Shown one piece after another: positions 1-64,000 of a stretch of DNA of 64,000 nucleotides. The position numbers and the translations under genes are program-made. A model generated the notes under the pieces. The model was not told the DNA's origin, ran no database searches, and saw only the letters and a program-made list of their open reading frames with translations. Position 1 is the stretch's first letter. Every line of letters starts with the position of its first letter. The stretch is from Leptogranulimonas caecicola (GTDB lineage Bacteria > Actinomycetota > Coriobacteriia > Coriobacteriales > Atopobiaceae), in the NCBI RefSeq assembly GCF_023168405.1, contig NZ_AP025285.1, forward strand, positions 1,610,001 through 1,674,000, given 5' to 3'.

Positions 1-296
1 TAGTATTTCTCAGGGCGCTCGGCCTCTTTGATGCCGTCAGAGATGGAGCTGGGCTGATCTACCGGCAGAAGGTTGAGGCCCATGGCCAGCCTGATGCGGG
101 CGCCCACGATAGCGCGCTCCAAGAAGATGGACTCGCGGTAGGTGGCCTGCTCGCCAGGGATGATGGTATAGGGCAGCTGGTCTGCCCAGTCGGCAGTGGC
201 ATCGCCTTGCATGTAGGCCACACGGGCTACCTCACAAAACACCTTGCGGCGAATCTCAGTGAGGTTGGTGTAGACCCCTCGCATGGTATCAGGCAT
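1..296 (-). CDS. [FeFe] hydrogenase, group-B-like (5' part only)
   Basis: The gene runs off the left edge, so only the first 98 codons are visible. An ATG at 294-296 is preceded by a GAGGAG ribosome site. The N-terminus (IRRKVFCEVARVAY, then LPYTIIPGE, then LERAIVGARIRLAMGL) matches my memory of the start of monomeric group B [FeFe] hydrogenases, which evolve or consume H2 with ferredoxin in fermentative anaerobes. The catalytic H-cluster cysteines would lie further left, outside the window, so the call rests on the N-terminal pattern alone. An inverted-repeat cluster sits about 280 bases upstream. Another Fe-S protein with the same N-terminal domain is the main alternative. Confidence 0.55.
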   Translation of the reverse strand, partial: MPDTMRGVYTNLTEIRRKVFCEVARVAYMQGDATADWADQLPYTIIPGEQATYRESIFLERAIVGARIRLAMGLNLLPVDQPSSISDGIKEAERPEKY

Positions 297-748
297 GGGT
301 GCTCCTCTCGACCCGTCCTGGCGGGCGTCACAGTCTCTTGGCACAGTATCCTTTATGATACGCGTAACCTTGGACACCCACGACTCTTGCAACTATGTAC
401 TCGCCGTACGGGAAAAGGTATGCAATCTTGAGGCCATAATCAAAGGCCAAGGGGTCGCTCGAAGAGATTATAAAAATACAATTACGCACAGTCGTGAGCG
501 TCGATGATCCAGCAGGACTTGAGGCAGTCAAAATGATTGCGGTCTGAATGACTCGCGGCTTTAGTGAGTAGACTCACAGCCTTCAGTGAGTGGATGAGCA
601 CTCACTGAAGGCTCAGTGAGTGAAATTACGCTCACTGAAGCACTTTTGACCACTCACTGAAGGTCTCAGCTTTTCAAGCGTTCAAGCGTCTCAAGCCTGC
701 CGTCCCGGGCCTGGCCAAGCAAGCATCCTGGGCCTGCGCTAAGGCTCC
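297..748. other. Intergenic region with a cluster of CACTCACTGAAGG inverted repeats
   Basis: No convincing gene. Short open frames here lack ribosome sites and recognisable sequence. The right half (561-663) holds repeated copies of CACTCACTGAAGG in both orientations, described separately. The segment lies upstream of the hydrogenase gene and downstream of the ABC exporter, so it probably carries the hydrogenase promoter. Confidence 0.6.
561..663. repeat. Cluster of inverted repeats, core CACTCACTGAAGG
   Basis: Exact copies of the 13-mer lie at 599-611 and 651-663 on the + strand and at 580-592 on the - strand. Partial copies lie at 561-570, 612-622 and 630-641. The copies at 580-592 and 599-611 form a perfect 13-bp inverted repeat with a 6-base gap. 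Positions 599-622 form a second one with 10-bp arms and a 4-base gap. Several overlapping palindromes in one spacer look like an array of protein-binding sites, possibly controlling the hydrogenase gene, rather than a terminator, because no T run follows. Confidence 0.75.
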
Positions 749-2524
749 CTAGGCAAACTGAGAGTTATAGAGCGCGGCATAGGCTCCTCCGGCTTCGAGC
801 AGTGAGTCATGGGTGCCTTGCTCGATGATGTTGCCGTGGTCCATATAGAGGATGAGGTCGGCATCGCGAATGGTGGAGAGGCGGTGGGCGATCACAAAGC
901 TGGTGCGGCCATGCATGAGGCGGTCCATGGCGCGGCCGATCTCCACCTCGGTGCGGGTATCCACGCTGGAGGTCGCCTCATCCAGAATGATCACCGGTGG
1001 GTTGCGCAAAAAGATGCGAGCGATGGTGATGAGCTGGCGCTGGCCTTGGGAGAGGTTGGAGCCCTCGTTGTCCACCAGAGTGTCGTAGCCCTGAGGCATG
1101 GTGCGAATGAAGTAGTCGACCCGGGCCGCCTTGGCCGCCTCGACTATCTCTTCACGGGTGGCTCCCGGCTTGGCATAGGCGATATTCTCGGCAATGGAGC
1201 CGCCAAAGAGCCAGGTATCCTGGAGCACCATGCCAAAGTTGTCGCGCAGGCCGTCTCGGGTGAGGTTCTTGGTAGAGACGCCATCCAGGGTGATGAGGCC
1301 GCCGTCGATCTCGTAGAAGCGCATCAATAGGTTGATGAGCGTGGTCTTGCCGGCGCCAGTGGGCCCTACCACGGCCACCTTTTGGCCCGGAAGCACGCCA
1401 AAGGAGACGTCGTGCATGAGAGGCGCCTGGGGATCATAGCCAAAGCGCACGTGCTCGAAGGTGACGGCGCCGGTGGCTCCGTGGACCTCCATGGGGTGGG
1501 CCACATCGGATTCCTCTTCGGGAGCGTCCAGAAGCTCGAAGGTACGACGCGCAGAGGCCAGGGCGCTCTGGAGGGAGTTCACCATATAGGCCGCCTGGGT
1601 AAAGGGCTCGGCTGCCATGTTGATGTACTGGAAGAAGGCTTGGGCTACACCCACCGACATGACGCCGGCGAGCATGAGGCCACCGCAGGCCACGGCGATG
1701 ACCGCCAGCGAGACGCGCTGGATGGTACGCATGACCGGGTTCATGGCGTACATGGCAAAGTCGGCCTTCTCGGTGGCTTTGCGGTTGGCGTCTGCCAGCT
1801 TGCGCACCGCCTCGCAGCTAGTCTGCTCCTGGTTGCAGGCGCGGATGACGTTGCGGCCGGTGTAGTACTCCTCCACCTGGCCGGTAAGGGCGCCCAGCGT
1901 CTCCTGACGCTCGCTGGCAGCAGAGAGGGTGCGTTTGGAGATGAGCCCGCAGATGATGCTGGAGAGTGCCATAAAGGCCAGGTAGACCAGGGTAAGGCCT
2001 GCCGAATAGTAAAACATGATGGCCAGCACGCCCACGATGGTGCCCACTGCGGTGATGAGCTGGAGCAGGCCGGTCTGCATGGTTTCGGAGATCTTGTCCA
2101 GGTCGCCGGTGACCCGGGTGAGGATCTCGCCGGGCTGATGGCCGTCGAAGAAGCGCAGGGGTAGACGGTTGAGCTTGGTGGCGATGGACTCGCGCAGCTG
2201 CAGGTTCAAGGTCTCTGCCACCGAAGCCATGATCTGCACCGATGCCCAATAGAACACCACCTGCAGCACGTAGAGCACGGTAAGGAAGGTGAGCGAAGCG
2301 CCCAGAGGATCCCAGGCGATCACAAAGGGGCCTTCACCGGCAAGGACCGGCTGCACTGCATGCCAAAGGTCGTTGATGACCAGAGCGCTCTGGAAGGGCC
2401 CCCAGATGTAGGTCACCAGGAACAGCACGCGCAAGATGAAGACCACCATGAGGCGAGTGCGCTGGGGTCCCAGCTGGCTAAAGAGGCGCAGAGCCACGCC
2501 CATACGAGAGTCTTGACGTTTCAT
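749..2524 (-). CDS. ABC exporter, fused permease-ATPase subunit with catalytic site
   Basis: The 591-residue protein has an N-terminal six-helix exporter domain (about 20-320) and a C-terminal nucleotide-binding domain (about 350-590). Walker A is GPTGAGKTT and Walker B is VIILDEATSS with the catalytic Glu present. The signature is LSQGQ rather than LSGGQ. It starts 2 bases after the end of the companion exporter gene, with AGGAGG before its ATG. The altered signature here and the missing catalytic Glu in the partner are the pattern of heterodimeric exporters with one degenerate and one active ATP site. The substrate cannot be read from sequence; multidrug or peptide export is usual for MarR-linked pairs. 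Confidence 0.93.
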   Translation of the reverse strand: MKRQDSRMGVALRLFSQLGPQRTRLMVVFILRVLFLVTYIWGPFQSALVINDLWHAVQPVLAGEGPFVIAWDPLGASLTFLTVLYVLQVVFYWASVQIMASVAETLNLQLRESIATKLNRLPLRFFDGHQPGEILTRVTGDLDKISETMQTGLLQLITAVGTIVGVLAIMFYYSAGLTLVYLAFMALSSIICGLISKRTLSAASERQETLGALTGQVEEYYTGRNVIRACNQEQTSCEAVRKLADANRKATEKADFAMYAMNPVMRTIQRVSLAVIAVACGGLMLAGVMSVGVAQAFFQYINMAAEPFTQAAYMVNSLQSALASARRTFELLDAPEEESDVAHPMEVHGATGAVTFEHVRFGYDPQAPLMHDVSFGVLPGQKVAVVGPTGAGKTTLINLLMRFYEIDGGLITLDGVSTKNLTRDGLRDNFGMVLQDTWLFGGSIAENIAYAKPGATREEIVEAAKAARVDYFIRTMPQGYDTLVDNEGSNLSQGQRQLITIARIFLRNPPVIILDEATSSVDTRTEVEIGRAMDRLMHGRTSFVIAHRLSTIRDADLILYMDHGNIIEQGTHDSLLEAGGAYAALYNSQFA

Positions 2525-2526
2525 TC

Positions 2527-4257
2527 CTACACCTCCTGTTTGGTTTGAGAGGCCACAATCTCTTGGTAGACCTCGCAGGTTTCCATGAGCTGCTCGTGGG
2601 TACCAAGACCCACGGGATGTCCCTCGTCGATGACGAGGATCTGATCGGCATGGCGAATGGTAGAGACGCGCTGGGCAATGATGAGCACCGCGGCTCCAGC
2701 GGTCTCAGCCTCCAGAGCGCGGCGCAGAGCGGCATCGGTCTTGAAGTCCAAGGCCGAGAAGGAGTCGTCAAAGACGTAGAGCTCGGGCTTTGCCACCAAG
2801 GCGCGGGCGATGGCCAAGCGCTGGCGCTGGCCGCCGGAGAAGTTGGAGCCGCCTTGGGCTACCGGGGCGTCCAGACCTTCAGGCAGGCTGCGTACGAAGT
2901 CTGCCGCCTGAGCCACCTTAAGGGCATGCCAAAGCTCTTCGTCGGTGGCCTGCTCGTTTTCCCAGCGCAGGTTCTGGGCGATGGTGCCCGAGACCAGCCA
3001 GGCCTTCTGCTGCACATAGCCAATGCGGCCGCGCAGCGTATGCTGGGTCATTTGGCGCACGTCCTGCCCGTCGATCTCCAGCGAGCCCTGAGTCACCTCG
3101 TTGAAGCGCATGATGAGACTGGCGATGGTGGACTTGCCAGAACCCGTACCGCCGATGATGGCGGTAGTGGTGTTGGGCCAGCACTCCAGGTTGAGGTTGG
3201 TAAGGGCGTCTTCCTGGGCGTCCTTATAGCGGAAGCGCACCTTGGAGAAGCGCAGGGTGGGCACCTCGGGATTTGGCTCCAAGTGGGTGAGCGCGCCGGG
3301 CAGGTCGTCGATCTCAGGCGAGTAATCCAGCACCTCCTGGATGCGGTTGGCGCATTCCAAGGCGCGAGGCACCATGATGAAGACGAACTGGGCCATCAAG
3401 ATGTACATGAGCACCATGATGGCGTATTCCACCAGCGCGGTGATGTCGCCAATGCCCAGCTCGCCCACGGCGATGCGGGCGCCGGAGGTCCAATAGACCG
3501 CGATCACAAAGACGTTCATCACCACATACTGGAAACCGTCCACGTTGGTAAAAAGCTTGTTCGCCTTAATGGCGGTCTGAGCGTAGTTGGCAAAGGAGGT
3601 GTCCAGTCGCTGGTTCTCATGCCTCTGCTGGTTGAAGGCACGCACCACGCGCACGCCCGAAAGATTTTCCAGCAGCACTTGAGTCATGGTGTCCAGCTGC
3701 TTTTGCAGGCGGGTGAAGAGCGGCGATACCGAGCGCAAGATGAATGCCACCACTACGATGAGCACGATAATGGAGACCACCAAGAACCATCCAGCCAGAG
3801 TGTCCACCGAGAAGGTCATCACCAGCGCCGCCACCGCCATGAGAGGCACGGGCACAATCATGAGGATGGCCTGGGTCATAAGGGTTTGCACCGTCGTCAC
3901 ATCGGAAGACGTGCGGGTAGTGATGGAGGCCACGCCAAAATGGCGGAAGTCAAAGATCGAGAGCTTCATCGACTTGGCATAGAGCGCACAGCGAATGTCG
4001 CGGCCCATGGAGGTGCAGAGCTGGGCGCAGAGAGCGGTAGCGATGGTAGTGGCGACGCCTGTGAGCAGCGCTGCTCCGGCCATCTCCATGCCCGCAGCCA
4101 CCAGCAGGTTGAAAGAGGCCTGCTCGGTGCCCAGGTTCAAGATCCTGGCGGCGATGGTGGGGATGGCCAGCGTACCAACCACGTCAACGGCCAAAAGCAG
4201 GCAGATGACCAACAGTTTGAGCCAATAAGGCTTGAGGAAGTGGAAGATCAGCTTCAC
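2527..4257 (-). CDS. ABC exporter, fused permease-ATPase subunit with degenerate site
   Basis: 576 residues with a six-helix membrane domain followed by an ATPase domain. Walker A is GGTGSGKST and the signature FSGGQ is canonical. Walker B ends FDDS, so the usual catalytic Glu is Asp. That identifies this as the partner contributing the non-hydrolytic Walker B of a heterodimeric exporter whose other half is the next gene. The start is a GTG at 4255-4257 with AAAGGAG upstream, overlapping the end region of the MarR gene, so the three genes form one operon. Confidence 0.93.
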   Translation of the reverse strand: MKLIFHFLKPYWLKLLVICLLLAVDVVGTLAIPTIAARILNLGTEQASFNLLVAAGMEMAGAALLTGVATTIATALCAQLCTSMGRDIRCALYAKSMKLSIFDFRHFGVASITTRTSSDVTTVQTLMTQAILMIVPVPLMAVAALVMTFSVDTLAGWFLVVSIIVLIVVVAFILRSVSPLFTRLQKQLDTMTQVLLENLSGVRVVRAFNQQRHENQRLDTSFANYAQTAIKANKLFTNVDGFQYVVMNVFVIAVYWTSGARIAVGELGIGDITALVEYAIMVLMYILMAQFVFIMVPRALECANRIQEVLDYSPEIDDLPGALTHLEPNPEVPTLRFSKVRFRYKDAQEDALTNLNLECWPNTTTAIIGGTGSGKSTIASLIMRFNEVTQGSLEIDGQDVRQMTQHTLRGRIGYVQQKAWLVSGTIAQNLRWENEQATDEELWHALKVAQAADFVRSLPEGLDAPVAQGGSNFSGGQRQRLAIARALVAKPELYVFDDSFSALDFKTDAALRRALEAETAGAAVLIIAQRVSTIRHADQILVIDEGHPVGLGTHEQLMETCEVYQEIVASQTKQEV

Positions 4258-4262
4258 GAGGG

Positions 4263-4739
4263 CTACTCCTTTCTTGAGGCCGGGGCTTGGGATTGGGTGA
4301 GGGCGCCTATGGCAGGAGCGAAGGCCACCCTAAACTGATCGAGCACGCGGTTCACCGTGATGCGATCTTGCTCGGGTATGGCGTTCCACACGGTTTCTTC
4401 TGCCTCGTCCAGCGTATGCAGATGGGCTTCTACAAACGCCTCTCCTGCTGCCGTGAGGCGCGCTTGCTTCACCCGACCGTTTTGCGGATGAGGCGCAAGC
4501 TCGATAAGGCCTTGGCGCACCAGCGCCTTGAAGGCCGAGTTCACCGTCTGCCTGCTGGCAGCCAGCTCATCTGCTATCTCGGCTTGGCTTGAGCGGCCGC
4601 CGGCGATGCAGGCCACGCACCAAAACTCGGTGGGCGACAGGCCGCACGAGCGCGCATAGAGGTCGTAAATGCGGTCCACGGCGTTGTAAATCTCTCTAAA
4701 ACGCTCGATGGATGCATCGGATACGACAAGGGACGACAC
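4263..4739 (-). CDS. MarR-family transcriptional regulator
   Basis: A 158-residue winged-helix regulator. The central segment (GRSSQAEIADELAASRQTVN, then LVRQGLIELAPHPQNGRVKQARLTAAG) is the MarR helix-turn-helix and wing. I chose the GTG at 4737-4739 because AAGGAG lies 5 bases before it; an in-frame GTG two codons upstream would overlap that ribosome site. It heads the operon with the two exporter genes and probably represses it. An inverted repeat TCCGAAA/TTTCGGA in the promoter region is a candidate operator. Confidence 0.9.
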   Translation of the reverse strand: MSSLVVSDASIERFREIYNAVDRIYDLYARSCGLSPTEFWCVACIAGGRSSQAEIADELAASRQTVNSAFKALVRQGLIELAPHPQNGRVKQARLTAAGEAFVEAHLHTLDEAEETVWNAIPEQDRITVNRVLDQFRVAFAPAIGALTQSQAPASRKE

Positions 4740-4780
4740 AGGCACTCCTTCAATAGAGGAACTTGGTTACAGGACAACAG

Positions 4781-4807
4781 TCCGAAATCATACTGTACGT
4801 TTTCGGA
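4781..4807. promoter_or_regulatory. Candidate MarR operator upstream of the exporter operon
   Basis: TCCGAAA (4781-4787) and TTTCGGA (4801-4807) are perfect 7-bp inverted arms 13 bases apart, about 40 bases upstream of the MarR start codon. MarR regulators usually bind such palindromes in their own promoter. The position fits autoregulation; binding is inferred. Confidence 0.5.
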
Positions 4808-4917
4808 TAATATGCAGCCAAAGGATATCTTCACGGAGCCTTCATCACTGCCGTCCCAAACACAAAGCCGCCACTGTCCCAGGAGCCCTCCGCACAGCCG
4901 CGCCCGCTGCGCCCTAT

Positions 4918-5862
4918 CTACTTTTTTGCACTCTCTGCCAGCTGGCGCGCTTCTTCTGGGAACCGAGAAGGAACCGCCGCCTCCACCTGGAAGCGCTGGC
5001 CGCTCACAGGATGCACCAGGGTCTCCTGCCAGCTATGGAGCATCAGGCCGCCGGAGACCGGCGCCGCTCCATACAAAAGATCGCCCACCACAGGATGGCC
5101 CAGGGCAGCTGCGTGCACACGGATTTGGTGGCGCCGGCCGGTGGTGATCGTCACGCTCACGGCGGTGGCGCAAGCGCCGCTGGCAAGGGTCAGCGTGCCC
5201 AGCGGCTCAAAGAGGCTGTGGGCCTCTTTACCTGCGCCAGCGTACATGCGCCGGGCATTATGGCGGTCGCGGCCGATGGGCACATCCACCGCCTCAGGCC
5301 GGGCCATCGTGCCCTCAACCAGGGCAAAGTAACGTTTGGAGAGACGCGATGGGTCATGAGAGGCCACCAGCCCGTCAAAAGCCGGTTGAAACTCCGGGTG
5401 CAGAGAGAAGAGCACCACCCCAGAGGTGTCTTTATCCAGCCGTTGGAGTGCCTGGGGAGCCCCTGCGATCCCCCGTTGCACCATAGCTGCAGCCACCTGT
5501 TGGCTAAGGGTGATCTGCCCTGTGCCGTCGCCGTGCACCAAGAGGTTGGCGGGCTTATCGGCAGCCAAAGCCAGGCCCAAGGGGTCTACCCACAAAAGCG
5601 TGGCAGCAGGGATGGAGGCATCCAGCGACGCGGGCGCCACAGGCTCGAAGGCCAGTTCCAGCACGTCGCCGGGAGTGAGTGAAGTGGCGCTCGCAAGGAC
5701 GACGCCTTCTCGGGTCAGACGGCCAGAAGACAACACGGCGGCGGCTCCTGCGCGCGAAAGTCCCAGGGAGCTTAGAGCCTCAGCGGAGATAGCCTCAGTG
5801 CGCCAGGCGATCCTTAGGCCATGAGGGCTTGCGTCCAAAATGCGGTAGGGTGCGCGAGCCAT
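4918..5862 (-). CDS. RluA-family RNA pseudouridine synthase
   Basis: 314 residues. The N-terminal part (about 30-75) looks like an S4-type RNA-binding region. It is followed by the RluA catalytic core with the motif QRLDKDTSGVVLFS, whose Asp is the catalytic residue, and the conserved TTGRRHQIRVHAAALGHPVVGD segment. It should isomerise specific uridines in rRNA or tRNA to pseudouridine; the target cannot be assigned. The ATG at 5860-5862 has TAGGAG upstream. An open frame continues further upstream, but that part is out of phase with the neighbouring gene's coding sequence and is not protein-like. It lies 8 bases after the alpha/beta-hydrolase gene. Confidence 0.9.
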   Translation of the reverse strand: MARAPYRILDASPHGLRIAWRTEAISAEALSSLGLSRAGAAAVLSSGRLTREGVVLASATSLTPGDVLELAFEPVAPASLDASIPAATLLWVDPLGLALAADKPANLLVHGDGTGQITLSQQVAAAMVQRGIAGAPQALQRLDKDTSGVVLFSLHPEFQPAFDGLVASHDPSRLSKRYFALVEGTMARPEAVDVPIGRDRHNARRMYAGAGKEAHSLFEPLGTLTLASGACATAVSVTITTGRRHQIRVHAAALGHPVVGDLLYGAAPVSGGLMLHSWQETLVHPVSGQRFQVEAAVPSRFPEEARQLAESAKK

Positions 5863-5870
5863 GGCAGCTC

Positions 5871-6737
5871 CTAGGGGCGTGACGGTTGGGCCAAAAGACC
5901 TGCGATGGACTCCATGGCGCGGGCCGGAAAGCGCAGGCAGAGCTCGTTTCGCGACAAGTCGTGGCAGGCCAGGGCCTGGGCGCCGCCGATGGCGCGCACC
6001 AGCGCCTGGCCGCTGGTGCGATAAGGAGCAGAAGTAAGGGTGCAGGTAGCCACCACGGCAGGCGCGCTGATGCAGCCGATGTCCTGGGGGATCCGCCACT
6101 CCTCCACCGCCCTTGACATGGCCGCCACATTATCGCGCGAGGTAGTGGCCACAGTGCGGGCAAAGGAGTCGATGTAGCCGCGAGGAATGCCAAAGCCGTC
6201 CATGGAACTCGCCAGGTAACGGCGGCGCTTGCGGATGGGGGCCAGCAGCTTGGCCCCCTGGCCGCTGTTGGACTCTACCTGGCCGATAAGCCCGCGGCTC
6301 ACCTGCTTGGGGCCGCCCATAAGGCCCCAGCTCCAGCCGTTGAGCCTGGCCGAAGCGGCGGCTCCCGGCACAGGCTCGCACAGCACGTCGGCCACAAAGA
6401 GGCGCTGGGCGCACCCTCGGCTCTCGCAGAGCGCCTCGATGGCCACCTGGCCTCCCAAGCCGCAGCCCACCAAGGCTGCCAAGCCAGAAGGCACGTGTTT
6501 CTCGGTCCAAGCTACCACTGCCTTCGCTTCGTCCACCACTGCCGAGAAGGTCTTGTCGCCGCACTCCCCTAGCCCATCCCAGGTCGCCAGCACGGCCACA
6601 TGGCCTTGGGGCAGCTGGGCGGCCAGAGGCGCCATGGCCCACCAGTCGCAAAACTCCGGGGCCAGAAACATCACTGCCGGAGCTTGCGCAGGATCGGCGG
6701 CAGCTCCGGTAGCGGGGTCGATGGCATGGAAGATCAT
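5871..6737 (-). CDS. Alpha/beta-hydrolase-like protein with Cys at the nucleophile elbow
   Basis: 288 residues of general alpha/beta-hydrolase character. The nucleophile elbow at residues 91-96 reads GCGLGG, placing Cys92 where serine is usual (GxSxG). A Cys nucleophile is known in dienelactone hydrolases and some thioesterase-like members, but I cannot name a substrate. The start codon overlaps the hisS stop (ATGA), and the RluA-type gene follows after 8 bases, so it is translated with housekeeping RNA genes. It may also be a non-catalytic relative. Confidence 0.6.
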   Translation of the reverse strand: MIFHAIDPATGAAADPAQAPAVMFLAPEFCDWWAMAPLAAQLPQGHVAVLATWDGLGECGDKTFSAVVDEAKAVVAWTEKHVPSGLAALVGCGLGGQVAIEALCESRGCAQRLFVADVLCEPVPGAAASARLNGWSWGLMGGPKQVSRGLIGQVESNSGQGAKLLAPIRKRRRYLASSMDGFGIPRGYIDSFARTVATTSRDNVAAMSRAVEEWRIPQDIGCISAPAVVATCTLTSAPYRTSGQALVRAIGGAQALACHDLSRNELCLRFPARAMESIAGLLAQPSRP

Positions 6738-8071
6738 AGGGTCTCGCCTGGGGCGACGCGGGCCAGAAGGTAGCTTGCCAGGTCGCCTGTGGCCACCGGC
6801 TCCTGCTCGTGGGTCTTCATGTCGCGCACGGTGACCGTGCCCTGCGCCAGCTCGTCAGGGCCAATGACCACGCAGGTGGAGGCGGAGTGTTTGTCGGCCT
6901 GTTTGAACTGACTCTTCAGGGAGCGGCCCTGGTAGTCTGCTTCTGTGCGCAGGCCTGCTCGGCGAAGCTCGAGGCAGGTGGCAAAGACGGCATCGCGGCA
7001 GGAGGGGTCTGCGCAGGCCACATAGATGCAGGAAGGAGCCGGGCCTGCCAGATCGATGCCCTGGTCTTCCAGCACCAGCATGATACGCTCGAAGCCCACG
7101 GCAAAGCCGATGCCGGGGGTAGGCTTTCCGCCCTCCAGCTCCATGAGGCCGTCGTAGCGGCCGCCGCCGCCGATGGCCGACTGGCTTCCCACCCCGCCTA
7201 GGGCCTCTACCTCGAAGACCGTGCGAGTGTAATAATCCAGGCCGCGCACCAGGGTGGGGTCTTCCTCGTAGGCCACGCCAGCCTCGTCTAGATACTGCTT
7301 GACCTTGGCGTAGTGGGCCGCGCACTCGTCGCACAGGGCGTCGACGATCTTGGGCGCGTCCTCCATCACGACGCGGCAGGCGTCGTTCTTGCAGTCGAAG
7401 GCGCGCAAAGGGTTGATGTCTGCCCTGATGAGGCACTCGTCGCACATCTGGTCTGCGTGATCCAGGATAAACTGGCGCACCTGCTCGCGATAGGCCGGGC
7501 GGCAGGCGGGGTCGCCCATGGAGTTGATGCGCAGGCGCACACGGGTCATATCCAGGCCCAACGCGGCATAGAAATCCATAAGCATGATGATGACCTCGGC
7601 ATCCAACGCAGAGTCCGAGGCCCCCAGCACCTCCGCGCCGATCTGGTGGAACTGGCGCAGACGCCCCTTTTGCACGCGCTCGCCGCGAAACATGGGCGCC
7701 GCGTACCACATCTTCACCGGGGCGCCGCCCTGGGGCACAAAGGTATTCTCCACGGCCGCACGCACAAAGCCAGCGGTACCCTCGGGACGCAGGGCGAGCC
7801 GCTTGGAAGGTTTGAGGCCTTTCTCGGTACCACTCTCAAGCACGTTGGCAAAGTTCGCACCCGAGAAAACCCTGAACATCTCTTTGCGCACCACGTCGGT
7901 GGATTGGCCGATACCGTGCACGAACACATCCACCTGTTCCATGGTGGGCGTCTCGATGGCGTCGAAGCCATAGCGGGAGAAGATGCGGCGAGCGATAGCC
8001 TGCATGGCCTCCCAGGCGCGCATACGGGCGCCAAAGAGATCCTCGGTTCCTTCTGGCTTTTTGGCTTGCAT
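6734..8071 (-). CDS. hisS: Histidyl-tRNA synthetase
   Basis: 445 residues, the usual length. Class II signatures are present: FRGERVQKGRLRQFHQIGAEVLG (motif 2), the HisRS-specific LVRGLDYYTRTVFEV, and a C-terminal anticodon-binding domain (about 340-445). The ATG at 8069-8071 lies 5 bases after AGGAGGG. A TTG six codons upstream is in frame but would sit on the ribosome site. It charges tRNA-His and is first in a three-gene run with the hydrolase-like and RluA-type genes. Confidence 0.97.
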   Translation of the reverse strand: MQAKKPEGTEDLFGARMRAWEAMQAIARRIFSRYGFDAIETPTMEQVDVFVHGIGQSTDVVRKEMFRVFSGANFANVLESGTEKGLKPSKRLALRPEGTAGFVRAAVENTFVPQGGAPVKMWYAAPMFRGERVQKGRLRQFHQIGAEVLGASDSALDAEVIIMLMDFYAALGLDMTRVRLRINSMGDPACRPAYREQVRQFILDHADQMCDECLIRADINPLRAFDCKNDACRVVMEDAPKIVDALCDECAAHYAKVKQYLDEAGVAYEEDPTLVRGLDYYTRTVFEVEALGGVGSQSAIGGGGRYDGLMELEGGKPTPGIGFAVGFERIMLVLEDQGIDLAGPAPSCIYVACADPSCRDAVFATCLELRRAGLRTEADYQGRSLKSQFKQADKHSASTCVVIGPDELAQGTVTVRDMKTHEQEPVATGDLASYLLARVAPGETL

Positions 8072-8208
8072 GAACCCTCCTGGAGGCAAAATGTGAGCGT
8101 CGCGGTCAAATCTTCATTTTTGCACCTTGGCCCCAGAGGGGCAAGGAAGCCGCTGAAGGCGAGTAGACTATTCACACTAGTTGCCTGCCTCGACATCCCG
8201 GGGGTCTC

Positions 8209-8694
8209 ATGGTCTATTCTGCGCCCGCTTCCTCTCACTCGCCTCTTGTGCTGATCGCCCCAGCCGCAGGACAGCTGATAGACCTCGCCCAAGTTCCCGA
8301 CCCCGTCTTTGCCCAAGGCCTTCTGGGACCCGGTTGCGGACTTTATCCCTCCCAAGACACCCTGGCAGCTCCCTGCAACGGCGTGATCCTCAAAGCCATG
8401 GACCACGCCCTATTGATCGCTGCCGAGAATGGCGTCCAACTCCTCATGCACGCAGGCATCGACACCGTGGCCCTGGGCGGCAAGGGATGCAGGGCCCTCG
8501 TGGACAGCGGCGCGCCAGTCAAAGCCGGCCAACCGGTGCTCGCCATGGACCGAGCCTTCCTGGCATCCCAAAATATATGCGACTGCCTCATACTTACCGC
8601 AAGCAATGCGCCCGACCCTCTCGCCCTCGAGTTCCTTTGTGCGCCTGACAGCTTAGTCCAGGCAGGCCAGCCCCTTCTTACACTCCAAATCTAA
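8209..8694 (+). CDS. PTS glucose-type EIIA component, single domain
   Basis: 161 residues, about the length of a free EIIA-Glc. The phosphorylation motif LLMHAGIDTVAL gives His81 as the phosphoacceptor, and DHALLI supplies the paired His66. It accepts phosphate from HPr and passes it to a membrane EIIB/EIIC of the glucose/sucrose family, not present here. It stands alone, divergent from hisS. The ribosome site is weak (GGGGG before ATG). It could also serve as a regulatory EIIA. Confidence 0.92.
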   Translation: MVYSAPASSHSPLVLIAPAAGQLIDLAQVPDPVFAQGLLGPGCGLYPSQDTLAAPCNGVILKAMDHALLIAAENGVQLLMHAGIDTVALGGKGCRALVDSGAPVKAGQPVLAMDRAFLASQNICDCLILTASNAPDPLALEFLCAPDSLVQAGQPLLTLQI

Positions 8695-9019
8695 CCGCAG
8701 CGCAATCGTTATAACCTCAGCTAGATCGCGCTGTAGCCAGCGCCGCGCTGTAGCCAGCGGTCTCAATCACCGGCTCTATCCCCGCCGCCAGCCCTGGGCT
8801 CGATAGCGCCACGGGCCTTGACGCTATTGCACGATCCTTTAGGCCGCATTATTTCCGATGCGTCTCATTCGCTCCTCATTTTGGAGCGGGTCCTTCTCGG
8901 AGCACTTTATTGTGGTAAAGTGTCCCCACGAAATAGCCCGCGGCCAGTTGCCAGATCATGCAGTTTCCTGCAGGCAAAGTCGGAGCCGCATCACATCCGC
9001 ACCCCTTGAGGAGGACCCC
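8695..9019. other. Intergenic region before the amino-acid importer
   Basis: No gene seen. A 16-bp direct repeat (CGCGCTGTAGCCAGCG at 8727-8742 and 8744-8759) lies after the EIIA gene. A TTGACG at about 8818 may be part of the importer promoter. The leader is about 150 bases long. Confidence 0.5.
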
Positions 9020-9844
9020 ATGACCACCACTTTCAAGCGCGTATTCGCGATGTTGGCTTGCTGCTTCGCCCTTCTCGGCTTGGCTGCCTGCGCGCAGTCC
9101 AACAACGCCGCTCCCGAGGCGCAGGCCTCAGACAAGCCCAAGCTCATCGTGGGCTACGACAACTCCTATCCGCCCTACGGCTTCATCGGCGACGACGGCC
9201 AGGCCACCGGCCTCGACCTGGATCTGGCCCAGGCCGTCTGCGATAAGCTGGGCTGGGAGCTTGAGTGCGACGCCATCGACTGGGACGCCAAGGACGCCCT
9301 GATGAATCAGGGTTCCATCAATTGCATTTGGAATGGCTTCACCATGGAGGGCCGCGAGGACAAGTACACCTTCTCCGAGCCCTACATGCTCAACGAGCAG
9401 GTGGTCGTAGTGAAGAAGGACTCTGGCATCAACAGCCTGTCTGATCTCGCCGGCAAGACCGTCGCCACCCAGGTAGACTCCGCCGCGCTGGAGGTGCTCG
9501 AGGGCGATCAGGCCGATCTCGCCGCCACCTTTGGCTCCCTCGACCAGCTCTCCGACTACAACAACGCCTTCGCCCAGCTTGAGAGCGGCCTGGTAGACGC
9601 CGTGGCCTGCGACCTGTCCATCGCCGCCTACCAGCTCTCCGCCAACCCCGACGCCTTCGCCCAGCTGGCCGACCCCCTCTCCACCGAGCACTACGCCGTG
9701 GGCTTCAAGCTTGGCGACACCGATCGTGCCGAGAAGGTCACCCAGGCTTTGCGCGATCTCACCGCCGATGGCACCGCCAAAGAGATCTGCGACAAGTACG
9801 CCGACTACGGCGTGGACTACGAGGGCAACTGGACCCTGAAGTAA
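9020..9844 (+). CDS. Polar amino-acid ABC transporter, substrate-binding lipoprotein
   Basis: 274 residues. The signal peptide ends in a lipobox (GLAAC, Cys about 24). A family-3 periplasmic-binding fold follows, with early VGYDNSYPPYGF and GLDLDLAQAVCDKLGW segments. It captures a polar amino acid such as glutamine, glutamate or cystine and hands it to the permease and ATPase encoded downstream. ATG at 9020 has GAGGAGG upstream; an open frame extends further left but lacks signals. A hairpin with a T run follows the stop and may reduce read-through to the permease. Confidence 0.94.
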   Translation: MTTTFKRVFAMLACCFALLGLAACAQSNNAAPEAQASDKPKLIVGYDNSYPPYGFIGDDGQATGLDLDLAQAVCDKLGWELECDAIDWDAKDALMNQGSINCIWNGFTMEGREDKYTFSEPYMLNEQVVVVKKDSGINSLSDLAGKTVATQVDSAALEVLEGDQADLAATFGSLDQLSDYNNAFAQLESGLVDAVACDLSIAAYQLSANPDAFAQLADPLSTEHYAVGFKLGDTDRAEKVTQALRDLTADGTAKEICDKYADYGVDYEGNWTLK

Positions 9845-9870
9845 GCCTTCGCTCACAGCTATGGCCTCAT

Positions 9871-9903
9871 GGGCTCCGGACGCTCGTGTCGGGGCCCGTT
9901 TTC
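9871..9903 (+). terminator. Hairpin between binding-protein and permease genes
   Basis: A 9-bp GC-rich stem with two G-T pairs (arms at about 9871-9879 and 9889-9897) is followed by TTTTCC. Its place between the binding-protein gene and the permease gene suggests a partial terminator that leaves the binding protein in excess. Confidence 0.6.
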
Positions 9904-9921
9904 CGTTAAGAAAGGCGCCCT

Positions 9922-10575
9922 ATGGAATTCGCCGTCATGATGAGCATCCTTTTGGAGGGACTCGTCTTAACTGTCGAGATTTTTGTGGTGACCCTGGTAG
10001 GCGCCCTGCCTCTGGGCATTTTGGTGGCCCTGGGGCGCATGAGCCGCTGCAAACCTTTGGCTCTGGTAGTGCGCCTCTACATCTCGCTTATGCGAGGCAC
10101 CCCGCTGATGCTGCAGCTTATGGCCATCATGTTTTGCCCCTATTACCTCTTTGGGCTCAACATGGGACCCGACTGGAAGTTTTTCGCCTGCGCCATCGGC
10201 TTCATCTTGAACTACGCCGCCTACTTCGCAGAGATCTACCGCTCGGGCATCCAGTCGATTCCCCGCGGGCAGTATGAGGCGGCGGAAGTGTTGGGCTATT
10301 CTCGGTCGCAGACCTTCATGCACATCGTGCTGCCCCAGGTGATCAAGCGCATCTTGCCGGCCATGGGAAACGAGATCATCACCCTGGTCAAAGACACTTC
10401 TCTGGCCTTCGTGCTGGGCATCATGGAGATGTTCAACTCGGCCAAGGCGCTGGCAGCCCGCGAGGTGTCCATGACCCCCTACATCATTGCGGGTCTTATC
10501 TATTGGTGCATCAATCTATTCATCGAGCTCATCTTGACTCGCGTCGAGAAGCGCATGAACTATTACCACGATTAG
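9922..10575 (+). CDS. Polar amino-acid ABC transporter permease
   Basis: 217 residues with about five hydrophobic segments, in the His/Glu/Gln/Arg permease family (starts EFAVMMSILLEGLVLTVEIF; MRGTPLMLQL; EAAEVLGYSRSQTFMHIVLPQ, the EAA loop that contacts the ATPase). It forms the channel for the adjacent lipoprotein and ATPase. The ATG follows AAGAAAGG. Confidence 0.95.
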   Translation: MEFAVMMSILLEGLVLTVEIFVVTLVGALPLGILVALGRMSRCKPLALVVRLYISLMRGTPLMLQLMAIMFCPYYLFGLNMGPDWKFFACAIGFILNYAAYFAEIYRSGIQSIPRGQYEAAEVLGYSRSQTFMHIVLPQVIKRILPAMGNEIITLVKDTSLAFVLGIMEMFNSAKALAAREVSMTPYIIAGLIYWCINLFIELILTRVEKRMNYYHD

Positions 10576-10582
10576 GAGCCTT

Positions 10583-11389
10583 ATGAGCGCGGCAGTTTCT
10601 CAAGATACCCAGGCCTCTAAGACTGCTGGGATCGCGTTGCCAGTAGTGAGCCTGGAGCATGGCAAGAAGTCCTTTGGCAATACGCGGGTGCTGCGAGATA
10701 TATCCCTGTCTATAGACAAGGGCGACGTACTGGCGATCATCGGGCCTTCTGGCGGCGGCAAGTCCACGCTGCTGCGCTGCCTCACCTTGCTGGAGCGCCT
10801 GGACGGAGGCACACTGGCCTATGGCTCGCTGGTAGTGGCTAAGAATGAGGATGGCGCGGCCCATTATGGTGGCCCCGCTGTGGAGCACGAAGCGCGTAAC
10901 CGCCTTGGCTTGGTGTTTCAGAACTTCAACTTGTTTCCCCACTACACGGTGCTGGAGAACCTCTGTGACCCGCAGATCCGCGTGCTCAAGCGCTCACAGA
11001 AAGAAGCCGAGGCTCGCGCCCGCAAGCTGCTAGACCGCATGGATCTGGGCGGCAAAGAGTCCATGGTGCCCTGCGAGCTTTCCGGCGGCCAGCAGCAGCG
11101 CGTGGCCATAGCCCGCGCCCTGGCCATGGACCCTGAGGTGCTCTTCTTTGACGAGCCCACTAGCGCACTGGACCCCGAGCTCACCCAAGGCGTGCTACGT
11201 GTCATCCGCGACCTGGCCAACGAGTCCATGACCATGGCCATTGTCACCCACGAGATGGCCTTTGCCCGCGACGTGGCCGACCGCGTGATGTTTATGGATG
11301 GTGGCACCATCATCGAGCAAGGCAATGCCTCCCAGGTGATCGACCATCCCACCCAGCAGCGCACTCGCGACTTTTTGGCCTCCTACTAG
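10583..11389 (+). CDS. Polar amino-acid ABC transporter ATP-binding protein
   Basis: 268 residues. Walker A GPSGGGKST, signature LSGGQQQR, Walker B VLFFDEPTSALD and the His switch (VTHEMAFA) are all present. It energises uptake by the preceding permease; only 7 bases separate the genes. About 25 non-conserved N-terminal residues precede the usual start of the domain. A strong terminator follows. Confidence 0.95.
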   Translation: MSAAVSQDTQASKTAGIALPVVSLEHGKKSFGNTRVLRDISLSIDKGDVLAIIGPSGGGKSTLLRCLTLLERLDGGTLAYGSLVVAKNEDGAAHYGGPAVEHEARNRLGLVFQNFNLFPHYTVLENLCDPQIRVLKRSQKEAEARARKLLDRMDLGGKESMVPCELSGGQQQRVAIARALAMDPEVLFFDEPTSALDPELTQGVLRVIRDLANESMTMAIVTHEMAFARDVADRVMFMDGGTIIEQGNASQVIDHPTQQRTRDFLASY

Positions 11390-11429
11390 AGGGATTCTTG
11401 GATCATCTGGCATTCTGCGCTCCATGGGC

Positions 11430-11473
11430 AGCCCGCTCCCAGGCAATTGTTGGGCCTGGGGGCGGGCTTTGTT
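11430..11473 (+). terminator. Rho-independent terminator of the amino-acid importer operon
   Basis: GC-rich arms AGCCCGCTCCCAGGC and GGCCTGGGGGCGGGCT enclose a short loop and are followed by a T-rich stretch (TTTGTT). It lies 40 bases after the ATPase stop. Confidence 0.8.
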
Positions 11474-11579
11474 GTGGGGTATGGGGAGAGCGATCCTGTG
11501 GCCTGGAGGCGGCTGCTGATTTGCTTTAGGAGCGGCTGTGCATTTGCTACGTGATTTTTTGAGCTATTTCGTCCAATTC

Positions 11580-11656
11580 ACTACGTGAATTCACGTAGTA
11601 AATTCAGAACCCCGAGGTCACAAGAATCATTACCTACGTGAATTCACGTAGGTAAT
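11580..11656. repeat. Two long palindromes with core ACGTGAATTCACGT
   Basis: 11580-11599 is a perfect 20-bp palindrome (ACTACGTGAA and its complement). 11629-11656 is a perfect 28-bp palindrome with arms ATTACCTACGTGAA. They share the 14-bp centre, and a half-site TACGTGA occurs at 11548. There is no T run, so they look like binding sites for a dimeric protein rather than terminators. The sense of regulation is unknown because both flanking genes end here. Confidence 0.85.
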
Positions 11657-11724
11657 ATTCGATCCTGGCAATATACAGCGCTCATGGCCATCAATTAGGA
11701 GTGCAATTACCTACTTGCTCGCTT

Positions 11725-12735
11725 TTACCAAAAAGTACACGGCCCCAAGACAGTCTCTCGAAGCTCATCCTGCACGCTTGGCAGAGGCTCCCGAAGGCGC
11801 AATCCTAGTTTCATAGCTATGGTCTTAGCTACACTATATAAGGCAGCAGGGTTATAGAGCATTTGTTTTGTGACTGGCAGAACATCAATACCCATAGACA
11901 TAAGAGCTGCCATTCTCTGACGCTCATAATTACTAATTTTATCTTTGTGATATTCAGTGCTTTCATACTCGACATCGAGCTTTACGCTGGACCAGAATAA
12001 ATCTGGCTTCACTATCACTTGGCCTGGAAGTAGCTGATTTGCCGAAGCATCCAACGGCAAGCACGGGTTTGCTTCTGGTTTGGGAAGTCCATAACCCCCT
12101 AGATGTGTTGGTGCGGTCAATAGCAGAAAGAGCGCTGCTTCTGCAGGAGAGGCTAAACCGCTAATCAGACATGCTGATGCTTCTTTTGCCTTTGTCCGGT
12201 ATCTCCGTGACGGATGAATCGATAGATGATTTTGTATTTCATAACTGCTGCAAAGAGGCTGTCCTGCCAAAAAGCCAGAGGACAAATCGGGCCTGGGTCG
12301 ATACGTCCCACATAGCCAACAGCCCAGGAGAAGTAGTTGGCTTGTGGTAAGCCTCGATGCAGCCCTTCTAAAATGCTCGCTGGGCGAAGTGACATAGATT
12401 GCCTGATTGTCGACTTGAGACCTATGAGCTGGCCAAATACGCATCAGTGTATCTGTAGGTATCGCCGTAAAGCTAGTAGATACAATGCAATTTCTTATTT
12501 TGTATGCCTTGGCATGTTTGTCTACCAAAAGAGACATACGTGAATCAGCTGGTTCCAGATAGGACCATATGTCTTTCGTTTCTGCATGAAATTTGGAATT
12601 AAGCAATCGACCTACTGTAAGCTTATCGCCTTGGCTATGAGCCATTGCCGCTTTTTGCTCCTCAACTGAGCATGAGTAAAGCTCCATACCAGAAACCAGC
12701 GCTAAATGCGCAGAGATATCGCAAAGTACGAGCAT
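11725..12735 (-). CDS. Orphan protein with possible nuclease-like C-terminal domain
   Basis: 336 residues, not assigned to a named family. The N-terminal two thirds contain a YVTSPSEHFRRAASRLTTSQ segment resembling AbiEi-like or COG5340-like proteins. The C-terminal part (about 220-310) has KPDLFWSSVKLDVEYEST followed by YERQRMAALMSMG, resembling the Asp/Glu-x-Glu core of Vsr or DUF559 endonuclease folds. ATG with AAAGGGAA upstream. It has lower G+C than its neighbours, consistent with acquisition. A defence or regulatory role is a guess. Confidence 0.55.
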   Translation of the reverse strand: MLVLCDISAHLALVSGMELYSCSVEEQKAAMAHSQGDKLTVGRLLNSKFHAETKDIWSYLEPADSRMSLLVDKHAKAYKIRNCIVSTSFTAIPTDTLMRIWPAHRSQVDNQAIYVTSPSEHFRRAASRLTTSQLLLLGCWLCGTYRPRPDLSSGFLAGQPLCSSYEIQNHLSIHPSRRYRTKAKEASACLISGLASPAEAALFLLLTAPTHLGGYGLPKPEANPCLPLDASANQLLPGQVIVKPDLFWSSVKLDVEYESTEYHKDKISNYERQRMAALMSMGIDVLPVTKQMLYNPAALYSVAKTIAMKLGLRLREPLPSVQDELRETVLGPCTFW

Positions 12736-13230
12736 TGCAGTTCCCTTTGCTGAAGCTCAGGATCCAACCACACCTGCGCCATCTTCTTACTCGGGCTTCC
12801 AAATCAAACCTTGGGAGCCTTAAACCCTCAACCTTGAGATCTCACGCTTTTAACTTCAAGCGAAAAGGGCCCACACAGATGCCTGCACGAGGAATAAATC
12901 TAGTTATCTCGTAGAAGTCTGATAGAAGCAGTCAACAATTCTTGATCCCCATGCTTCTACCGACAATCCCCGCTCATGAGTGATATGAACCTACTTCGTT
13001 TCACTGCATTGGACGTGCAGTTTTCAAAACTCCACTGTTTTTCAATAGCACTAACCCTTATTGGCCAATCCGGCCTAATCCATAAAGGTCATGCATGACT
13101 GGCCATAGCCACTATTCCCCTAACCCCTCGCCAAAAAGAGCCACAGGCCCACTCACTCGGGACCTGCGGCTCCTACCAGCAGCTAAAGGAACGCACGTCG
13201 GCGGCCTACTCGCACATCGCCATCCAGCAC
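12736..13230. other. Intergenic region, mostly without recognisable content
   Basis: About 500 bases of moderate G+C between two minus-strand genes. It holds the ilvE terminator near 13133-13172 and presumably the promoter of the 336-residue protein. No supported gene. Confidence 0.5.
13133..13172 (-). terminator. Rho-independent terminator of ilvE
   Basis: Read on the minus strand, GAGCCGCAGG pairs with CCTGTGGCTC across a loop and is followed directly by TTTTTGG. It lies about 60 bases after the ilvE stop. Confidence 0.8.
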
Positions 13231-14283
13231 TTACGCCGGTTTGCCCTCGGCGTCGCAAACCTTCACGATCCAGCCTTCGGGAGCCGGGATGGTGCCTGCC
13301 TGAATGCCGGTGAGCGTCTCGCGCAGCTTGCCCATCACGGGCCCGATCTCGTCCTTGCCGTCCTCGAAGACCACCTCGTGGTCGCCAGCCACGATCTTTC
13401 CCACCGGAGAGATCACCGCAGCGGTGCCGCAAAGGCCGCATTCCACAAAGTCGCCCACCTCGTCAAAGCGCACCGGGCGTTCCACGACCTCCAGACCCAG
13501 AATGTCTTTGGCCACCGCCACCAGCGAACGACGGGTGATGGAAGGCAGGATGGAGTCAGTGGCAGAGATGGGCACCACCAAGCGCCCGTCCTTGTCCACA
13601 AACAGCACGTTAGCGCCACCGGTCTCCTCCACGTACGTGCGGGTGCCGGCGTCCAAATACAGATTCTCCGAGAACCCCGCCTCGTGAGCCTTCTCGTAAG
13701 GATAGAGGCTCATGGCGTAATTGAGACCGGCTTTGATGTTGCCGGTGCCATGAGGCGCGGCACGATCATAATCAGAGACGCAAATGGTGATAGGCTTGGC
13801 GCCGCCCTTGAAATAGGGGCCTACCGGCGTCACCAGGATCCTAAACTGATACTTGTCCGCCGGCTTCACGCCAATGACCTCGCCGGTGGCAAACATCATG
13901 GGGCGCACGTAAAGGGTCGCTCCGCTGCCAAAGGGTGGCACCCAGGCAGCGTTGGCGGCCACCACCTGCTTCACGGCGTCGACAAACTTGTCCTCCGGGA
14001 AGGGAGGCATGACCAGGCGCTCTGCGGAGTCCGCCATGCGCTTGGCGTTCAGATCAGGCCTGAAGCACACGATGGAGCCGTCCTCGCAGGTATAGGCCTT
14101 AAGCCCCTCGAAGCACTCCTGGCAATAGTGCAAAATGCCGGCGCACTCCGAAAGCGTCACCGTATGGTCCGGCGTCAGCCCGCCCTCGTCCCAGGCGCCG
14201 TCCGCATAGTTGCACACGTAGCTGGCGTCGGTGGGCTGATAGCTAAAAGTGAGATTGGCCCAATCCAGGTCTTTTTTCTCCAT
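13231..14283 (-). CDS. ilvE: Branched-chain amino-acid aminotransferase
   Basis: 350 residues, class IV PLP aminotransferase. GNIKAGLNYAMS contains the PLP-binding Lys, and VEETGGANVLFV with the later GLCGTAAVISPVGKI are class IV hallmarks. It interconverts Leu, Ile and Val with their 2-oxo acids. The ATG at 14281-14283 follows AGGAGG. A terminator follows. The intergenic space to the divergent threonine-aldolase gene carries one copy of the TGCCGAGAA motif. Confidence 0.95.
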   Translation of the reverse strand: MEKKDLDWANLTFSYQPTDASYVCNYADGAWDEGGLTPDHTVTLSECAGILHYCQECFEGLKAYTCEDGSIVCFRPDLNAKRMADSAERLVMPPFPEDKFVDAVKQVVAANAAWVPPFGSGATLYVRPMMFATGEVIGVKPADKYQFRILVTPVGPYFKGGAKPITICVSDYDRAAPHGTGNIKAGLNYAMSLYPYEKAHEAGFSENLYLDAGTRTYVEETGGANVLFVDKDGRLVVPISATDSILPSITRRSLVAVAKDILGLEVVERPVRFDEVGDFVECGLCGTAAVISPVGKIVAGDHEVVFEDGKDEIGPVMGKLRETLTGIQAGTIPAPEGWIVKVCDAEGKPA

Positions 14284-14536
14284 GGGATCCTCCTGCGCGG
14301 TCCGCGAATGCCCGACAAGCACCGCAGCTTCCCGCCTTTACCCTTGCCGAGAAACCCCGCCGCCTCCTGCGCATCCACATTGCTGGTGGGGCAATTTTAC
14401 GACCTGCAGACTGACTCCCTGGAATCTGTCACGGTTTAGCAATAGAGCGCGCTCTCACACCGCCACCCTCCCTTCCTCCCTCTATAGTAGTGAGCAGACT
14501 GTGTGCCAAACCTGCACAAAATCGCAAGGAGGCGGT

Positions 14537-15577
14537 ATGAGAAGTTTCAAGAACGATTACTCCGAGGGAGCCGCTCCCCAAATCCTCGACGCCCTGGTAG
14601 CCACCAACAGCAAGCAGACCGTGGGCTATACCGAGGGGGATCCCTACTGCGAGGAGGCCCGCCAGCTCATCCGCGACGTCTGCGGCCAACCCGATGCCAT
14701 GGTGGAGTTTTGCATTGGAGGCACCTCGGCAAACCTCATCTGCGTGGCCGGCATGCTCCGCGACTACGAGGGAGTCATCTGCACCCCCGACGCCCACATC
14801 GCCACTCATGAGACGGGCGCCATCGGCGCCTGCAGCCGCACAGTGCTCCCCACCCACGACACCAACGGCTTCCTCTCGGCAGAAGAGGCAAACCGCGTCT
14901 GGAACTTCCAGATGTCCTGCGACCGCCACATGACCCTTCCCCGCCTGGTCTACATCACCAACTCCACGGAGTTCGGCGGCGTCTGGACCCGCGACGGCTT
15001 CGACGAGATTTGCGACTGGGCCGCTGCCCACGACTGCAAGGTCTACGTGGACGGCGCCCGCCTAGGCTGCGCCCTGGAGTCCCCAGGCAATGACCTCTCC
15101 CTGCGCCACATCGCCAGCCGCGCCTCCGCCATGACCATCGGCGGCACCAAGAACGGCCTGCTCTTTGGCGAGGCCGTCATCATCCGCGACCCCGAGCTTC
15201 GCCGCGACTTCCCCTACCTCCAAAAGATGCGCGGCGGCCTCATGGCCAAGGGTCGCCTGCTAGGCGTGCAGTTCGCCGCAGCTCTCAAAGACGGTCTCTA
15301 CTGGCAGATGGCCCACCATGCCGATAAGTGCGGCCTCACCCTACGGGATGGCCTTGTGGCCGCTGGATTTGAGCCCTACCTGCCCAGCACCACCAACCAG
15401 CAGTTCTTTGTGTGCACCCCAGCTCAGCGCGACGCCTTCGAGGCCGCCTGCGGAGCCGAGACCTTCCTCGACCTCCCCGACGGCCGCGTGGTAGTGCGCT
15501 TCGTCACCTCCTGGGCCACCCAAGAGCACGACGTAGAAGAACTCATAGCCTTTGCCCAGGACGTCTACCGTGGCTAA
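14537..15577 (+). CDS. Threonine-aldolase-like / beta-eliminating lyase, PLP enzyme
   Basis: 346 residues, fold-type I PLP enzyme of the low-specificity L-threonine aldolase group. GGTKNGLLFGEAV contains the PLP Lys and KVYVDGARLGCAL the cofactor Asp. It would cleave L-threonine or allo-threonine to glycine and acetaldehyde. ATG 14537 with AGGAGG directly upstream. The next gene overlaps its end by 8 bases. Exact specificity is uncertain. Confidence 0.88.
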   Translation: MRSFKNDYSEGAAPQILDALVATNSKQTVGYTEGDPYCEEARQLIRDVCGQPDAMVEFCIGGTSANLICVAGMLRDYEGVICTPDAHIATHETGAIGACSRTVLPTHDTNGFLSAEEANRVWNFQMSCDRHMTLPRLVYITNSTEFGGVWTRDGFDEICDWAAAHDCKVYVDGARLGCALESPGNDLSLRHIASRASAMTIGGTKNGLLFGEAVIIRDPELRRDFPYLQKMRGGLMAKGRLLGVQFAAALKDGLYWQMAHHADKCGLTLRDGLVAAGFEPYLPSTTNQQFFVCTPAQRDAFEAACGAETFLDLPDGRVVVRFVTSWATQEHDVEELIAFAQDVYRG

Positions 15578-16580
15578 TCCTGCAGTCGCACAATCGCCTA
15601 AAGCCCCAGGCAGCCACCCGCAACCTCCCAGCACTCCATACCCCTCCCGGCCCTCAGGCTTCTGGGCTACCAAAGCGGGCCTTATCGTCGGGGCGCTGCT
15701 CTGCAACTTCCTCTGGGGCAGTGCCATCCCTGCAGTCACCCAGGGCTACCAGCTGCTTTCCATTGAGGACTCCCTAGGCGGCCAGATGCTCTTCGCCGGA
15801 GTGCGATTCGCCGCCTCCGGCATTGCCATCCTCGTCTTCTGGGCCCTCCTGCACCGCAAAACGCCTCAGCTTATCCCGACCACCCTCAAAGACAGCTTCT
15901 TCCTCTGCCTCTTGTGGACCGTGGGCCAGTACGCCTGCTACTACGTGGGCATGGCCCATGCCACAGGGGTCTCGGCCTCCATCATCCAAGGGTTCGAGGT
16001 CTTTGTGACCCTCCTTCTGGGCGCCCTCTGCTTTCACAGCGAATCCCTTACCCCGCGCAAAGTGGCTGGATCACTCATTGGCGTGGCGGGCATCGCGCTC
16101 TTTTCTGGCGGAGGCACGATAGGATTTAGCTGGATGGGCGAGGGGCTTCTCGCCGCCGGCACCGTCTTCGCCTCGATGGCCTCCCAGCTGTTGGCCAAGT
16201 ATTCCAAGCGTGCCGACCCCATCGTCCTGGCAGGTGCCCAGTTTGTCCTGGGCGGCCTCATCTTGGCAGCCCTTGGCATCGCCCTAGGCGGCCAGCTGGC
16301 CCTCGTCGCACCCCCAGCCTGGGGTATCCTCGCCTGGCTCATCCTGGTGAGCTCGGTGGCCTATGGTCTCTGGTCCTACCTCATCGCCACTCACCCGGTA
16401 AGTTCGGTGGTGGTCTGGAGCTTCACGCTGCCGGTCTTTGGTGTCTTGCTCTCCCTAATGCTTTTAGGCGATCAAGGCAACCCCTTTGGCCTCACTTCCG
16501 CTGTCGCGGTGGCGCTTTTGTGCCTGGGAATTTGGCTAGTTGATACAGATTTGTCTAAAAAGCCAGCTAAATCTTACTAA
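15570..16580 (+). CDS. EamA-family (DMT) transporter
   Basis: About 336 residues with ten predicted helices in two EamA repeats. I chose the GTG at 15570, overlapping the previous gene's end; a TTG at 15552 is an alternative and the ribosome site is poor for both. The first 30 residues are proline-rich and non-conserved. Members export amino acids or metabolites. Coupling to the threonine-aldolase-like gene suggests an amino-acid-related substrate, which is inference. Confidence 0.85.
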   Translation: MANPAVAQSPKAPGSHPQPPSTPYPSRPSGFWATKAGLIVGALLCNFLWGSAIPAVTQGYQLLSIEDSLGGQMLFAGVRFAASGIAILVFWALLHRKTPQLIPTTLKDSFFLCLLWTVGQYACYYVGMAHATGVSASIIQGFEVFVTLLLGALCFHSESLTPRKVAGSLIGVAGIALFSGGGTIGFSWMGEGLLAAGTVFASMASQLLAKYSKRADPIVLAGAQFVLGGLILAALGIALGGQLALVAPPAWGILAWLILVSSVAYGLWSYLIATHPVSSVVVWSFTLPVFGVLLSLMLLGDQGNPFGLTSAVAVALLCLGIWLVDTDLSKKPAKSY

Positions 16581-16714
16581 TTCGCAATTGCCGCCCGAAA
16601 TGAACCCGTAACGGTGTATGGTGGGTTTGTACACACCCTCTACACAATTGTTCTGCTGGCGCGTGCCGCTCGTCCACATCTCGAGTGCGCCCACTCCTAC
16701 CGAAGGGTTTTATC

Positions 16715-16966
16715 ATGCGGTGCTCCAACTGCGGCCACGAAGTATCCGAAGACTCCCTCCACTGCCCCAACTGCGGCAAAGAGCTCACCTTCGACTTCTC
16801 CCTGCCTCGCATCCCCGCTTCAGACACCCCCGCCGTCGCCGTCCACGAGCCCAAAAAGCACAGTGTCTCCGACCGCGCCGCCTACTTCAAGGGCTTCCAG
16901 ATGGCCAACACCCTTCTGGGCCTAGTGGTGCTCATCGCCGTGGCCTGCTTCCTCATCTTCACCTAG
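16715..16966 (+). CDS. Small zinc-ribbon membrane protein
   Basis: 83 residues. It begins MRCSNCGHEVSEDSLHCPNCGKE, a four-Cys zinc ribbon, then a linker and one C-terminal helix (about 62-82) ending at the terminus. GAAGGG lies before the ATG at 16715. This architecture is common in Actinomycetota and Firmicutes but has no assigned function. Confidence 0.75.
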   Translation: MRCSNCGHEVSEDSLHCPNCGKELTFDFSLPRIPASDTPAVAVHEPKKHSVSDRAAYFKGFQMANTLLGLVVLIAVACFLIFT

Positions 16967-17129
16967 CCGCCATGGCCCCGCAGATTCGCCCCAGCCCGCA
17001 CGCCCCGCCGCGACACATCCTGCTGTCTCGGACTTCACAATCAACCTCACCGTCAATGGGCTGCCCGTCGCAGCCCATTTTCCTGCCGAGAAACTCACCC
17101 ACTCCATCCTGCCCCTGGTCCAAAAGATC

Positions 17130-17681
17130 GTGACCACCCAGCCCAAGCTGGTGCTTCTGGCGGGCCCTCCGGGCTCTGGCAAGTCCACGTTGTCCCTGGT
17201 CATCGAGGCTCTTGCCCAACAGGCCGGCTACCGCCTCCAAGCCCTGGGAATGGACGGGTTCCACCACACCAACGCCTGGCTCGCCGACCATCACCTCTCC
17301 CAGGTCAAAGGGGCCCCCGAGACCTTCGATTTCGACGCACTCGCCGCCGCCCTCGTCACCCGAGACCAATGGCCCGTCTACTCCCGCCAGCTCCACGACG
17401 TCTCGCCCCGCACCGTCCCCGTCACCGGCGACACCCTTCTGGTGGAAGGCAACTACCTCCTCTACGACGCCCATCCCTGGAACACCCTGGCTCCCCTGGC
17501 AGACCTCACCGTCTTCCTCGATGCCGAAAAACCCCTCCTCCGCCGCCGCCTCATCCAGCGCAAAATGGCCGGCGGCCTCTCCCGCGAAGAGGCTCAGCGG
17601 TTCTACGAGCGCTCCGATGCGCGCAATGTCGACCTGGTGCTCGACTGCCACCTGCCCGCAGACGTCACTCTGCACCTCTAG
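17130..17681 (+). CDS. Nucleoside/nucleotide-kinase-like P-loop protein, 5' end disrupted or non-canonical
   Basis: 183 residues from the GTG at 17130. P-loop AGPPGSGKST, MDGFHHTN, ETFDFDA and LLVEGNYLL are typical of the pantothenate/uridine-kinase-like family. The same frame continues upstream to about 17028 and encodes a family-typical N-terminus (DFTINLTVNGLPVAAHFPAE, then HSILPLVQK), but no ATG, GTG or TTG occurs there in frame. An ATG at 16972 is in the wrong phase. So either a frameshift disrupts the 5' end, or an unusual start is used, or the sequence has an error. Substrate unknown. Confidence 0.75.
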   Translation: MTTQPKLVLLAGPPGSGKSTLSLVIEALAQQAGYRLQALGMDGFHHTNAWLADHHLSQVKGAPETFDFDALAAALVTRDQWPVYSRQLHDVSPRTVPVTGDTLLVEGNYLLYDAHPWNTLAPLADLTVFLDAEKPLLRRRLIQRKMAGGLSREEAQRFYERSDARNVDLVLDCHLPADVTLHL

Positions 17682-17790
17682 CAACACCCTCAGCGCACCC
17701 CACCCTCGGTGCACCCTGCCCCCAAAACCTGATAGTCTGGACCAAGAGTCCATCGGCCCCTCTTACGGCCCCAGACCTCGCGGAGACCCC

Positions 17791-18480
17791 ATGAGCCCAG
17801 CCAGCCCAGCCCAACAATTCACACAGCGCCCAGACCAGCGCCCCGCTCAGCTTCAATGCGTCCTGTTCGACTTCGACGGCACTCTCGCCGAGACCGAGAC
17901 CTTTGGCCTCGACCTCGACTACGAGGTCTACCGCCACTTTGGCCTCGACGTCGCCCCTCAAGACGCCCAGCGCATCATCGGTTCCGAGGGCATCTCTGTA
18001 GTGAACGATCTCTTTGCCTCCTACGGCCGCCCCGATCTCACCTTCGATGACTACCTGGCCGTCCGCAAGGACGCCTCGGTCATCTACCGATCCATGGACC
18101 TCCAGCTCATGGACGGCGCCCGCCAGCTCCTCGAAGACCTCCACCGCCGTGGCATCACCCTCGGTGTGGTCTCCACCACCGTTGCCGCCAACCTCCTCTT
18201 TGCCTTGGAGCGCCTCGATCTTCTAAGCCTTCTTGACGTCGTCGTGGCAGGCGACATGGTGGACGGCTACTACAAGCCTTCCCCCGTCCCCTACCAAACC
18301 GCTCTGCGCCTGGCTCACACCGACGCCGCCCATACCATTGTGGTCGAAGACTCCCCCACCGGCATCGCCGCAGCTCAAGCCGCTGGCATCTACACCATCG
18401 CCATGAAGGCCTCCGAGCTAGTCCAAGACACCTCCGCCGCCCAAGAAGAGGTCTCCTCCTTCGCCCAACTCCAGCTCTAG
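17791..18480 (+). CDS. HAD-superfamily phosphatase / phosphoglycomutase-like
   Basis: 229 residues. Motif I is VLFDFDGTLAETE, motif II VVSTTVAAN, motif III the Lys in YYKPSP, and motif IV VVEDSPTGIAAA. The cap is of the alpha-helical beta-phosphoglucomutase type. It dephosphorylates or isomerises a small phosphorylated metabolite, not identifiable from sequence. ATG 17791 with CGGAGA upstream. It follows the kinase by about 110 bases. Confidence 0.88.
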   Translation: MSPASPAQQFTQRPDQRPAQLQCVLFDFDGTLAETETFGLDLDYEVYRHFGLDVAPQDAQRIIGSEGISVVNDLFASYGRPDLTFDDYLAVRKDASVIYRSMDLQLMDGARQLLEDLHRRGITLGVVSTTVAANLLFALERLDLLSLLDVVVAGDMVDGYYKPSPVPYQTALRLAHTDAAHTIVVEDSPTGIAAAQAAGIYTIAMKASELVQDTSAAQEEVSSFAQLQL

Positions 18481-18535
18481 TAGAAAAACGGTCCCGGACA
18501 CCAAAGCATCCAGGGCCATCCATACTCTAAATTCT

Positions 18536-18572
18536 TACTACGTTAGCAACCTTTTTTGTAACTAACGTAGTA
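18536..18572. repeat. Inverted repeat TACTACGTTAG / CTAACGTAGTA
   Basis: Perfect 11-bp arms at 18536-18546 and 18562-18572 surround a 15-base loop containing TTTTTT. The ACTACGT...ACGTAGT ends also occur in the palindrome at 11580-11599, likewise between convergent genes. Confidence 0.8.
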
Positions 18573-18595
18573 GCTTTCCAGAGGGCGCCAACACC

Positions 18596-18658
18596 CTATC
18601 TTCCGAGGGCTCGTCCCTATCTTCGGAGGGCTCGTCCCTATCCTCCGAGGCCTCGTCC
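18596..18658. repeat. Three tandem 21-bp repeats
   Basis: Units at 18596-18616, 18617-18637 and 18638-18658 are nearly identical (CTATCTTCCGAGGGCTCGTCC type), and two decayed units follow to about 18701. The length is a multiple of three, and the minus strand could read a repeated acidic heptad (DEPSEDR). A short frame of about 38 codons with a GGAAGG site could encode it, but I do not call it a gene. Confidence 0.8.
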
Positions 18659-18787
18659 CTGTCTTCTGGATGCCCCATCCCCACCTTCCGGGCACCCCGT
18701 CCCCATCAGCGCCGCAACACCCTCGTCAGCGCTGTAGCACCCTTATTTTTCAGGACTTTCACCGCAGCCGCCCGGCCTGCGGCCTTA

Positions 18788-19714
18788 TCATTCCGCCTCT
18801 CGCGCCGCGCGCGCAGCCCGCACTTTGTCGCGCAGCCACACCCAGCCGTTGCTCACCAGCACGGCCATAAAAATCAGCACAAAGCCGCTCACTACGCGAC
18901 CGTTCAACACTTCATGACCCGCCAATACCGAGAAGAACACCCCAAAAGGCGACTCCAGCGAGGCTAGCAGCGACCCCTCAGCCGGTGGAACGCGCGTAAA
19001 CGCGTAATTCATCATCGTCAGGCACACAAACGAGCACATCACGCCAAAGTACGCCAGAGAGCCAAACAGCTCGGGAGTCCACACATTGGCGGCAGGTACC
19101 GGCTCAAACAGCGCGATCGCTCCAGAAGCCACGGTCATGAACACAAACTGCCAGGCTGTAAGTGCCCACACGTCCAGCTCTGCGCCGCGGCGCGACACCT
19201 CTACCAGCTGCAGCGCATACAGAAGCGCGCAAAACACCGTCAGCAGGTCGCCGGGGTTGATGGGCAGTCCCTGGTCCAATGCCACCAGCGCAAGCCCACC
19301 AGAGCACATCACTGCGGCCACCAGATCGTAACGATGGGGCTTTCCCATGCCCAGCACCCAGGCGATGAAGGGCACCATCACGCAGTAGCTGCCGGTGATA
19401 AAGGAAGCCTTGCCCGGCGTCGTCATGGTGAGCCCCACCGTCTGCACGGCGTAGCCGCCCCATTCCAGCACGCCCAGCCATAGGCCAACGCCCACCGTGC
19501 GCCTATCCAAATGCGCCCGCACCTGCTTCCAAAACGCTGTCATCGTCAGCACCGCCGCAATGCCAAATCGAAGCATGAGCAGCCAAAACACCGGCAGCGA
19601 CTCGGTGGCGTCCTTCATCATGAACATGGAAGATCCCCAGATAAGCGCGCAGGCCACCAGCATAAGCTTGGCCGCCCCAGGAGTCCGCAATGTCTTTTTC
19701 AGCCTTGCGAGCAC
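18788..19714 (-). CDS. EamA-family (DMT) transporter, second copy
   Basis: 308 residues, ten helices, two EamA repeats (CALIWGSSMFMMKDATESLP near the start, VPPAEGSLLASLESPFGVFFSVLAGHE in the second repeat). The tail is Arg/Ala-rich. GTG start at 19712-19714 with AGGTG upstream. It is only distantly similar to the transporter at 15570. Substrate unknown. An inverted repeat and a 14-bp tandem repeat lie in its upstream region. Confidence 0.88.
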   Translation of the reverse strand: MLARLKKTLRTPGAAKLMLVACALIWGSSMFMMKDATESLPVFWLLMLRFGIAAVLTMTAFWKQVRAHLDRRTVGVGLWLGVLEWGGYAVQTVGLTMTTPGKASFITGSYCVMVPFIAWVLGMGKPHRYDLVAAVMCSGGLALVALDQGLPINPGDLLTVFCALLYALQLVEVSRRGAELDVWALTAWQFVFMTVASGAIALFEPVPAANVWTPELFGSLAYFGVMCSFVCLTMMNYAFTRVPPAEGSLLASLESPFGVFFSVLAGHEVLNGRVVSGFVLIFMAVLVSNGWVWLRDKVRAARAAREAE

Positions 19715-20086
19715 AAAATCACCTCTAGCAATGTATAAGAACTATGGTATAAGAACTATGGTTTTCAAAGCGAATAGCCGCTCCGATTTATCGTGTCTTC
19801 GTTCACAGCAATCCCGAGTATATCGAGAGACTTAATATACTCAGACCGTCAACCACCGACCCTTAATAAGCATGGAACCTAGACTCCACGTCGGTATTGT
19901 TCACTAAACATCTTGCACGGTTTATGCAATAATCGCGTTATAGAAAACCTACTATCACGTGGCCTTTTCATTTCATTTTCGCAACGTTGGGCGTTTATTT
20001 GCGAAATAGTCCCCATTTTTTGCATCAAAGGCGCTAGGATGAGGTGCATGCAGGTGATTGCAGGTCCTATAGACCAAGGAGAACAT
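19715..20086. other. Divergent promoter region of EamA transporter and mIHF
   Basis: About 370 AT-rich bases. A perfect 14-bp tandem duplication (GTATAAGAACTATG at 19733-19746 and 19747-19760) overlaps TATA-like sequence. The inverted repeat 19816-19842 is listed separately. No gene. Confidence 0.6.
19816..19842. promoter_or_regulatory. Candidate operator GAGTATAT / ATATACTC
   Basis: Perfect 8-bp inverted arms at 19816-19823 and 19835-19842 in the divergent promoter region, about 100 bases upstream of the EamA start. It looks like a GntR/TetR-type site; the regulator is not in the window. Confidence 0.4.
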
Positions 20087-20404
20087 ATGGCTGACACTAA
20101 CCCTCAACTCAATCTCACTCCGGAGCAAAGACAGGCAGCCCTCGCAAAAGCTGCCGAAGTTCGCCGTGCTCGCAAGGAAATGCTCGATGCCGTAGCCGCC
20201 GGCACGCTCTCCCTCGCCGAGGTCTTCGACCGCGACGACGACGTTGCCAAGCGCACCAAGGTTAAGCGCCTCCTCATGGCACTCCCCGGCGTGGGCAAGG
20301 TTCGCTGCCAGTCCCTCATGGAAGTCGCCGGCATTCCCGAGAACCGCCGCGTCGGCGGCCTCGGCAAAAACCAGAAGGCCCAGCTTCTGGATCTCACTGC
20401 CTAA
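20087..20404 (+). CDS. mihF: Actinobacterial integration host factor (mIHF)
   Basis: 105 residues. LTPEQRQAALAKAAEVRRAR, the middle TKVKRLLMALPGVGKVR and the C-terminal GIPENRRVGGLGKNQKAQLL match the helix-two-turn-helix mIHF proteins of Actinomycetota, which bind and bend DNA in the nucleoid. ATG 20087 with AAGGAG upstream. In many actinobacteria mihF lies beside gmk; here it stands alone and is closed by a terminator. It gives the best single clue to the phylum. Confidence 0.95.
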   Translation: MADTNPQLNLTPEQRQAALAKAAEVRRARKEMLDAVAAGTLSLAEVFDRDDDVAKRTKVKRLLMALPGVGKVRCQSLMEVAGIPENRRVGGLGKNQKAQLLDLTA

Positions 20405-20437
20405 CTTCCACCCCTCACACGTCTCAGACGCACATCC

Positions 20438-20475
20438 AGGCTCCCGATGCACCTCATGCCTCGGGAGCCTTCTTA
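20438..20475 (+). terminator. Rho-independent terminator of mihF
   Basis: GGCTCCCGA (20439-20447) pairs perfectly with TCGGGAGCC (20461-20469), followed by TTCTTATCT. A TGCCGAGAA copy begins at 20481. Confidence 0.8.
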
Positions 20476-20571
20476 TCTCTTGCCGAGAAACCCCACCATC
20501 TCAACTCGGCGCCAATCCCTCATCTAAATCCCTACCTCAGTAGGGAACACCATCATCAGTACTACAAGATG

Positions 20572-20599
20572 GGATCATCCCCGCGTTTCAGGGAACACC
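20572..20599 (-). repeat. Lone degenerate type I-E-like CRISPR repeat
   Basis: 28 bases beginning GGATCATCCCCGC and ending GGGAACACC match the ends of the type I-E repeats at 21339-21488, but the inner palindrome is broken. It lies about 770 bases beyond the surviving array and may be a relic of a longer array. Confidence 0.5.
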
Positions 20600-20808
20600 G
20601 ATTCGCTCATGAGGATTCTCATGTATTCATTAGTATAAATCGCCGCCAAGGTATAAATCGCCACCAAGACCAACTCCCCGCAGCAAATTACAGCCTTCAG
20701 CGTCACCATTAGCCACGCACTCAAGCATGCAGGCCGGTTCCTCAACCTTCTTAATACTCGTGTCGACCTTAATAAACCCTCTTGGTCTTGTTAGCTTGTG
20801 TTTTACTT

Positions 20809-20886
20809 ATCCATCCGCCTTTGCGATATAGTGAGTTCGAAGGTGTTCGCCCCTGGGACAGGCTCCGAGGCAGGCGAACACCTTTT
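20809..20886 (+). ncRNA. Hairpin element A, candidate small RNA
   Basis: A TATAGT box (20827-20832), with TTACTT 18 bases upstream, precedes AAGGTGTTCGCC, a 21-base loop CCTGGGACAGGCTCCGAGGC-A and GGCGAACACC-TTTT. The 10- to 12-bp stem ends in a T run, giving a transcript of about 50 nt. Element B at 21288 has the same loop and a different but still paired stem. Function unknown. Confidence 0.5.
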
Positions 20887-21271
20887 ATTTAGGCTTTATT
20901 GGGTAGCTCCTCAATGAAGCAGCCATCCTTACAGGCTTCTCCTAGCACAGCATGGAATGTCACTCATAATGACCGCCCTTTCTTTTCTTCTAGGCATTCC
21001 AGATCATTATGGACACAAAGAAAGCGGCTACCGAAGTTAAGAAGCGCTCTACAATTTCAATCATGCACTCATTCCTTCCATAATGAAGCGCACCTAATGG
21101 AGTCCCTCATTTCCTGGTAATTCTTTATATCCATGGACCATACGATTAGAATATCCTTTCTTAAAGACCGACCTATCCGGCCCTTAAGCAAGGAGTTTGT
21201 TCGAACTCATCGCAACATGTATCGCTGAATTTGAGAAGTGTTTCGCTAAAATAAGAAATAAAAGGGAATAA

Positions 21272-21335
21272 TTGGATATACTTAAGCAGCGGTCTTTGCC
21301 CTTGGGATAGGATCCGAGGAGGTAAAGATCGCTTT
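21272..21335 (+). ncRNA. Hairpin element B, candidate small RNA
   Basis: TATACT (21276-21281) precedes GCGGTCTTTGCC, a loop CTTGGGATAGGATCCGAGGA, then GGTAAAGATCGC-TTTT. The 12-bp stem has two G-T pairs. Compared with element A the loop is conserved while the stem differs with pairing kept. It ends 4 bases from the last CRISPR repeat. On the opposite strand it could instead form a hairpin after the array, but there it lacks a T run. Confidence 0.5.
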
Positions 21336-21338
21336 TCA

Positions 21339-21488
21339 AGAGCATTCCCGCATGTGCGGGGAGCACCGTTCTTCTTGGCTGTATACGTCATAGTAGAGCG
21401 GATCATCCCTGCATGTGCGGGGAGCACTCCTCGGCTTTTTGCACCTTCGTTATGCCAGGGGGATCATCCCCGCATGTGCGGGGAGCGC
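21339..21488 (-). CRISPR. Remnant type I-E CRISPR array, three repeats and two spacers
   Basis: Repeats of 28 bases at 21339-21366, 21400-21427 and 21461-21488 have an exact 61-base period and two 33-base spacers. The + strand form starts GGATCATCCCCGC and ends GCGGGGAGCAC, so the usual orientation (GTGCTCCCCGC...) is on the minus strand, the same as cas3. The repeat at 21339 has four mismatches, as expected at the trailer end. The repeat at 21461 is fused to the truncated cas3 frame. No leader, cas1 or cas2 is present, so it cannot acquire spacers on its own. Confidence 0.9.
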
Positions 21489-22760
21489 TAAACCGCGTTT
21501 GCGCCCGCCAAACCACTGGTGCGCAACGAGCATCTCCTCGGTGGGTTTGTTATTTGATGTTTGATCTCCCATGGTTCCGGGCTTCCATTTGGGAAGCGCG
21601 CGGAAGCTTTCATCCAGCGCGGCTTTGCTGTGAAGTAGATGCAGATCCTGGGGTCCTTCGGGACATTGATCGTGAAGCAAATCGTCTAGCCAGGATTCGA
21701 CGCGGTCGAACATGGCATTTGAGGTTGCTTGGGTAGGCAAAAGATAGGCAATGCCGCTTTGGCCAAACTTGTGGGCGAGGATCTCGGCGCCTAGGAGTGA
21801 GGCTTCTGTCTTACCACAGCCCATGGGTGCCTCAATGATCATGAGGCCAGGTGCATCCATTGCTGTAGCTGCGGTTATAGTAGCGAGCTGTACTGAGTTG
21901 AGCTTGGCCCCTGCAGGAAGCGATGGGAATCTGCGATGAAAAAGCGTGTTGGGAGCAAGGTCTTCCTCGGCAAACTCAATGGCTTTAGGAAGCCCAAGAT
22001 ATTGCCAGGCCTCTGCTGCACGTTGCTGCAACTCTCCTAAAGAATTCACTGATTGAACCAACGGGAAGAGCTCCGTGTTGGAAGCGACCCAGTCAGCCAT
22101 GATTTCTATTGCGGTGAGCAGCACCTCTATAGCAGGGGATACAGAAGTCGCAAAGAGCTTTTTTGCCACTTCAGGGCCAAGATATGCTTCAAATGTCGCA
22201 TTTAACAGCTCTTCTTGAGTAGCACGCCAAAGCCCTGTGCCCAACACCTCAGACTCAAAGGTATGAATGTCTTTCAAATCCTTTGTGCTGGGATATATGC
22301 CGTGATGGCCACCAATGATCGAAGCAATAGTCTGATTGCCATTGGGATATCCCTGTTGACTTTCGAGCCACTCTCCAAATAGCACTTGCCCCAAGAAGGC
22401 ATGAGGCGGCCGATCCACTGGCGTTATCGCGGGGAAACCTGCATTCAAATCTCTTTCCCATAAGTCTCTTAGATACCTATTGTTTTGAAAGGCAGGCGTT
22501 GCTTTACCAATATCATGATTTGAAACTATCCACGCTACTACGCACTGAGCATCTTGTTTTGTGAGCCCTAAAGAATTGGCGATGGTAGTTTTGACGCTCT
22601 CAGACAAATAATCCCGCCACACTAGCCTGGATACCTCGGCACTATCAAAAAGATGCACGTAGAGAGGCTCCCAAGACAGCCGGTCTTCTCCCGATCCAGT
22701 CTTTGCCCACAGCGCTTTAGCCTGATCTGACAATGACTCAATGACGTGATCCCCACCCAT
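21450..22760 (-). pseudogene. cas3: Truncated CRISPR-associated helicase/nuclease Cas3
   Basis: 436 residues, about half a type I-E Cas3. The HD nuclease domain is intact at motif level: His36, HD at 82-83 (SNHDIGK) and GGHHG at 150-154. Helicase motif I is APMGCGKT (311-318) and Ia is LLPTQATSNA. The sequence follows the family up to GGRKRG (418-423) and then switches to LALPAHAGMIP, a translated CRISPR repeat, before stopping. DExH and the C-terminal helicase domain are absent. A deletion joining cas3 to the array would explain this and the missing Cascade, cas1 and cas2. Unwinding cannot work; HD activity might persist. Confidence 0.9.
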
Positions 22761-22841
22761 GGACTATCACCCTCTGAATGGTATTCCGTTTGATTATTTG
22801 CTCAGTTTACCATCCGGATCCATAGATATGAGGGGACTGAG

Positions 22842-23606
22842 TTATGAAAGGGACTTTAAACACTCCACCAACGCTCTCACAACGGTTGGATCAACACGTG
22901 ACACTTCATCTGGCTCATGGCCAGGTACCGAGAAGTCCACCCCATGAGCAGCTGTTGCAGCAGCAGGAACAGGGATAACACCAGAGCACGAAGAGTGGAG
23001 CTGGGAGACTCCGGTGGTAGCGAGAAGCTGGGCGGCATTGGAGGGACGAATGCCGGAACCGGGAAGGATCTCTATGCGATCTCCCCAGGTAGATTGAAGA
23101 TGCGCGATAAGAGGAGCTCCCTCGAGAGCTGTGGGAGCCTGGCCACTGGTGAGCAGTCGATCAACGCCGAGTGACACCAACTGGTTGATGGCCTTATCGG
23201 CATTCGGGGTGAGATCGAAGGCACGATGGAAGACTGCGGTGGCGTGAGCTTGGTGGATGAGATGGACGGCCTCGCGTGTTCGGGCGACGTCGATGGTGCC
23301 AGTGGGCGTGAGGCAGCCAAAGGCGATTCCGTGGGCGCCGGCGGCTAGAAGGGAAGAGATTTCAGCGAGGAGCTGAGTCCACTGGGCGTCGGTGTAGCAA
23401 AAGCCGCCAGCGCAGGGTCGGGCCATGGCCACTACCTCGAGGTTTGTGTGCTGGCGCACGAGCTTGACGGAGGCCTCGGAGGGAGTGAGGCCGCCTAGGG
23501 GTAGCGCGGAGTTGAGCTCGATGCGAGAGGCGCCACCGGCGTGGGCGGCGAGGGCGTCGGCGAAAGAACCGCAGCAGACCTCAAGGGTGATGGGGTGATC
23601 AGCCAT
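22842..23606 (-). CDS. cutC: CutC-family protein
   Basis: 254 residues, TIM-barrel CutC family (LEVCCGSFADALAAHAGGASRIELNS near the start; MARPCAGGFCY; HRAFDL; LTSGQ; PGSGI). Once linked to copper homeostasis; its true activity is unsettled. ATG at 23604-23606 overlaps the stop of the preceding HicB-like gene (TAATG), so the two are co-translated. GAGGAATC lies before the start. Confidence 0.92.
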   Translation of the reverse strand: MADHPITLEVCCGSFADALAAHAGGASRIELNSALPLGGLTPSEASVKLVRQHTNLEVVAMARPCAGGFCYTDAQWTQLLAEISSLLAAGAHGIAFGCLTPTGTIDVARTREAVHLIHQAHATAVFHRAFDLTPNADKAINQLVSLGVDRLLTSGQAPTALEGAPLIAHLQSTWGDRIEILPGSGIRPSNAAQLLATTGVSQLHSSCSGVIPVPAAATAAHGVDFSVPGHEPDEVSRVDPTVVRALVECLKSLS

Positions 23607-24037
23607 TAAGATTCCTCAGCTTCGAACATATCCATTAGCACGTTGAGAGACTGACGATCGATGTAGGTTTTACCCTCCACCACACGACCATTGAGAGTCC
23701 CTTCTTTCCAGTAATGTTGTATTCGATCTTCGCTCAAAGCCATGATTATCGCGGCCTCAGAGAGTGTCACTTCGTCTGGCTGAGCGTCGTCTTCCACAGC
23801 CACCGCAACCACTCGCCCACCATGCCTAGGCTTTTGACCCAGTGTTTGCCGAGGCAGCACCCTTCCGTCTTCATGGGCTGCCTCAACTGTCAAGAGCAGC
23901 CAATCAGCAGCCATGGCAACAGCATCATCAAAGGAGGCTCCTTCAGTGGCCCCAGGAAGCCCGAAAGGCCACACACCCCACATCTGAGTCGCGTCTTCAG
24001 GCGGAGTGATTTCGAATTCGCAGATATATAGACCCAT
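23606..24037 (-). CDS. HicB-like protein with C-terminal helix-turn-helix
   Basis: 143 residues. The first half (WPFGLPGATEGASFDDAVAMAADWL) resembles the HicB antitoxin fold. The second half (EVTLSEAAIIMALSEDRIQHYWKEGTLNGRVVEGKTYIDRQSLN) looks like a MerR/excisionase-type DNA-binding segment. No HicA toxin gene is adjacent; instead cutC overlaps its end. It may be an orphan antitoxin or a regulator. AGGAA precedes the ATG. Confidence 0.65.
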   Translation of the reverse strand: MGLYICEFEITPPEDATQMWGVWPFGLPGATEGASFDDAVAMAADWLLLTVEAAHEDGRVLPRQTLGQKPRHGGRVVAVAVEDDAQPDEVTLSEAAIIMALSEDRIQHYWKEGTLNGRVVEGKTYIDRQSLNVLMDMFEAEES

Positions 24038-24116
24038 CAGGATTCCTCACACTTGCTTTAACCATTAACCATTAGATAGATAGTATGCCGTTGTTCAAGA
24101 CCTTACTAGGCATAAA

Positions 24117-24581
24117 TCAGTGGCGATCGTCGGCGAGGTTGGCCAGGGAGTCGGGTTTGGCGGCGGCCGTGAGCTTGTCCTGATCGAGTCCCTGAAGAGC
24201 GAGTGCGCGCGATGCGATTCGGTTGTCAAGAATGGCCTCGACGGTTTTGTCCACATGGTCCAGCGAAACAGGTTGATCCTCCTCGATGGCGGAAAGCCGA
24301 TGGAGGGTCTGCTGACGGCGGGAATGCAGATTGCGAACTCGCTTGGACTTGCCAAGAAGGCTTATGAGCAAGCATTTGGAGCCAGCAGGAGGGTGATTCT
24401 CGTAATAAGGCTGGTGTCGGCAATGGGGTTTTGTGTCGCCCCACTGCTCACTAGCCTTCTGAGCATAGTGCCACTTGCTTTGAGAGCTTGTAGGCAAGCT
24501 GGTTGGGGAGGAGCCGCATAGCTCTCGTTCAATTTGACGCCCCTTTTGGCTCACAGTTAACCCACAACGCAAAAAGGCCAC
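24117..24581 (-). CDS. Hypothetical open frame, possibly a decayed gene
   Basis: 154 codons from a GTG with only a poor upstream GAGGTC. The C-terminal half (LSAIEEDQPVSLDHVDKTVEAILDNR and on) has protein-like composition; the N-terminal half does not. I do not recognise it. Its place between a HicB-like gene and a tRNA with a partial copy suggests debris of a mobile element. It may not be expressed. Confidence 0.25.
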   Translation of the reverse strand: MAFLRCGLTVSQKGRQIERELCGSSPTSLPTSSQSKWHYAQKASEQWGDTKPHCRHQPYYENHPPAGSKCLLISLLGKSKRVRNLHSRRQQTLHRLSAIEEDQPVSLDHVDKTVEAILDNRIASRALALQGLDQDKLTAAAKPDSLANLADDRH

Positions 24582-24674
24582 CGACCATATAGCCGATGAC
24601 CTCGATATCTACACCGCAATAGATTGCAAATTCCGTCTGATATGGTCTGATACGCCAAGCCGTTATTCATTCGA

Positions 24675-24715
24675 TAAATAAATACAGGCCAGAGATACAT
24701 AGTAGCTCTGGCCTG
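24675..24715 (-). terminator. Terminator downstream of tRNA-Thr
   Basis: CAGGCCAGAG (24685-24694) and CTCTGGCCTG (24706-24715) form a perfect 10-bp stem; read on the minus strand it is followed by TATTTATTTATC. Confidence 0.7.
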
Positions 24716-24725
24716 CGATATTCAC

Positions 24726-24801
24726 TGGAGCCAGTTACCAGACTTGAACTGGTGACCCCCGCTTTACGAGAGCGGTGCTCTACCAACTGAGCTAAACTGG
24801 C
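24726..24801 (-). tRNA. tRNA-Thr (anticodon CGT)
   Basis: A 76-base cloverleaf including an encoded CCA. The acceptor stem GCCAGTT/AACTGGC is perfect, the D arm GCTCAGTTGGTAGAGC is normal, the anticodon loop CTCGTAA reads CGT, and the T arm ACCAGTTCAAGTCTGGT is normal. Confidence 0.95.
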
Positions 24802-24880
24802 GCGATCTCATACTATAAGTTCTCACTTGGTCTCATGCAAGTCCATCAAGTCATCCGCACTTTATAGCGCCGCTACCTAT

Positions 24881-24920
24881 ATTGAACTGGTAACCCCCGC
24901 TTTACGAGAGCGCTGTTCGA
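24881..24920 (-). pseudogene. Partial tRNA-Thr remnant
   Basis: A 31-base stretch at 24882-24912 matches the T-loop to anticodon-arm part of the intact tRNA-Thr (24744-24774) with a single difference, then diverges. Acceptor and D arms are missing. Partial tRNA copies are typical scars of elements that integrate into tRNA genes; local duplication is the alternative. Confidence 0.75.
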
Positions 24921-24969
24921 GAAGCCCCACCGCATGTCTACTTGAGAGGTTCTCGTTATAAGTGGGTTT

Positions 24970-25005
24970 AGGTGCACTGGGGTTTTGTAAAACCCCAGTG
25001 CACCT
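24970..25005. repeat. 36-base palindrome, 17-bp arms
   Basis: AGGTGCACTGGGGTTTT and its exact complement flank a 2-base centre (GT). It follows the stop of the phosphorylase gene on the minus strand by about 135 bases. No T run follows, so it is unlikely to be a standard terminator. Confidence 0.8.
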
Positions 25006-25139
25006 ACCCCTTCTAATAACGAATCTGGTGTCCCAATAGCGAACCTGACGCCCCAACTCATGCCACAAAGGCGCTAATAACGAGCCAGTAGCCCCTGGCA
25101 GCAGGAAACGCCGGAGAGCGCCGGGACCCGACAAGCAGC

Positions 25140-26336
25140 CTAGAGCTTGGCAAGGACGCCGCGGATAAGGGCCTCGAAGTCTGTAGCATGGTTAGCGGCG
25201 TAGGAGAGCACGGTCTCGTGGGTGACGCCGGAGGCGCCGGCCTGGTTGGCAGAGAGGGTGAGTCCCAGCACGTTCATGCCCAGACCGTGGGCGAGAACCA
25301 CCTCGTTGACCACAGACATGGCAGTGTAAGAAGCGCCGCAGGCAGCCATGGCGCGGGCCTCGGCGGGGCTTTCGAAGCTGGGACCACAGATGCCTGCCAA
25401 GACACCCTCAGAGAGCTGGATGGAGAGGTCGGCCGCCACGCCCTTGCAGATCTCGCGCAGGTAGGGAGTATAGGCGTCGCTCATGTCCACAAAGGGGGTG
25501 TCCAAGCCGCGGAGGTTGTCCTCGCCTACCAGCGGGTTCTGCCCAGTGAGGTTGAGTTGATCGGTAATTAAACCAAGTCCCAAAGGCGCCTGGCCTTCGA
25601 TGGCGCCGGTGGCACAGGCAAAGATAATGTCTTTGCAGCCCAGGTGATGGGCATGGCGCACCAGCGAGGTGACCTGGGAGACCGAGTAGCCCTGGTACAG
25701 ATGGACTCGGCCGGGATAGACCACCACAGGGACGCCCTCGAGCGTACCAACGGTGACCTCGAAGGAGTGGCCGCTAACCGGGCGGGCGCCCAAGGGGAAG
25801 CCGGGGATGTCTTCGTAGGCGATTCGGCGGACAGGGGTGACTGCTTGGGCCAAAGAGCCCAAACCCGTGCCCAGACACAGGGCGACGGGATGCTCCATAG
25901 TGGGGTGGCAAGACTCGACAGTGTGCTCATCAACCACGCAAAATCCCTCCTTAGCCAGCAGGTGGGCCGCAATGCCCGCGCCGGCGCGAAGCGTTCCTGT
26001 GAAGCTTCCATCATAAACGTGCAAAGTGCCGCAGCTGGGACTTTTGGACTTGAGCACGCACAATGTCGCTCCAGAGCTGCGAGCGGCATCGAGCGCTGCC
26101 TGGGCCCCGGCCTCAAAAGCGTTGGTGACGTCGTCGCCGGTGGCCAACACCACCCTATCGCCTCGGATCTCCGCCGGAGGTCTGGGGCTGGCAAGCCCGC
26201 CCAGGGTCTCCGGACAGACGGGGCACACCTCCACACCCGGCGCCTCACACAAGTGTTGCACCGCCCAAGAAGGCTTGGCGCCCCCGTCGTAGCGACAAGG
26301 AGCGCCAAGCATGCAATCACTTACTACAACACGCAT
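25140..26336 (-). CDS. DUF523 domain fused to purine nucleoside phosphorylase
   Basis: 398 residues in two parts. Residues 1-150 are DUF523 (VVVSDCMLGAPCRYDGG; VCPVCPETLGGL; LKSKSPSCG), with conserved Cys. Residues about 165-398 are a class II (trimeric) purine nucleoside phosphorylase (GVPVVVYPGRVHLYQGYS; GLITDQLNLTGQNPL; GICGPSFESPAEAR; GMSVVNE-like MSVVNEVVLA). The phosphorylase splits purine nucleosides with phosphate in salvage. DUF523 has no firm function; fusion points to nucleoside or sulfur-linked chemistry. The downstream start of the SurA-like gene's neighbour is 6 bases away. Confidence 0.88.
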   Translation of the reverse strand: MRVVVSDCMLGAPCRYDGGAKPSWAVQHLCEAPGVEVCPVCPETLGGLASPRPPAEIRGDRVVLATGDDVTNAFEAGAQAALDAARSSGATLCVLKSKSPSCGTLHVYDGSFTGTLRAGAGIAAHLLAKEGFCVVDEHTVESCHPTMEHPVALCLGTGLGSLAQAVTPVRRIAYEDIPGFPLGARPVSGHSFEVTVGTLEGVPVVVYPGRVHLYQGYSVSQVTSLVRHAHHLGCKDIIFACATGAIEGQAPLGLGLITDQLNLTGQNPLVGEDNLRGLDTPFVDMSDAYTPYLREICKGVAADLSIQLSEGVLAGICGPSFESPAEARAMAACGASYTAMSVVNEVVLAHGLGMNVLGLTLSANQAGASGVTHETVLSYAANHATDFEALIRGVLAKL

Positions 26337-26342
26337 AAGCCG

Positions 26343-27281
26343 CTAGGAAACCAGCTCGCCAATGGTGAGGTTGGCTTGGGAGAGCAGACCGTTGACGTAG
26401 TTGGTCCAGGTGGTGTTGGCGGCGGAGGCTACCTGGGAGTACTGCTGATAGGCTACGTAATAGGCGTTCTGCGCCTGGTTGTAGGTGGCAGAATCTGCCG
26501 AGAAGGACTCGTCCTTCAGGGCCGCATAATAGGGGCCATCCTCACGGGCCCAGGTGCCCTTGTCGGCATCCCACTCGTCGCCCAGCAGATTCACGATGTA
26601 GGCGCCATAATCGGCGGTGGCGGCGTCGGCGTTGCCGTCGGCAGGCTCGGTGGGAGCGGTAGGCGCGGTGCCGGCATCAGAGCCCACCACCTTGTCGTAG
26701 AGCTGCTTAGTGCCCGCAGAGGCACGCACGGTCTCTTTGACCTGGTCCTCGGTCATGCCGTAGTTCTGGGCGATAGTAGCGTAGTCGTCGGTGCCCAGGG
26801 TGTCCTTGGCATAGGTAGCCATGTCTTCATCGCTTACTTGGATGCCCTCGGCAGCCACCGCATCCTCCAGGATGGAGTTGCGGGCGCAGGAGAGCACCTC
26901 GTCTGCAGAAGGCATGCGGTAGGAGCCGTCATCCTGCTTGGCCTTGTCCACGCCAGAGGACTGGTCCAACGCCTGGCGCGCAGTGATGGTCTTGGTTGCG
27001 CCCTTGTAGGTATAAGAGCCCACTGCGCTGTCCAGCTCGCTCTCTTGCAGCGTGGTTTTGCCAGACACCAAACCGGGAGTGCCGCCCAGGGCGAACTTGC
27101 CCACCAGCAGGCCCACCACCACTGCGATAACGGCGATAACCACCGTCTGCACCAGAGTGAACTTGGGCTTTGCAGGGGTCTTGTCAGGCTTGGAGCCTGC
27201 AGGCTTGGGAGCCTGGGCCTTATGGGCTGCCTTGGGGGCAGACTCTTGGGTCTCCAGGTTGTCGTTCTTCTCGGTTGCCAT
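26343..27281 (-). CDS. Membrane-anchored SurA/PrsA N-domain-like protein
   Basis: 312 residues: a charged Lys/Pro/Ala-rich cytoplasmic N-terminus (1-38), one transmembrane helix (about 42-66, VQTVVIAVIAVVVGLLVGKF), then an extracytoplasmic helical region with ILEDAVAAEGIQVSDEDMATYAKDTLG and YGMTEDQVKETVR, as in SurA-type chaperone N-domains. No parvulin isomerase domain is visible. It probably helps fold exported proteins. AAAGGG lies upstream of the ATG. It is 6 bases upstream of the DUF523-phosphorylase gene, so likely co-transcribed. Confidence 0.7.
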   Translation of the reverse strand: MATEKNDNLETQESAPKAAHKAQAPKPAGSKPDKTPAKPKFTLVQTVVIAVIAVVVGLLVGKFALGGTPGLVSGKTTLQESELDSAVGSYTYKGATKTITARQALDQSSGVDKAKQDDGSYRMPSADEVLSCARNSILEDAVAAEGIQVSDEDMATYAKDTLGTDDYATIAQNYGMTEDQVKETVRASAGTKQLYDKVVGSDAGTAPTAPTEPADGNADAATADYGAYIVNLLGDEWDADKGTWAREDGPYYAALKDESFSADSATYNQAQNAYYVAYQQYSQVASAANTTWTNYVNGLLSQANLTIGELVS

Positions 27282-27620
27282 AAAACTCTTATCCCTTTCT
27301 GTCTAAAATCTTGGCACTTTGGCAGCTTCGTGTTAGAAGCTGCGCCCCTGACGCCCCAGGAAGACGCATGAGGGTTTAAGCCAAAGGCTGCACGCCTTCT
27401 TTAGTCACGAAGTACGCTGCAGCCATCCAGTCTATACTTTCATGTTTTCTGTGAATAGCTGCGATCATACTGATAAGTATCAATATACCGTAAGGATTTT
27501 GTTGGATTTGCCTCACACTCAAGATTCTGAGGCGCCCGAGCAGAGCCGCATCGCAGATCGCGCAACGGCTCGAATCGTAGACACCCCAGGCTTTGGGGCC
27601 GCGGGCGCCTGCCGGGATAC
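27282..27620. other. Intergenic region and leader of the SurA-like gene
   Basis: No gene seen. On the minus strand a TATAGA box near 27440 could start a leader of about 150 bases with a possible stem (GGCTGCA/TGCAGCC). No recognised riboswitch. Confidence 0.4.
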
Positions 27621-28727
27621 TTAGGCGCTCTGCCAGGGCTTTTGGGCCACGGCCTCTGCCACCGCATCGCCATAGGCTGTGCAGCCGGCGGCTCCTTGAG
27701 CGCTGCCAGTAAGGTTGCGGCGGATGTCGGCGGTGACGCAGGCGCCTTGGGCCAACACCGAGCGGACAGCCTGGCGCACATCGTCGCCGGCGGCCTTCTC
27801 GCCCAGATGATCCAACATCATGGCTGCCGAAAGAATGAGAGCCGTGGGGTTGGCGATATCCTGGCCAGCGATGTCTGGTGCCGAGCCATGCGTAGCCTCG
27901 AAGATGGCGCAGTCGCGGCCGATGTTTGCCCCGGGCGCAAGGCCCAAGCCGCCTACCAGACCAGCGCAGAGATCGCTCACAATGTCGCCGTAGAGGTTGG
28001 GCAGCACCAGCACGTCGAAGTCTGCGGGGTTTACCACCAGGCCCATGCAGCAGGCGTCGATGATGCGAGTCTCGAACTCGATCTCTGGATAGTCTTTGGC
28101 CACGCGCTGGGCGGTATGCATAAAGAGGCCGTCGGTGGCCTTCATGATGTTGGCCTTATGCACGGCACACACCTTGCGGCGCCCCTGAGCCCTTGCATAC
28201 TCGAAGGCGTAGCGCACGATGCGCTCGGATCCCGAGACAGAGATGGGCTTGATGGAGATGGCCGAGTCTGGACGAATGGCCCCCGGCTGCGCCTGGTCTA
28301 TGGCCTCGATGATGTGGCGCGCCTGCGCAGAGCCCTGGTCGAACTCGATGCCGGCGTAGAGGTCCTCGGTGTTCTCGCGCACCACCACCAGGTCGACGTC
28401 TGTGTAGCGCGAGCCGTCGCCGGGCATGGACAAGCAGGGACGCACACAGGAGTAGAGATCGAACGCGCGACGCAGGGCCACGTTGATGGAGCGAAAGCCC
28501 GATCCCACCGGCGTTGCCGTAGGTCCCTTGATGGCGACGCCTGTGGCCGCCACCGCATCCAGCGTCTCCTGAGGCAGCGGGGTGCCGCACTGCTCATAGG
28601 TGCCGGCGCCTGCCTGAGCCTCACGCCAGTCAATCTTCACCCCCGTTGCCGCCACAACGCGCTGCATGGCAGCGCAGATCTCTGGGCCGATGCCGTCTCC
28701 GGGGATGAGCGTCACAGTGTGGGTCAT
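27621..28727 (-). CDS. icd: Isocitrate dehydrogenase, NAD-type
   Basis: 368 residues, isocitrate/isopropylmalate dehydrogenase family. It begins MTHTVTLIPGDGIGPE. It has the substrate Arg cluster (GSGFRSINVALRRAFDLYSCVRP), ENTEDLYAGIEF, KPISVSGSERIVRYAFEYA, HKANIMKATDG, DACCMGLVVNPADFDVLVLPNLYGDIVSDL and the GSAPDIAGQDIANP cofactor segment. It makes 2-oxoglutarate from isocitrate. 3-Isopropylmalate or homoisocitrate dehydrogenase is less likely given SGSERIVRYAF. The ATG at 28725-28727 follows AGAAGG; an upstream extension in the same frame is not protein-like. Confidence 0.85.
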   Translation of the reverse strand: MTHTVTLIPGDGIGPEICAAMQRVVAATGVKIDWREAQAGAGTYEQCGTPLPQETLDAVAATGVAIKGPTATPVGSGFRSINVALRRAFDLYSCVRPCLSMPGDGSRYTDVDLVVVRENTEDLYAGIEFDQGSAQARHIIEAIDQAQPGAIRPDSAISIKPISVSGSERIVRYAFEYARAQGRRKVCAVHKANIMKATDGLFMHTAQRVAKDYPEIEFETRIIDACCMGLVVNPADFDVLVLPNLYGDIVSDLCAGLVGGLGLAPGANIGRDCAIFEATHGSAPDIAGQDIANPTALILSAAMMLDHLGEKAAGDDVRQAVRSVLAQGACVTADIRRNLTGSAQGAAGCTAYGDAVAEAVAQKPWQSA

Positions 28728-28763
28728 GAGGCCTTCTCTCTTGCTGATGGCGATGGTGTGGGC

Positions 28764-28828
28764 TTCTCGGCAAAATGGTGATGGGGCAAAGCTGGAACTT
28801 TGCGCTTTGCCCCTCTCGCTGCCGAGAA
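28764..28828. terminator. Nested hairpin made from an inverted pair of TGCCGAGAA
   Basis: The outer arms are TTCTCGGCA (28764-28772) and TGCCGAGAA (28820-28828). Inside them GGGGCAAAG pairs with CTTTGCCCC. Read on the minus strand it starts after the stop of the HEAT-like gene. This is the only place where two copies of the window-wide motif form an inverted pair, the arrangement known for uptake sequences doubling as terminators. Confidence 0.6.
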
Positions 28829-28838
28829 AAACGAGCAA

Positions 28839-29645
28839 CTAGTTGCGGGGGGCCTGACAGGCTTCGACGATGTCTTTGGAGAAGGCGCGGATGTAGGGCA
28901 GCGTGGACTTCTCGGAGTCAAAGGCGACGCGGCTGGCCAGCGCCTCGCGCACGTCTTGGGGCGCGGGGCCTGCAGCAAACTCGACGAGGGCGGTGAGCAT
29001 GTTGCGGTACTCGGGGTCGCCGTGGTAGCACTGGATGGCCTCGTCGAGCAGGGGCCATACCTGGCTGGCGAGCTCGGGCGTGGAGAGACCCTCGGCGATG
29101 AGCAGGCGGAACCCGGCCAGGCGCACCATGGAGGAGCCCTCGTCAAAGAGAGCGGTCTCTGCGGCGTCGATGGCGCCGGTGCAGGCTGCCGGATCCAGCG
29201 TGGCGATGGCGGTGAGGGCGTTCAAAACCTCCCAGCGGGTCTGGGCCTCGGGGCGACCCACCGCATCTACCAGCACGTCTACCTTGTCCAAAAGCATCTG
29301 GGGCCGCACCTTGGCGATCTCTGCGATCTCGTGGGCCGTGTTTTGGCGGGTGCGGCGGGAGGCCTCGCTCAGCCCCTCCAGCAAGAGGTCCAAGGTGGGC
29401 TCGGGCTGCTTGGGCCCTTCCTCGTCTGCCAGGGCATCCTCCAGCGCTTGGTTGGCCAAGGCCTCAGCCTCTGCCGGATCGCTCGCCATGGCTTGAGCCA
29501 CCTCAACCACGTTGGCGGGAGTCACAAAGGAAGCCACCACGCCGGCCTCTGCGTCCTTCTCGCGGATGTGGTCGAAGGCGGCCTGGACAAGCTCGTCATC
29601 GCTCAGATCAGACATAGGCGTGACCTCAGGGTTTGTGTCGCTCAT
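28839..29645 (-). CDS. HEAT-repeat-like cytoplasmic protein
   Basis: 268 residues, acidic, all-helical. Successive helical pairs (TRQNTAHEIAEIAKVRPQMLLDKVDVLVDAVG; TRWEVLNALTAIATLDPAACTGAIDAAETALF; SSMVRLAGFRLLIAEGL) look like HEAT/armadillo repeats, often scaffolds. ATG at 29643-29645 with GAGGAGGGAG upstream; a start eight codons earlier overlaps that site. No enzymatic motif. It precedes icd on the same strand, separated by the TGCCGAGAA hairpin. Confidence 0.65.
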   Translation of the reverse strand: MSDTNPEVTPMSDLSDDELVQAAFDHIREKDAEAGVVASFVTPANVVEVAQAMASDPAEAEALANQALEDALADEEGPKQPEPTLDLLLEGLSEASRRTRQNTAHEIAEIAKVRPQMLLDKVDVLVDAVGRPEAQTRWEVLNALTAIATLDPAACTGAIDAAETALFDEGSSMVRLAGFRLLIAEGLSTPELASQVWPLLDEAIQCYHGDPEYRNMLTALVEFAAGPAPQDVREALASRVAFDSEKSTLPYIRAFSKDIVEACQAPRN

Positions 29646-29741
29646 GTAGTACTCCCTCCTCGCCCCCATAGGCGCATAGGTACCTAGAAATGAGAGTTCC
29701 GGGCTCGAAACTCGCTGATAGCGCGGGGTGTGGCAGAGTGC

Positions 29742-30296
29742 CTAGGAACTTTTGCCCCGGCGGTCTGCCTGGCGACCTGGATCTGCCACCGAGATAAGCT
29801 GTGGCTCGTCTGACTCCGGCTCATCTTCTGGCTTGCGCTTGGCCCAGCCAGTACCGGCAGCGGCCACCTTCTTAGGCTTGGGATGGGCCGCTGCCGCAGC
29901 ACCTTGAGACGCCGATGCCGAGGAGGACGAGCCTCCTGGACGGGAAGGCGTGGGCTTCTCGGCACCTCGGGTGGCTGCCTTGGACTTGCGCCTTTGCAAG
30001 AAGCGGTCCAGCGACGCCCAGGGGCCCGTGGATTGCCCGTAGCCCATGCGCAGACCGGCAATGGCGCCGCCTAGGGCTCCGATGGTGCCAAAGGAGAGCA
30101 CCACCCAGCCAGCGGCCCAGATAAAGGCCGAGACCACAATGCCCAGCACATAGGCGATGGCGTTGTCCTTCCAAAAGGTTTTGGAATCCGGGATGGTCTC
30201 GCCCACGCGGTTGCCCGCCTCAAAGCCCAGCACCACGCCAAAGACGGCGATAAGGAGGCTTGCAACGGTGATGGCAAATCCGTCATCTGCTGCCAT
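29742..30296 (-). CDS. Small membrane protein with charged C-terminal tail
   Basis: 184 residues. Two to three hydrophobic segments fill residues 8-90 (ITVASLLIAVFGVVLGFEAG; IAYVLGIVVSAFIWAAGWVVL). A Ser/Ala/Pro/Lys-rich cytoplasmic tail (about 95-184) follows, with a TGCCGAGAA copy coding AEK. Not a family I can name. It lies 9 bases downstream of the dehydrogenase-like gene's stop on the minus strand, so likely same operon. Confidence 0.6.
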   Translation of the reverse strand: MAADDGFAITVASLLIAVFGVVLGFEAGNRVGETIPDSKTFWKDNAIAYVLGIVVSAFIWAAGWVVLSFGTIGALGGAIAGLRMGYGQSTGPWASLDRFLQRRKSKAATRGAEKPTPSRPGGSSSSASASQGAAAAAHPKPKKVAAAGTGWAKRKPEDEPESDEPQLISVADPGRQADRRGKSS

Positions 30297-30305
30297 GGGT
30301 CTCCC

Positions 30306-31352
30306 CTAGTTGTGATGGCAGCAGCCGCCGCCATGTCCTTGGCCGTGGCCGCCGCAGCAGCCTTCGCCGTGCTCATGGTCGTGATGGTGGCCGCAACCGC
30401 AGCCGTCCTCGCCCTCGTCAAAGCCCTGGGCGTCGGGGTCTTGGGCGAGCGCCGGGTTCAAGCCGGCCTCCTGGGCGTCTTGGGCACTGGCATAGATGAG
30501 CTCCAGCGCCTGGGTGCCCATGGTGGCGCCGCCCATGCGGGCCAACATGTCGTAGAGTAGACGAGCGGTCTCGGCGCCGGGCAACGGCAGATCAGAGTCT
30601 GTGGCGGCATCGTTTGCCAAGGTGAGATCTTTGATGAAGTGCGCTACCTTGAAACCCGGGGCCCAATCGCCTGCGAGCGCCTTGGGGGCCAGCTGGTCCA
30701 TAGCATAGGAGTTGCCAGTGCCAGAAGCCACAAGCTCCAAGAGCTTGGAAGAGTCCAGATGGGACACCTCTGCCAGGGCCAGGGCCTCAGCCATGCCCAG
30801 CATGCAGCCCGCCAGCGAGACCTGGTTGCAAAGCTTCGCGGCCTGACCGGCGCCTGCCGCATCAAAGCAGAGCGTCTTGGCAGAAAAGCAGTCCAGCACC
30901 TCCTGGATGGGGGCCAGTTCCTGCTGGGTGGCGCCGGCGATGAGGGTGAGAGAGCCCTTCTCGGCACCCGCCTGGCCTCCGGTGACCGGGCAATCAAACA
31001 CATGCAGGTCGAAGGTCTCGCCCAGTTCGTGGAGCTGACGAGCCAGCTCAGGAGACTGGGTGGTGAGGTCTATGAGGTAGGTGCCCGGCTCGGCGCTCTT
31101 GAGCAGGCCTTCGCGATCCATATAGACGCTCTCCACGTCCTCTGGCAGTGTCACGCAGGTGAAAACCACCTGGGCGCCCTGGCACAGCTGCGGCAGGCTC
31201 TCTGCCCAGGCAGCCCCCTTGTCGAGCGCTGCCTGAGCGTGCTCGGGGGTGCGATTGTAGACCGAGACGGTGTAGCCCGCATCCAGCAGGTGGCCCACGA
31301 TGGGCGTGCCCATGATGCCGGTGCCCACAAAGCCAATATGGGTGATTGTCAT
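30306..31352 (-). CDS. 3-Hydroxyisobutyrate-dehydrogenase-like oxidoreductase with His/Cys-rich tail
   Basis: 348 residues. The Rossmann start IGFVGTGIMGTPIVGHLL binds NAD(P). DCPVTGGQAGAEKGSLT and the Lys in GAGQAAKLCNQ are family landmarks (substrate and catalytic residues). After the normal end (about 300) comes a tail of roughly 30 residues that is almost entirely His, Cys, Gly, Asp and Glu (GCGCGHHHDHEHGEGCC). Such a tail suggests Ni, Zn or Cu binding. Start ATG at 31350-31352 with AAGGAA upstream. It likely oxidises a beta-hydroxyacid or reduces tartronate-type semialdehyde; substrate unknown. Confidence 0.85.
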   Translation of the reverse strand: MTITHIGFVGTGIMGTPIVGHLLDAGYTVSVYNRTPEHAQAALDKGAAWAESLPQLCQGAQVVFTCVTLPEDVESVYMDREGLLKSAEPGTYLIDLTTQSPELARQLHELGETFDLHVFDCPVTGGQAGAEKGSLTLIAGATQQELAPIQEVLDCFSAKTLCFDAAGAGQAAKLCNQVSLAGCMLGMAEALALAEVSHLDSSKLLELVASGTGNSYAMDQLAPKALAGDWAPGFKVAHFIKDLTLANDAATDSDLPLPGAETARLLYDMLARMGGATMGTQALELIYASAQDAQEAGLNPALAQDPDAQGFDEGEDGCGCGHHHDHEHGEGCCGGHGQGHGGGCCHHN

Positions 31353-31447
31353 AGCGTTCCTTTCTTGGGCCTTGGGTCGCAGATCCCTAAGGCTTGGCTC
31401 GCAGCCGCGTGCAAAGAAGCCCTCGCGCAGAGGTTGTGCGCTAGGTA

Positions 31448-32683
31448 CTAGGAGTTGTGGCGCGAGGTGACCTTGGAGGCGATGCGCGACGACAGGCTGG
31501 AAGATTCGCGGCGGTCCTTGCCCCAAAAGACCAGGGCCACCATGCCGGGACCTACGTGGCTGCCAATGACCGGCGACACCGAGCTGCGCACGATGGGGAT
31601 GTCCTCGCAGCCGGGTTCACGGCGGAGAAGGGCTTCCAGCCAGTCGCCGTCTTTCTCGGCGTCGGCGGTGATGATGCCAATGGGCATGGAGCGCTCGCCG
31701 TCGCTCATGGTGCGAAAGTCTTCCACGATGGCGCGCAAGGCCTTCTTGCGCCCGCGGCACATGCGTTTGAACCCCAAGGCACCCGAGGGGTCATAGTAGA
31801 GCTCGGGCTTGATGTCGAGCTTACCGCCCAGGCTGGCTGCTGAGGCCGGAATGCGTCCGCCGCGAGCCAGCGCATCGAAGTTTTCTAGGGTGAAGTAGCC
31901 GTGGACGTAGTGGCGCGCCTCTTCGATCCAGGCCACCAGGTCTTCCACGCTGGCTCCCTGGTTGGCCTGATGCACTGCCTCGATTGCCAAAAGCTGGGCC
32001 GCACCCGAGGGGCACAGGTTGTCGATGACGTAAATCTCGAAACCTGGATACTCCTCGCGCACCATCTTGGCAGCCTCGCGAGCGGCATTGACCGAGGAGG
32101 ACAGAGCCTCGGTAAACGCCAGGTAAATGGTGGGTTTGCCCTTCTCGGCAGCGGCTTTGAAGATCTCGTAGTAGCGGCCAGGGGTCACCGCGCTGGTGGT
32201 GGGGTGGGCGCCATGACGCATGGCATCGTAAAACTCGTGGGCCGAGATTTCCTGGAAGAGATCGTCGATATGCTCTTGGCCGTCGATCACATAGGGAAAA
32301 CCTATTACCTCGACGCCTAGGGCCTCTGCCACGTCGGGGTCAAAGTCGCCGCAGGAGTCGACGATAATGTGGATGTGAGTGCGGCTGGCCCTGAAGGCGC
32401 GCACATGCTCGCGACGACGTTCCTCTGCCGCAGCTGCATTGGCGTCCTTCATGTCTTTTGCTGCCTGAGCCGCCTCTTTGGCCTGACGTTTGGCCAGACG
32501 GGCAGCCTCTTTTTTGGCGCGGGCCTCAGCTTTGGCTTGCTCCTTTTGGGCACGGGGGTCCAGGGGTGCAGTTTCTGACGACGAAGCCTTGGCAGCCTCT
32601 GCCCCCGGAGCTCCGCCCTCTACCTGCGAGGCCTTCTGGGAATCCAAAGACGCCTCGCGCATATCAGGTGTGGACTCTGACAC
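31448..32683 (-). CDS. DegV-family fatty-acid-binding protein with long N-terminal extension
   Basis: 411 residues. The DegV fold occupies about 105-400 (IHIIVDSCGDFDPDVAEALGVEVIGFPYVIDG; HPTTSAVTPGRYYEIF; DNLCPSGAAQLLAIEAV; ARGGRI). DegV proteins hand exogenous fatty acids to FakA-type kinases. The first about 95 residues are Ala/Lys/Glu/Arg-rich and probably coiled coil, beyond the usual length. GTG start at 32681-32683 with GGAG upstream. No FakA homologue is nearby. Confidence 0.88.
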   Translation of the reverse strand: MSESTPDMREASLDSQKASQVEGGAPGAEAAKASSSETAPLDPRAQKEQAKAEARAKKEAARLAKRQAKEAAQAAKDMKDANAAAAEERRREHVRAFRASRTHIHIIVDSCGDFDPDVAEALGVEVIGFPYVIDGQEHIDDLFQEISAHEFYDAMRHGAHPTTSAVTPGRYYEIFKAAAEKGKPTIYLAFTEALSSSVNAAREAAKMVREEYPGFEIYVIDNLCPSGAAQLLAIEAVHQANQGASVEDLVAWIEEARHYVHGYFTLENFDALARGGRIPASAASLGGKLDIKPELYYDPSGALGFKRMCRGRKKALRAIVEDFRTMSDGERSMPIGIITADAEKDGDWLEALLRREPGCEDIPIVRSSVSPVIGSHVGPGMVALVFWGKDRRESSSLSSRIASKVTSRHNS

Positions 32684-32855
32684 TATCCATCTCCGTTCCT
32701 TAAGACATAGATAGTTGATTATAGCCCACCTCGCCCCAAACCCTCATCTTTGCTGCAGCCCGCAGACGCCAAGAGCAGCAGGAACTCCAAAGAATCCCTG
32801 CCGCTCTTGATCATTTACACACGTAAGCCGCTCGCCCGAGGGCCATGTATGAGCA

Positions 32856-33434
32856 TTAACGCCGCTCGGAATCGGGCTTCAGGATGCCGTAGCCGCCGTT
32901 CTTGCGGTGGTAGATCACATGGACGTTGTCTGTGACCATGTCGCGGAAGACGAAGAAGTCGTGGCCCAGCAGGTCTGCCTGCACCAGCGCGTCTTCCTCT
33001 GTAAGCTTGGTGTACTCGATGAACTTCTCGCGCACCAGGGCCTCGTCGTCCTCGTCTGCGAGCACCTGGGCCTCAAGCTGCGTGTCCTCCTGGATGGTCT
33101 CGCCGCCCATGGACTTGGAAGCGCGCTGGCGGCGATCCACCACGCGAGTCTTGAACTTGCGCATGCGGCGGGTGAGCATGTGAGCGGCCTCGTCGATAGC
33201 GGCATACATGTCATCCTTGGCGCAGGACACGCGGATGACCGAGCCGCGCACGCGCACAGTGACCTCGCAGATATCGCCTTCAGGACTGTTCTTATAATGC
33301 TCGACGCGCAGCACCACGTCTGCGGTCATGGGCGAAATGTCAAACACGCGCAGAGCGTCGCCAATCTTTTGCTCGACGTTTTCGCGCAGCGCATCGGTGA
33401 CCTGGATCTTACGGCCAGTTACGGTGATGTCCAT
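32856..33434 (-). CDS. hpf: Ribosome hibernation promoting factor, long form
   Basis: 192 residues. The N-terminal domain (MDITVTGRKIQVTDALRENVEQKI; basic segment MLTRRMRKFKTRVVDRRQR) binds the 30S decoding region. The C-terminal domain (LGHDFFVFRDMVTDNVHVIYHRKNGGYGILKP) drives 100S dimer formation. The ATG at 33432-33434 follows GAAGGGA. It protects ribosomes in stationary phase. Confidence 0.95.
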   Translation of the reverse strand: MDITVTGRKIQVTDALRENVEQKIGDALRVFDISPMTADVVLRVEHYKNSPEGDICEVTVRVRGSVIRVSCAKDDMYAAIDEAAHMLTRRMRKFKTRVVDRRQRASKSMGGETIQEDTQLEAQVLADEDDEALVREKFIEYTKLTEEDALVQADLLGHDFFVFRDMVTDNVHVIYHRKNGGYGILKPDSERR

Positions 33435-33687
33435 AGTGGTCCCTTCTCGATTACCTCGGCTTGCGACCTTTGCGCCCAAGAGTGGCACGCCCAGAGGCGC
33501 AAGCCCTTATCTAGCTCATACCCTATGCATCCATTGAATCGGTTTGAAACAAAAGGTTCAAGAAAGAATCAGCTGCATCCCACCGACGGCATCCTTCAAG
33601 CCCTCAGACGCGCCTTGTGCGCCCTCAGGCTTTGGACCGCCATTTCATCGACACTTATGAATCTCTCCTTGCCGAGAAGCCCGCGCC

Positions 33688-34782
33688 CTAGATAAGTGCA
33701 GTGACGGCGTTGGCCCCAGCCTTGAGGTTGTAGGAACCGTTAAGATCTCCCCGCACCATGGACGCGCTGCTCTCGGAGCGACCCTGATCTTCTTGGGGCC
33801 CCTCTACCTCAGGAGCTGCCGCTTGGCCCTCACCCGACGCCAGATCGCCAGCCTCCACAGGAGCGCCGTCCTGGACCTCGGAACCCTCTGGGCCAGCCTC
33901 TGCAGCCGCCTCGTCTGCCGACTCTTGAGAATCCAGCGCCACACCTTCTACCAGAGTGGCGTCTGAAAGATGCGGCAAATCGCCCATCCAACGGGAGCGC
34001 AGGATGGCAAGCACGCCGTTGCTGCTTATGGAGTCCAGCGCTTTTTGCACAGCCTCGACAAGCTTGGCATTAGAGGAGAACACTCCAGCCCCCACAGTGA
34101 CCGGCATGGTCAGAGTACCTGCAAACTCAGTACCTGCGTATTCAAAGGTGAGGTAGGCACCCTCCGTGGCAGGGCAGGCCACATAATCTATGGCGCCCTC
34201 TGCCAGCGCCTCAAAAGCGGCATCAATATCTGGATAGGAGGTGATAGTGGCCCCAAGCCCAGCTCCTGCCACTAGACCTTCTGCCTCGGTGCCCGACACC
34301 ACGCCAATGGTTGAGCCCGCCAGCTCATCCACGCTGGCAATATCGCCCTCCTGCCTGCGCCCAAACAGGCCGCAAGCCTCCTCCATATAGGCGGACACCA
34401 CGGTAAGCGTATCTGCATCTGACGAGGTCACACCTAATATCACATCGGCATCGGTGGTGAGCGCCGCCTTCACGGAGTCCGCCGGCACCAGCTCCACGGC
34501 AAGCCCCAGCTGCTGAGCCAGCGCCGAGGCCACGTCCACATCCAAGCCCCAGTAGGTCCCCTGCGCATCCTGCATTACCTCAGGAGTGCCCGCATTGGTA
34601 AGAATGGCGACTTTAAGCACCCCGTCTTGATGAATGGTGGGTGCCTCCACCACAGGAGCCACCTGCCCCTGCCGAGAAGAGCGTGCCTCCTCGACCGAAC
34701 CAGTTGAGGAGCAGCCAGCGAGCATTACAAGACATGCGAGCGCGCTCACGCAAAGCATTGAGAGTCGAGCCCAGAGCTTCAT
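33688..34782 (-). CDS. Orphan family-3 solute-binding lipoprotein with acidic C-tail
   Basis: 364 residues. The lipobox is MLAGC (Cys about 24). A family-3 binding domain follows (VLKVAILTNAGTPEVMQDAQGTYWGLDVDVASALAQQLGL; IGVVSGTEAEGLV). After it come about 90 Glu/Ala/Ser-rich residues of low complexity, unusual for the family. There is no permease or ATPase next to it. It may feed a transporter elsewhere, act as a sensor, or have lost transport. The ATG at 34780-34782 follows GGAAGG. Confidence 0.85.
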   Translation of the reverse strand: MKLWARLSMLCVSALACLVMLAGCSSTGSVEEARSSRQGQVAPVVEAPTIHQDGVLKVAILTNAGTPEVMQDAQGTYWGLDVDVASALAQQLGLAVELVPADSVKAALTTDADVILGVTSSDADTLTVVSAYMEEACGLFGRRQEGDIASVDELAGSTIGVVSGTEAEGLVAGAGLGATITSYPDIDAAFEALAEGAIDYVACPATEGAYLTFEYAGTEFAGTLTMPVTVGAGVFSSNAKLVEAVQKALDSISSNGVLAILRSRWMGDLPHLSDATLVEGVALDSQESADEAAAEAGPEGSEVQDGAPVEAGDLASGEGQAAAPEVEGPQEDQGRSESSASMVRGDLNGSYNLKAGANAVTALI

Positions 34783-35199
34783 AGGGGAGCCTTCCCAGAG
34801 AATTGTCACTAGTACCTGCACCGGCTGACCTGGTCTTCGCCCCCACACTCGCGTACTGGAGATTTCGCTTGGGTGCCGCAGCACTTACACTACTCACCCT
34901 CTCCCCCGAGGAGGCTTTGGCCTCCAAAGTTGGTTGACGGAGGGTACGGCTTACTTCTAGGACGAGCCGTGATCGTCGCGACGCGTACGCCGCGGCTTAC
35001 GTGGATCCTTTGGGCCTCGTCTGCCATGGACTAAGAGCGCCGGAAGACGCTCCGCAACCACAGACCCGGCACAGGCATTTGACATAGTACCAGCTTCATA
35101 GCTGTTTTCAGATTATTTAGATTGAATGTCCTAAATACGATATGGGGACTCAAGGGACTTACCCATGGAACTCTCCTTTCCCAAACATCAAACTTGCAC
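34783..35199. other. Intergenic region without recognised content
   Basis: About 415 bases between two minus-strand genes. It has a GC-rich part (34900-35050) with several short inverted repeats and an AT-rich part near comF (TTGACA at about 35079). I could not match it to a known RNA. Confidence 0.4.
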
Positions 35200-35913
35200 C
35201 TACCAAGTCCTCGCCACCGAAGCCACCCATACCTTGTCTGCCCCTCGGCAAAGAAGCGCCCTGGTGGCCTCCCGCACTGAAGCACCTGTAGTAATCACAT
35301 CATCTACCAGCAGCAACGTCGCACCCTCCACAGAAGCTGCCGTTGAAAAACTAAAGGCGACATTGGCGGCACGATCTTCTCTGCCTAAGGTGCGTTGATC
35401 TTGAGTGGGCCCATGAAAGAGCGTGTCTACCCAAGGCACGTCAACGATGGTGGCTAGGGAGCGCGACACCTCTTCTATGGGGTCAAAGCCACGTCGCCGA
35501 TAGGCTTCTGCGGTCGACGGTATGAAAGTGACGCCGTCAAACTCTGCCAGCGACGGGAGTGGATGGCCAGGGCAAAGCGATGCCTCATCCAACGCACAAG
35601 CCAAAGCCGAGGCCAACACGGGCGCCAGCCGCCTCTCATGCCCATCCTTATAACCTGTGACCAGAGCTGCTGCAGGACCTTTGTAGGAAAAGGCGCTCAC
35701 GCACCCGGCAGACTCCCAGGACCTGTCACACTCGGTGCATGCCAACCACCCATAGGGCGCGCCACATACCGGACACGCCCATCGCTGAGTCACCCAGGCC
35801 AGCTGCTGTTGACACTGATCGCACAGCAACGTGCCCGGCTGATCGCAGGCTATGCATCCTGTGGGCCACAGCAACTCCTCTGCAGCCTGGGCCACCTGAC
35901 GCCAGAGGCCCAT
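35200..35913 (-). CDS. comF: ComF-family phosphoribosyltransferase-like competence protein
   Basis: 237 residues. An N-terminal double zinc ribbon (CIACDQPGTLLCDQC, then CPVCGAPYGWLACTEC) precedes a phosphoribosyltransferase fold whose PRPP loop reads LLLVDDVITTGASV. In transformable bacteria ComF acts at DNA import with the ComFA helicase and PriA. It is the only transformation-related gene here. It lies 40 bases after tatD on the same strand, so probably in the metG-rsmA-tatD transcription unit. Confidence 0.9.
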   Translation of the reverse strand: MGLWRQVAQAAEELLWPTGCIACDQPGTLLCDQCQQQLAWVTQRWACPVCGAPYGWLACTECDRSWESAGCVSAFSYKGPAAALVTGYKDGHERRLAPVLASALACALDEASLCPGHPLPSLAEFDGVTFIPSTAEAYRRRGFDPIEEVSRSLATIVDVPWVDTLFHGPTQDQRTLGREDRAANVAFSFSTAASVEGATLLLVDDVITTGASVREATRALLCRGADKVWVASVARTW

Positions 35914-35952
35914 AGAATCGCCTCCCCAAACGAGGCGAGGAAGAAGACGCTC

Positions 35953-36951
35953 TTAGTGTAGCAAGCTCAAAGGCGCAAAGAGCTCACAGGCGTTGGCCCA
36001 CAGCTGCTCATAGGTTTCTTGAGGCACAGCCAAGCCGCATTCGGCACGCAAATCAGCCAGGGCACGAGCGGTAAGGGCCACCATAGCGGGCTCGCACTCG
36101 CACCCGCGCAGCGGCACCGGCGCCATATAGGGCGAATCTGTCTCTGAAAGCAGCCTATTTGCAGGACAGGCCATTGCAGCATCGCGGATATCCTGGGTGT
36201 TCTTAAAGGTAAGCGCACCGCCAAAAGCCACATAGCATCCGCGCTCCACGAAGGGCTCCATTACTGAGACGTTACTGGTAAAGCAGTGCAAATCCACCCC
36301 TGCCGAAGGCATCCCCACCTCGTCTAGCACCCTCAGCGCATCTTGATGGGCCAGAGCCGCCTCATCGTCTTTTGCATCACGAATGTGTAGCTCACAGGGA
36401 AGATCGCGCTCGCAAGCCATAGCCAGCTGCCGGCGAAAGACCTCTTGCTGAAACACGGGATCCACCTTACAGGTGTAATCCAAGCCAATCTCACCAACGC
36501 CTGTGCATCGAGGATCGGCAAGCATCACCTCCATTTGTTCCTCTACCTGGGAAGAGTAAAGAGCGGCCCCGTAGGGATGCACGCCTGCGACCACCTGGAC
36601 ATTGTCCACCAACGCCGGAAGATCCGAATAACCCTTAAACTGCGGCGTCTCAATACCCGTAGCCGCTGCTTCATCCAACCTCAGGCGAGCTTCTTGGATC
36701 CACTGTTCCATCTGGCCGAGAAACGCTGCCGCCTGAGGCGCATCCTCGGTGGGATCTGCCGGCACTACTAAAAGATGCAGGCCTGCAAGAGCTGCGCGCG
36801 CAATGGCGCAGGCGGGGTTTTGCTCGCGGAACACTGTAAGGTGCCCATGGGTGTCTGCCAAAGGAGCTAGAGCGCGGGGGCACGGTTGCGGTTTTCCCTT
36901 TTTGGTATGAAAGAGCACACCGTCTTCCAGTAGCGCTTCCTGACGTTTCAT
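35953..36951 (-). CDS. tatD: TatD-family metal-dependent hydrolase
   Basis: 332 residues. DTHGHLTVF is the first metal motif (THxH in other members, here THGH). VVAGVHPY, GVGEIGLDYT with Glu metal ligand, LHIRDA, LHCFTS and SETDSPYMAP follow. Family members are 3'-5' exonucleases acting on DNA or peroxide-damaged ends. ATG at 36949-36951 with AAGGAGG. It sits between rsmA and comF. Confidence 0.9.
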   Translation of the reverse strand: MKRQEALLEDGVLFHTKKGKPQPCPRALAPLADTHGHLTVFREQNPACAIARAALAGLHLLVVPADPTEDAPQAAAFLGQMEQWIQEARLRLDEAAATGIETPQFKGYSDLPALVDNVQVVAGVHPYGAALYSSQVEEQMEVMLADPRCTGVGEIGLDYTCKVDPVFQQEVFRRQLAMACERDLPCELHIRDAKDDEAALAHQDALRVLDEVGMPSAGVDLHCFTSNVSVMEPFVERGCYVAFGGALTFKNTQDIRDAAMACPANRLLSETDSPYMAPVPLRGCECEPAMVALTARALADLRAECGLAVPQETYEQLWANACELFAPLSLLH

Positions 36952-36967
36952 GGAGTACCTCCTTGGG

Positions 36968-38029
36968 CTAGAGCGCCCCAAGATCGAAAAGCTTTGAAGT
37001 AAGCGTCACAAATTCCTGGGTAGTGAGGGTTTCTGCACGGGCACTGGAAGAGATACCGGCAGCCTCAAAGGCCTGGTCAAGCAACGACTTGTCAAAGCCC
37101 AAGGAGCCCATGGAATTACGGATGGTTTTACGGCGATGTGCAAAGGCTGCATCGATAGTACGTACACAGCCGGCGATAAAGGTTGCATCTAGCGGCTCGC
37201 CCTGATCGTTGGTGCGCATCAAGCGGTCGAGGCGCACCACTGCGGAATCGACGCGTGGAGGAGGCAGAAAGTTTTGCGGACCTACTTCGAAGCGACCTGT
37301 GACTTGGGCAAACAGACCTAATTTCGCCGTGTAAGCCCCATAGGTTTTGGATCCTGGGCTGGCCGCGATGCGATCTGCCACTTCTTTCTGTACCATGCAC
37401 ACAGCACGGTTGATGCCAGGAAGCTCCTGGAAGAACTGCAAAATGAGGGTTGCTGCCACTTGATAGGGCAGGTTTGCCACGAACTTATTTGGTGTATGCG
37501 CAAGACCTTCTACCGACAGCTCTCCAATAGCGGCAGAGATGGCATCAGGGGTGACCTTAAGCGCATCGCCCATAAGCAACGCAAAGGGAGTTTCGCCTTG
37601 GCCCAGCGTTCCTCGGAGCACTGGCCCTAGCTCACGGTCAGCCTCAATGGCCACCACCACCCCAGCCTGAGAAGCCAGAGCCCTGGTAAGCGTTCCGATA
37701 CCAGGACCCACCTCCAGCACCACATCTAGCTCGCTCAACTGAGCCAATTGTAGGATGCGGCCTATGACCCCATCGTTTATCAGGAAGTTCTGACCCAGCC
37801 GATGCTTGGTATTGAGCCCCCATTCCTCCAGCACTTTGCGAGTGGCCGACGGAGTGGCAAGAGGAGAGAACCTCTGAGGCAGAGAAGGCCTGTTCTTCTC
37901 GGCTTGAGACAAGTCGCTGGAAGCACTCTGAGCGGCGCCCGAGGACACAGCCGGAGTTACAAGGGAACCCTCCGGCTGTGTGAGGCTTTCTGTTCCATGA
38001 TCCTTAGCGGGACCCTGGTGGCGCTCCAT
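36968..38029 (-). CDS. rsmA: 16S rRNA dimethyladenosine transferase
   Basis: 353 residues. After a Ser/Pro-rich lead of about 65 residues, the core begins KHRLGQNFLINDGVIGRIL. SAM motif EVGPGIGTLTRALAS and catalytic NLPYQVAATLI are canonical. It dimethylates the two adenosines near the 3' end of 16S rRNA. The ATG (38027-38029) overlaps the metG stop (TAATG), so translation is coupled. The N-terminal lead is longer than usual. Confidence 0.95.
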   Translation of the reverse strand: MERHQGPAKDHGTESLTQPEGSLVTPAVSSGAAQSASSDLSQAEKNRPSLPQRFSPLATPSATRKVLEEWGLNTKHRLGQNFLINDGVIGRILQLAQLSELDVVLEVGPGIGTLTRALASQAGVVVAIEADRELGPVLRGTLGQGETPFALLMGDALKVTPDAISAAIGELSVEGLAHTPNKFVANLPYQVAATLILQFFQELPGINRAVCMVQKEVADRIAASPGSKTYGAYTAKLGLFAQVTGRFEVGPQNFLPPPRVDSAVVRLDRLMRTNDQGEPLDATFIAGCVRTIDAAFAHRRKTIRNSMGSLGFDKSLLDQAFEAAGISSSARAETLTTQEFVTLTSKLFDLGAL

Positions 38030-39663
38030 TACTTCTGAGCTTTCTTGCGATCGCCTTTTTGCTGAGCGCCCTCTACGACCAGGCGAGGGAACAGCGCATC
38101 GCCCTTGGTGACAGGGGCGCCCTGCACAAATTGGCCCCACTCACATAGGGTCTCGAGATCGGAAGCACCGATCTCATCGCCGCAAGAGATACGGCGAAGC
38201 ACCTCTGCGCTGGTGTTTGGCATAAGAGGCATGAGCAGATGAGCGCTTAGGCGAATGGCCTCAATAAGGGAGCCAATCACAAAGGCAAGCTTGGGTGCGT
38301 TGGCGGGATCTTTGGCCAAAGCCCAGGGCTCATTGTCTTCGATGAAGTGGTTGGCACGATGGATGAGCTCCATCACCTCTGCAGCGCCTTCGTCGTAGGC
38401 AAAGGTAAACATCTTGTCTACGTAGCGAGTAAGAATGCCATTGGCCTGCTCCGAGAGGGGCGTTTCTACCTTTTCCCAACCCTGTTCCATCACAGGCGTC
38501 TTGCCATCAAAGTACTTGGCGCTCATGTTGAGCGTGCGCGACACCAAATTGCCCCAAGAATTGGCAAGGTCAGTGTTATAGACCTGCTCCATGCGAGACC
38601 ACGAGATACCGCCGTCAGTGCCTGGCTTTACGTCAGTCATGAAGTAGTAGCGATAGCCGTCGACACCCAGCATATTCACTACTGCTTGAGGAGAAACCAC
38701 ATTGCCGCGGCTTTTGGACATCTTCTCTGTAGCACCGGTATCCTCATTGCGCACTGTAAGGAAACCATGGGCGAAGATCTCCTGAGGCACAGGCAGATTG
38801 GCAGCCATAAGCATGGCTGGCCAGATGACACAATGAAAACGGATAATGTCTTTACCTACAAGCTGAGCGTTTGCAGGCCAACGATAGGCAAACTCCTCAG
38901 GGTCTTTTCCATAGCCAACGGCGGTGAGGTAATTGATAAGCGCGTCAAACCACACATAGGTCACATGCTTGTCGTCAAAGGGTAAAGGAATGCCCCAGTC
39001 AAAGCTCGTGCGGCTGATGGAAAGGTCTTTAAGACCACCCTCCACAAACGAAACCACTTCATTGCGGCGGATCTCGGGCTCAACGAAAGAGGGATTGGTG
39101 CGATAGAGCTCCAACAGGCGATCCTGGAATGCGCTGAGCTTGAAAAACCAGCTCTCCTCCTCTACACGCTCTAAGGGGCGACCGCAGTCTGGGCACAGAT
39201 GCTGACCCTCGGTATGGTGCTCTTCATCTGCATGACGTACCTGGGTGTCAGTGAAGTAGGTCTCCTCTGGCACACAGTACCAACCGTCATAGCTTCCCTT
39301 GTAGATATAGCCGTTGTCTTTGATAACGTCCATAAGGCGTTGCACGGTCTCGATGTGGCGGTCATCAGTGGTGCGAATGAAGTCGTCATTGGTGATATCC
39401 AGAAGTTCCAAAAGCTCTTTGAACGCAGGCACCAGAGAATCACACCACTCTTTAGGAGTCATGTCATGCTCTGCTGCAGCCTGTGCCACTTTCTCGCCAT
39501 GCTCATCAGTACCCGTTAAGAACATGACGTCATAGCCCATGGACCTGCGAAGGCGCGCCTGCACGTCTGCAATCACCGAGGTATAAGAAGTACCCAGGTG
39601 AGGAGCGGCGTTGACATAATAAATGGGAGTTGTGATGTAATACGACGGCTTGGTGTGGTCCAT
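38029..39663 (-). CDS. metG: Methionyl-tRNA synthetase
   Basis: 544 residues. The HIGH-like motif is PHLGTSYTS, the zinc motif CPDCGRPL, and the KMSKS motif KMSKSRGNV. It lacks the C-terminal tRNA-binding domain found in longer enzymes. It heads the run metG-rsmA-tatD-comF; the preceding rsmI gene ends about 140 bases upstream. Confidence 0.97.
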   Translation of the reverse strand: MDHTKPSYYITTPIYYVNAAPHLGTSYTSVIADVQARLRRSMGYDVMFLTGTDEHGEKVAQAAAEHDMTPKEWCDSLVPAFKELLELLDITNDDFIRTTDDRHIETVQRLMDVIKDNGYIYKGSYDGWYCVPEETYFTDTQVRHADEEHHTEGQHLCPDCGRPLERVEEESWFFKLSAFQDRLLELYRTNPSFVEPEIRRNEVVSFVEGGLKDLSISRTSFDWGIPLPFDDKHVTYVWFDALINYLTAVGYGKDPEEFAYRWPANAQLVGKDIIRFHCVIWPAMLMAANLPVPQEIFAHGFLTVRNEDTGATEKMSKSRGNVVSPQAVVNMLGVDGYRYYFMTDVKPGTDGGISWSRMEQVYNTDLANSWGNLVSRTLNMSAKYFDGKTPVMEQGWEKVETPLSEQANGILTRYVDKMFTFAYDEGAAEVMELIHRANHFIEDNEPWALAKDPANAPKLAFVIGSLIEAIRLSAHLLMPLMPNTSAEVLRRISCGDEIGASDLETLCEWGQFVQGAPVTKGDALFPRLVVEGAQQKGDRKKAQK

Positions 39664-39805
39664 GATCGTCCGTTCAGGTCAGGGGCGCCGGGTATGGGCA
39701 CCCGTTGTTTTCGCTGTTCATTGTACAAACAACTGAGCTCGTTGGTTGAGAGTGCAAAGTCTCCAAGCGCCTCTCGTCCAAAAGTACCAAGCAGCACTGT
39801 GATGA

Positions 39806-40672
39806 TTAGGAGCGCGAAGTCAGCACAAGGTCATAAGCCGCAGAACGCTTGAGGCCGCATAGACGCACGAGTTCTTTTGCCGCAGCGGAAGGGGACAGGC
39901 CTTGGGCGAGGAGATCTGCGGCAACCCTTTGAGGATCGAGCTTCTCATCTATCCCCGGCTGCGCCTCCTCGTCTATCTCCCCCACTACAATGACGCACTC
40001 TCCTTTGAGCGGGGATCCTTGCTCTTCTTGAGAACGCACAGACTCGCAAAGCTGAGAGGCACTACCACGGCGGCACTCTTCATGCACCTTGGTAAGCTCA
40101 CGCACCAGAGCACAGGGGCGCTCCCCAAAGACCGCTGCACAGGCATCCAAGGTGGAGACCACTCTATGAGGAGACTCGTAGATCACCAAAGCGCCAGGTA
40201 TGGCTGAGAGCTGCTGCAGTCTGCGCAGACGAGCTCCGGATTTGCGAGGCAAAAACCCCTCAAAGAAGAAGTGCGATGCCGAAAGGCCAGAAAGCGCAAT
40301 GGCACAGGTCACGGCCGAAGGCCCCGGTATCACCTCTACCTTGAGTCCTGCATCGAGAGCTGCATCCACCAGCTGCTGTCCGGGATCAGAGATTGCCGGC
40401 ATGCCTGCGTCTGAGACAAAGGCAACCCGCTCACCGGCTCCCAGTCGCTCTATCACTGCCTGAGCCTTTCGCGCAATGACGTTTTCATCGCAGCGCTCCA
40501 GAGGCTTTTTAATCCCCAGGTAGTTGAGAAGCTTGGCAGTCACCCGCGTGTCTTCACAGAGAATCGCATTGGCATTTGCCAAAGTATCCCTCACACGAGG
40601 TGATAGGTCAGCCAGATTTCCTATAGGAGTGCCCACCACAGATAGCAGGCCAAAAGTCGTAGATTCGCCCAT
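39806..40672 (-). CDS. rsmI: 16S rRNA 2'-O-ribose C1402 methyltransferase
   Basis: 288 residues, tetrapyrrole-methylase fold. LLSVVGTPIGNLADLSPRV, AILCEDTRVTAKLLN, VAFVSDAGMPAISDPG and IPGPSAV are RsmI hallmarks. It methylates C1402 of 16S rRNA at the ribose, the partner of RsmH. Its ATG overlaps the stop of the GH5-like gene (ATGA). Confidence 0.95.
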   Translation of the reverse strand: MGESTTFGLLSVVGTPIGNLADLSPRVRDTLANANAILCEDTRVTAKLLNYLGIKKPLERCDENVIARKAQAVIERLGAGERVAFVSDAGMPAISDPGQQLVDAALDAGLKVEVIPGPSAVTCAIALSGLSASHFFFEGFLPRKSGARLRRLQQLSAIPGALVIYESPHRVVSTLDACAAVFGERPCALVRELTKVHEECRRGSASQLCESVRSQEEQGSPLKGECVIVVGEIDEEAQPGIDEKLDPQRVAADLLAQGLSPSAAAKELVRLCGLKRSAAYDLVLTSRS

Positions 40673-41715
40673 CAGTCAAACATTCCGCGCTCGAAGGTGG
40701 AAAATGCGACACGTGCATCCCATGCGGTAAGTCGAGTCTCTGTTTTCCAGGTTTGGAAGAACCAGCCCTCAGTTTGGCGGAATGCTTGGATTTGCGCGGA
40801 GGCGTACACGCGCTCCATAGCCAGGCGCCCCTCTGGGGTAGGGGTTGCCGAGCTCACTGGAAGTGCGGCCGACCACTCTCCTACCACTACCGGCAAGCCG
40901 GATCGACCGACCTTCTCGATGGCAGCCACTGAGCTGTCCACGAGCTGGCGGATGCCTGCAGGCCCCGCTGCATCCACAAGATCGTTGTAGTGGTAAGGAT
41001 GTACGTCAAGCCATACGTTCTTATAACGGCCTTGGGCCATAAAGAGCGACCAACCGTCAGTGCGTCCTGCAGTCGATAGAATGACCGTAGGCCCTTCTCC
41101 CGCCTGGCCGCGAATAGCCTCATAGCAATCGCGATAGAAGTTGCGCAGAATGTGCAGCGGGACCCCCGGACTCATAGTGAACCCCTGGCGCTTTTGGGCT
41201 ACCGGCTCATCTAAAGGCTCAACTCCCAAGAAGCAACTACGATCCGCATAGCGGGCAGCCAAACGAGCACACACCTCAATAACCGGCTTGCGCAAACGAC
41301 TACCCATGCCAATGACGCTACCCAGAGCCTCTGGTATCTCGTTGCCGCCGGGAATGTCGCCCAGCACCAACATGATTTTGAGGTTTGCCGCCTCTGACCA
41401 CGTGACCGCACTGTCCACATAGTCTATGCACTGCTCGCTCACTCCAGGCATAGGACCCTCTTTGCCAAAGACAGTCCAAGGCACGGGGAGGCGCACTGCA
41501 TTGTAGCCTCGATCAGCAATTTGCCTAAAATCCTGCTCTGTAATAAAAGTCTCACGATGGAGGCCCACCACCTTGTGATAGCGCTCTGCCCCCAAGGCAT
41601 CCAACAAGCCACGGTCATCAAAGGCGCCGGTGGTTGCAAACAGAGATGGTGTGACCCAAGGCTCCGGCACAAGCCAACCGGCTAGGTTTACTCCATACAG
41701 CATCTTATGTTCCAC
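40672..41715 (-). CDS. Glycoside hydrolase family 5-like protein
   Basis: 347 residues. The barrel start LYGVNLAGWLVPEPW and GYNAVRLPVPW are GH5 (glucan 1,3-beta-glucosidase-like). The acid/base Glu170 lies in PLDEP where NEP is usual, and the nucleophile lies in VVGEWS. The normal DLH(G/A)(A/P)PG stretch is replaced by VLGDIPGG. No signal peptide. I chose GTG at 41713-41715 with GGGAGGG eight bases upstream. It overlaps rsmI by ATGA. It may hydrolyse internalised beta-glucosides or be degenerate. Confidence 0.72.
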   Translation of the reverse strand: MEHKMLYGVNLAGWLVPEPWVTPSLFATTGAFDDRGLLDALGAERYHKVVGLHRETFITEQDFRQIADRGYNAVRLPVPWTVFGKEGPMPGVSEQCIDYVDSAVTWSEAANLKIMLVLGDIPGGNEIPEALGSVIGMGSRLRKPVIEVCARLAARYADRSCFLGVEPLDEPVAQKRQGFTMSPGVPLHILRNFYRDCYEAIRGQAGEGPTVILSTAGRTDGWSLFMAQGRYKNVWLDVHPYHYNDLVDAAGPAGIRQLVDSSVAAIEKVGRSGLPVVVGEWSAALPVSSATPTPEGRLAMERVYASAQIQAFRQTEGWFFQTWKTETRLTAWDARVAFSTFERGMFD

Positions 41716-41904
41716 GGGGATCGCCCTCCCACGCACGTAAGGTCCTTAGTGTAAAGCTCGCTCCAGCTGTTCTTTCAACCTATCATTCCCAACATGCTGT
41801 CAAGCCCACAAACCAAGAACCTCTCTGTGAAACACCGTAGGCGGATAGGGTTTCTAGAGTTTTTTAGACAGCCTTGTCATCTAAACTTGCAACAAGTCCT
41901 TGTC

Positions 41905-42159
41905 CTATGCCATAGCCTCGACAAACCACAGAGGGTTCTCGAAAAAGAGGTAGGTATTGCGGCCTCCTACCGATATGGCATAGCGAATACCAGCTCCACC
42001 ACATTTAAAGGAATGAGCCTGCCTGCGATCCAACACCTTATCTATGGGAAAGCGACGGCCATCAGGCCATTGCACCTCTAAAGGCACTACATGACCCTCC
42101 GTGTCCATCTTAGCAACCACATCTACGTACTGCTTGCGATAGGCACACGACTCATTCAT
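41905..42159 (-). CDS. Small conserved beta-rich protein, unknown function
   Basis: 84 residues (VDVVAKMDTEGHVVPLEVQWPDGRRFPIDKVLDRRQA...RYAISVGGRNTYLFFENPLWFVEA). I recall this type as short hypothetical proteins in anaerobic actinobacteria and Clostridia. Predicted all-beta, possibly oligonucleotide- or substrate-binding. AAGGAGG lies upstream of the ATG. No operon partner. Confidence 0.7.
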   Translation of the reverse strand: MNESCAYRKQYVDVVAKMDTEGHVVPLEVQWPDGRRFPIDKVLDRRQAHSFKCGGAGIRYAISVGGRNTYLFFENPLWFVEAMA

Positions 42160-42698
42160 TTAAGCCTCCTTCCTGTTCGCTTACAAACCTCACTGCCAAG
42201 TCAACCAAAATCGTGGCTCTTAGTATAGAACGGATGTTCCTATTGAAAAGGACCTCTCGTAAGAAATGCGAATCTTTTTAACCAATTGCGTTAGCGGATT
42301 CGTCGCTTTGCTCGGTTCAACTACCTTACGACACAGAACAAAAGTTCTATGTCCTGTCTATAGGACACCTATAGCGCCATGAATATTTGGTGGCGTCCTG
42401 TCACAACCCAAAATGCATTGCTGGCGTTTTTCGCGATGTATTTAAACTCCCGTATTTTGCAACAGGCACAGTCTAGCCGGCACCCCTTCCCTCTTTCAGA
42501 AGAAGGCATTAGGTCTTCGCACATAACCATATATAGTGGCCCTTAGCTATTGTAAGGGCGATCTCGGCACCACTCTGCCGAGCTCCTCCTGATAGCCGCA
42601 AGTGCTTGACCAGATAGAAGAAAACGTTGTCTCGACTCACCCGTGAGTCGCATGAAAAAGAAAAGGCCACCGACTTGACATCGGTGGCCTTGAAAGTT
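42160..42698. other. Intergenic region with small palindromes and a terminator
   Basis: No gene. It has a perfect palindrome CGACTCAC-CC-GTGAGTCG (42633-42650) and the tRNA-Phe terminator (42654-42690). AGAAC/GTTCT and GTCCT/AGGAC hairpins lie near 42336-42368. Confidence 0.55.
42654..42690 (-). terminator. Rho-independent terminator of tRNA-Phe
   Basis: AAGGCCACCGA (42662-42672) and TCGGTGGCCTT (42680-42690) are perfect 11-bp arms; read on the minus strand they are followed by TTTCTTTTTC. Nine bases separate it from the tRNA 3' end. Confidence 0.9.
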
Positions 42699-42774
<76 letters not shown>

Positions 42775-42810
42775 CAGACTGCGCTCAAAGCGCTCAATCA
42801 CTATAACACG

Positions 42811-43704
42811 TCACTCTCGTGGGTCAAGCACAATCAACGAGAATCGGGCTCCACACAGGTTGAGCACGCTTCCGGGCAACCAAGGCTCACAAACCTCAAC
42901 GGGCTTATCGTCTAAAAGCGCCTGGTTAACCGAGCCAAGATCGGCCACGAGCACCATTCCATCTTCCACCACTATCTGCACATGTCGGCGAGATATGGCA
43001 GCGCTTCGCAAGACCACATCGCAAGAAGAAGCTCGTCCCAGGGTGAGACCCTGAGCCGGTATAGGGATTGTCATTTCCAGACCGCGCCAATTAAGATGCA
43101 GCCCATAAGAAATCGACTCGCTTATGGCGGTAAGGTCACAAGTTTCATCTGCCTCGTCAACCTCGGCATCTTCCGGCGAAAATGGCCATTTCCCGCCATA
43201 CTCACAAGGCAGACCCACGTCATCTTCTGCCGGACCAACCCCAAAAAAAGACAAGCTCTTGACATGCGGGCTTTCAGTCCTCGGCTCCTTGCAAGCTAAA
43301 TAAGAACCATTTGGCCAACTCGACCCAGATTCCCCACATCCAGAGGGATCGCTGCAATCGTACACAGAGTCAAGCCAAGACGACATATCCTCTTCCCAAG
43401 GCGGGGAGGAAGGCGCGGGTTTCTCGGCAGCAAAAGGATCCTCGTAATGCGGCAGATCATCCAAAGGCTCGGAAGCTAAATGCCCACTGCTCTCCCGTGC
43501 ATCGAAAAATGGGTCATCCCATGAGCCCTCAGAGGCAAAAGTATCAGGCTGTGGGGGTGCAGGAGTGTCAAAGCGGTGGAAGCATCGGTAGCAGACATCC
43601 ATATCTGAAAAGAGCAGAGATCCGCAATGAGGGCAGGTTTTTGCAGAAAGGGATGTCTCTGGAGGCACAGAAGAGACAGGACTTGGCAACAGCGCGGTGC
43701 TCAT
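42811..43704 (-). CDS. Zinc-ribbon and FHA-domain protein, last gene of Tad operon
   Basis: 297 residues. N-terminal zinc ribbon (CPHCGSLLFSDMDVCYRC, 24-41), a long acidic Ser/Pro linker (about 48-200), then an FHA domain (about 215-295: LTLGRASSCDVVL, ISRRHVQI, LGSVN). FHA domains read phosphothreonine, so it may link the pilus to a Ser/Thr kinase not seen here. Its start overlaps the DUF192 gene's stop. Confidence 0.88.
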   Translation of the reverse strand: MSTALLPSPVSSVPPETSLSAKTCPHCGSLLFSDMDVCYRCFHRFDTPAPPQPDTFASEGSWDDPFFDARESSGHLASEPLDDLPHYEDPFAAEKPAPSSPPWEEDMSSWLDSVYDCSDPSGCGESGSSWPNGSYLACKEPRTESPHVKSLSFFGVGPAEDDVGLPCEYGGKWPFSPEDAEVDEADETCDLTAISESISYGLHLNWRGLEMTIPIPAQGLTLGRASSCDVVLRSAAISRRHVQIVVEDGMVLVADLGSVNQALLDDKPVEVCEPWLPGSVLNLCGARFSLIVLDPRE

Positions 43705-44177
43705 GAGGGCTCCTTTCTAGGTTGAGGAACGCTTAAAGGGACAGGAGTCTGAGGCGGCCCCGTAAGGAGAGCTGCAGTTTTGACTACCGTGCGCTGAAAG
43801 ATACCGGGAAATGCGATCACCGTCTCCTCTGCTTGAATATGGTCGCCGCTGTCGAGCCATGGCTCATCAGATCGCGCGCGTTCAAAGGTCCAGAAGGCAT
43901 TGGGGCACACCAGCAATCTTCGAGGAGGCACGCTGACTTCAGAGCGCAGTACGCGGCCGGCCTCTGAGACAAAGGCGATATCAATGGGTTCTCTGAGGCC
44001 AAAGGTGTGTACCGAGCAGCAATGTGGAAACGCCACGAGGCGTCCAGCCCATTCACGAGTGTGCCCCTTAAGGCCTTGAAGACGCTCTTCGTAGTTTTCG
44101 AGTACCACTCCGAGAAGCGTATTTCCCAGGTCATCTTTAAAGCTTGAAGAGGTGAGTTTGAAACGTCGATAACGCAT
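43701..44177 (-). CDS. DUF192 protein
   Basis: 158 residues. FPHCCSVHTFGLREPIDIAFVSEAGRVLRSEVSVPPRR... matches DUF192, a small beta-barrel of unknown function often encoded in Tad/Flp loci. ATG at 44175-44177 chosen because AAAGGAG sits 6 bases upstream; an ATG two codons earlier abuts it. The C-terminal end is proline-rich. Confidence 0.8.
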   Translation of the reverse strand: MRYRRFKLTSSSFKDDLGNTLLGVVLENYEERLQGLKGHTREWAGRLVAFPHCCSVHTFGLREPIDIAFVSEAGRVLRSEVSVPPRRLLVCPNAFWTFERARSDEPWLDSGDHIQAEETVIAFPGIFQRTVVKTAALLTGPPQTPVPLSVPQPRKEPS

Positions 44178-44270
44178 GAACATCTCCTTTAACTTATTTG
44201 ATTCACAACTGGCCTACTGGCTGCAGCGCTGCCAATAGCTCGCCTTGAAACCGCGCTTCTGCAGTGCGCT

Positions 44271-44792
44271 CTAAACGCCAAATCCCACGGTTCCTGCATC
44301 CACCACAGCAATGCAGCGATGCTCCAGAGCCCAAGGGGCCACAAAAGAGGAACCCGCTATCGAGAATGCGCTGGGAATGGGACGGTAGCTCAGCGTGCAT
44401 ACAAACTTGATGCGCCCTGGAGCCAGCGAAGCTATTAAGCCAGATTGCGTCCAATCGATGGGTTCCGCACTCACTTGAACCTCTACTTGAGGAAGATCCA
44501 GCGCGTGCTCAATGGCTTCTTTGATTTGCCCCGTCGCTGAGGCTGCATCTTGTTCTCCTGTAGGAGCGCTGCCATAGGCAAGCGCCATGTCAAGTGCAAT
44601 CCGGTCAAAAGCTGCACAGGCATAAAGGAAAAAGCCTAGGTTAATGACGATAAGAGCCACCACAAGCACTACGGGTATCACCACTGCGAGCTCGACCGCT
44701 GCCTGCCCCAAATCTTCTCGTAAAAGGTGCCCAACCTCCCGCACCCATAATCTCTTTACTTGTAGCCAGAGGCCTCTCTTCTCCCTCCTCAT
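44271..44792 (-). CDS. TadE/TadF-like pseudopilin
   Basis: 173 residues. GQAAVELAVVIPVVLVVALIVINLGFFLY (about 29-57) is the TadE-type hydrophobic segment, with the Glu that pseudopilins carry. The rest is extracytoplasmic. Its ATG overlaps the stop of the TadG-like gene (ATGA). Confidence 0.85.
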   Translation of the reverse strand: MRREKRGLWLQVKRLWVREVGHLLREDLGQAAVELAVVIPVVLVVALIVINLGFFLYACAAFDRIALDMALAYGSAPTGEQDAASATGQIKEAIEHALDLPQVEVQVSAEPIDWTQSGLIASLAPGRIKFVCTLSYRPIPSAFSIAGSSFVAPWALEHRCIAVVDAGTVGFGV

Positions 44793-46822
44793 GAGCTGCT
44801 CAAAAGCTCGCCCAGCCGCACCTTGATAGGTATTGAGAGAGGCAGTCCCGGAATCTCAAGTGTTCCCAAAGTGATCTCTTGCTCCCCTATCCAATCTTGG
44901 GCTATGTGGCCAAAAGCTCGTATAAGATCGGCAGCAGAACCTTCTGCAGGCAATTGCTGGAGCACTGAACGCACCCTCGCCCCATCTCCAGATCCGTCTT
45001 TGTCAAATACGTCCTGAGTAGCGCACAGCACCGGTTTTCTTAGGCGTAAATCTGCAGGTTCAAAGCCTAGGGTCGCCACCATCTCAGACATCTTGGACTT
45101 GAGCCAGCTGGCAGCCCCACCAGCGCCCACCGCATCTAACCCATCAAATAGTTTGTTGGCCGTATCGCCTACCGTTCCATAGGCATCCCCGTAGCCGCAA
45201 AGCAACTCACCCCAGAGTGAGGTAACTCCTTGAATCACTCCCGCCACTCCTCCTTCCTCGCCTTGCGTAAGGCTGTCGAAAAAGCGGGAGAGCACGTTGT
45301 TTTGGGCCGTTTGAGGGTCGGGCGCTAAAGTGGCGCCCGCTATGGCACATCCAGCCGGAAGCTCCCCTTCACCTGCAAAACCGCTGGTAAGTCCCACAGG
45401 AATTTGTGTGCTTCCAGAAATAGCAACTCCCACACAACCCCAGGCTCCAGGAGGACATAGCTTTGGGCGAGGCACCGCCAACTGTTGAAGCACCTGCTCA
45501 TAGAGACTGCTCTGAGATTGAGCCAGCTCTTTGAGCTCTCCCTGGCTTTGTTGGTAGCGCTTATCGGCCTCTTCAAAGTCTTTGGAAGCTTCGACAATTG
45601 TGCGCCAGTAATGCTCGAAGCCATTGGAGATGTTGGTGGACGCAGAGGCGGTGCGTCCCAAGGCTTGCGGGCCCATGTTGCAAACGGGACAGCTAATGCA
45701 TGTGCCACTATCTACCTCGGATACTGCTGCCAAAGATTGGGCGTTGCCCTGCGCCTTAGGGCAAGAAGTATAGCCGTGGATGTAGCGACTAGAGCCTTCT
45801 TGTGTGACAGGCCAGCGCACCTGGGTGTAAAGCGAGGTTTGTTGCATGCTTGCTCTGTCATGAGGCAGCTCAGGCAAGTCGATGGTCTTGGTGCCATCCG
45901 GATGCTCTTGATAGGTTCCCTGAGCTGTGGCCTGAGCGGCATATTCAAAAAATGCAAACCGACATGCAGAGTTTACCTGCTCCTCTACAGAGGATGAGGC
46001 AGGAGATTCCTGTGCCAGACGTGCCCGATAGTAAGCTCGAGCTCGGTCAAGCGCCACTCCAAAGTTCCACCCATCGGGATGTGCGAAGTGCGGGTTTTCA
46101 TCGACAGACAAGGAGGCCAATGCATCGGCTCGAGAGTAGAGACAAGAAGGATCATCTAGGCAATCAGCGTGCCAGCCACGCTCAAGAGCCGTATCTCGCG
46201 CCTGCTTGTCTTGAGCGGCCTTATTGGATAACTCGGCAGCTTGAGCTACCTGGTCGGCCAGATCATCGGCATCCACATCTTCTGCCAAATCATAGGAAGA
46301 ACCAGATTCCTGCGGGTACGCAAGAGCTGTCCCTCGGTAGGCGATGCGACCCCTATAGGCATCTGCGGTAGCCCAGGCATTGGTGGCAATCAGGGCTGGA
46401 AGGGTACGCTCTAAAGATTGAAGACCGTGAGCTGCGCTTGCAGCAAACTGCCCTCTGCTCTCAAACATTGAGCGACCTCTTTCCACCAGAGAAAGGCCTG
46501 CGTTACCCATTCCTGGCACCAGCGCAGTAATGAGACCCGCTCCGCACACCAGCGTGGCGCAGAGCCCCAAAGACAGCACACAGGCATCGCTCACCTGAGC
46601 TACCACAGAGAATGCCCCCACCGCCCGAGTCCCCGAGAGAGCGCACGCATCGGCAACCACTTGCACATCGCCTGAGCGTGCCGCCACCCATTGCACCTGC
46701 GCCACCGCAAACACTAGGCAGAGACTCACCAGAAGCGCCAAAGCCACCGCTACCGAAGTAAAGCCGCCCTCATCATCAATAAAGGTGGCGATACCCCAGC
46801 GGATCTCAGGAGTCCATGACAT
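44789..46822 (-). CDS. TadG-like large Tad pilus protein
   Basis: 677 residues from the ATG at 46820-46822. One N-terminal helix (GGFTSVAVALALLVSLCLVFAVAQV) follows a short cytoplasmic start; the large remainder is extracytoplasmic with at least ten Cys (e.g. CISCPVCNMG, CPPGAWGC), suggesting disulfides. Tad loci commonly end with such a protein. The start is uncertain: an ATG at 46940-46942 with GGAAGG upstream is in frame and would overlap the preceding gene by 29 bases. Confidence 0.8.
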   Translation of the reverse strand: MSWTPEIRWGIATFIDDEGGFTSVAVALALLVSLCLVFAVAQVQWVAARSGDVQVVADACALSGTRAVGAFSVVAQVSDACVLSLGLCATLVCGAGLITALVPGMGNAGLSLVERGRSMFESRGQFAASAAHGLQSLERTLPALIATNAWATADAYRGRIAYRGTALAYPQESGSSYDLAEDVDADDLADQVAQAAELSNKAAQDKQARDTALERGWHADCLDDPSCLYSRADALASLSVDENPHFAHPDGWNFGVALDRARAYYRARLAQESPASSSVEEQVNSACRFAFFEYAAQATAQGTYQEHPDGTKTIDLPELPHDRASMQQTSLYTQVRWPVTQEGSSRYIHGYTSCPKAQGNAQSLAAVSEVDSGTCISCPVCNMGPQALGRTASASTNISNGFEHYWRTIVEASKDFEEADKRYQQSQGELKELAQSQSSLYEQVLQQLAVPRPKLCPPGAWGCVGVAISGSTQIPVGLTSGFAGEGELPAGCAIAGATLAPDPQTAQNNVLSRFFDSLTQGEEGGVAGVIQGVTSLWGELLCGYGDAYGTVGDTANKLFDGLDAVGAGGAASWLKSKMSEMVATLGFEPADLRLRKPVLCATQDVFDKDGSGDGARVRSVLQQLPAEGSAADLIRAFGHIAQDWIGEQEITLGTLEIPGLPLSIPIKVRLGELLSSS

Positions 46823-46913
46823 CGGTCTTTCTGACACACGGGCATCATTGTCAGGACAAGAGCAAAGATTTTCGTTGGGTTTTCCTTGGCATATATACCG
46901 TTCATCCTGATTC

Positions 46914-47393
46914 TTAGGACCATATGGATACCCAGGAGTCATAGGAACCTTCCAACCACGTAGGACGCAGGGTTTCCTGGGCCTGCACTTGAAGGTCGAT
47001 GCTCTGGCCATCAGAAGCCAAAAGAGCGCTTACAAGTCCCAGCAAGGGCAGCGGCCGAGCAAAGCCCTTTACTGTGACACAGACCCGATGATCTGCCTCG
47101 CTTCCTTCGAAGAAAACCTCCCAGCCGCCCTCTCCTCCCTCATGAAATATTTCGAGGTTTGGAATTGCACGGAGGCGTCTTAGGCAATAGGCGCGCAGAG
47201 CATCATTCGAGGTAGATGATTTTCTCGTTGCCAGCACGCGGGCAGCCTGCGAAGCCGTATGAGCCATTACCATGCGCGTGTAAAACAGGCAGAGCGGCTG
47301 GAGCAACAAAGCAATGACCAGCAGTGCGCAGGGAAGCACCAGAGCAAGCTCTACGGTGGCTTGACCGGACTCTTCAAAAAAGAAGGATGTCTT
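46914..47393 (-). CDS. TadE-like pseudopilin without a standard start codon
   Basis: About 155 residues. FFFEESGQATVELALVLPCALLVIALLLQPLCLFYTR is a classic TadE N-terminus, but no ATG, GTG or TTG precedes it in frame within the space left by the upstream gene. Its frame is +1 to the 88-residue pilin whose TGA stop lies in CTTTTTTGAAGAG at 47374. A +1 slip there, or one T fewer, would join the two. Alternatives are a rare start codon or a sequencing error in the T run. The end coordinate given is only the limit of family-like sequence. Confidence 0.65.
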   Translation of the reverse strand, partial: KTSFFFEESGQATVELALVLPCALLVIALLLQPLCLFYTRMVMAHTASQAARVLATRKSSTSNDALRAYCLRRLRAIPNLEIFHEGGEGGWEVFFEGSEADHRVCVTVKGFARPLPLLGLVSALLASDGQSIDLQVQAQETLRPTWLEGSYDSWVSIWS

Positions 47394-47640
47394 GGGCTGC
47401 CGCCAACACCGAGATTGCCGCTGTCCCAGGCGCCGCCAAGGCGGCCCCTTGCACAGCCGTTCCTGCCATAAGCGCTTTTGCCAGGACACCCAAGCCCGTA
47501 AGCAAGGCCAAAAAGGCCGCCAGCGCCACGGCGTATTCCACTGTGGCTTGGCCGCTTTGCTCAGAAACAAGAATCCGTGCCCAACCCCTCTCTTTAGATC
47601 GCAGTGATTTCCTTTGGGTATCAACTGGGATTTTGTACAT
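47374..47640 (-). CDS. TadE/Flp-like small pilin protein
   Basis: 88 residues. SEQSGQATVEYAVALAAFLALLTGLGVLAKALM carries the hydrophobic segment with Glu-Tyr after GQATV typical of Flp/TadE subunits. The tail ends DILLF at a TGA within a run of six T. It is followed, in the +1 frame, by the TadE-like gene. Confidence 0.8.
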   Translation of the reverse strand: MYKIPVDTQRKSLRSKERGWARILVSEQSGQATVEYAVALAAFLALLTGLGVLAKALMAGTAVQGAALAAPGTAAISVLAAAQDILLF

Positions 47641-47658
47641 AACTCTCCCACTCCTTCA

Positions 47659-48201
47659 CTAGGAATCACAAAGCTTCTCCCATCTCTCTCGCTCAAATTG
47701 CACATGGGTCACCCGGCAGCGCACCTCATCGCCCACCGAGACATCTTTGATGAACGTGAGCGTCACCTCATCGGCCGTCCAGGTGATGCACGACCACAGG
47801 TTTCCTAAAAGATCCAGGTAGCCCCCGCGCATCAACGCCGCGCCCTGGGCTTGCCGCGCTTCCACCACCTGCCGCGCCGCCTCATTCAGCGGCTCAGCCA
47901 CCTCATAGCAATCAGTACACGCTGCATTGGCAGTCAGGCTGGCCAGCTGGGATACCCGCTCGTCTACCCCCGGCGTCCCCTGTGCCACATCCTGCGCATC
48001 TGCCACAGCCTCCGTATCATCTGCCCCTGCCGAGAAGCCCTCACCCTCAGCAGTTGCGACTTTCTGGTCGCCTGCAGGCGCCTTTTCGGCTGTGACACCT
48101 CCCCCTACAATCATCAGCGCCACGATGCCCAAGGTTACAAGCGATCCCAAGATGCCGAGAAACCCGCGCATCCGCGCTGTGGTTCGCGCGGTGGTCCCCA
48201 T
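47659..48201 (-). CDS. Tad-locus single-pass secreted protein, unknown
   Basis: 180 residues: basic N-terminus, one helix (about 13-36, GFLGILGSLVTLGIVALMIVGGG), then an Ala/Asp-rich linker and an extracytoplasmic part with three Cys (CTDCYE, SCITW). Not a named family; pseudopilin-like topology suggests an accessory pilus subunit. ATG 48199-48201 has only AAGAAG upstream; a GTG at 48237 just after the Flp stop is an alternative. Confidence 0.6.
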   Translation of the reverse strand: MGTTARTTARMRGFLGILGSLVTLGIVALMIVGGGVTAEKAPAGDQKVATAEGEGFSAGADDTEAVADAQDVAQGTPGVDERVSQLASLTANAACTDCYEVAEPLNEAARQVVEARQAQGAALMRGGYLDLLGNLWSCITWTADEVTLTFIKDVSVGDEVRCRVTHVQFERERWEKLCDS

Positions 48202-48239
48202 AGGCTTCTTGGCCGAGAAGTCCTGTGGCGCGCACACTC

Positions 48240-48443
48240 TCACAGCTGATTGATGCCGTCTGCGATGGAGTTCCACAGCTCTTCGATTCTTCCTCGAAAC
48301 GCCAGGATGGCCGCGATGGCAATAAGCACCAGCACGCCCACCAAGATGGCGTATTCGGTGGTTCCTTGGCCCGAATCCTCCTGGGCCATGTGTGCCCACC
48401 ACCCACAAATCCGCCTCTCTAGCTTGGCTAACATCGCTTTCAT
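48240..48443 (-). CDS. Flp-type prepilin, major Tad pilus subunit
   Basis: 67 residues. EDSGQGTTEYAILVGVLVLIAIAAILAF is the Flp prepilin signature: Gly cleavage site, Glu5-Tyr6, then one hydrophobic helix. The ATG at 48441-48443 follows AGGTGG. The prepilin peptidase needed to process it is not in the window. Confidence 0.92.
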   Translation of the reverse strand: MKAMLAKLERRICGWWAHMAQEDSGQGTTEYAILVGVLVLIAIAAILAFRGRIEELWNSIADGINQL

Positions 48444-48493
48444 AACCCACCTTTCCTTTCCACGGATCACTCCCGCTGCGTCCCAGACCGCCG

Positions 48494-49129
48494 CTAGCCC
48501 ATCGTCAAAAAGGCCGCGGCCAGAAGCGGCCCCAAAATGGCCAGCAGCAGCGCCGGTACCACCAACGCCCCCATGGGCAGCAACAGCTTTACTGGAACAC
48601 GCTCGATCTCCTCTTCTACCTGCAGCCGCTGATCCCTCCTCATGGCCGCCGACTGCCGCTCCAACGTGGCCGCCAAAGGCACGCCAAACTCCAAAGACTC
48701 AGAGACCGCATCCGCAAAACGGCGCAGAGCCGCCAAATCCAGGTTTTCTACCAGAGCTTCCAACGCCTCGGCCCTCGAGCAGATTCCCAGCGACCACGCC
48801 AGCCTTGCTTGATCTAAGCGCTTGGCCAAAAGCGTATGGCTGCGACTCACGTAGAGGTCCAGCGAGGCATCAAAGGGAAGGCCTGCCCATAGGCCCAGGC
48901 TCACAATGTCCAAGAACTCAGGCATGGCTTCCAAACAAATCTGGGCGTCTTGGCGACGTGCCCGCTCGGCTTCCCAGGCGGCCAAAGGCCCCCAGCGCTT
49001 GAGCTTTTCCACAAGCTCCGTGCCAGGAAGTCGGTTTTTCTCGGCAAGGATCGTGCCTGCAGGCCGTCTACTCACTGCCCAGCCAGCCATCGCCGCAGCC
49101 ACCGCAGCCAGGAAGAGCCATACGCTCAT
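48494..49129 (-). CDS. tadC: Tad pilus inner-membrane platform protein TadC
   Basis: 211 residues of type II secretion F-domain type (MPEFLDIVSLGLWAGLPFDASLDLYV...FADAVSESLEFGVPLAATLERQS), with C-terminal helices. ATG overlaps the tadB stop (ATGA). With TadB it forms the assembly platform. Confidence 0.88.
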   Translation of the reverse strand: MSVWLFLAAVAAAMAGWAVSRRPAGTILAEKNRLPGTELVEKLKRWGPLAAWEAERARRQDAQICLEAMPEFLDIVSLGLWAGLPFDASLDLYVSRSHTLLAKRLDQARLAWSLGICSRAEALEALVENLDLAALRRFADAVSESLEFGVPLAATLERQSAAMRRDQRLQVEEEIERVPVKLLLPMGALVVPALLLAILGPLLAAAFLTMG

Positions 49130-50046
49130 GAGAGCACGCCTTTGAGCAGCGAGCGCATGATAGCTATGGCGCCCAGGTCTAAAAGAGCCGCCACAAAAAG
49201 GCTGCCAAGGCCTATGGGAGAGGCCACTCCAGCGCGAAAATCCGGCGAGATAAGCAGGAGAAGCCCCACCAAAAGCAAGGGAAGCACCATCACCACTGCG
49301 GCAGAGAACCGCACTTGGGCCGTTTTGGTGCGAAGCAACGTCTCCAGTCCCTCTTTGTCCTCCACCAGCTCGGCTGAGCGTTCCAGCAGCGGGGCCAAGG
49401 GCGCCCCTGTGCGCTGCGACACCAGCAGCGCACAGGAAAGCAAACCTACCGAGGGATCGTCGATGGAGCCGCACACCACATCCAGCGCCTCTTCAACCGA
49501 AGCCCCACAGGCAAGCTCGAAGCTCCCCTGCTTGAAGGCCTCTCCCACTTTGCCGCGGCTGTGACGTCCCACATAGCCAATGGCCTGACTCAACGTTTGC
49601 CCGGCCCCAAGGCTTCCCGCAAGAGACCTGTAGGCATCGGGGATGGCTTTGGCCATTTGCCGTGCCTGCTGACGCCGGAGCGAAGAGGCCGCCAGAAGCA
49701 CGCCTCCATACCCCCCTAAGAGCCCCACCACAAACAGCGACGCCGAGCTGCCGAGAAACGCCACCGCCATCCCTGCCATGGGGCCGGTGAGCACCAATGC
49801 GCCCCGCGACCGGAGCGGCCCTAGCGTATCCCCGTGATTCCAGGCAAGCTGAGAGAGCCAGTCCGCCGCAGGGGCCACTGCCTCCCATGAACAAAGTTCT
49901 TGTGCAAATGGCTGGGCCCCAACGAGCTCCAGCGCGCTTCCTAGGGGGCTTTGACCCACTCTGGCACGGACCTTGCTATGACTCGCCCACGCAAGCTGAC
50001 ATGCGCTGCCTGCCGCAAGGGCTACGCCCCAAAGCCAGAGCGCCAT
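49126..50046 (-). CDS. tadB: Tad pilus inner-membrane platform protein TadB
   Basis: 306 residues, type II secretion F-domain (IPDAYRSLAGSLGAGQTLSQAIGYV...LSCALLVSQRTGAPLAPLLERSA) with helices at about 90-120 and 250-300. Its start lies 25 bases inside the tadA 3' end. Confidence 0.88.
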   Translation of the reverse strand: MALWLWGVALAAGSACQLAWASHSKVRARVGQSPLGSALELVGAQPFAQELCSWEAVAPAADWLSQLAWNHGDTLGPLRSRGALVLTGPMAGMAVAFLGSSASLFVVGLLGGYGGVLLAASSLRRQQARQMAKAIPDAYRSLAGSLGAGQTLSQAIGYVGRHSRGKVGEAFKQGSFELACGASVEEALDVVCGSIDDPSVGLLSCALLVSQRTGAPLAPLLERSAELVEDKEGLETLLRTKTAQVRFSAAVVMVLPLLLVGLLLLISPDFRAGVASPIGLGSLFVAALLDLGAIAIMRSLLKGVLS

Positions 50047-51341
50047 CGTGCCACCTCCTCGTCACCCAGCTGTCCTGTTGCCAACGCTTGGCCGATAAAG
50101 GGAGGCTCTTGCACCAGCTGCCAGCGATTATTCGCCTCATCAAAGCTCACTATCTCTGTCAGGCGAACCCCGCCGCCTTCGCTTCGCTCCACCAGGCTGG
50201 TAGAAGTCACTCGCCGCTGCCCCTTGGCCAGCCGCTTGCTCATCACGATGAGGTCTACGGCAGTAGCCACCTGCTCCTCGATAAGATCGGCCGGCAAGTC
50301 CATGCCAAAGCGCGACATCAATACCAAACGTGAAACTGCTTCTTGGGCACTCCCTGCATGGAGGGTAGTAAGCGACCCATCATGGCCCGTATTCATGGCC
50401 TGCAACATGTCGATGGCCTCCTCGCCGCGCACCTCGCCCACCACAATGCGATCGGGGCGCATACGCAAGGCGTTGGTCACCAAATCGCGAATGGTGATGG
50501 CGCCTCGGCCTTCGATGGAAGCGCTTCGGGCTTCCAACCTCACCACATGAAGGGCCGCATCGAAGGACAGCTCGGCAGAGTCTTCGATGGTCACAATGCG
50601 CTCGCCGGCAGGAATTGCCAGCGATAGCGCGTTGAGCAGCGTGGTTTTGCCAGACCCGGTGCCTCCCGCTACCGCCACGTCTTGCCTAAGACGCACCGCC
50701 CAACTCAAGAGCCGTGCGTACCAAGCTGGCAAAGACCCCAGCTCCACAAGCTTTTGCAGCGAGGCGATCCGACCGCTAAAGCGCCTGATAGTCATCACCG
50801 GCCCATCAATGGCAATGGGCGCCATCACGGCGTTTACGCGGTCCCCGTTGGGAAGGCGGGCATTTACGATAGGCGAGGACTCGTCCAGCCTGCGCCCTAA
50901 AGGGGCCAAGATCCTATCGATCACCAGCATGATCTGATCTGCCGTCTCGAAGACCCGGCGCGCCCCGTGGATCTGCCCGTCGCGCTCAAAATAGAGCGAG
51001 CGCGTGCCATTGACCATGATCTCCGTGATGGAGGGGTCGTCCATCAAAGGTTGCAACACTCCCAGACCCAAGATGTCATCGAGCACCTCTTGGACCAGGC
51101 CTTCTCGCTCCTCTCCCTCAGTAATCCCAAAGTCCTGGCCGTTGAGCACCGCTTCGCAGGCCACCTTAAGCTCTTCTCGGGCGCGTTCTGGCCGCTCTTC
51201 GGTTACCAACCTTGCTACTGCTGACAAACCCAACCTGTCTACCAGGGCTTTTCTAAGCTGTTCTCTACGCTTTCTATCCTGTCCACCCAACGGCTGCTCT
51301 TCGAGGACTCCCGCGGCCTGGACGCGCTCCAGCAGGCTCAT
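50022..51341 (-). CDS. tadA: Tad pilus assembly ATPase TadA/CpaF
   Basis: 439 residues. Walker A GGTGSGKTT, Asp box, VVGEVRGEEAIDMLQAMNTGHDGSLTTLHAGS (Walker B and His box) and an N-terminal domain (RLVTEERPE..., LGPL-like GLGVLQPLMDDPSITEIMVNG) make it a CpaF-type secretion ATPase powering Flp pilus assembly and retraction. ATG overlaps the tadZ stop. Confidence 0.95.
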   Translation of the reverse strand: MSLLERVQAAGVLEEQPLGGQDRKRREQLRKALVDRLGLSAVARLVTEERPERAREELKVACEAVLNGQDFGITEGEEREGLVQEVLDDILGLGVLQPLMDDPSITEIMVNGTRSLYFERDGQIHGARRVFETADQIMLVIDRILAPLGRRLDESSPIVNARLPNGDRVNAVMAPIAIDGPVMTIRRFSGRIASLQKLVELGSLPAWYARLLSWAVRLRQDVAVAGGTGSGKTTLLNALSLAIPAGERIVTIEDSAELSFDAALHVVRLEARSASIEGRGAITIRDLVTNALRMRPDRIVVGEVRGEEAIDMLQAMNTGHDGSLTTLHAGSAQEAVSRLVLMSRFGMDLPADLIEEQVATAVDLIVMSKRLAKGQRRVTSTSLVERSEGGGVRLTEIVSFDEANNRWQLVQEPPFIGQALATGQLGDEEVARWRSGFGA

Positions 51342-52663
51342 CAGCCGGCCGCCTTGGCAAAACTAAAGACCGAGCGCCGCCTGACCACCCGCGCATCTCG
51401 GGCTTTGCGCGCTTCTGGATGGTCGGGCAGGCGCCCCATCTCTGCCAGCAGCTTGGCCAAGGTGGCCGCACAGGAGTTAGAAAACTCGTTGTCCAACTCG
51501 GCTAGCTCCACCGCATGGCCGGAGCTCAGCAGTTCAGAGACATCCACCGTGCCCTCAAGCACCCTAAAAGAGTTGGTGGTTTCCAGCCCCAACGAAGCCC
51601 GCGTCATGAACTCCTCGTCGCGGCAGCGAGGGTCGCAGCGATTCATGAGGCGCACGATGCGAGTCCTTGCCACCCCTAGGCGCACGGCCAACTTGGCGGC
51701 TCTCGCTAAAGAGCCAATGGCCCCCGCACGCTCGTCTCCCACAATGGCCACGCGGTCGGCCACCTGTACCGCCTGAGCCACCGCATCGGCCCAAACAGAG
51801 GAGGTGTCTACTATCACCAAGTCAAAGGCGCGTTTGGCAGCCACTACCAGCTGAAGCGCATGAGGGGCTACCAGCTCGGCATATTCGGGGGCGGCACAGG
51901 GACCGTACAGCGTAAGGCCTTCAGTCACCTCTACTCCCGAGCCCGCCAGCGACAAGCGCCCCGGATCGGAAGTGGCGCCCAACCGAATCACATCCATGAG
52001 GTCTACGGGAGCCGGATGGCCAAAAAAGCCATAAAGATCGCCAAATGCCAGGTCGAAGTCCAAAAGAGCCACGCGCAGACCCCAACGAGCCGCACACACT
52101 CCCATAAGCGCGGCAATGGAGCTTTTCCCCACGCCCCCGCGGGCAGAAGCCAGCACGACTACCGGCGCCCCCTCAGACTCAGTCGCCTCTTGTGTCTCCT
52201 CGTGAAGTCTCACAGGAGTCACACCGGCGTCCTCTGGCTCGTCTAAATCCTCGCAGAGAGACTCCTTAAGTTGACCCTTGGGCTCCTGGGATAGCTTTCC
52301 GTCCTCTTCCTCAGCCTCTTTTAGAGCCAAAGGCGCCCCAGGAGCCTCTCCCGCAAGGTCGTAGACATCGCTCACACCCACTGCCTGTGCCCAAAAGCGC
52401 TGCTCAGGAGTAATGTGCGATGCAACTACCACTACTCGGGCCGCCTGGCCATCACAGGCCAGCGCTGCGCCCAGATTAAAGGGGTCCATCGCAAGCCCCG
52501 GACCCACTGCCACAAAAGGACGTCCTCGCCGCGCAACCTCAGCCCGCAGCTGCCAGACATCGGACACAAAGGTGATCGAAGTGCGCGCTCCAACCGGGAC
52601 TGCACAATGTATCACCTGGGATTTCTCTTGTTCCCCTGCGCATACGATCCAGGTAGCACCCAT
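51341..52663 (-). CDS. tadZ: Tad pilus localisation protein TadZ/CpaE (ParA/MinD-like)
   Basis: 440 residues. A receiver-like N-terminal part (about 1-105), an acidic linker (about 110-165), then a MinD-type ATPase (VLASARGGVGKSSIAALMG deviant Walker A; LLDFDLAFGDLYGFFG; FDLVIVDTSSVWADA). CpaE/TadZ places the pilus machine at a pole. Confidence 0.9.
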   Translation of the reverse strand: MGATWIVCAGEQEKSQVIHCAVPVGARTSITFVSDVWQLRAEVARRGRPFVAVGPGLAMDPFNLGAALACDGQAARVVVVASHITPEQRFWAQAVGVSDVYDLAGEAPGAPLALKEAEEEDGKLSQEPKGQLKESLCEDLDEPEDAGVTPVRLHEETQEATESEGAPVVVLASARGGVGKSSIAALMGVCAARWGLRVALLDFDLAFGDLYGFFGHPAPVDLMDVIRLGATSDPGRLSLAGSGVEVTEGLTLYGPCAAPEYAELVAPHALQLVVAAKRAFDLVIVDTSSVWADAVAQAVQVADRVAIVGDERAGAIGSLARAAKLAVRLGVARTRIVRLMNRCDPRCRDEEFMTRASLGLETTNSFRVLEGTVDVSELLSSGHAVELAELDNEFSNSCAATLAKLLAEMGRLPDHPEARKARDARVVRRRSVFSFAKAAG

Positions 52664-52678
52664 GGGACCCCCCTTGCC

Positions 52679-53350
52679 TCACTCGGCTGCCGGGCTCGCC
52701 GCAGCCACGCCCAACAAGCCTTCCGCCTCGTCCGATACCATCACCAAACGCAGGCTGCCGTCAGAGCCTGCAGCCATGAGAGGCGACACATCCTCAGCCT
52801 TCACCGATAACGTGATCTGCCCCGCTTGTCCCGAGCTGCGCCCATCGGCCGCAAGCACTTCCACCACTTCAGAGATAAGACGGGTCTCGCCATCGCTCAC
52901 CTTGAACGCCGCCAGCGAGGTGCCCGGCGCCACCTGTGCGGTGACGCCGGTCTTGTCGTTGACCGGGACCGAGAGAGCCACGCAACCAGGCGGCACTTTT
53001 ACCGGCGCTGCCGCATCACTTTGAAGGTTGACACTGCATACCGGTGAACCTTTGGCGACAGGACCCGCCGCGACAGCTCCGGTGACATCATCCAGGGATG
53101 CCAGCGCACCCTCGGGCACAAGGTCCACCAACCAGTCTTTGAGGGCGCAATTGGAGGCATCCAACGCCTCGCCCTCGGCAACAGGCTGCGTGGCGACTAC
53201 GACATGAGCCACCTCGCCGCCGTAACGCTCGAGCGCCTCACTTCTAGAGGCCTCGACCTGCGCGCGCACTTCCTCCCCATAGGCCACGGCGCAAAGCACC
53301 GCCAGCAACGCGCAGGCGCCCGTCAAAAGCCATCGAAACCGCTTGGACAT
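52679..53350 (-). CDS. cpaB: Flp pilus assembly protein CpaB/RcpC (SAF domain)
   Basis: 223 residues. One N-terminal helix (about 7-24), then HVVVATQPVAEGEALDASNCALKDWLVDLVPEGALASLDDVTGAVAAGPVAKGSPV (SAF domain) and CVALSVPVNDKTGVTAQVAPGTSLAAF (RcpC-like). First gene of the Tad operon; GGAGG precedes the ATG. Confidence 0.88.
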   Translation of the reverse strand: MSKRFRWLLTGACALLAVLCAVAYGEEVRAQVEASRSEALERYGGEVAHVVVATQPVAEGEALDASNCALKDWLVDLVPEGALASLDDVTGAVAAGPVAKGSPVCSVNLQSDAAAPVKVPPGCVALSVPVNDKTGVTAQVAPGTSLAAFKVSDGETRLISEVVEVLAADGRSSGQAGQITLSVKAEDVSPLMAAGSDGSLRLVMVSDEAEGLLGVAAASPAAE

Positions 53351-53762
53351 CGAACCTCCCCTCGCTTCCCGATGCGGCCATAATCCCCCAGCGAAGCCAC
53401 CTTCTCGTCAGCTGCAGACAGGTCGTCTGTCCGCTTTTTGACAAATTTCTGACCATTTTCCAACCAAGGCGATCATCGCCGCAGCTCAGAGGCGTCTCCA
53501 TCGACGCATATCAATGGGCCTTTTTAGGCAACCTATTGCATGGTTTTTCACAGTCCAACCACGCAACCAGTTTCCTCAATATTTAGTTTTAGTTTGATAT
53601 TTATATGCACAACGACTGCCCCTCGCCCGCAGCTCCTCGCCAGCGGCCCGTCGCCAAAGCCACCTGCGGCGAAAGGCGCACGAGGTCAAAGCCATGCAGG
53701 GCGCACGACGCAGGAGGACGCATGGCGCGCGCTGCCAAAGATGCTGCCAAAGATGCACGTCG
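53351..53762. other. Intergenic region upstream of the Tad operon
   Basis: No supported gene. The Tad promoter should lie here on the minus strand; an ACAGAC/GTCTG inverted repeat sits near 53430. The rsgA-side half is GC-rich with a 12-bp tandem duplication (GCTGCCAAAGAT at 53731-53754) and fragments of GCGCACGA. Confidence 0.45.
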
Positions 53763-54965
53763 CTAAAGGCGCACATCGGGATCCAAGCTGTCGGCCGACT
53801 GGCGCATCTCGTCTGCCAGAGCTCGATAGACGCCCAGTGCCGCTGCCGAGAAGAGCCCCTCCTCGCAGGCTTCAATAACCCCGCAGCCCGGCTCGTGGGA
53901 GTGGGTGCAATCCCTGAATTTGCACCGGGTTGCTGCCTGGGCCACCTGGGGCAACACCTGTGCGAGACCCCGCTCATGGCCCACCAACGGCAGGCTTCTG
54001 AGTCCCGGGCAGTCGATGATGACGCCGGCGCCCGGCAGCTTCACCATCCGACGCGTCACCGTGGTATGGCGTCCCGCGTCGTCGCGCTGGCGCACCTCGC
54101 CGGTCTCCAGCGCCTCATGGCCCAAAAGGGCGTTGAGCAGCGTCGATTTGCCCGCACCCGACTGCCCCAGCACCATGCCCACTTTGCGAGGTGGCACGAG
54201 GTCTCGCACGGCGTCAAGCCCCCAGGCAGCCCCTTCCCCCAACACGGCCTCAGCCAGCGAGGCTAAGGGCTTCTCGGCAGGGATGGATTCTTTGGCAGCG
54301 GGGCCTTCCAGCAGGCTGGCGCAGGCCACTACGGGGGCGTCGAGGCCCAAGACCTCGTGGATGGAGGCGATGTCGGCGGCCAAGGCCTCGGGGCTGGCGG
54401 CGCGGTCGGCCTTGGTGAGCACCACGGCCCAAGCGCTGTGGCTGTCGGCGGCGATGGTGGCAGAGCGGGCGATGCGATCCAGCGAGATGCCGCGGTCGGA
54501 CTCCGCCTGGGCGATAAGCACGATATCGACGTTTGCCGCTAATGTCTGGCGCTCGCCTCGGGTTGTCCCACGCCAACGTGCCACGTCGCTCCAACGGGGA
54601 AGCACCTGCTCGATGACCGCGCGATCATGATCTTGAGGACAGCGCAGCGCCACCCAGTCGCCCACCGCAGGCTTGAGCAGATCGGACTCTTTGGCAATCT
54701 GCACCGCATGCTCGGCGCGGACGGGCCCTTGCGGGGTCAACACCGCCGGAAACCCGCGATCCAGCCTGCACACGCAGCCCAGCGCCAACTCGTCTGCCGC
54801 CTCAGGATGGGCCGTGCACACCGCCTCGAAGGCCGCCACCTGCTCAGCCGAGGGCGCCACATCCTCATAGGAAGGCACATCCAGGAGCTTGTCCAGAGCA
54901 GGCAGGTTCACGGCATGTTCCTGCCGAGAAGATCTCCGCTTCTTTGCTGCACGGGCTTTGGCCAT
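53763..54965 (-). CDS. rsgA: Ribosome small-subunit GTPase RsgA
   Basis: 400 residues. An OB-fold N-domain (about 75-150) is followed by a circularly permuted GTPase (VVLTKADRAA; GQSGAGKSTLLNALLG; DDAGRHTTVTRRMVKL; IDCPGLRSL) and a zinc knuckle (CKFRDCTHSHEPGCGV). It checks 30S maturation. ATG 54963-54965 with AAGGAG. Confidence 0.95.
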   Translation of the reverse strand: MAKARAAKKRRSSRQEHAVNLPALDKLLDVPSYEDVAPSAEQVAAFEAVCTAHPEAADELALGCVCRLDRGFPAVLTPQGPVRAEHAVQIAKESDLLKPAVGDWVALRCPQDHDRAVIEQVLPRWSDVARWRGTTRGERQTLAANVDIVLIAQAESDRGISLDRIARSATIAADSHSAWAVVLTKADRAASPEALAADIASIHEVLGLDAPVVACASLLEGPAAKESIPAEKPLASLAEAVLGEGAAWGLDAVRDLVPPRKVGMVLGQSGAGKSTLLNALLGHEALETGEVRQRDDAGRHTTVTRRMVKLPGAGVIIDCPGLRSLPLVGHERGLAQVLPQVAQAATRCKFRDCTHSHEPGCGVIEACEEGLFSAAALGVYRALADEMRQSADSLDPDVRL

Positions 54966-55195
54966 GGGGCAACTCCTTGAAAGTGGCACGACTCTTTTGG
55001 CACCATACCCCAACTCCTCTCACACAGACTCCCCACAGCCCAAGGCCCCACAATCTAGAGACTCGCGTTTGTTTTAAGATGCTTTCAGTCTTAGCGGGCG
55101 ACAGGTTGCCCAGCTCACCCATTGAGCTGGGACGAGGCAGAGTGTGCCTGAGCATGCCTCGCCTTGCTCGCCCACACTTCCAGAAAGGTCTCGCT

Positions 55196-56290
55196 ATGGC
55201 AAAAGTGTTCAACAGCCCCTCCAAGTACGTCCAAGGCCCCGACGCCCTCTCTGACCTGGGTGGCTTCGTAGCCCGCCTGGGTTCCAAGGCCCTGGTGCTC
55301 ATCACCGCCTCGGGCAAGCGCCGCGTGGGCGACAAGATCGAGGCCGGCTTTGCCCCCGTAGACGCCGCCTGCATCTTCGAGGAGTTTGGCGGCGAGTGCT
55401 CCAAGAACGAGGTGGCCCGCCTGCGCGACGTGGTGGCCGAGAAGGGCTGCGACGTCATCGTGGGCGTGGGCGGCGGCAAGACGCTGGATACCGCCAAGGC
55501 GGTGGCCTTCTACGAGTCACTGCCGGTGGCCATCTGCCCCACCATCGCCAGCTCGGATGCTCCCTGCTCCGCCCTCTCGGTCCTCTATACCGACGACGGC
55601 GCTTTCGATGAGTACCTGTTCTTGCCCTCCAACCCCAACCTGGTGCTGATGGACACCACCGTCATCGCCGCCAGCCCGGTGCGCCTGACGGTCTCTGGCA
55701 TGGGCGACGCCCTGGCCACCTATTTTGAGGCTCGCGCCTGCGTGAACTCCGATGCCGACACCTGCGCCGGCGGCAAGTCCACCCTGGCGGCCTATGCGCT
55801 GGCCAAGCTGTGCTACGAGACCCTGCTGGAAGACGGCCTCAAAGCCAAGATCGCCTTGGATGCCGGCGCCAACACCAGCGCGGTGGACCACATTGTCGAG
55901 GCCAACACTCTGCTTTCCGGCATTGGCTTTGAGTCCTGCGGCCTGGCCGGCGCTCACGCCATCCACAACGGCCTTACCCTGCTGCCCGAGACCCACGAGC
56001 TCTACCACGGCGAGAAGGTGGCCTTTGGCACCCTCACCCAGCTGGTGCTTGAAGACGTTCCCACCGACGAGCTAGAAGAGGTCCTGGACTTCTGCTGCGA
56101 GTTGGGCCTTCCTGTGACCTTTGCCCAGGTAGGCATCGAGGATCCCACGCCCGAGAAGCTCATGACCGTGGCTCAGGGCGCCTGCGCCGAGGGCGACACG
56201 ATGGGCAACATGCCCTTCGAGGTCACCCCTCAGATGGTGGTGGATGCGCTCAAGGGCGCCGACGCCCTGGGTCGCGCTGCCCTCGCCTAA
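55196..56290 (+). CDS. gldA: Glycerol dehydrogenase
   Basis: 364 residues, iron-type alcohol dehydrogenase fold. GVGGGKTLDTAKAVA binds NAD; TIASSDAPCSALSVLYTDDGAFDEY, GMGDALATYFEA, and the metal His in GAHAIHNGL and HGEKVAFG match GldA. It interconverts glycerol and dihydroxyacetone with NAD. ATG 55196 with AGAAAGG. Faces the P-type ATPase; a bidirectional terminator separates them. Confidence 0.93.
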   Translation: MAKVFNSPSKYVQGPDALSDLGGFVARLGSKALVLITASGKRRVGDKIEAGFAPVDAACIFEEFGGECSKNEVARLRDVVAEKGCDVIVGVGGGKTLDTAKAVAFYESLPVAICPTIASSDAPCSALSVLYTDDGAFDEYLFLPSNPNLVLMDTTVIAASPVRLTVSGMGDALATYFEARACVNSDADTCAGGKSTLAAYALAKLCYETLLEDGLKAKIALDAGANTSAVDHIVEANTLLSGIGFESCGLAGAHAIHNGLTLLPETHELYHGEKVAFGTLTQLVLEDVPTDELEEVLDFCCELGLPVTFAQVGIEDPTPEKLMTVAQGACAEGDTMGNMPFEVTPQMVVDALKGADALGRAALA

Positions 56291-56396
56291 AGGCGCAGCG
56301 CTCACAGCGTCCAGACCACGTCCCCTCACGCGCTTGCCCCTCGCAATCAGCTCTGCGCATGCGGTCTGAGCTACTGCATCACTGCTCTCGCGCCAC

Positions 56397-56440
56397 AAAA
56401 AATCGGCTCTCGCACAGGTTTCGCGAGAGCCGATTTTATT
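56397..56440. terminator. Bidirectional terminator between gldA and the P-type ATPase
   Basis: AATCGGCTCTCGC (56401-56413) and GCGAGAGCCGATT (56423-56435) are perfect arms, with A6 on the left and TTTATTT on the right, so it can stop both convergent genes. Confidence 0.9.
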
Positions 56441-56477
56441 TGCTGTGTCAGAGAGCGCTGAGCGTGCAGCCTAGGGA

Positions 56478-59171
56478 TTAGGCGGCAGGAGCGTCGACCT
56501 TCTTGCGATCGTGGGCACGCCAGCAGGCCTTGTAGATCTCCATGATGGGGATGATGAGGAAGGCCAGGCCCATAGCCATCAGATAGTTGGGCATGTCCAG
56601 CTCGGCGAAGCCAAAGATGGCAGCCACTGCCGGCACCTCGATGACCACGTAGGTGAGCACCAGCGACAGCGCGAAGGAGCCCCAAAGCCAGGGGTTCTGG
56701 TTGCCCAGCTTGAAGATGGACTGACGGCGCGAGCGCATGTTGAAGGAGTGGAACATCTCCACCATGGAAAGCGTCAGGAAAGCCATGGTCATGCCCTCGA
56801 TGCCCGCCTCGGGGTTGTTGGCGATGAAGCCCAGGTCGATGGTGCCAAACTGGTGTTGAATGCCAATGAAGTAGCTCGCCAGGGTCATGAGAGAGATGAT
56901 GACGCCCTGGAACACCACGTCTACACCCATGCCGCCGGCAAAGATGCCGTCAGAGGCCTTGCGGGGCTGGCGACGCATGACGCCGGGCTCGGCCTTCTCC
57001 ATGCCCAAAGCCAGTGCCGGGAAGCAGTCGGTGATGAGGTTGATCCACAGCAGGTGCACGGGCTCCAAAATCACAAAGCCCACCATGGTTGCCACAAAGA
57101 CAGCGATGACCTCGGCGATGTTTGAGGAGAGCAAGAACTGGATGGCCTTGCGGATGTTGTCGTAGACGTGACGGCCCTCTTCCACGGCGGTCACGATGGT
57201 GGCGAAGTTGTCGTCTGCCAGCACCATGTCGGCCACGTTCTTGGTGACGTCGGTGCCGGTGATGCCCATGCCAATGCCAATGTCGGCGCGCTTGATGGAG
57301 GGGGCGTCGTTCACGCCGTCGCCGGTCATGGCGACGATCTGGTCCTGGGCCTTCCAAGCCTCGACGATGCGCACCTTATGCTCCGGCTGCACGCGAGCGT
57401 ACACGCCGTAGTTGGCGATCTTCTCGGCAAGCTCTTCATCGGAAAGCTTATCGAGCTCGCTGCCGGTGATGGCCTGGGAGCGATCGGAGATGATGCCCAG
57501 CTCGCGGGCGATGGCCACTGCGGTGTCGATGTGGTCGCCGGTGATCATGACCACGCGGATGCCTGCGTCGTGGGCCTCTTGGATGGAGGGGCCTACCTCG
57601 GGGCGCACCGGGTCGATCATGCCGCAAAGGCCGATGAAGGTGAGGTTTTGCTCCAGGTAGGCGGCATCCTCAGACTCAGGGGCGGCCGGCCACTCACGTT
57701 TGGCGGCAGCCAGCACGCGCAGGGCGTCGTCTGCCATACCCTTGTTCTCCTCCAGGATGGCGGAGCGGATCTCGTCGGTGAGGGGCACCACGCCGTCGGA
57801 AGTCACCACAGAGACGCAGCGCTTAAGCACCTCGTCAGGGGCGCCCTTGGTGTACTGGACCAGGTCGCCCTCAACATCCTTGAGCACCACAGACATCATC
57901 TTGCGGCCGGAGTCGAAGGGGGCCTCGCCCACGCGCTGGAAGCGGGCGTCCAGGTCGGTCTTGGGCTGGCCGTGCCTGGCGGCGTCTGCCACCAGGGCCG
58001 CCTCAGTAGGCTCGCCCTTGGCAGACTCCTCGGCCAGCACCCACTGGGCGTCGTTGCACAGCGCCATGGCGCGCACCAGCTCGTCCTCGTCTGCGCCGGT
58101 GTGGCGCACCACGGTCATCTTGTTCTGGGTGAGGGTGCCGGTCTTATCGGAGCAGATCACCTGGGTGCAGCCCAAGGTCTCCACGGCGGTGAGCTTGCGG
58201 ATGATGGCCGCCTCATGGCTCATCTTGGTGACGCCAATGGAGAGCACGATGGTGACCACGGCCACCAGGCCCTCGGGGATTGCGGCTACCGCCAAGGACA
58301 CGGCCACCATGAAGGTGTCGATGATCAGGCGCGGGTCAGCCATGAACTCGGCGCCGTGCTTGATAAAGTCGACGATGAAGATGAAGATGCAGATGGCGAT
58401 GACGCCAATGGTGAGGATGCGAGAGAGCTCGGCCAGCTTGATTTGGAGCGGCGTCTGCTCGTCTTTGGCCTGGTTGATGGAGTCTGCGATCTTGCCCATC
58501 TCGGTGTCCATGCCGGTGGCCACCACCACGGCGCGGCCGCGGCCATAGACCACGGTGGAACCCATGTACACCATGTTCTTGCGGTCGCCCAGAGGAATGT
58601 CGCCCCCTTGGGCCACCAGCGCTTCCACTACCTTATCTACGGGCAGCGACTCGCCGGTAAGCGCAGACTCTTCCACCTTGAGGCTGGCGCTCTCCAAAAT
58701 GCGGCAGTCTGCCGGCACCGCGTCGCCTGCCTCCAGCACCACGATGTCGCCCACGGCAAGATCCTCGCTCTTTACATCGAGGATCTTGCCGTCGCGCACC
58801 ACTTTTGAGGTGCTGGCGGCCATTTGCTGCAGAGCCTCCAGGGCTTCCTCCGCCTTGGACTCCTGCACCACGCCCAGCACGGCATTGACCACCACCACAA
58901 AGAGAATGATGATCACGTCGGCAATGTCAGATTCGCCCTGGGCAGCGCCGGCCACCGCGCTGATGACGGCAGCGGCCAGAAGCAGGATGATCATAGGGTC
59001 GGCCAGCTGGGCGAGCAGGCGCTTCCAAAGCGGGTCTTTCTCGGCTTCGTCCAGTTTGTTGGGGCCGTTGGCCTCCAGGCGCTTGGCCGCCTGGGCCGAG
59101 GTGAGGCCCGTCTCCGAGTTGCTCTCTAGCTCTGAGAGCACCTCGTCGCTGGTAGAAACATATGCTTTCAA
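56478..59171 (-). CDS. Calcium-transporting P-type ATPase (P2-type)
   Basis: 897 residues. The N-terminal cation-ATPase domain, then the actuator TGES motif (ALTGES), M4 motif VAAIPEGLVAVVT with the ion-binding Glu, phosphorylation site CSDKTGTLTQNK, and hinge MTGDGVNDAPSIKRADIGIGMGITGTDV. C-terminal helices follow (about 700-880). It likely exports Ca2+; other divalent ions are possible. ATG at 59169-59171; a GGAGGG precedes it. Confidence 0.93.
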   Translation of the reverse strand: MKAYVSTSDEVLSELESNSETGLTSAQAAKRLEANGPNKLDEAEKDPLWKRLLAQLADPMIILLLAAAVISAVAGAAQGESDIADVIIILFVVVVNAVLGVVQESKAEEALEALQQMAASTSKVVRDGKILDVKSEDLAVGDIVVLEAGDAVPADCRILESASLKVEESALTGESLPVDKVVEALVAQGGDIPLGDRKNMVYMGSTVVYGRGRAVVVATGMDTEMGKIADSINQAKDEQTPLQIKLAELSRILTIGVIAICIFIFIVDFIKHGAEFMADPRLIIDTFMVAVSLAVAAIPEGLVAVVTIVLSIGVTKMSHEAAIIRKLTAVETLGCTQVICSDKTGTLTQNKMTVVRHTGADEDELVRAMALCNDAQWVLAEESAKGEPTEAALVADAARHGQPKTDLDARFQRVGEAPFDSGRKMMSVVLKDVEGDLVQYTKGAPDEVLKRCVSVVTSDGVVPLTDEIRSAILEENKGMADDALRVLAAAKREWPAAPESEDAAYLEQNLTFIGLCGMIDPVRPEVGPSIQEAHDAGIRVVMITGDHIDTAVAIARELGIISDRSQAITGSELDKLSDEELAEKIANYGVYARVQPEHKVRIVEAWKAQDQIVAMTGDGVNDAPSIKRADIGIGMGITGTDVTKNVADMVLADDNFATIVTAVEEGRHVYDNIRKAIQFLLSSNIAEVIAVFVATMVGFVILEPVHLLWINLITDCFPALALGMEKAEPGVMRRQPRKASDGIFAGGMGVDVVFQGVIISLMTLASYFIGIQHQFGTIDLGFIANNPEAGIEGMTMAFLTLSMVEMFHSFNMRSRRQSIFKLGNQNPWLWGSFALSLVLTYVVIEVPAVAAIFGFAELDMPNYLMAMGLAFLIIPIMEIYKACWRAHDRKKVDAPAA

Positions 59172-59616
59172 ATTACCCTCCTGGTGGTATTCGCTTATCG
59201 CCAGATCGGCGCCCGATCATAATTCCCCAGGAGGGGCAAGGGCTCGCCAAGGTTGCCATGGCGCAAGCACATATAAGACGCAAGCCATTTTACCCAGTTG
59301 GCCCGAGCGGCCCAGCCCTCTCATCCGACCTACAAAAACCCCGTGACCCTTATAAAACTGCTGCCGAGAAAAGCTACGTTCAAAGGCTCTGAGACATTCA
59401 TAGGCTGGGTCCGTGCCTTTCGAAAGCCAAAAGTCCCCTATTATCAGTATTTATGCAGGTAGATGTTCTTGTTTCCTAGGCAACTTTTCTCATGTTCATG
59501 GGATATTCGTTGAAAATAATGGAGTCTGAGAACCTAGAATAAGTCGCTGGAATAATTGGGAATCGAGGATTGGACCGCGCCGCGGTCTGGCCACGCCAAG
59601 CTGAAAGAGGCATTCC
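59172..59616. other. Divergent promoter region of P-type ATPase and D-lactate dehydrogenase
   Basis: About 445 bases, no gene. One TGCCGAGAA copy at 59362. A palindrome GACCGCG-C-CGCGGTC at 59573-59587 lies about 30 bases before the dehydrogenase start. A TTGAAA at about 59511 may belong to its promoter. Confidence 0.5.
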
Positions 59617-60615
59617 ATGAAGATCCTGTTCTACGACACCTTCGACTATGACAAGGAATCGTTCGAGAACGCCCTTAAGGACTATCCAGAGCTCACCATC
59701 GACTTTCTCGAGGCAGACCTCAACCCTATGACCGCCACTTTGGCCAACGGCTACGACGCCGTCTGCGGCTTTGTGAACTCCGACATCAAAGCCATGACCT
59801 TGGAGATCTTGGCCGGCTTCGACATCAAGCTCATCCTCATGCGCTGCGCCGGCTTTGACGCCGTGAACCTGGACGTGGCCCGCGACCTGGGCATGCGCGT
59901 GCTGCGCGTCCCCGGCTACAGCCCTGAGGCCATCGCCGAGTTCGCCCTGGGCCTGGCTCTGGCCGCAGACCGCCACATCGTGCGCGGCTACAACCGCGTG
60001 CGCGAGAACGACTACTCGCTCTCCGGCCTTCTGGGCACCACCTTCCACGGCAAGACCGCGGGCATCGTGGGCACCGGCAAGATCGGCGCCGCCATGTGCA
60101 AGATCGTGGCCGGCCTGGGCATGAAGGTGCTGGGCTACGACCCCTACCCCAACCCCTCGCTGGAGGGCATCGTCGAGTACGTGGAGCTGGACGAGCTTTT
60201 GGCAAAATCTGACCTCATCTCGCTGCACAGCCCGCTGTTCGAGAGCAACTACCACATGATCAACGACGAGGCCATCTCCAAGATGAAGGATGGCGTGGTC
60301 TTTGTGAACACCGGCCGCGGCGGCCTGGTGGACACCCAGGCGCTTATCCGCGGCATTCGCTCCCACAAGATCGGCGCCGCCGGCATCGACGTCTACGAGG
60401 AAGAGGGTCCCAACGTCTTCAAGAACCGCTCCAGCGCGGTCTTCGAGTCTGTGACCTCCACCCTGTGCGCCTTCCCCAACGTGGTAGTCACCTCGCACCA
60501 GGCGTTCTTCACCCGCGAGGCCCTGGATGCCATCGCTCGCACCACCCTTTCCAATGCCATGGCCTACGTCAACGACGACCTGGACTCGCTGCCCAAGCCC
60601 AACGTGGTCTGCTAG
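59617..60615 (+). CDS. ldhA: D-lactate dehydrogenase (D-2-hydroxyacid family)
   Basis: 332 residues. GTGKIGAAMCKIVAGLGMKVLGYDPYPN (NAD fold), catalytic Arg in NTGRGGLVDTQAL, Glu and the His in SHQAFFTREAL are as in fermentative D-LDH. It regenerates NAD+ by reducing pyruvate. ATG 59617 with AAAGAGG. Pyruvate kinase follows, so pyruvate production and reduction are neighbours. Confidence 0.92.
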   Translation: MKILFYDTFDYDKESFENALKDYPELTIDFLEADLNPMTATLANGYDAVCGFVNSDIKAMTLEILAGFDIKLILMRCAGFDAVNLDVARDLGMRVLRVPGYSPEAIAEFALGLALAADRHIVRGYNRVRENDYSLSGLLGTTFHGKTAGIVGTGKIGAAMCKIVAGLGMKVLGYDPYPNPSLEGIVEYVELDELLAKSDLISLHSPLFESNYHMINDEAISKMKDGVVFVNTGRGGLVDTQALIRGIRSHKIGAAGIDVYEEEGPNVFKNRSSAVFESVTSTLCAFPNVVVTSHQAFFTREALDAIARTTLSNAMAYVNDDLDSLPKPNVVC

Positions 60616-60783
60616 CAGCGTATAAGCAAGTATCTGGGGCGGCTTCACACCTAGCCGCCCCGTTTCTTGGACGTCTCCTCGCCAGGTCCGCACGCATGAC
60701 GGACTTGGCAGCTATAAGAAGCGGCGCCATAGAGGATAAAACAACGGACAGCGGCGCCAAATCCCTCAATCGGAAGGATTACC

Positions 60784-62226
60784 ATGCAACAAACTAAGAG
60801 GACGAAGATCGTGTGCACCATGGGCCCGGCTACCGAGGACGAGAACGTCCTGCGTGAGCTCATCAAAGCCGGCATGAACGTGGCACGGTTCAACTTCTCC
60901 CACGGGTCGCACGAGTACCACAAGGCCGGCATCGAGCGCGTCCGCCGCATCTCCGACGAGCTCGGCGCCAACGTGGCCATCCTCCTCGACACCAAGGGCC
61001 CCGAGATCCGCACCGGCCTGCTCGAGGACGGCCAGAAGGTCGCCCTCGCCACCGGCGACCACGTGGTCGTGACCACCGACGACGTCGTGGGCAACGCCGA
61101 GCGCTTCTCCCTCGACTACAAGGCCCTTCCCTCCGAGGTCAAGAAGGGCTCCATCATCCTCATCGACGACGGCCTCATCGGCCTCGAGGTCGACCACGTC
61201 GAGGGCAACGACATCTACTGCGTCGTCACCAACGGCGGCGAGCTCGGCGAGCACAAGGGCGTCAACGTCCCCAACGTGAACGTGGGCCTGCCCGCGGTCA
61301 CCGAGCAGGACAAGGCAGACATCGCCTTCGGCTGCGAGATGGGCATCGACGCCATCGCCGCCTCCTTCATCCGCGACGCCGAGGGCGTGCGCGTCATCCG
61401 CCAGCTCTGCGCCGACCACGGCTGCCCCCGCGTCTCCGTCTACCCCAAGATCGAGTGCGCCATGGGCGTCACCAACTTCGATGAGATCCTCGAGGTCTCC
61501 TCGGGCATCATGGTGGCCCGCGGCGACCTGGGCGTGGAGATCCCTCCCGAGAAGGTCCCTCACATCCAGAAGGCCATCATCCGCAAGTGCAACGAGGCCT
61601 ACAAGCCCGCTATCACCGCCACGCAAATGCTGGATTCCATGATCCGCAACCCCCGTCCCACTCGCGCCGAGGTGACCGACGTCGCCAACGCAGTGCTCGA
61701 CGGCACCGACTGCGTCATGCTCTCCGGTGAGACCGCTGCCGGCAAGTACCCCGTCGAGGCCGTGAAGATGATGGCCTCCGTGTGCGTCGAGACTGAGCAC
61801 TTCCTGGAGGAGCGCCACCGCTACTTCGACCGCGGCGGCGTGCGCAACGTCAACGGTGCCATCGGCTTCGCCTCGGTGACCACCGCCGACCGCTGCGGCG
61901 CCATCTGCATCATCGCCCCCACCGCCACGGGCCGCACCGCGCGCATCGTGTCCAACTTCCGCCCCAAGCTGCCGGTCTACGCCGTGTCTCCCTCTGAGAT
62001 CACCATTCGCAAGTGCTCCTTCTACTGGGGCGTGGAGGCCTTCAAGTCCACCACCCAGGGCACCTTGTCTGCCACCATCTACGACGCCCTTAACGTGGTG
62101 AAGAAGAACGGTCGCGTGGACACCGGCGACTTGGCAGTGGTCACCGCCGGCGACCCCCAGACTTCCCCCAGCCAAGGCGACTACATCACCAGCACCAACA
62201 TGATGATGGTGGCCCAGGTTTCCTAA
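60784..62226 (+). CDS. pyk: Pyruvate kinase
   Basis: 480 residues. KTKGPEIRTG-type substrate loop (LLDTKGPEIRTG), MVARGDLGVEIPPEKV and MLDSMIRNPRPTRAEVTDVANAVLDGTDCVMLSGETAAGKYPVEAV are canonical. No extra C-terminal PEP-utiliser domain. Makes ATP and pyruvate from PEP. It lies 168 bases after ldhA; a terminator follows. Confidence 0.97.
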   Translation: MQQTKRTKIVCTMGPATEDENVLRELIKAGMNVARFNFSHGSHEYHKAGIERVRRISDELGANVAILLDTKGPEIRTGLLEDGQKVALATGDHVVVTTDDVVGNAERFSLDYKALPSEVKKGSIILIDDGLIGLEVDHVEGNDIYCVVTNGGELGEHKGVNVPNVNVGLPAVTEQDKADIAFGCEMGIDAIAASFIRDAEGVRVIRQLCADHGCPRVSVYPKIECAMGVTNFDEILEVSSGIMVARGDLGVEIPPEKVPHIQKAIIRKCNEAYKPAITATQMLDSMIRNPRPTRAEVTDVANAVLDGTDCVMLSGETAAGKYPVEAVKMMASVCVETEHFLEERHRYFDRGGVRNVNGAIGFASVTTADRCGAICIIAPTATGRTARIVSNFRPKLPVYAVSPSEITIRKCSFYWGVEAFKSTTQGTLSATIYDALNVVKKNGRVDTGDLAVVTAGDPQTSPSQGDYITSTNMMMVAQVS

Positions 62227-62636
62227 TTCCTTGCCGAGAAGCCCTCGCAACCGCTCATTGATCAAGCCCGTTGAGCCCATGGCCCAACGGGCTTTCTTTT
62301 TAGGCAAGCGAAGATCCATACCTACAGAAACTGCCTGCGAGTGAACCGTTAAAGGAACGCACAGGAATACCACGCAGATAAATGGCACAGCCAGTTCTGA
62401 TGAAATAGAACATATAGGAACTAAGACGTCTTACGACCCAGAAGGTTATTTAGCTCTTTAATGGGCGCTTAGGGCAAGTGCGAAGATAGGGCTCTTGCGA
62501 AAGATCCGGTACGTTCGCACCATAAATCGGTGATTCATGCTCATATCTTTATTGAGCATGAATCGAACACTATCTATGACACCAATCGATATGCCCCATA
62601 TTGATAGCGTCTATTTGTATGCAACAATATGTTACA
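62227..62636. other. Intergenic region, possible type I-C CRISPR leader
   Basis: After the pyk terminator (62264-62301) comes about 335 bases of AT-rich DNA before the lone repeat. It contains a 12-bp inverted repeat (GATTCATGCTCA at 62532-62543 and its complement at 62553-62564). An AT-rich stretch on this side of a repeat is where a type I-C leader would be. No gene. Confidence 0.5.
62264..62301 (+). terminator. Rho-independent terminator of pyk
   Basis: AAGCCCGTTG (62264-62273) and CAACGGGCTT (62285-62294) followed by TCTTTTT. A TGCCGAGAA copy (62232-62240) lies between stop and hairpin. Confidence 0.9.
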
Positions 62637-62669
62637 GTCGCTCCCCTCACGGGGAGCGTGGGTTGAAAC
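62637..62669 (+). CRISPR. Single type I-C CRISPR repeat
   Basis: 33 bases, starting GTCGCTCCCC, with the CGCTCCCC...GGGGAGCG palindrome, and ending GTGGGTTGAAAC. This is the typical type I-C repeat. No second copy and no cas genes occur in the window. The base after it is the first base of the HNH gene's stop codon. Confidence 0.85.
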
Positions 62670-63125
62670 TTACCAGCGCTCAGGCGTCAGAGCCACGCTG
62701 GTTTGCAGCTCACGAGTAAAGCCCACGCGCTCATGGACAACGTTGTGCGCGTAGTGAGAGAGCGGGATGAGGTTTCGCACCACTTGTCCTGTGTGCTTGT
62801 CCATGGCCCACTCGCTCAAGGCGTAGCCCGGAGAGACGTTTGCCCTCAGCACATGGTGGACGGTGGTGGCTGGAACATACTTGGCCGGGGCCTCATAAAG
62901 CTCTGCGATGGACTCGCCGTGAGCTTGCTCCAACACTTTCTTCCTCAGCCGTCTCCAGGCAGGCGACCTGTAGAAGTTCCTAAGGCATCCTTCGGTCTCC
63001 AACATGTGCGCCAGCTTGCGGGCCAAATCCGCATCATAGCAAGGGACGATCAAGGGAGGGGGGCCATAGAACCTCGCAGCCCAAATTGCATCAATGGAAT
63101 TCTGAGGATTCTGGGACAAGGCCAT
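62670..63125 (-). CDS. Phage-type HNH endonuclease-like protein, metal-site Cys lost
   Basis: 151 residues. FYRSPAWRRLRKKVLEQAHGE, ATTVHHVLRANVSPGYAL and RNLIPLSHYAHNVVH follow the pattern of HNH nucleases encoded beside phage terminases, and it ends with LTPERW as they often do. The usual zinc Cys pair after HGE is absent (HGESIAEL) and later CxxC is LSHYAH, so structure may rely on other residues or be lost. ATG 63123-63125 with AGGCGG upstream. Its TAA directly abuts the CRISPR repeat. Confidence 0.7.
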   Translation of the reverse strand: MALSQNPQNSIDAIWAARFYGPPPLIVPCYDADLARKLAHMLETEGCLRNFYRSPAWRRLRKKVLEQAHGESIAELYEAPAKYVPATTVHHVLRANVSPGYALSEWAMDKHTGQVVRNLIPLSHYAHNVVHERVGFTRELQTSVALTPERW

Positions 63126-64000
63126 CTGCAACCCGCCTTCCCGCGAAACTCGACACCCTAACAATACACACTCGAACACCTGTTTTTTCAGAAATAGTTG
63201 TCAATTTCCGCAGTTTTCCGAACTTTCCGCAGAAGCTGTCAAAAAGCGCAGTTTTCCGCAAAAAGCGCAGTATCGGGCGAGCGGTATTGACTTTTTTCAG
63301 AAATGAATATATAGCCATCTAGCTGGAGTTATCCCCTCATGACCACCAACGCCCTACCCTGTCCACCGGAGGGGTGGCCCTGATTTTGTCCATCGCATTA
63401 TTTGTCCCGTTGGTGTACAATGTGGCTTCCCTTAATAGATTTAGAAAAATAAAAAACAACAAAGCGAGGGAGAATCCGTAGGCTGGGCCGCCGGTCTTTG
63501 GGGGGTGAAACAAAAATTCTCAAACGACCCGGGGGTATAATATTTATCTATTTTTGGTGGATTTTCGTTCATTTTTTGTTTTTCTTTTTGCGCTTTTAGC
63601 TGTGCTTTTATGTTCGTGTTAATGATATTGATGTGATGCATTATGTGACGATATCGGAATTGCTAGCGTGCATATGTTGTTCATTTTGGTTGATTTATAT
63701 GTACTGTTTAGTCTCTTATGTTGTGTAATTGCAGATGTTTGGCGAACGTTCGTTCTATCCGAATTCGGATAGTTATGTATTTGCTATTGTATGTACTGTT
63801 TATGGGACTGTGATTTAGCATTTGTGCTGGTGGCGGCTATGTGTTTATGGTGGATAACTGTGAGCTTATGAGTGTGATCTGGTGCGCTCCCCCACATGTC
63901 CACTTGCGCCACTGTAGGGCTGGAATTAGGCATTTAGCTGGTGTTATGTGGTGTGGTGGTGGGCTGGTGCTGGTGCTGCTCTGGTGGTGTGGTGGCTCTG
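63126..64000. other. AT-rich region of foreign character, no supported gene
   Basis: 63183-63304 contains a 13-bp direct repeat (TTTTTTCAGAAAT at 63183-63195 and 63292-63304) enclosing short alternations of TTTCCGCAG and AAAGCGCAG. 63540-63850 is T/G-rich and low in G+C. A perfect 18-bp palindrome CTATCCGAA/TTCGGATAG is at 63755-63772 and CGAACGTTCG at 63743-63752. The last 80 bases are GGTG-rich. Composition differs from the rest of the window. Confidence 0.6.

Follow-up and report, generated by a model that had tools for sequence, protein, structure and literature searches.

A type I-E CRISPR–Cas locus very probably reduced by deletion to a cas3 fragment fused in frame to a CRISPR repeat

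In the chromosome of Leptogranulimonas caecicola a gene that begins as cas3 ends inside a CRISPR array, which raises the question of what became of the genes that lie between the two in related genomes. The open reading frame in question encodes 436 amino acids and runs from position 22760 to position 21450 on the minus strand of the window, the whole 64,000-nucleotide stretch of DNA that was analyzed. Its frame reads HQWFGGRKRGL, then ALPAHAGMIPLA and a stop codon, so that cas3 passes into the CRISPR repeat in frame and the last approximately 12 residues derive from repeat and spacer sequence. The initial annotation of this DNA attributed the arrangement to one deletion within a type I-E locus that removed Cascade, cas1–cas2, and the leader.

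The cas3-derived portion comprises the 5' part of a type I-E cas3 gene, codons 1 to about 424 (21489 to 22760, minus strand), and terminates at about 21489–21491. It contains the HD nuclease domain and helicase motifs I (EAPMGCGKTE) and Ia (LPTQATSNAMF) and ends before motif II. The N-terminal nuclease domain expected of type I-E Cas3 is present with its HD residues (Cas3_HD profile PF18019, E 3.5e-43, residues 18–232 of the fusion), and the start of the helicase gives a partial DEAD/cas3_core match (E 1.1e-9, residues 290–360). A complete SF2 helicase core with motifs I–VI is absent, as is the C-terminal domain; only motifs I and Ia are found, and the sequence ends before the DEVH box. PADLOC assigns the fusion most strongly to Cas3e, the Cas3 of type I-E systems (E 1.8e-76), and among solved structures it aligns best to Cas3 4q2c (E 2.8e-44). 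These matches agree with the initial annotation, which had recognized the HD domain and motifs I–Ia in the frame.

The cas3 fragment is well preserved as far as it goes. When compared with 34 intact homologues, it keeps 60 of the 62 near-invariant alignment columns, while the intact homologues themselves retain 91–100% of these columns in the same leave-one-out count. All seven candidate HD metal-site residues are kept (H36, H82, D83, H120, H152, H153, and D223), and the Walker A residues are also in place. Two residues that are fully invariant in the 34 intact homologues are changed, W51Y and N383D. Judged from sequence, a fragment without visible erosion fits a recent loss and does not imply function, and it is possible that the HD nuclease half is still made, as the initial annotation had suggested. 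A scan of the minus strand for consensus promoters returned nothing, a result that is uninformative either way, and no relatives of the fusion protein were found in viral contigs.

The array that follows lies on the same minus strand and consists of three 28-nt repeats at an exact 61-nt spacing with only two 33-nt spacers. Repeat 1 (GCGCTCCCCGCACATGCGGGGATGATCC, 21461–21488) sits at the junction and carries one mismatch, GCG for GTG. Spacer 1 (21428–21460) holds the stop codon of the fusion at 21450–21452 and is followed by repeat 2 (GTGCTCCCCGCACATGCAGGGATGATCC, 21400–21427), spacer 2 (21367–21399), and repeat 3 (GTGCTCCCCGCACATGCGGGAATGCTCT, 21339–21366). Repeat 3 is degenerate at its 3' end and marks the leader-distal end of the array, where a degenerate last repeat is usual. 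Palindromic 28-nt repeats with 32–33-nt spacers are those of a type I-E array; a leader adjoining the first repeat is missing, and the cas3 coding sequence directly abuts repeat 1. Across the genome the repeat is found solely at 21339–21488 and reversed-pattern controls gave zero matches, which excludes a chance repeat match. The read-through from cas3 into a repeat that the initial annotation described is thus an in-frame joint, with the refinement that the cas3 part ends at about 21489–21491 and that the array retains two spacers and has lost its leader end.

The two spacers have no targets in phages or viral contigs (20-nt exact cores only) or in the bacterium's own genome. Plasmid matches are weak and come mostly from Streptomyces (E 0.2 or worse), and a search of Rfam near the relic gave nothing above threshold. 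An isolated, degenerate I-E-like repeat (GTGTTCCCTGAAACGCGGGGATGATCC, 20/28 matches) lies further along the same strand at 20572–20599; it probably survives from an array that was older or longer and suggests that the array once extended further. Off-site integration of spacers into cas3 does not account for the three repeats, because they match the repeats in intact arrays of the family and do not copy any cas3 sequence. A CreTA system, whose degenerate-repeat guide RNA represses an adjacent toxin RNA through Cascade, was set aside because the genome has no Cascade.

The genes that would make the locus work are missing from the whole genome, a single contig of 2.0 Mb that is 99.3% complete. 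A profile search for Cas1 (PF01867) gave no match there and found the gene in all four of the other genomes searched. A 2108-amino-acid query, assembled from a family member's Cas3 C-terminal half, Cse1, Cas7, Cas5, Cas6, and Cas2e with Cse2 left out, returned nothing in the genome at E values up to 1 and, in the control genome G093, six strong hits. The I-E Cascade genes covered by the query (cse1, cas7, cas5, and cas6; cse2 lay outside it) are therefore absent, as are I-E cas1 and cas2, and these empty genome-wide searches indicate that the missing genes have not merely been relocated. Their absence both beside the joint and elsewhere in the genome supports loss.

Intact type I-E loci in relatives show what the ancestral order would have been. 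In three members of the family (G052, G093, and G096) and in Collinsella (L052), the layout of open reading frames is cas3-cse1-cse2-cas7-cas5-cas6-cas1-cas2-array on one strand, and in G093 every gene of the intact locus is named by NCBIfam. These loci support both the I-E assignment and the shared strand of cas3 and the array that had been proposed from the sequence alone. In six of seven loci, the first repeat of a downstream, same-strand array lies 8566, 8455, 8621, 8301, 8524, and 7865 bases from the equivalent cas3 codon. The seventh, L062, was read as 1765 bases on account of a stray repeat-like match inside the operon; its main array begins at 19595, about 8.2 kb from the equivalent codon. 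The identical 27-nt core of the relic's repeat occurs in two genomes of the same family, in ten copies in G060 and three in G067, and these arrays lie approximately 8.4 kb downstream of the cas3 match on the same strand, with an I-E cas3 that looks intact. The intact family loci (G060, G067, G052, G093, and G096) are thus like the relic in the N-terminal half of Cas3e, in orientation, and in repeat family, and in G060 and G067 the repeat core is exactly shared. The relic differs in having nothing of what lies between cas3 codon ~424 and the array. As a separate observation on these loci, Cas2e in the intact G093 locus is fused to a DnaQ-like 3'–5' exonuclease domain (L091:18273-19145).

It is very probable that the fusion is a relic of a type I-E CRISPR–Cas locus whose middle was lost through a deletion of about 8 kb. 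The same gene order, the ~8-kb distance, and the identical repeat core in relatives indicate that the starting point was an ordinary I-E locus of the family. The deletion, larger than ~8 kb if many leader-proximal repeats are gone, would have joined cas3 codon ~424 to a repeat near the leader-distal end. It would have removed the Cas3 helicase core and C terminus, cse1, cse2, cas7, cas5, cas6, cas1, cas2, the leader, and the newer spacers. Illegitimate or short-homology recombination may have formed the joint, and the deletion would then have become fixed through drift or because CRISPR immunity was selected against. What remains is nonfunctional as an immune system because it is without Cascade for target binding, Cas6 for transcript processing, Cas1–Cas2 for adaptation, and everything in Cas3 from motif II onward. 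The two remaining I-E spacers are fossils.

The details of the joint can be followed only so far. At the equivalent residues, relatives mostly read GRK(R/K)-(G/A)-(L/M)-L-(A/S), compared with GRKRG-L-A-L-P in the fusion. The closest intact cas3 orthologues share 35–48% protein identity with the fragment. Comparison with intact relatives, which the initial annotation had expected to locate both breakpoints, recovered the gene order and a distance of 7.9–8.6 kb, but it does not place the breakpoints to the base because even the best intact cas3 matches at no more than 48% identity. Since repeat 1 starts with GCG and the other two with GTG, the joint falls no more than a few bases from the repeat edge. 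The GCTCC proposed in the initial annotation may have provided microhomology there. The ends and size of the deletion are inferred from more distant relatives because no strain was found in which this locus is still intact, which is a point against the deletion account; G001, the closest relative and the one further member of the genus compared, lacks type I-E and carries different genes there.

What is established is how cas3 meets the array, which genes are missing, and what ancestral order relatives preserve, and a single event would be the parsimonious way to connect these; of the proposal that one deletion took Cascade, cas1–cas2, and the leader, the deletion joint and the genome-wide absence of the genes stand, and the number of events is a matter of parsimony only. 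Stepwise loss, in which separate deletions or rearrangements preceded a present joint that is only the last of them, is a less likely course that still deserves some weight. The isolated and more diverged repeat at 20572–20599 suggests that the far end eroded separately, and a type I-C locus in the same genome (described below) needed at least two changes, an operon deletion and an array collapse. Against this, the I-E joint is clean and in frame, without filler or insertion-sequence debris, and one deletion requires the fewest events. A selected self-deletion, driven by a spacer that targeted the bacterium's own chromosome or a useful mobile element, is compatible with the deletion account and is likewise a minority prospect as its cause. 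Both CRISPR systems are gone from one genome, and such selection has been shown in Staphylococcus (PMC3784566), with inactivated loci common in the Bacillus cereus group (PMC7242445). However, neither I-E spacer, nor any I-C spacer of G001, has a significant match in the bacterium's own genome, and the newer, telling spacers are gone.

Two further readings would deny that a system was simply lost, and both are improbable. Assemblies are well known to collapse at CRISPR repeats, so the 8 kb might be present in the organism and missing only from the assembly. The genome is nonetheless one nearly complete contig, the missing genes are unique sequence found nowhere in it, and a collapse between repeats could not make a joint inside cas3; an assembly error is highly improbable. 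If the truncated Cas3 had been kept as a working HD nuclease in some new, Cascade-independent role, this would explain why 424 codons stay open with the seven metal-site residues and nearly all near-invariant positions in place, and HD-only Cas3'' proteins are known (model TIGR01596). Yet W51Y and N383D alter otherwise invariant positions, the state of the fragment fits recent loss equally well, and neither a partner gene nor a conserved copy elsewhere was found, which leaves retention very unlikely. The more specific proposal that the leaderless fusion is alive, with the HD-nuclease fragment and the array cotranscribed from the cas3 promoter and the fragment kept for such a nuclease role, is hardly to be expected.

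Deletion of the middle of the locus also accords with processes known elsewhere. Experiments in Staphylococcus have shown that CRISPR loci are deleted when cells are selected to accept an incoming plasmid (PMC3784566), and in the B. cereus group naturally inactivated loci are common (PMC7242445). The Staphylococcus epidermidis escapers resemble the relic in the deletion of whole CRISPR–Cas function and in the loss of spacers through repeat recombination. Their large deletions involved insertion sequences, long homology, or cassette excision, whereas the relic has a clean joint inside cas3 and no such element (PMC3784566). The defective I-C and I-B loci of the B. cereus group are likewise natural remnants with subsets of cas genes deleted, but several cas genes survive in those described (cas5, cas8, and cas7 among them), in contrast to the half of cas3 and three repeats seen here (PMC7242445). 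CRISPR loss by deletion is already known, and the I-E relic is a clean new example of it, not a new system. Its value is that one joint accounts for the loss of a whole operon, a clear record of a discarded immune system.

A second scar, 41 kb from the first in the same window, records the loss of a type I-C system. Comparison by blastn with the intact locus of G001, whose flanks share ~92–97% nucleotide identity with those of the window, reveals a type I-C locus reduced to the cas2 3' end, a leader, and one repeat (62397–62675, plus strand; repeat at 62637–62669). In G001 the locus is complete, with cas3, cas5c, cas8c, cas7c, cas4, cas1, and cas2 (L126) and roughly 42 repeats in its array; the window has nothing between the corresponding flanks but the last cas2 codons (IEHIGTKTSYDPEGYLAL), the leader, and the single repeat. 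The rest of the I-C locus, both cas genes and array, is absent from the bacterium's own genome. Two bases (AT) are common to both ends of the left joint. The cas operon was deleted and the array has collapsed to one repeat, as recombination between repeats would give. Provided that G001 retains the ancestral condition, the I-C locus was lost after the two diverged. The I-C loss is separate from the I-E loss in the same lineage, and as a parallel case it favors the deletion account of the I-E relic. With both systems gone, CRISPR immunity appears to have been given up by this bacterium. A second CRISPR loss, of a system still intact in the sister G001, suggests a lineage that is giving up CRISPR, and the cause of the loss (self-targeting, mobile elements, or cost) becomes testable by comparing sister strains.

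The I-E position is flanked by a mihF-like gene and cutC, and between the same genes G001 has a 9.3-kb insert (L125:5259-14610). The insert encodes a type II restriction enzyme and methylase, an IetA–IetS pair, and, by eye, a transposase-like gene. The I-E site thus behaves as a defense hotspot, given that G001 carries restriction-modification and IetAS there.

Several minor elements were noted around these loci. On the minus strand, a second, weaker repeat-like hairpin (GTGTTCCCTACTGAGGTAGGGAT) follows the isolated I-E-like repeat (20519–20600 for the pair) and has a counterpart in G001; these elements may be what is left of an older array that both genomes inherited. Strong hairpins at 20843–20884 and 21290–21337 (about −31 and −29 kcal/mol with flanks) have different stems and a common core, TGGGAYAGGMTCCGAGG, and each is followed by TTTT on the plus strand; they are absent from Rfam, and blast found no further copy in the genome. 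An isolated type I-C-like repeat also lies apart from the array in both genomes, at G000:C1:1677627-1677666, beyond the window, and at L126:17711 in G001.
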